A stretch of 10,026 nt of DNA from Desulfovibrio sp. (GTDB lineage: Bacteria > Desulfobacterota > Desulfovibrionia > Desulfovibrionales > Desulfovibrionaceae). The notes beneath the pieces were generated by a model. That model was not told the DNA's origin and searched no databases. It saw only the letters and a list, made by a program, of their open reading frames with translations. Every line of letters begins with the position of its first letter. Positions within the stretch are counted from its first letter, which is position 1. Location: positions 1 through 10,026 of the forward strand of contig JAIWOE010000138.1 of NCBI GenBank assembly GCA_020217165.1. Reading direction: 5' to 3'. Position numbers and translations under genes: made by a program. Positions 1-10,026 of the stretch are shown here, piece after piece.

Positions 1-611
1 AGCTTGAAGAAGTCCGTCAGGGAGTAGAAGCCCAGGAAGCCCAACAGGATGACATACACGCCGGAGATGAACACTTCCGAGAGCAGGGGGTCATAATCGT
101 ACAGGGTGCGGTTTATTTCCCCGCCCACAAGCACGCCCAGGATGGAGCCTACCAGGAACGCCACGGCCAACGGCACATTCACGTTGCCCAGCTTCTTGTG
201 CACCACGGTGCCCATGATGGCCTTGGCGAAGATGTGGAACAGGTCCGTGCCCACGGCCAGGATGCCCTTGATGCCTGCGCTCATGAGGGCCGGCGTGATG
301 ATGAAGCCACCGCCGGCGCCGATGCAGCCGGTGATGAGGCCGGCGCACAAACCGATGGCAATGGTGACCAGGAAAATCTTCAGTTCATAAAAGGCCGGGC
401 TGTACGCCGTTTTTTCCCCGAGCATTCTGGGCAGGGTGTCATCCCCGGCAAAGCACATGCCATAGATGACCATGGGGATGATGGTGAGCACGGCAACAAG
501 CAGCATCCGCTTTTTGCTGCGCAGAATATTCATGCTGGTTTCGTACTCCCAGCGGGCGTGGCGCATGGTGCCCGCCATGAGCATATCGTACAATTGCCGC
601 ATTGCGTTCAT
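1..611 (-). CDS. TauE/SafE-family membrane permease, 3' end cut by window edge
   Basis: The visible part is 203 residues from ATG at 611; the C-terminus lies beyond base 1. The family (DUF81) moves small anions, chiefly sulfur compounds such as sulfite or sulfoacetate, across the inner membrane; the substrate here cannot be read from sequence. A basic cytoplasmic stretch (residues 1-35) precedes a first membrane segment at about 36-54. A second at about 78-96 leads into the glycine-rich turn at 98-102 (GAGGG) followed by a proline, typical of TauE repeats. Further hydrophobic segments lie near 146-164 and 181-198. A Shine-Dalgarno-like AAGGGAG lies about 10 bases upstream of the ATG. It is last in the sigma-54 operon seen here, 54 bases after the double-receiver gene, so it is probably the effector whose activity or level the soluble proteins tune. 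Family assignment is firm; substrate is unknown. Confidence 0.88.
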   Translation of the reverse strand, partial: MNAMRQLYDMLMAGTMRHARWEYETSMNILRSKKRMLLVAVLTIIPMVIYGMCFAGDDTLPRMLGEKTAYSPAFYELKIFLVTIAIGLCAGLITGCIGAGGGFIITPALMSAGIKGILAVGTDLFHIFAKAIMGTVVHKKLGNVNVPLAVAFLVGSILGVLVGGEINRTLYDYDPLLSEVFISGVYVILLGFLGFYSLTDFFK

Positions 612-628
612 GTGTTTTTCGCTCCCTT

Positions 629-644
629 TGTGAATTGTTTCACA
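629..644. promoter_or_regulatory. CRP/FNR-type palindrome or RNA hairpin before the permease gene
   Basis: The 16-base inverted repeat consists of TGTGAA, four bases, TTCACA. Read as an operator it matches TGTGA-N6-TCACA, the half-sites of the CRP/FNR superfamily; with one more base on the left it reads TTGTGA. It lies between the double-receiver stop (666) and the permease ATG (611), directly upstream of the Shine-Dalgarno. In the transcript the same bases could fold into a 6-bp hairpin with an ACAA loop beside the ribosome site. Both readings are possible; no clear -10/-35 accompanies it. Confidence 0.45.
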
Positions 645-665
645 TGGCCTGTCAAAAACGTTATT

Positions 666-1688
666 TCACATTGTCGCTGTATGATCTCCCAGAGCATGCG
701 GACTCTCCGCCGCGGACTCCTGGGAGGGGGTAGCCTTTTTGCCGTGATGGGAGGCGTCCTCCAGCCGCTCCACCAGATGGTCCACGTCCACGGGGTGCAA
801 GAGGCAGTCAAACGCGCCCAGGGACGTGCATTCCGAAAGGGCACCCGCCTCCTGGGCGTCTGCCAGCAAAATCACTTCCACAGGGATGGCGCGGTGCATG
901 ATCTGGCGCAGGGTTTCCAGACATTGGTCCGGATTGCCTGCGGCGTTGAGCACCACCACGTCCACTCCTGCAGTGCTTGCGGTGCCTGGTGCGCCCGGGG
1001 CCGGCTCGGTCAGGGCCTGCAGGATGCGGTCGCAGGAGACCACGCCCTGCACCGCCACCCTGCGCGGGGTCAGCCGGCGGGCAAGCTGTTCCAAAAACGG
1101 GGGATCCTCCCCGGCCACCAGGGCCCGCACCGTGGCGGCAGGGCCTTCGGCCGGGGCGGCGGGGAGCATGGTGGGGGCCATCACGGCGTCCACGGTGTCA
1201 AAGTCGCCGCTTTCGGCATACGCCACGGCCACCATGGCATCTTCGATGCGCGCCCGGGCTGCGCGGCGAATGGCCAGCACCAGCTCGTCCAGATCCAGGG
1301 AGGGCTGCTCGGCGGGCGGCGCGTCGTCGCCCAGGATGGGCCCGGACGTGGGGCCGGCCTTGGCCAGGGTGTAAAATGCGCCGAGCTTGATGGCCTCCCG
1401 CTTGACTTCCGGGGCCTCGGCGGGAAACAGGGCGATGATGCGGACTTCCGGATAGGTGGTGCGCAGCTTGTGCAACATGGCCAGGCCGTCCGCCCCCAGT
1501 TCGTTTTGCAATTCCAGGTCCAGGATGAGCACGTCCGGCAGGCGCTCCTGCTGCACGTCCAGGCTTTCCTGCGCGGCGTCGCTCAGGAGCACCAGGTCCT
1601 TGAGGAGCCGGTCGGCCTTGAGCCGCGCAATGAGCGTGGCGGCAAGGTCGCTGTCCCCAAGGAGCATGAGCAGGGAGAGGGTGGGCAT
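666..1688 (-). CDS. Double receiver-domain protein, second receiver degenerate
   Basis: This 340-residue protein contains two CheY-like receiver domains and no DNA-binding or enzymatic output domain. The first receiver (about 4-112) has acidic D12/D14, a phosphoacceptor D57 at the end of strand 3 and K110 in strand 5, but alanine (A86) where Ser/Thr is usual. The second (about 186-312) keeps the fold pattern and acidic E194/D195, but has N248 at the phosphoacceptor position and H298 where lysine belongs, so normal phosphorylation is unlikely. The linker (about 130-172) contains a helix with the motif ED-x3-AVAYAE-x-GD (149-162), also present in the 83-residue protein of the same operon. The tail 313-340 looks disordered. 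The start at 1688 has AAAGGAA as ribosome site. It lies 54 bases from its neighbours on each side. A phosphorelay or adaptor role with the permease is inferred. Confidence 0.82.
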   Translation of the reverse strand: MPTLSLLMLLGDSDLAATLIARLKADRLLKDLVLLSDAAQESLDVQQERLPDVLILDLELQNELGADGLAMLHKLRTTYPEVRIIALFPAEAPEVKREAIKLGAFYTLAKAGPTSGPILGDDAPPAEQPSLDLDELVLAIRRAARARIEDAMVAVAYAESGDFDTVDAVMAPTMLPAAPAEGPAATVRALVAGEDPPFLEQLARRLTPRRVAVQGVVSCDRILQALTEPAPGAPGTASTAGVDVVVLNAAGNPDQCLETLRQIMHRAIPVEVILLADAQEAGALSECTSLGAFDCLLHPVDVDHLVERLEDASHHGKKATPSQESAAESPHALGDHTATM

Positions 1689-1719
1689 GGCGGTTCCTTT
1701 GGTGCCGGACAGTGTGCGA

Positions 1720-1755
1720 TGCGTCGCGACTTGCGTCGCCTGTTACGTCGCCTCG
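1720..1755. repeat. Three 12-base units with hairpin potential between the receiver genes
   Basis: Units starting at 1720, 1732 and 1744 begin TGCGTCGC, TGCGTCGC and TACGTCGC, exactly 12 bases apart; the third reaches into the end of the 124-residue receiver gene. On the transcript, 1739-1726 forms GCGAC-GCAA-GTCGC, a 5-bp stem with a GNRA-type loop, and the next bases can form a second short stem. This may set mRNA stability or the relative translation of the two receiver genes. It lacks a T-run, so it is not an intrinsic terminator. Confidence 0.4.
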
Positions 1756-2117
1756 TTGGTGGCGCAGGCCGCATGGAGCTTGCGCAACAGTTCCTGCAGG
1801 TCAAAGGGCACCTGGATGTCATCGAAGGCGCCGTGTTTACGGGCTGCCAGGGACAACTTGAAGTGCGCCTCCGGCGCCATGGCGATGATGGGTGTGTTGG
1901 GGGATACGGCGTGAATGCGGTCCATCATGGCCAGTCCTTCCTCGCCCAGGTCTCCCAGGCCCAACAATGCCACGTCCACATGATCCTCAAAGGAGGTTTC
2001 CACGTCCCAGTCGGCGGCGTGGACAATGTATCCCTCTTTGCGCAGCCGAAGTTGCAGGTATTCCCGAAGTCCGGGATTCGCCTCCACCAACAGCACCCGT
2101 TTGGCCAACACGCCCAT
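1743..2117 (-). CDS. Stand-alone pseudo-receiver (CheY-like) protein
   Basis: This 124-residue protein is a single receiver-type fold with the expected alternation of strands and helices. The active site is stripped. The position of the phosphoacceptor aspartate is G53 (it lies exactly eight residues before the conserved G61), the Ser/Thr position is A79, and the lysine of the usual K-P-F is V103 before P104-F105. Only E12 remains of the acidic pair. It therefore cannot accept phosphate in the normal manner and probably acts as a binding module. ATG at 2117 is chosen because it fits the domain start and comes 10 bases after the stop of the 83-residue gene; the open frame upstream is a shadow of that gene. 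The ribosome site is weak (GGGGCT), suggesting coupling to the preceding gene. The fold is sure; the partner is unknown. Confidence 0.85.
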   Translation of the reverse strand: MGVLAKRVLLVEANPGLREYLQLRLRKEGYIVHAADWDVETSFEDHVDVALLGLGDLGEEGLAMMDRIHAVSPNTPIIAMAPEAHFKLSLAARKHGAFDDIQVPFDLQELLRKLHAACATNEAT

Positions 2118-2127
2118 GGCAGCCCCG

Positions 2128-2379
2128 TCACACGGCCACGTGCCCGTACCAGGCGTGGGAAGGCTTGAGGTGCATATCCTGCAGAAGTGCCCCCAGGGTG
2201 CGCCGGGCGCGGGAGTCGCGCTGCACGGCGCCCAGGATGTCGCGTTCCGCCACGGCATGTTCGCCGCGTTCCGCAAAAGCCACCGCGGCGTAGGTGTCTT
2301 CCAGCCCGCCGTGCAGGGTCTGCCCGGGAGCCTTGGCGCCGCCCAGCAGGGACTTGAGGGATTGCAACAGATTGAACAT
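2128..2379 (-). CDS. Small soluble protein (83 aa), first gene of the sigma-54 operon
   Basis: I do not recognise a named family. The 83-residue product begins with an amphipathic helix (residues 2-12, LLQSLKSLL), then a glycine-rich turn, then a helix with the motif ED-x3-AVAFAE-x-GE at 27-40. The same motif occurs in the linker of the double-receiver protein two genes downstream. The rest is helical and charged, with no signal peptide or membrane segment. ATG at 2379 is well supported by AAGGAGG nine bases upstream, and it lies about 53 bases after the predicted sigma-54 transcription start. A longer open frame reaching to 2760 crosses the promoter and the NifX-like gene and is rejected. 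As leader gene of the operon it is likely made in large amount. A role as a small adaptor for the receiver proteins or the permease is inference. Confidence 0.8.
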   Translation of the reverse strand: MFNLLQSLKSLLGGAKAPGQTLHGGLEDTYAAVAFAERGEHAVAERDILGAVQRDSRARRTLGALLQDMHLKPSHAWYGHVAV

Positions 2380-2442
2380 GGCGACCTCCTTGCGACTTCT
2401 TTCACATGCGGTGCATTCGTGCGCCGCACATGACAAGGAGTT

Positions 2443-2458
2443 AACAAGAGGCGTGCCA
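2443..2458 (-). promoter_or_regulatory. Sigma-54 (-24/-12) promoter
   Basis: On the minus strand the sequence reads TGGCACG, four bases (CCTC), TTGTT. This matches the RpoN consensus TGGCACG-N4-TTGC except for the last C, with exact spacing between the GG and TG elements. Transcription would start near 2432, giving a leader of about 53 bases to the ATG at 2379 with its strong ribosome site. A sigma-54 activator gene lies just upstream on the same strand, which fits local control. Confidence 0.8.
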
Positions 2459-2512
2459 AGATGCTCGGGACGTGGAATCTCGGGAGGTTGGGGAATTCCC
2501 GTCAAACTGGTG

Positions 2513-2574
2513 TGTTTCAGGCAGAGACGGAATGAAACAAATTGATAAAAAAAGTACAAAACAGAATGAAACAA
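2513..2574. promoter_or_regulatory. Putative upstream activator sites: TGAAACA repeats around an A-tract
   Basis: An inverted repeat TGTTTCA (2513-2519) and TGAAACA (2533-2539) is separated by 13 bases. The longer word GAATGAAACAA occurs at 2530-2540 and again at 2564-2574, 34 bases apart. A run of seven A (2547-2553), which would bend DNA, lies between them. The set is about 80-140 bases upstream of the predicted sigma-54 start, where bacterial enhancer-binding proteins usually bind. The area is AT-rich against a GC-rich background. Binding by the neighbouring activator is inferred. Confidence 0.55.
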
Positions 2575-2587
2575 TAAGAAACGTAAA

Positions 2588-2944
2588 TCACGTCCTCGCC
2601 AGCAAGGTTCGCCGGTCTTCCGTCCCGGGGCCCAGCTCCCCACGGCCATACGCCCGGGCGGCTTCATCCGCCATGGCAATGACGGAATCAATAACCTTGA
2701 TGCGTTTCCACTGCAGGTAATCGTAAAATTCCTCTTCGATGCCGCCGCACAGCACCACATCCACTTCTTCCTTCAGAATCAGCTGGCACAGGTCTTCCGC
2801 CGAGGCCTGGGGCAGCACAATGATGGTGCTGGAGAGGATGCGATCCGGCGTGGCCTCGTCCAGTTCGCCGATCCACACTTCCGTGGCCAGGTCGAATCGG
2901 GGGGCCACTTCCAGGCCAAGCAGGGGGATGAGCAGACGCGGCAT
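2588..2944 (-). CDS. NifX/NifB-type (dinitrogenase iron-molybdenum cofactor family) protein
   Basis: This 118-residue protein has the DiNase Fe-Mo cofactor-binding fold (NifX, NafY, NifB C-terminal domain). Key signs are the N-terminal strand ending in PRFDLATEVWIGELD (15-29), which corresponds to the family's xHFGxAxxF region, and VDVVLCGGI (61-69), followed by a helix and the strand KVI. The usual histidine of HFG is R16 here; two cysteines (C53, C66) are possible metal ligands. No nitrogenase genes are in the window. Stand-alone members in anaerobes are thought to carry or sense metal clusters, but their roles are mostly unknown. It starts 43 bases after the sigma-54 activator and is probably cotranscribed with it, so it may modulate the activator or report cofactor state. 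The ribosome site is weak (GAGG). Family is fairly sure; role is inferred. Confidence 0.8.
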   Translation of the reverse strand: MPRLLIPLLGLEVAPRFDLATEVWIGELDEATPDRILSSTIIVLPQASAEDLCQLILKEEVDVVLCGGIEEEFYDYLQWKRIKVIDSVIAMADEAARAYGRGELGPGTEDRRTLLART

Positions 2945-2987
2945 GGGGGAACCTCGGTGCGCAGGAAGGATGCGCGGTCAGGGCTGG

Positions 2988-4433
2988 CTAGGTATCCAGC
3001 CCGTATTGCTTCATTTTGCGCCACAGGGTGGATCGGCCCCAGCCCAGCAGGTCCGCCGCCTTGCCGCGCCGGCCCCTGGCCTGGGCCAGGGCCTGGAGAA
3101 TCATGCGTTTTTCGGTATCGGACCAGGCGTCGCCGTCGTGCACTGCGGCATTGTCCCTCGCCGCGGCCTGGCTCGCGGATGCGGCAGGCGCCTCCAGTCG
3201 TCGGAAGGCCACGGGCACAATGTCCGACTGTTCCAGCAGGTAGGAGGGCAGGTGGGCCATTTCTATGCGGCTGCCGTTGCAGACATTGACGGCATATTCC
3301 ACAATGTTGCGCAGTTCTCTCACATTGCCGGGATAGGCATAGTGCAGCAGAATGTCCCGTGCTTCGTCGCTGAAGGCCTGCACATGTTTCTTGAATTCCT
3401 CGTTGATGCGGCGAAGGAAATGGTCCAGCAGCAGATCCACATCCTCTTCGCGATCACGCAGGGCCGGGATGTGCAGACGCACCACATTGAGGCGGAAAAA
3501 CAGGTCCTGCCGGAAGGTGCCGGCCCGGACCATCTCTTCCAGATTGCGATGGGTGGCCGCGATGAGGCGCACATTCACCGGCACGGGCATGCTTCCGCCC
3601 AGGGGGGAAATGACGCGATCATCCAGAAACGTCAGCAATTTCACCTGTAGGGTCAGGGGCAGGTCGCCAATTTCCGTGAGAAACAGCGTGCCGTTGTGGG
3701 CCAGCTGGAATCGCCCGGGCTTGTTTTCCGTGGCTCCGGTAAAGGCGCCCTTGCGGTGGCCGAAGAGTTCGGATTCCAGCAGCGATTCTGGCAGCGCCCC
3801 GCAATTCACCTTGACGAAGGGCCCCTTGGCCCGCGGGGAGGCCTGGTGGATGGCCTCGGCCAGCAAGTCCTTGCCCGTGCCGGTTTCGCCGGTCACCAGC
3901 ACCGAGGAATCCGAGGACGCGATGGAGGGCACCAGCTGAAACAGCCGTTCCATTTGCGGCGAGCGGCCCACGATGCGGCCGAAGGTGAAGCCGGTTTGCT
4001 GCCGGTTGGCCATCTCCGAGAGGGGACGCAGGTCCTCGATGCATTCGATGTACCCGGCCAGACGACCGCGGGCGGTGACGGCCGGGGACTGGGTGGCTCG
4101 CACGGGAATGCGTTGGCGCAGTTTGTTGATGATGTCTGCCTCGTGGACCACGGCGCGGTCCTCGGCATCCATGGTATCTAGGGGGCAGCCGCGCACGCAC
4201 AGGCTGGAACGCAGCACGTGGCGGCAGGGCAGGCCCTGGGCGTCTTCCTGGGTAAAGCCGGTCAGGGCCTGGGCCGGGCGGTTGAGCAGCAGCACCCGTT
4301 TGTCCTTGGAGAGGAGCACCACCGGCAGGGGGATGTTGTTGAGCAGGGGCAGCAATTCCACCGGGGAGTCAAAAAGATGCTCCACCAGGGGCAGGGGGAC
4401 GGCGGCGGACGATGCGGGAGGGGAGTCGGCCAT
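2988..4433 (-). CDS. Sigma-54-dependent activator, PAS-AAA+-Fis
   Basis: This 481-residue enhancer-binding protein remodels RNA polymerase-sigma-54 using ATP. A PAS sensor spans about 25-140 and carries C70, C79 and C83, a spacing (C-x8-C-x3-C) suited to a metal or iron-sulfur centre. The AAA+ domain (about 152-385) has Walker A GETGTGKD (182-189), an intact GAFTGA loop (229-234) for sigma-54 contact, and the FRQDLFFRLNV region at 307-317. The Walker B segment reads GTLFLTEIGD, so the usual aspartate is T253 while E254 remains. A Fis-type helix-turn-helix ends the protein (about 440-480). I chose ATG at 4433 because it precedes the PAS domain; the frame stays open to TTG at 4634, but the extra residues are proline/arginine-rich and look non-coding. 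No good ribosome site precedes 4433, so the start is less certain than the gene. Its likely target is the sigma-54 promoter at 2443-2458. Confidence 0.93.
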   Translation of the reverse strand: MADSPPASSAAVPLPLVEHLFDSPVELLPLLNNIPLPVVLLSKDKRVLLLNRPAQALTGFTQEDAQGLPCRHVLRSSLCVRGCPLDTMDAEDRAVVHEADIINKLRQRIPVRATQSPAVTARGRLAGYIECIEDLRPLSEMANRQQTGFTFGRIVGRSPQMERLFQLVPSIASSDSSVLVTGETGTGKDLLAEAIHQASPRAKGPFVKVNCGALPESLLESELFGHRKGAFTGATENKPGRFQLAHNGTLFLTEIGDLPLTLQVKLLTFLDDRVISPLGGSMPVPVNVRLIAATHRNLEEMVRAGTFRQDLFFRLNVVRLHIPALRDREEDVDLLLDHFLRRINEEFKKHVQAFSDEARDILLHYAYPGNVRELRNIVEYAVNVCNGSRIEMAHLPSYLLEQSDIVPVAFRRLEAPAASASQAAARDNAAVHDGDAWSDTEKRMILQALAQARGRRGKAADLLGWGRSTLWRKMKQYGLDT

Positions 4434-4605
4434 GCGGATGCTGGGTCGGGCGCCGGCGGAGGCAGGGCGCGCCTGGTTGGAGCCATGCCGCCGGCGGATG
4501 CCGCAGCAGGGCGCATCGTCCCACCTTCTGCCGAAGGTGTCCAGTCCCAAAGGCGGCACCGGCCGCGGCCCGCCGGAGCAGAAACCTCGGGCCGTGGGGT
4601 TGGCA

Positions 4606-4634
4606 TGTATATATAAGCTGTTTGGATGCTGCAA
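4606..4634 (-). promoter_or_regulatory. Possible sigma-70 promoter for the activator gene
   Basis: On the minus strand TTGCAG (4634-4629), 17 bases and TATACA (4611-4606) form a plausible -35/-10 pair inside a short AT-rich patch (4606-4616, alternating TA). It lies directly after the hairpin at 4641-4662. The predicted leader to the ATG at 4433 would be about 165 bases, GC-rich, with no gene I can support in it (4434-4640). Confidence 0.4.
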
Positions 4635-4640
4635 CAGAAA

Positions 4641-4662
4641 TCGGGGGCGCGGCGTCCCCCGA
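4641..4662 (-). terminator. Hairpin, probable terminator after the 37-residue gene
   Basis: A perfect 7-bp stem TCGGGGG / CCCCCGA encloses an 8-base loop. On the minus strand the stem is followed by TTTCTGTT, a weak T-rich tail. It lies 24 bases beyond the stop of the 37-residue membrane protein and just before the possible promoter of the activator, so it probably separates the two transcription units. Confidence 0.5.
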
Positions 4663-4686
4663 GATCACGCCAACGAATGGCAGGTG

Positions 4687-4800
4687 CTAGTGATGGTGGT
4701 GGTCCTGATATTCCTTGGCCAGGTTGTCGCCAAACTTCTTGATGTTCCACACGGCGAGCAGGGAACAGCCGAGCCCAAGCAAGACGTAGAAGGTGGCCAT
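4687..4800 (-). CDS. 37-residue membrane protein with a C-terminal His tail
   Basis: The ATG at 4800 is preceded by a strong AAAGGAG ribosome site with normal spacing, and the frame ends in TAG at 4687. Residues 3-20 form one hydrophobic helix (FYVLLGLGCSLLAVW) containing C12. A short cytoplasmic or periplasmic tail follows, with K21-K22, an acidic/amphipathic stretch, and four histidines at 34-37. It has the look of a small single-pass subunit or membrane-anchored metal-binding peptide. I recognise no named family. It lies 50 bases after the TrpF-like gene and before a terminator-like hairpin, so it may be the last gene of that operon. Coding is judged from the ribosome site, the clean helix and the sensible tail; function is unknown. 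Confidence 0.72.
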   Translation of the reverse strand: MATFYVLLGLGCSLLAVWNIKKFGDNLAKEYQDHHHH

Positions 4801-4850
4801 GAGAGACTCCTTTGCGAGGATGTTTGCATCCCTCCTACCGTATTTCAGGA

Positions 4851-5591
4851 TCAGGCGCAAGTTCCATTGTGCACAAGCCCGGCAGCAGGACGTGACGCCG
4901 GGGCAAGGGCCCGCCGCGCCTGTGCCACGAAGGCCGTGAGCCGCGCCCAGTCCTTGCGGCCGGCGGCATCCTCCAGGCCGGTGTGGGCATCCACCCCTGC
5001 AGGGTGCACGGCGGCCACGGCTGCGGCCACGTTGTCTGGCGTCAATCCTCCGGCCAGCACCACCGGCCGGGGGGATCGCTGCACCAGGCTGCGGCTGACG
5101 GCCCAGTCGTGCACGCGGCCGGTGGCGCCCATGGCCCCGCTGGCGGCGTCATAGGTGTCCGTCAAAAAGGCATCCGCCCAGGGGGCGTGGCGCTGCATCT
5201 CCTCACCCAGGAGGCAGGGGTCCCCGAGGCCCACGATCAGGGACTTCATCAGCAACACGTCGGGGAGCATGGCGCGCAGGCGCAGGCCGGCCTCAGGGTC
5301 CAGGGGGCCGTGCAGTTGCAAGACCTGGGCGCCCACGGCGAGGCACAGGGCGGCGGCGCTGGCGGCGTCGTCCTCATAGGTGATGACGGCAAAGACCAGC
5401 CGTGGATTGCGACTTCGGGCCCTGGCCACCAGGGTGGCGGCGTCGGATTCGGAAAGGTCCGGGGTGTGGTGGTTCAGGCGCAGGGGGAGGCCCACCACAT
5501 CCACCCCGGCGGCAAAGCAGCGCAGGGCTTCATCCAGGTCGAACACGCCGGCGGCCTGCACAAAGGCCTGGGGCAGGCTAGGTGGAATCAT
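4851..5591 (-). CDS. TrpF-like (phosphoribosylanthranilate isomerase fold) protein lacking the catalytic Cys
   Basis: This 246-residue TIM-barrel protein follows the TrpF pattern: QLHG (92-95), MKSL (115-118) for the strand usually written IKA, LTD with D145, GATG...DW (155-163), LAGGLTPDNV (179-188) and VDAHTGLED (200-208) for the phosphate-binding end. In TrpF, the N-terminal KICG supplies the general-base cysteine. Here the matching stretch is QAAG (12-15), with A14 instead of cysteine, and the loop after strand 2 (GLPLRLNHHTPDLSE) is unlike the RSPR loop of isomerases. D145, the general acid, is kept. It may therefore be a paralogue with another substrate rather than a tryptophan enzyme; no other trp gene is present. 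The ATG at 5591 lies inside the end of the modF-like gene (14-base overlap), suggesting translational coupling. Fold is sure, activity uncertain. Confidence 0.82.
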   Translation of the reverse strand: MIPPSLPQAFVQAAGVFDLDEALRCFAAGVDVVGLPLRLNHHTPDLSESDAATLVARARSRNPRLVFAVITYEDDAASAAALCLAVGAQVLQLHGPLDPEAGLRLRAMLPDVLLMKSLIVGLGDPCLLGEEMQRHAPWADAFLTDTYDAASGAMGATGRVHDWAVSRSLVQRSPRPVVLAGGLTPDNVAAAVAAVHPAGVDAHTGLEDAAGRKDWARLTAFVAQARRALAPASRPAAGLVHNGTCA

Positions 5592-7152
5592 GGTCCAGCA
5601 GCTCCCGCAGCAGGGCAGGGGGGCAGTCGGCCCGGGGGCCGGCGTACTGCACGCGGCCTTGGCGCAGAACGAGCACATTGCCGAAGAAGGATGGACAGTC
5701 TTCAGGATGATGGGTGACCATCACCAGGCACGGCCCGGCGGCTGCGGCCAGGGCCAGGGTGTCCAGGAAGTGTTGCCGGGCGGCGGGGTCCAGGCCGGCA
5801 CAGGGTTCATCCAACAGCAAGAGGGGCGGACAGGCCACCAGGGCCCGCGCCAGAAACACCCGTCGGGCCTGCCCCGTGGACAGGGTGGACAGGCGACGCT
5901 CGGCCAGGCCCCCCAGGCCCAGGTACTCCAGCCAGTGCAGGGCGATGCGACGCTGGGCGGGGGTGGGGGCATCCCAGAGGCCGATGGAGCCGAAAAAGCC
6001 GGCCACCACCACGTCTGCGGCGGTGTCATCATATGTATAGGTGGCTTGCAGGGCCGGGGAGACCAGGGGGGCGGCGCGGCGGCGCTCCAGGGTCATGGGG
6101 GCGTCGGCCATGCGGATGCTGCCGCCCAGGGCCGGAGGCAGCTCCCCCTGAATGAGGCGCATGAGGGTGGATTTACCGGCGCCGTTGGGGCCGAGCACGG
6201 CCCAGTGATCCGTGGAAGGCTGGCCATCCCCGGGCAGACGGGGGTGATGAATGGTCCAGGAGACGTCGTGCAGCACGTGGGCGCGGTCCACGTAGACGTC
6301 GGCATGGGCGATGTCCAGCAGGGGCTCGTCTCCTGGGGTGCGGGGGGCCATGGCCCGGTGCAGCAGGGTGCAGGCCGCGGGCGCCAGGGGTTCCGCCGCC
6401 GCCGGGGCAGCCTCCCCCCCAAGATCCACGGCACTCATGGTGGATTGTTCCACCAGGCGGCCGCCTTCCAGCCGCAGGGCGTGGGTCAGGCCGCGGGGCA
6501 GCTCCTCCAGGCGGTGGGCGGCCATGACGAGACTCAAGCCGTCGTCCCGGGCCATGAGCTGTTCCAGGACGGCGGTGATGCGACGGCGGGAGGGCACGTC
6601 CAGCCCTTCCAGGCCCTCATCCAGCAGGAGCAGGGCCGGACGCCGGGTGAGGGGCGCCAGGGCCCGCACCAACAGCAACAGCCGCAGCTCCCCCTGGGAA
6701 AAGGTAGACAAGGGCCGCTCCGCCAGCCCGGCGGCGTTGCACAGGGCCAGCACCTCGTCCAGCCGGGCGGACTCCGCCGGGGTGAGGGACCGGTTGCACA
6801 GAAAGGCGTCGTCAAAACCGGAGGCGGCCACCTCCCGCCCCCGGATGCGCCAGCCCTGGCGCTGGTAGCGCTCCTGCAAGGCCGGCGAGACCAGGCCCAT
6901 GCGCGTGCGCAGGCCGATGGGCGAGGGGTCCGGAACGCCCTCGAACCCGTAGCAGCGTGCCTGGCGGTCCAGGGGCCAGAGTTCGCCCCGCAACAGCTGC
7001 AGCAGGGTGGACTTGCCGGCGCCGTTTTCGCCCAGCAGCAGCCAGTGCTGGCCGGAATGCAGCTCCCAGCAGAGGTCCTGCAGCACCAGCACACCGCCAC
7101 GCAGCACCGAGGCGTGGTCCAGGCGAAGGAGGGGAAGAGGGGATGCTGGCAT
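5578..7152 (-). CDS. modF: ModF-like ABC protein with two ATPase domains
   Basis: This 524-residue cytoplasmic protein has two ABC ATPase domains and no membrane segment. Domain 1 has Walker A GENGAGKST (41-49), a signature FSQGE (151-155, Q in place of the middle G), Walker B LLLLDE (174-179) and H213. Domain 2 has GPNGAGKST (321-329), signature LSTGQ (424-428), LLLLDEP (444-450) and H481-H482. The stretch around 385-393 (GFFGSIGLW) resembles the ModF segment GYFDSIGIY. ModF is associated with molybdate metabolism, though its exact role in E. coli is unsettled; no modA/B/C genes are visible here. ATG at 7152 is preceded by GGAAG at suitable distance; the longer frame to 7257 adds cysteine/arginine-rich sequence overlapping the gap and is rejected. 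It follows the thioesterase by 101 bases and overlaps the TrpF-like gene. Confidence 0.85.
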   Translation of the reverse strand: MPASPLPLLRLDHASVLRGGVLVLQDLCWELHSGQHWLLLGENGAGKSTLLQLLRGELWPLDRQARCYGFEGVPDPSPIGLRTRMGLVSPALQERYQRQGWRIRGREVAASGFDDAFLCNRSLTPAESARLDEVLALCNAAGLAERPLSTFSQGELRLLLLVRALAPLTRRPALLLLDEGLEGLDVPSRRRITAVLEQLMARDDGLSLVMAAHRLEELPRGLTHALRLEGGRLVEQSTMSAVDLGGEAAPAAAEPLAPAACTLLHRAMAPRTPGDEPLLDIAHADVYVDRAHVLHDVSWTIHHPRLPGDGQPSTDHWAVLGPNGAGKSTLMRLIQGELPPALGGSIRMADAPMTLERRRAAPLVSPALQATYTYDDTAADVVVAGFFGSIGLWDAPTPAQRRIALHWLEYLGLGGLAERRLSTLSTGQARRVFLARALVACPPLLLLDEPCAGLDPAARQHFLDTLALAAAAGPCLVMVTHHPEDCPSFFGNVLVLRQGRVQYAGPRADCPPALLRELLDHDST

Positions 7153-7253
7153 GCGATGCTTCCGGGCAACTCTCACGGCAATGCGCACAGCGGGCGCACG
7201 ACAGGCACAGCCCGCGCCGAACACGGGAGGTCCTGGCACAGGCTGCAGGTGCA

Positions 7254-7748
7254 TCACCCCTGCTGGCGTTTGTGTTTCTTTTCCTCGGCGTAGCGGGCGC
7301 GGCGGGCGGCGGCGACCTCAAAGCGCTGGCGCTCCTCCTCGGTCTCCAGAAGCAGCGGGGGCACGGGGATGGGGTGGCCGTCGCGGTCCAGGGCCACGTA
7401 GGTCAGCATGGCCTGGGCGCAATGCTGGGTGCGGCCGGTGATGAGGTCTTCCCCGATGACGGACACGGAGACGTCCATGGAGGTGCGGCCGGCGTATTCC
7501 AGCCGGGCGGTGAAGATGGCCAGATCCCCCACGCGCACGGGCCTGAGGAAGTCCACGCGATCAATGGACGCCGTCACCACGTTGGTGCGGGCATGGCGCA
7601 TGGCCGCCACGCCGCCGGTGGTGTCGATGTGTTTGAGGATGACGCCGCCGTGGACGCTGCCGTAGGGGTTGGCGTCCTCGGGGAGCATTTGGTGGCTCAT
7701 GACCACAATGGAATCGGCAATGCGTTTGCCGGGATGGTGCTGGCTCAT
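7254..7748 (-). CDS. Hotdog-fold acyl-CoA thioesterase
   Basis: This 164-residue protein matches the YciA/ACOT type of acyl-CoA hydrolases, which cut acyl-CoA to free acid and CoA in the cytoplasm. The hallmark is ANPYGSVHGGVILKHID (26-42): N27, the HGG turn (33-35) at the start of the central helix, and D42. It continues with the strand DFLRPVRVGD (66-75). The C-terminal 30 residues are a charged helix (E136-rich, then K/R-rich). The ATG at 7748 overlaps the stop of the acyltransferase gene as ATGA, so translation is probably coupled; GTG at 7757 is a less likely start. Its partnership with an acyltransferase suggests a role in fatty acyl supply or editing for membrane lipids, which is inference. 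Confidence 0.88.
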   Translation of the reverse strand: MSQHHPGKRIADSIVVMSHQMLPEDANPYGSVHGGVILKHIDTTGGVAAMRHARTNVVTASIDRVDFLRPVRVGDLAIFTARLEYAGRTSMDVSVSVIGEDLITGRTQHCAQAMLTYVALDRDGHPIPVPPLLLETEEERQRFEVAAARRARYAEEKKHKRQQG

Positions 7749-9604
7749 GGGGTGCACACTGGCTGGCGTTGCTTGGCGGCGTGATAGTCGTGGAGGTTGT
7801 AGACGTTGTCTATGCCCATGTACATGCTCAGGGTTTTGACGGGCGTCTGGAGCAGGTCCACATAAATCAGGCCGTCGAGACAGTTGTTGAAGTCCGGGTC
7901 CACGTTGAAGGAAAGGATCTTGCCGCCCAGCTTGAGGTACTGCTTGAGCAGCACGGGAATTCCCTTGGCCTCGGGCTCGATGTCCGAAACCACCTCGGCC
8001 ACATCTTCCATGTTGGAAAGCACGGCGCGAAACTCGCGCACCTCGTGCAGCTTCATGCAGCGCAGCCGAGGCGGGCGCCTGGGTTTGACCAGCTTGGAGA
8101 GATCGGAAAGGGAGTTGTTCTCCCGCAAAAACCGTACGATCATCTCACGGGACATCATGGTGTATTCATTGGAGATGGATACCGGCCCAAAGAGCACCTT
8201 GTAGTCCGGGTGCAGGAGCACGTAATTGGAGATGCCCTTCCAGAGCAGGGGCAGGGCCACGATGCTTTTCTGGTATTCCGGCCGCACAAAGGAGCGGCCC
8301 ATTTCCAGGGCCGGGCCCATGCGCTCGAAGAGCTGCGGCTTAAAGGAAAACAGGGAGGAGGTGTACAGGCCCTCGATGCCGTGTTCTTCAATGATTTTGG
8401 CGGATTTTCCCACGCGATACGCCCCCACTACCTCGCTGGTTTCCGGATTCCAGATGAAGAGGTGGGCGTAATATTGGTCGTAGCGGTCCAGGTCGATGGA
8501 CTTGCCTGTCCCCTCGCCTACCATGCGGAAGGTCACCTCCCGCAGGCGGCCGATTTCCTGAAGGATGGCAGGGATTTCCTGGGCAGAGGCCACGTAGGCC
8601 TTGAACTTGCCGCTTTCCGCCAGCAGGTTTTCCGGAGGCAGGCGGGCCACTTCCGCAGCCAGCACGGCGGGATCCTGGCTTTGCTCGATGGGGGCCGTGG
8701 ATTTTGCCGCGCTGGAAGGGGCCGGCAGGACCTTTTTCTTGAGCAGGGAAAGCAGCCGGAATCGCGGCCTGCCGCCGGGGGAATCCGGTCGCTTGTCCAG
8801 CATGTAGGTGCGCAGGCGCAGGTAAGCCAGGAGTTCCTGCTCGTTTTCGTAGCGCTTGAGTTTTTTGGATGGAATGAGACTGCCCACCTGCACCTGGAAG
8901 CTCTGGTGCTGGCGGCGCACCAGCTCCCGCGGCAGCAGCAGGGTGCGCAGTCGGGGGTGGATGAGCCCCGCGGCGTTGAACAGCGGCCCGTTGTTGCCAG
9001 GGAAAAAGATGGGCAGCACCGACGCGCCGGTCTTCTGGATGATGCGCGCCACGGTGGGATTCCAGGGCGGGTCCATCACCCGCCGGCGGTGCAGGTCAAA
9101 GCTGGAGACCTCGCCCGCCGGGAAGATGGCCAGCATGTGCCCGTCGCGCAGGGTGCGGATGCACTGCTTGAGGGGCTGGATGTTCTTTTTGAGGGACTCG
9201 TTGCGGCCAAAGTTGTCCACAAAAATGACCTTGTCCGCCAGGTCCGGAATGTAGCTCAGCAGGTACGTGCCCATGACCTGCACATCCTCGCGGATGCTCA
9301 TGAGCAGGGCGCCGAGGATGATGCCCTCGATGCCGCCGTAGGGGTGGTTGGCCACCACCACCACCGGCCCCGTGGCAGGGATGCGGGCGCGGGCTTCATC
9401 CGTGATGTTGATGGTCAGGCCCATGGCCGTGAGCACCCGGGCCCAGAAATTCGGGCCGGGAGTCTCGGTGGCGCGGGCATAAATGTCGTTGACGTCGGAA
9501 AGCCGCGTCACGCGCTCCAGAAGCGGGCCGACAAGATTCAGCGTGGCATGCGCGAAGGGCTTGTCCGGGCTGGCTTCGAGGGTAAAAGGACCTCGTTTCC
9601 TCAT
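7745..9604 (-). CDS. Fused PlsC-like / OlsB-like (GNAT) acyltransferase
   Basis: This 619-residue protein joins two acyltransferases. The N-terminal half (about 20-290) is PlsC-like: VVVANHPYGGIEG (82-94) holds catalytic H87, with E93 where relatives mostly have Asp, and FPAGEVSS (161-168) is the substrate-binding block in the form seen in the hemolysin/OlsF branch. The linker at about 285-335 is basic then Pro/Ala-rich. The C-terminal half (about 336-500) is an OlsB-type GNAT: FRMVGEGTG, DRYDQYYAHLFI, EVVGAYRVG and LEMGRSFVRPEYQ (433-445). Such fusions (OlsF) are known to make ornithine lipids, with GNAT doing N-acylation and PlsC doing O-acylation. An additional C-terminal segment (500-619) is not explained by either domain. 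The start at 9604 has AAGGAG 13 bases upstream, a rather long spacing. Ornithine-lipid synthesis is plausible but not proven. Confidence 0.87.
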   Translation of the reverse strand: MRKRGPFTLEASPDKPFAHATLNLVGPLLERVTRLSDVNDIYARATETPGPNFWARVLTAMGLTINITDEARARIPATGPVVVVANHPYGGIEGIILGALLMSIREDVQVMGTYLLSYIPDLADKVIFVDNFGRNESLKKNIQPLKQCIRTLRDGHMLAIFPAGEVSSFDLHRRRVMDPPWNPTVARIIQKTGASVLPIFFPGNNGPLFNAAGLIHPRLRTLLLPRELVRRQHQSFQVQVGSLIPSKKLKRYENEQELLAYLRLRTYMLDKRPDSPGGRPRFRLLSLLKKKVLPAPSSAAKSTAPIEQSQDPAVLAAEVARLPPENLLAESGKFKAYVASAQEIPAILQEIGRLREVTFRMVGEGTGKSIDLDRYDQYYAHLFIWNPETSEVVGAYRVGKSAKIIEEHGIEGLYTSSLFSFKPQLFERMGPALEMGRSFVRPEYQKSIVALPLLWKGISNYVLLHPDYKVLFGPVSISNEYTMMSREMIVRFLRENNSLSDLSKLVKPRRPPRLRCMKLHEVREFRAVLSNMEDVAEVVSDIEPEAKGIPVLLKQYLKLGGKILSFNVDPDFNNCLDGLIYVDLLQTPVKTLSMYMGIDNVYNLHDYHAAKQRQPVCTP

Positions 9605-9675
9605 GGGGAGACGGCTGCTCCTTGACGGGGGAATGATGGTGGGGTTCCGATGCCGGTGCCTGTGGGGCTGGCCAT

Positions 9676-9702
9676 GGACGCCCGCCTGATCGAAAGGCGT
9701 CC
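9676..9702. repeat. Inverted repeat in the gap before the acyltransferase gene
   Basis: GGACGCC (9676-9682) and GGCGTCC (9696-9702) form a perfect 7-bp stem around 13 bases. A second small palindrome, ACTCG-ACA-CGAGT, lies at 9706-9718. Neither is followed by a T-run on either strand, so an operator or leader structure is as likely as a terminator. The rest of the 9605-9757 gap shows no gene or clear promoter. Confidence 0.3.
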
Positions 9703-9757
9703 GGAACTCGACACGAGTACACCAACAGCCCCCACTTGCGCAAGGCCGGGCGCGGGT

Positions 9758-10026
9758 CTACAGGGGTAGGCGGCGTCGGCCGTCGGTGTCGGCGCTGCCG
9801 GCAGGCGCTGGCACGGTCCAGGCTTCCACCCCATGCTCGCGGGCGTAGGCCACCAGGGTGTCAAAGGCAAAGGCCACCTGATTGGGGGCGTGGGCATCGG
9901 AGGCCGGGCAGCAGGCCAGACCGCGTTCCAGGGCCCAGCCCAGCACCGTGGGGCCAGGATAGATCTCCCGGCAAGGTTTGCGCAGCCCGGCGGTGGAAAT
10001 CTCCAGGAGCATGCCGGCCTGGGCCA
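9758..10026 (-). CDS. PHP-domain phosphatase (histidinol-phosphatase-like), 5' end outside window
   Basis: Only the last 88 or so residues are visible; the gene begins beyond base 10026. The fragment LEISTAGLRKP corresponds to the LEVNTSGLRK strand-turn of HisJ/HisK-type PHP phosphatases, followed by EIYPGPTVLGWALERG and ASDAHAPNQV. The aspartate and histidine of SDAH (codons at 9896-9898 and 9890-9892) are metal ligands of the PHP trinuclear site. The final helix reads FDTLVAYAREHGVE, then a short tail rich in Pro/Ala and basic residues. PHP enzymes of this branch remove phosphate from histidinol phosphate in histidine synthesis, but other phosphoesters are possible, and the N-terminal HxH motif cannot be checked. 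It is followed by a 153-base gap, so it may or may not be cotranscribed with the acyltransferase gene. Confidence 0.8.
   Translation of the reverse strand, partial: AQAGMLLEISTAGLRKPCREIYPGPTVLGWALERGLACCPASDAHAPNQVAFAFDTLVAYAREHGVEAWTVPAPAGSADTDGRRRLPL

Follow-up and report, generated by a model that had tools for sequence, protein, structure and literature searches.

Genes and regulatory features of the locus

The window examined here, 10,026 nucleotides from Desulfovibrio sp., is one whole contig (C279) of genome GCA_020217165.1 (here G000). Four genes on its minus strand run head to tail in the order small protein, stand-alone receiver, double receiver and TauE/SafE (TSUP) permease, with gaps of 10, 54 and 54 bases. 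The first (2128-2379) encodes 83 aa and the second (1743-2117) a degenerate receiver of 124 aa (Pfam Response_reg, 2.9e-9). The third (666-1688) encodes 340 aa, made up of a receiver, a module that is described below and another receiver, with two Response_reg stretches (1.8e-15). The fourth (3-611) is the N-terminal part of the permease, which has been truncated by the contig end; its 203 residues match Pfam TauE (PF01925) at 4.6e-18, with 66.2 bits against a cut-off of 32.6. All of the frames are open, and the third-codon GC of the four genes is 0.77-0.84.

The same strand also includes a gene for a NifX/NifB-like (Nitro_FeMo-Co) small protein (2588-2944), whose match to PF02579 (1e-5, 26.2 bits) is slightly below the cut-off of 26.3, and a gene for an enhancer-binding protein (2988-4433) with PAS, AAA+ (GAFTGA) and Fis-type HTH domains (Pfam PAS_4, 6e-7; Sigma54_activat, 1.2e-69; HTH_8, 6.5e-16). 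The open frame of the latter extends from 2988 to 4634, and its start is likely the ATG at 4433, judging from the orthologue in G001, a genome of the same genus. The enhancer-binding protein shares 47% identity over 370 residues with an activator-like protein of a TSUP operon, and the NifX-like protein is 49% identical over 105 residues to a NifX-like protein from a TSUP operon and 89% identical in G001. When the window proteins apart from the small protein were scanned with NCBIfam, only generic names were returned, all below their cut-offs.

A sigma-54 -24/-12 promoter, TGGCACGCCTCTTGTT (TGGCACG-N4-TTGTT), is located at 2443-2458 on the minus strand and has one mismatch to the sigma-54 consensus pattern. 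With up to two mismatches allowed, the pattern matches the window 11 times against 7.4 expected and 31 of 200 shuffles reach 11, so the pattern by itself is not significant. The site is instead supported by a 23-nt promoter core, CATCTTGGCACGCCTCTTGTTAA, that is identical in G001 (the one other genome of the genus compared), by the adjacent PAS/Sigma54_activat/HTH_8 gene and by the repeated TTGTTTCA. The ribosome site 5' of the small gene is also identical in the two genomes. Two copies of the direct repeat TTGTTTCA (2533-2540 and 2567-2574, minus strand, together spanning 2533-2574) lie upstream of the promoter and are a candidate upstream activating sequence; the window contains three copies against 0.10 expected. 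In G001, the copy at 2533-2540 is identical and that at 2567-2574 is off by one base. The locus has the -24/-12 element and the enhancer-binding protein of a sigma-54 operon, transcription of which is predicted, and the enhancer-binding protein is the probable activator of this promoter.

The third copy of TTGTTTCA is within a palindrome, TGTGAATTGTTTCACA, at 629-644 (plus strand) in the gap before the permease gene. It is an exact TGTGA-N6-TCACA, a pattern that has two window matches against 0.13 expected when one mismatch is allowed. The palindrome may be a CRP/FNR-like site or an enhancer half-site; both are candidates.

Much of this had been described in the original prediction. Its four same-strand genes and the gaps between them agree exactly with the coordinates found here, as do its two receiver-fold proteins with three receiver domains and its TauE/SafE permease, and its sigma-54 promoter is borne out by the one-mismatch site, the core shared with G001 and the adjacent activator gene. 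It had overlooked that the activator and NifX-like genes are part of the picture, that the permease is incomplete and that the operon probably goes on in another contig.

Receiver domains and the double receiver

Residues at the phosphorylation site were compared in an alignment of 146 receivers, 144 of which were scored, the other two being truncated receivers without a residue at the acceptor column. The stand-alone receiver has Gly in place of the acceptor Asp, Val in place of the conserved Lys and EA as its acidic pair. In the double receiver, the domain designated 2b has N at the acceptor position, GE as acidic pair and H for Lys; domain 2a retains the acceptor Asp and the Lys, the latter followed by an insertion of 19 residues, and has LG as acidic pair. 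The acceptor Asp is absent from two of the three window domains but present in 139/139 scored locus receivers, drawn from 141 that were gathered by profile (E 1e-6) up to 2.2 kb upstream, a procedure that favours intact receivers, with some contigs (e.g. L113 and L034) in both locus collections. No window receiver has the full Asp, acidic pair and Lys set of a phosphorylatable single-domain response regulator, though the residues kept by 2a would make some phosphotransfer possible. No kinase domain was found among the 11 window proteins scanned with Pfam.

Residues 6-312 of the double receiver are 30% identical to the products of a receiver-module gene and then a receiver-kinase gene in genome G200, the match running across one stop codon. 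The receiver part of the receiver-kinase gene is matched and the kinase part is absent. As a single frame, the double receiver was found in only one of 288 family genomes, the one studied here, and 13 of the 288 have any match at E 1e-12; the survey scored up to seven candidates per genome and may have passed over a more divergent version. A TPR_4 assignment in this protein was dropped, as the match is below its cut-off and outside the module.

The small protein and its module

The small protein includes an N-terminal helix that appears amphipathic by eye, a helical-hairpin module and a C-terminal tail related to FLExVGLxxVxVxYG, and has no match to any Pfam family up to E 10. A weak AlphaFold model (mean pLDDT 66, pTM 0.36) places helices at residues 2-13, 22-37, 41-57 and 62-68, with pLDDT of 70-84 at residues 21-50 and 57 at residues 51-60. 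The module, which likewise has no Pfam match, is predicted with moderate confidence to be a helical hairpin of approximately 28 residues. Besides recurring near TSUP permeases, it forms the tail of receivers and is present in Usp-like proteins and within the double receiver (RIEDAMVAVAYAESGDFDTVDAVM; 1185-1259, minus strand). One module profile includes window sequences; the copy in the double receiver was tested independently with profile A3, which was built without that protein and matched 1041-1256 with E 4.9e-5.

The module protein search scored 8000 candidates and listed 120 of 645 matches. We hand-picked 40 loci among the matches listed, spread across genera and omitting loci already seen, and compared them with 20 random contig stretches from the same genomes. 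A TSUP permease is present in the same 11.5 kb as the module in 27/40 chosen loci and 0/20 random stretches (Fisher 1.5e-7), where three of the 40 have no module at E 0.02 with the profile used, some of the 13 without TSUP are short contigs, and one control gave a module match. Receivers are present in 39/40 chosen loci and 4/20 random stretches (Fisher 5e-10). A SulP permease was found in none of the 40 and in one of the 20 controls, and thus the statistical association of the module holds for TSUP only. We suggest, tentatively, that the hairpin is an unnamed adaptor domain in sulfate-reducer signalling through which receivers and Usp proteins attach to TSUP anion permeases, and that the receivers of this operon have become phosphorylation-independent subunits of a complex controlling the permease; on balance we think this unlikely.

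Probable continuation of the operon and comparison with relatives

Another contig of G000, C131 (locus L093), opens inside a TauE C-terminus corresponding to residues 270-419 of the query. This is followed by genes for a membrane protein (here C2), a PPDK-like protein, PhnD, a histidine kinase, an intact receiver of 119 aa and a second PPDK-like protein; PhnD, the kinase and the receiver were identified by Pfam. The permease and the operon probably continue from C279 onto C131, which share no overlap, with approximately 70 TauE residues missing between them.

The C131 genes bear on two claims of the original prediction. The permease was held to be the only plausible effector, but C2 and the PPDK-like proteins also belong to the cassette. 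The system was also held not to be a classical two-component pathway, which fits the window genes, but fails for this genome if C131 continues the operon, as a kinase and an intact receiver are found there. Nor does it describe the relatives, where the acceptor Asp is invariant among the scored receivers and a kinase lies up to 3 kb upstream of TauE at 28/59 named loci and 15/33 relative loci. Here and below, the named TauE loci are the best 80 of 529 relatives rather than a random sample, and counts leave out loci with too little sequence on the side needed. The C131 kinase might phosphorylate the receivers, 2a with its retained Asp and Lys included, which would in turn gate either the permease or the PPDK-like proteins, and the order kinase-receiver-TauE is seen in many relatives. 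However, 2a lacks the acidic pair and is interrupted after its Lys by the insertion, and the other two receiver domains have neither Asp nor Lys, making an ordinary two-component system of this kind improbable.

C2 directly follows TauE in 73/75 scorable named loci (best 80 of 529) and in 33/35 relative loci. A stand-alone receiver on the same strand is within 1 kb upstream of TauE in 41/73 named loci (best 80 of 529) and 29/34 relative loci. Together with the module counts, these figures uphold the expectation that the genes occur together, but not in this exact form: the original prediction had named gene order confined to one genome as evidence against it, and the set with the double receiver is found in only 1/288. 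The remaining 32/73 named loci (best 80 of 529) have no receiver within 1 kb, and the palindrome before TauE may mark separate control. Both would suit an arrangement in which the small proteins share the promoter with the permease while serving the activator or another pathway. We consider this very improbable, as receivers, the module, NifX-like and Usp-like proteins accompany TSUP permeases across different locus types. From the gene neighbourhoods, the grouping looks real rather than accidental.

In G001, the small protein is matched over residues 1-69 only, and a PPDK-like frame follows. The matching stretch contains no receivers, no TauE of this class and no C2, no double receiver was matched in G001 at E 1e-12, and the only TauE there is a distant one (34% identity). 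This suits decay. The three small-protein and receiver genes in front of the TauE cassette could be decaying remnants of a TSUP signalling block that had been duplicated, with little function: acceptor sites have been lost, the kinase genes of the source block are missing from the window, and G000 retains, on contigs C10 and C11, portions of a second block that is intact. Against this, all frames are open with the third-codon GC given above, the promoter core and ribosome site preceding the small gene do not differ between the two genomes, and the loss in G001 removed the permease as well. We regard a relic as rather unlikely. A docking site at TauE's conserved N-terminal helix was considered and dropped, as the alignment also reaches this helix, from residue 5, in L132 and L133, two loci in which no receiver was found.

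Relationship to known systems

PMC4001038 describes a nitrate cluster in D. vulgaris (DVU0251-DVU0245) and D. alaskensis (Dde_0597-0605) that includes genes for TauE, a hypothetical protein, a PhnD/PtxB-like protein, a kinase, a 360-bp stand-alone receiver and a PPDK-like protein, with DVU0248 listed as a pseudogene. Nitrate resistance resulted from insertions in the D. vulgaris TauE gene, with a fitness of 11.44, and in its stand-alone receiver, with 9.14; pooled DVU0250 and DVU0245 mutants did poorly in nitrate (-5.82 and -6.04), and isolated DVU0246, 0247, 0250 and 0251 mutants grew similarly with and without 100 mM nitrate; the authors proposed leaky thiosulfate uptake (PMC4001038). A term search of the accessible portion of PMC4215793 returned no mention of these genes. 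All gene types of the cluster are present in G000, spread over C279 and C131, and C131 has PhnD, kinase, receiver and PPDK-like genes in the same order, a likeness by gene type rather than DVU sequence. In contrast to the nitrate cluster, a sigma-54 block with the small protein and degenerate receivers is in front, and C2 and an extra PPDK-like gene intervene. DVU0251 is 963 bp (320 aa) and the TauE here is longer, at approximately 420 aa, which makes the two no more than possible orthologues.

Loci L191-L197, L228 and L288 represent what we call TSUP operon type B, judging by gene order presumably the DVU2957-DVU2967 type (PMC4641369). Type B shares with the window a PAS/AAA+ activator-like protein, a NifX-like protein, stand-alone receivers, a receiver-module protein and a TSUP permease (Pfam TauE in L191 and L193), and the module small protein is found in 3/7 of L191-L197. 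The homologous activator-like and NifX-like proteins are those with 47% and 49% identity above. However, type B has kinases and its aligned receivers retain their sites, its permease is from another TSUP subfamily (331-341 aa) and its activator-like gene is inside the operon. As there are no histidine kinases in the window block, we call it a derivative of type B and not a member.

Type A, which from its gene order we take to be the DVU3303-3305/DVU3302-3298 type (PMC3333781, PMC10102598, PMC4641369), with reported sigma-54 control of DVU3302-3298, resembles the window in having a module small protein, and also has a Usp-domain protein with the module, both before a TSUP permease. It differs in its adjoining Lon-receiver, kinase and receiver-activator genes, and has no stand-alone receiver pair before the permease. 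One type A locus, L096, also has a SulP permease.

Interpretation

TSUP permeases are numerous in sulfate-reducer genomes and hardly characterised (PMC5840216), and mutants in TSUP or PSE-type loci grow differently when nitrate, chlorate or molybdate is present (PMC4001038 and PMC10102598). The locus bears on the transport of sulfate, sulfite or thiosulfate by sulfate reducers. From the comparison, C2 emerges as a constant neighbour of TauE, together with a receiver/PPDK-like setting that recurs and a short Pfam-less module beside TSUP in different locus types. We give about an even chance to the reading that these genes form the 5' portion of an operon under sigma-54 control, in which an inorganic-anion permease complex, formed by TauE and C2, lies behind a signalling block that has been rearranged and has partly degenerated. 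The likely cargo, if the D. vulgaris nitrate cluster is a guide, is a sulfur oxyanion.

In such an operon, the activator would switch on transcription, and the NifX-like protein may tune this activator. The small protein and the receivers would bind one another and, we guess, control how active TauE-C2 or the PPDK-like proteins are, or how they assemble, acting through contact and without being phosphorylated; any phosphate signal would come from the PhnD/kinase/receiver unit on C131. This gives concrete protein pairs for contact testing, and natural receivers without a phosphate site offer a means to separate contact from phosphorylation. The proposal that an output-less receiver acts on a membrane protein resembles the EpsW-EpsZ pair of Myxococcus, where a single-domain regulator, once phosphorylated, is reported to interact directly with a membrane enzyme and so to act on it (PMC12802240). 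However, EpsW works in its phosphorylated form, whereas two of the three receiver domains in the window have replaced the acceptor Asp.

The operon and its probable continuation

The window, which is the entire contig C279 of a draft genome, carries on its minus strand genes for a PAS/AAA+/Fis-type enhancer-binding protein (2988-4433) and a NifX-like protein (2588-2944). Downstream of these lies a sigma-54 site (2443-2458), followed by genes for a small protein (2128-2379), a receiver (1743-2117) and a double receiver (666-1688), and by the 5' part of a TauE/SafE permease gene (203 codons, 3-611). The last four genes had been predicted to form a sigma-54 operon with intergenic gaps of 10, 54 and 54 bases, and both the gene set and the gaps were confirmed. 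Taken alone, the sigma-54 pattern was not significant in the window (11 matches and 7.4 expected, at up to two mismatches). The promoter core CATCTTGGCACGCCTCTTGTTAA, the ribosome site and one copy of TTGTTTCA are each identical between the window and G001, another genome of the same genus. A palindrome, TGTGAATTGTTTCACA (629-644), separates the double receiver from TauE; it may be a CRP/FNR-like site or an enhancer half-site. Elsewhere in the window, a tandem ABC ATPase without a membrane part (5578-7257), presumably ModF-like, is flanked by genes for PRAI-domain and thioesterase proteins (Pfam), and 7745-9604 encodes a 619-aa fusion of acyltransferase and GNAT (Pfam). Sigma-54 operons with TSUP (the permease family that includes TauE/SafE) or PSE transporters are already known in D. 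vulgaris, in nine operons (PMC4641369).

Contig C131 of the same genome starts within the C-terminus of TauE (query residues 270-419). After the end of TauE it encodes the membrane protein C2, a relative of which has no Pfam family, then a PPDK-like protein, a PhnD-type binding protein, a histidine kinase, a receiver whose key residues are intact, and another PPDK-like protein. The PPDK-like protein next to C2 is 94% identical to one in G001, where its frame directly follows a small gene that is matched over residues 1-69 only. No receiver, TauE or C2 was found in that stretch of G001, the one stretch covered for C2; in G001 the double receiver had no match at E 1e-12, and TauE was matched only distantly (34%). 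From the gene content of C131 and the PPDK-like frame behind the small gene in G001, we conclude that the operon most likely runs on through the C131 genes, in the order small protein, receiver, double receiver, TauE, C2, PPDK, PhnD, kinase, receiver, PPDK. We infer that C279 and C131 are adjacent in the genome, with approximately 70 TauE residues unsequenced between them.

Conservation of the TauE linkage

A TauE match of at least 55% identity was present in 35 of 59 related genomes, including the window's own. When a collection of named genomes was queried with 12 such TauE proteins, at least 529 relatives were confirmed. The best 80 of these were kept and, by record title, are mostly from Desulfobacterota, with some from Nitrospirae, Desulforamulus/Desulfotomaculum and others. 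Among scorable loci in the named (best 80) and relative sets, which share some contigs, C2 lies directly 3' of TauE in 73/75 and 33/35, respectively, a same-strand receiver within 1 kb upstream in 41/73 and 29/34, a kinase within 3 kb upstream in 28/59 and 15/33, and a PPDK-like gene within 2 kb downstream in 45/68 and 14/25. The extent of the TauE-C2 linkage is new. As for the predicted gene set, its link between TauE and a receiver recurs, but the exact set is not conserved, the double receiver having been found as a single frame in 1 of 288 family genomes. L057 and L058 are loci in two genomes of a genus to which a contig titled Desulfonatronum also belongs; there, receivers and a NifX-like gene are divergent to receiver-TauE-C2-PPDK.

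A recurrent module

The small protein had no match in Pfam. Weak search matches pointed to small proteins (58-91 aa) whose neighbours are Usp-like proteins and permeases of the SulP or TSUP kind, and by its sequence the small protein belongs to a family with a common stretch of approximately 28 residues (EDxxAAxAFAEAGExxxA), here called the module. In the window protein the module is predicted to be a helical hairpin (helices 22-37 and 41-57; pLDDT 70-84 over residues 21-50, mean 66). Pfam returned SulP, TauE, Lon-receiver and Usp at the small-protein loci. Of two Usp-like proteins there that carry the module, one fell below the Usp cut-off, and Usp was absent from three others.

A module profile search returned at least 645 proteins (E ≤0.01), and none of the 120 matches listed contains a Pfam domain; within the class, matches at E 0.001 occur in 83 of 248 genomes. 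When 40 chosen module loci were compared with 20 random loci (fetched stretches of up to 11.5 kb), TSUP permeases were found at 27 and 0, respectively (Fisher 1.5e-7), receivers at 39 and 4 (5e-10), Usp or Usp-like proteins at 22 and 0 (9e-6), NifX-like proteins at 10 and 0 (0.02), and SulP at 0 and 1. Of the 40 module loci, 26 have the module as a stand-alone protein, 10 as the tail of a receiver and 19 within a Usp-like protein. This recurrent module is new; none of the literature consulted describes it, though a nameless module is not searchable by name, so a prior description is possible.

Some proteins hold up to five module copies. Five-copy proteins are found at L037 (616-1332), where the period of approximately 32 residues resembles a solenoid repeat, and at L253 (5316). 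At Nitrospirae TauE loci, module proteins flank TauE-C2 on either side. Two of these, L163 and L168 (approximately 9300-13200), encode a small module-like protein, a module plus Usp-like protein, TauE, C2, tandem Usp (Pfam in L168) and a small module protein.

Degenerate receivers and possible control by contact

We compared the sequences of 146 receivers: 141 found at TauE loci, the 2 of C131 and its counterpart in G001, and the 3 window domains. The acceptor column is occupied in 144 of them. The acceptor is Asp in 139/139 scored TauE-locus receivers and both C131-type receivers, whereas it is Gly in the stand-alone window receiver and Asn in the second domain of the double receiver, a contrast that may be overstated because receiver sampling was biased toward intact ones. 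Both of these window domains have lost the conserved Lys; the first domain of the double receiver retains Asp and Lys, and its acidic pair is gone. The window receivers are degenerate, and such fused degenerate receivers are new.

Decay of the window signalling block is the main rival explanation, and we consider it unlikely. We favour control through contact, in which a complex built from module and receiver folds would act on TauE-C2 or PPDK-like proteins, and give this an even chance. The observation behind the original prediction is confirmed, and its interpretation is supported in part. A study of D. vulgaris and D. alaskensis reports nitrate resistance from insertions in a TauE gene, its stand-alone receiver, and PhnD-like and PPDK-like genes; its authors explained this by proposing that a thiosulfate transporter is leaky (PMC4001038). 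The finding supports the view that, in a related cluster, the receiver and the permease function together. The same study contains misfits: pooled DVU0250 and DVU0245 mutants fared badly, and in isolation the DVU0250 mutant was resistant and the DVU0245 mutant was not (PMC4001038). The D. vulgaris nitrate-cluster TauE is also shorter than the full TauE of this operon. In Myxococcus, a phosphorylated single-domain regulator is reported to act on a membrane enzyme through direct interaction (PMC12802240).

Locus types and possible origin of the window block

Two types of module locus recur. In type A, Lon-receiver, kinase and receiver-activator genes adjoin those for a module small protein, a Usp-like protein and a TSUP permease. 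Type B includes a TSUP permease, a TM protein, activator-like and NifX-like proteins, a kinase, a receiver, an approximately 208-aa protein with no Pfam family, a receiver-module protein and a receiver-kinase; a module small protein is occasional (3/7 among L191-L197). On gene order and published papers, type A fits the D. vulgaris DVU3303-3305/DVU3302-3298 set and type B the DVU2957-2967 set.

The window activator and NifX-like proteins share 47% and 49% identity, respectively, with the type B activator-like and NifX-like proteins, and the small protein has a C-terminal tail common to type B small proteins. The double receiver aligns to the type B receiver-module gene and then to the receiver-encoding portion of the receiver-kinase gene. 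Both genus genomes contain portions of a normal type B block (TSUP, activator-like, NifX-like, kinase, receiver and receiver-module), the window's genome on contigs C10 and C11 (L288, L289) and G001 at L228. Given these likenesses and the type B parts elsewhere in the genome, the window block appears to be a duplicate of a type B block, in which the kinases would have been lost, two genes fused and the acceptor sites lost, with a different TauE downstream.
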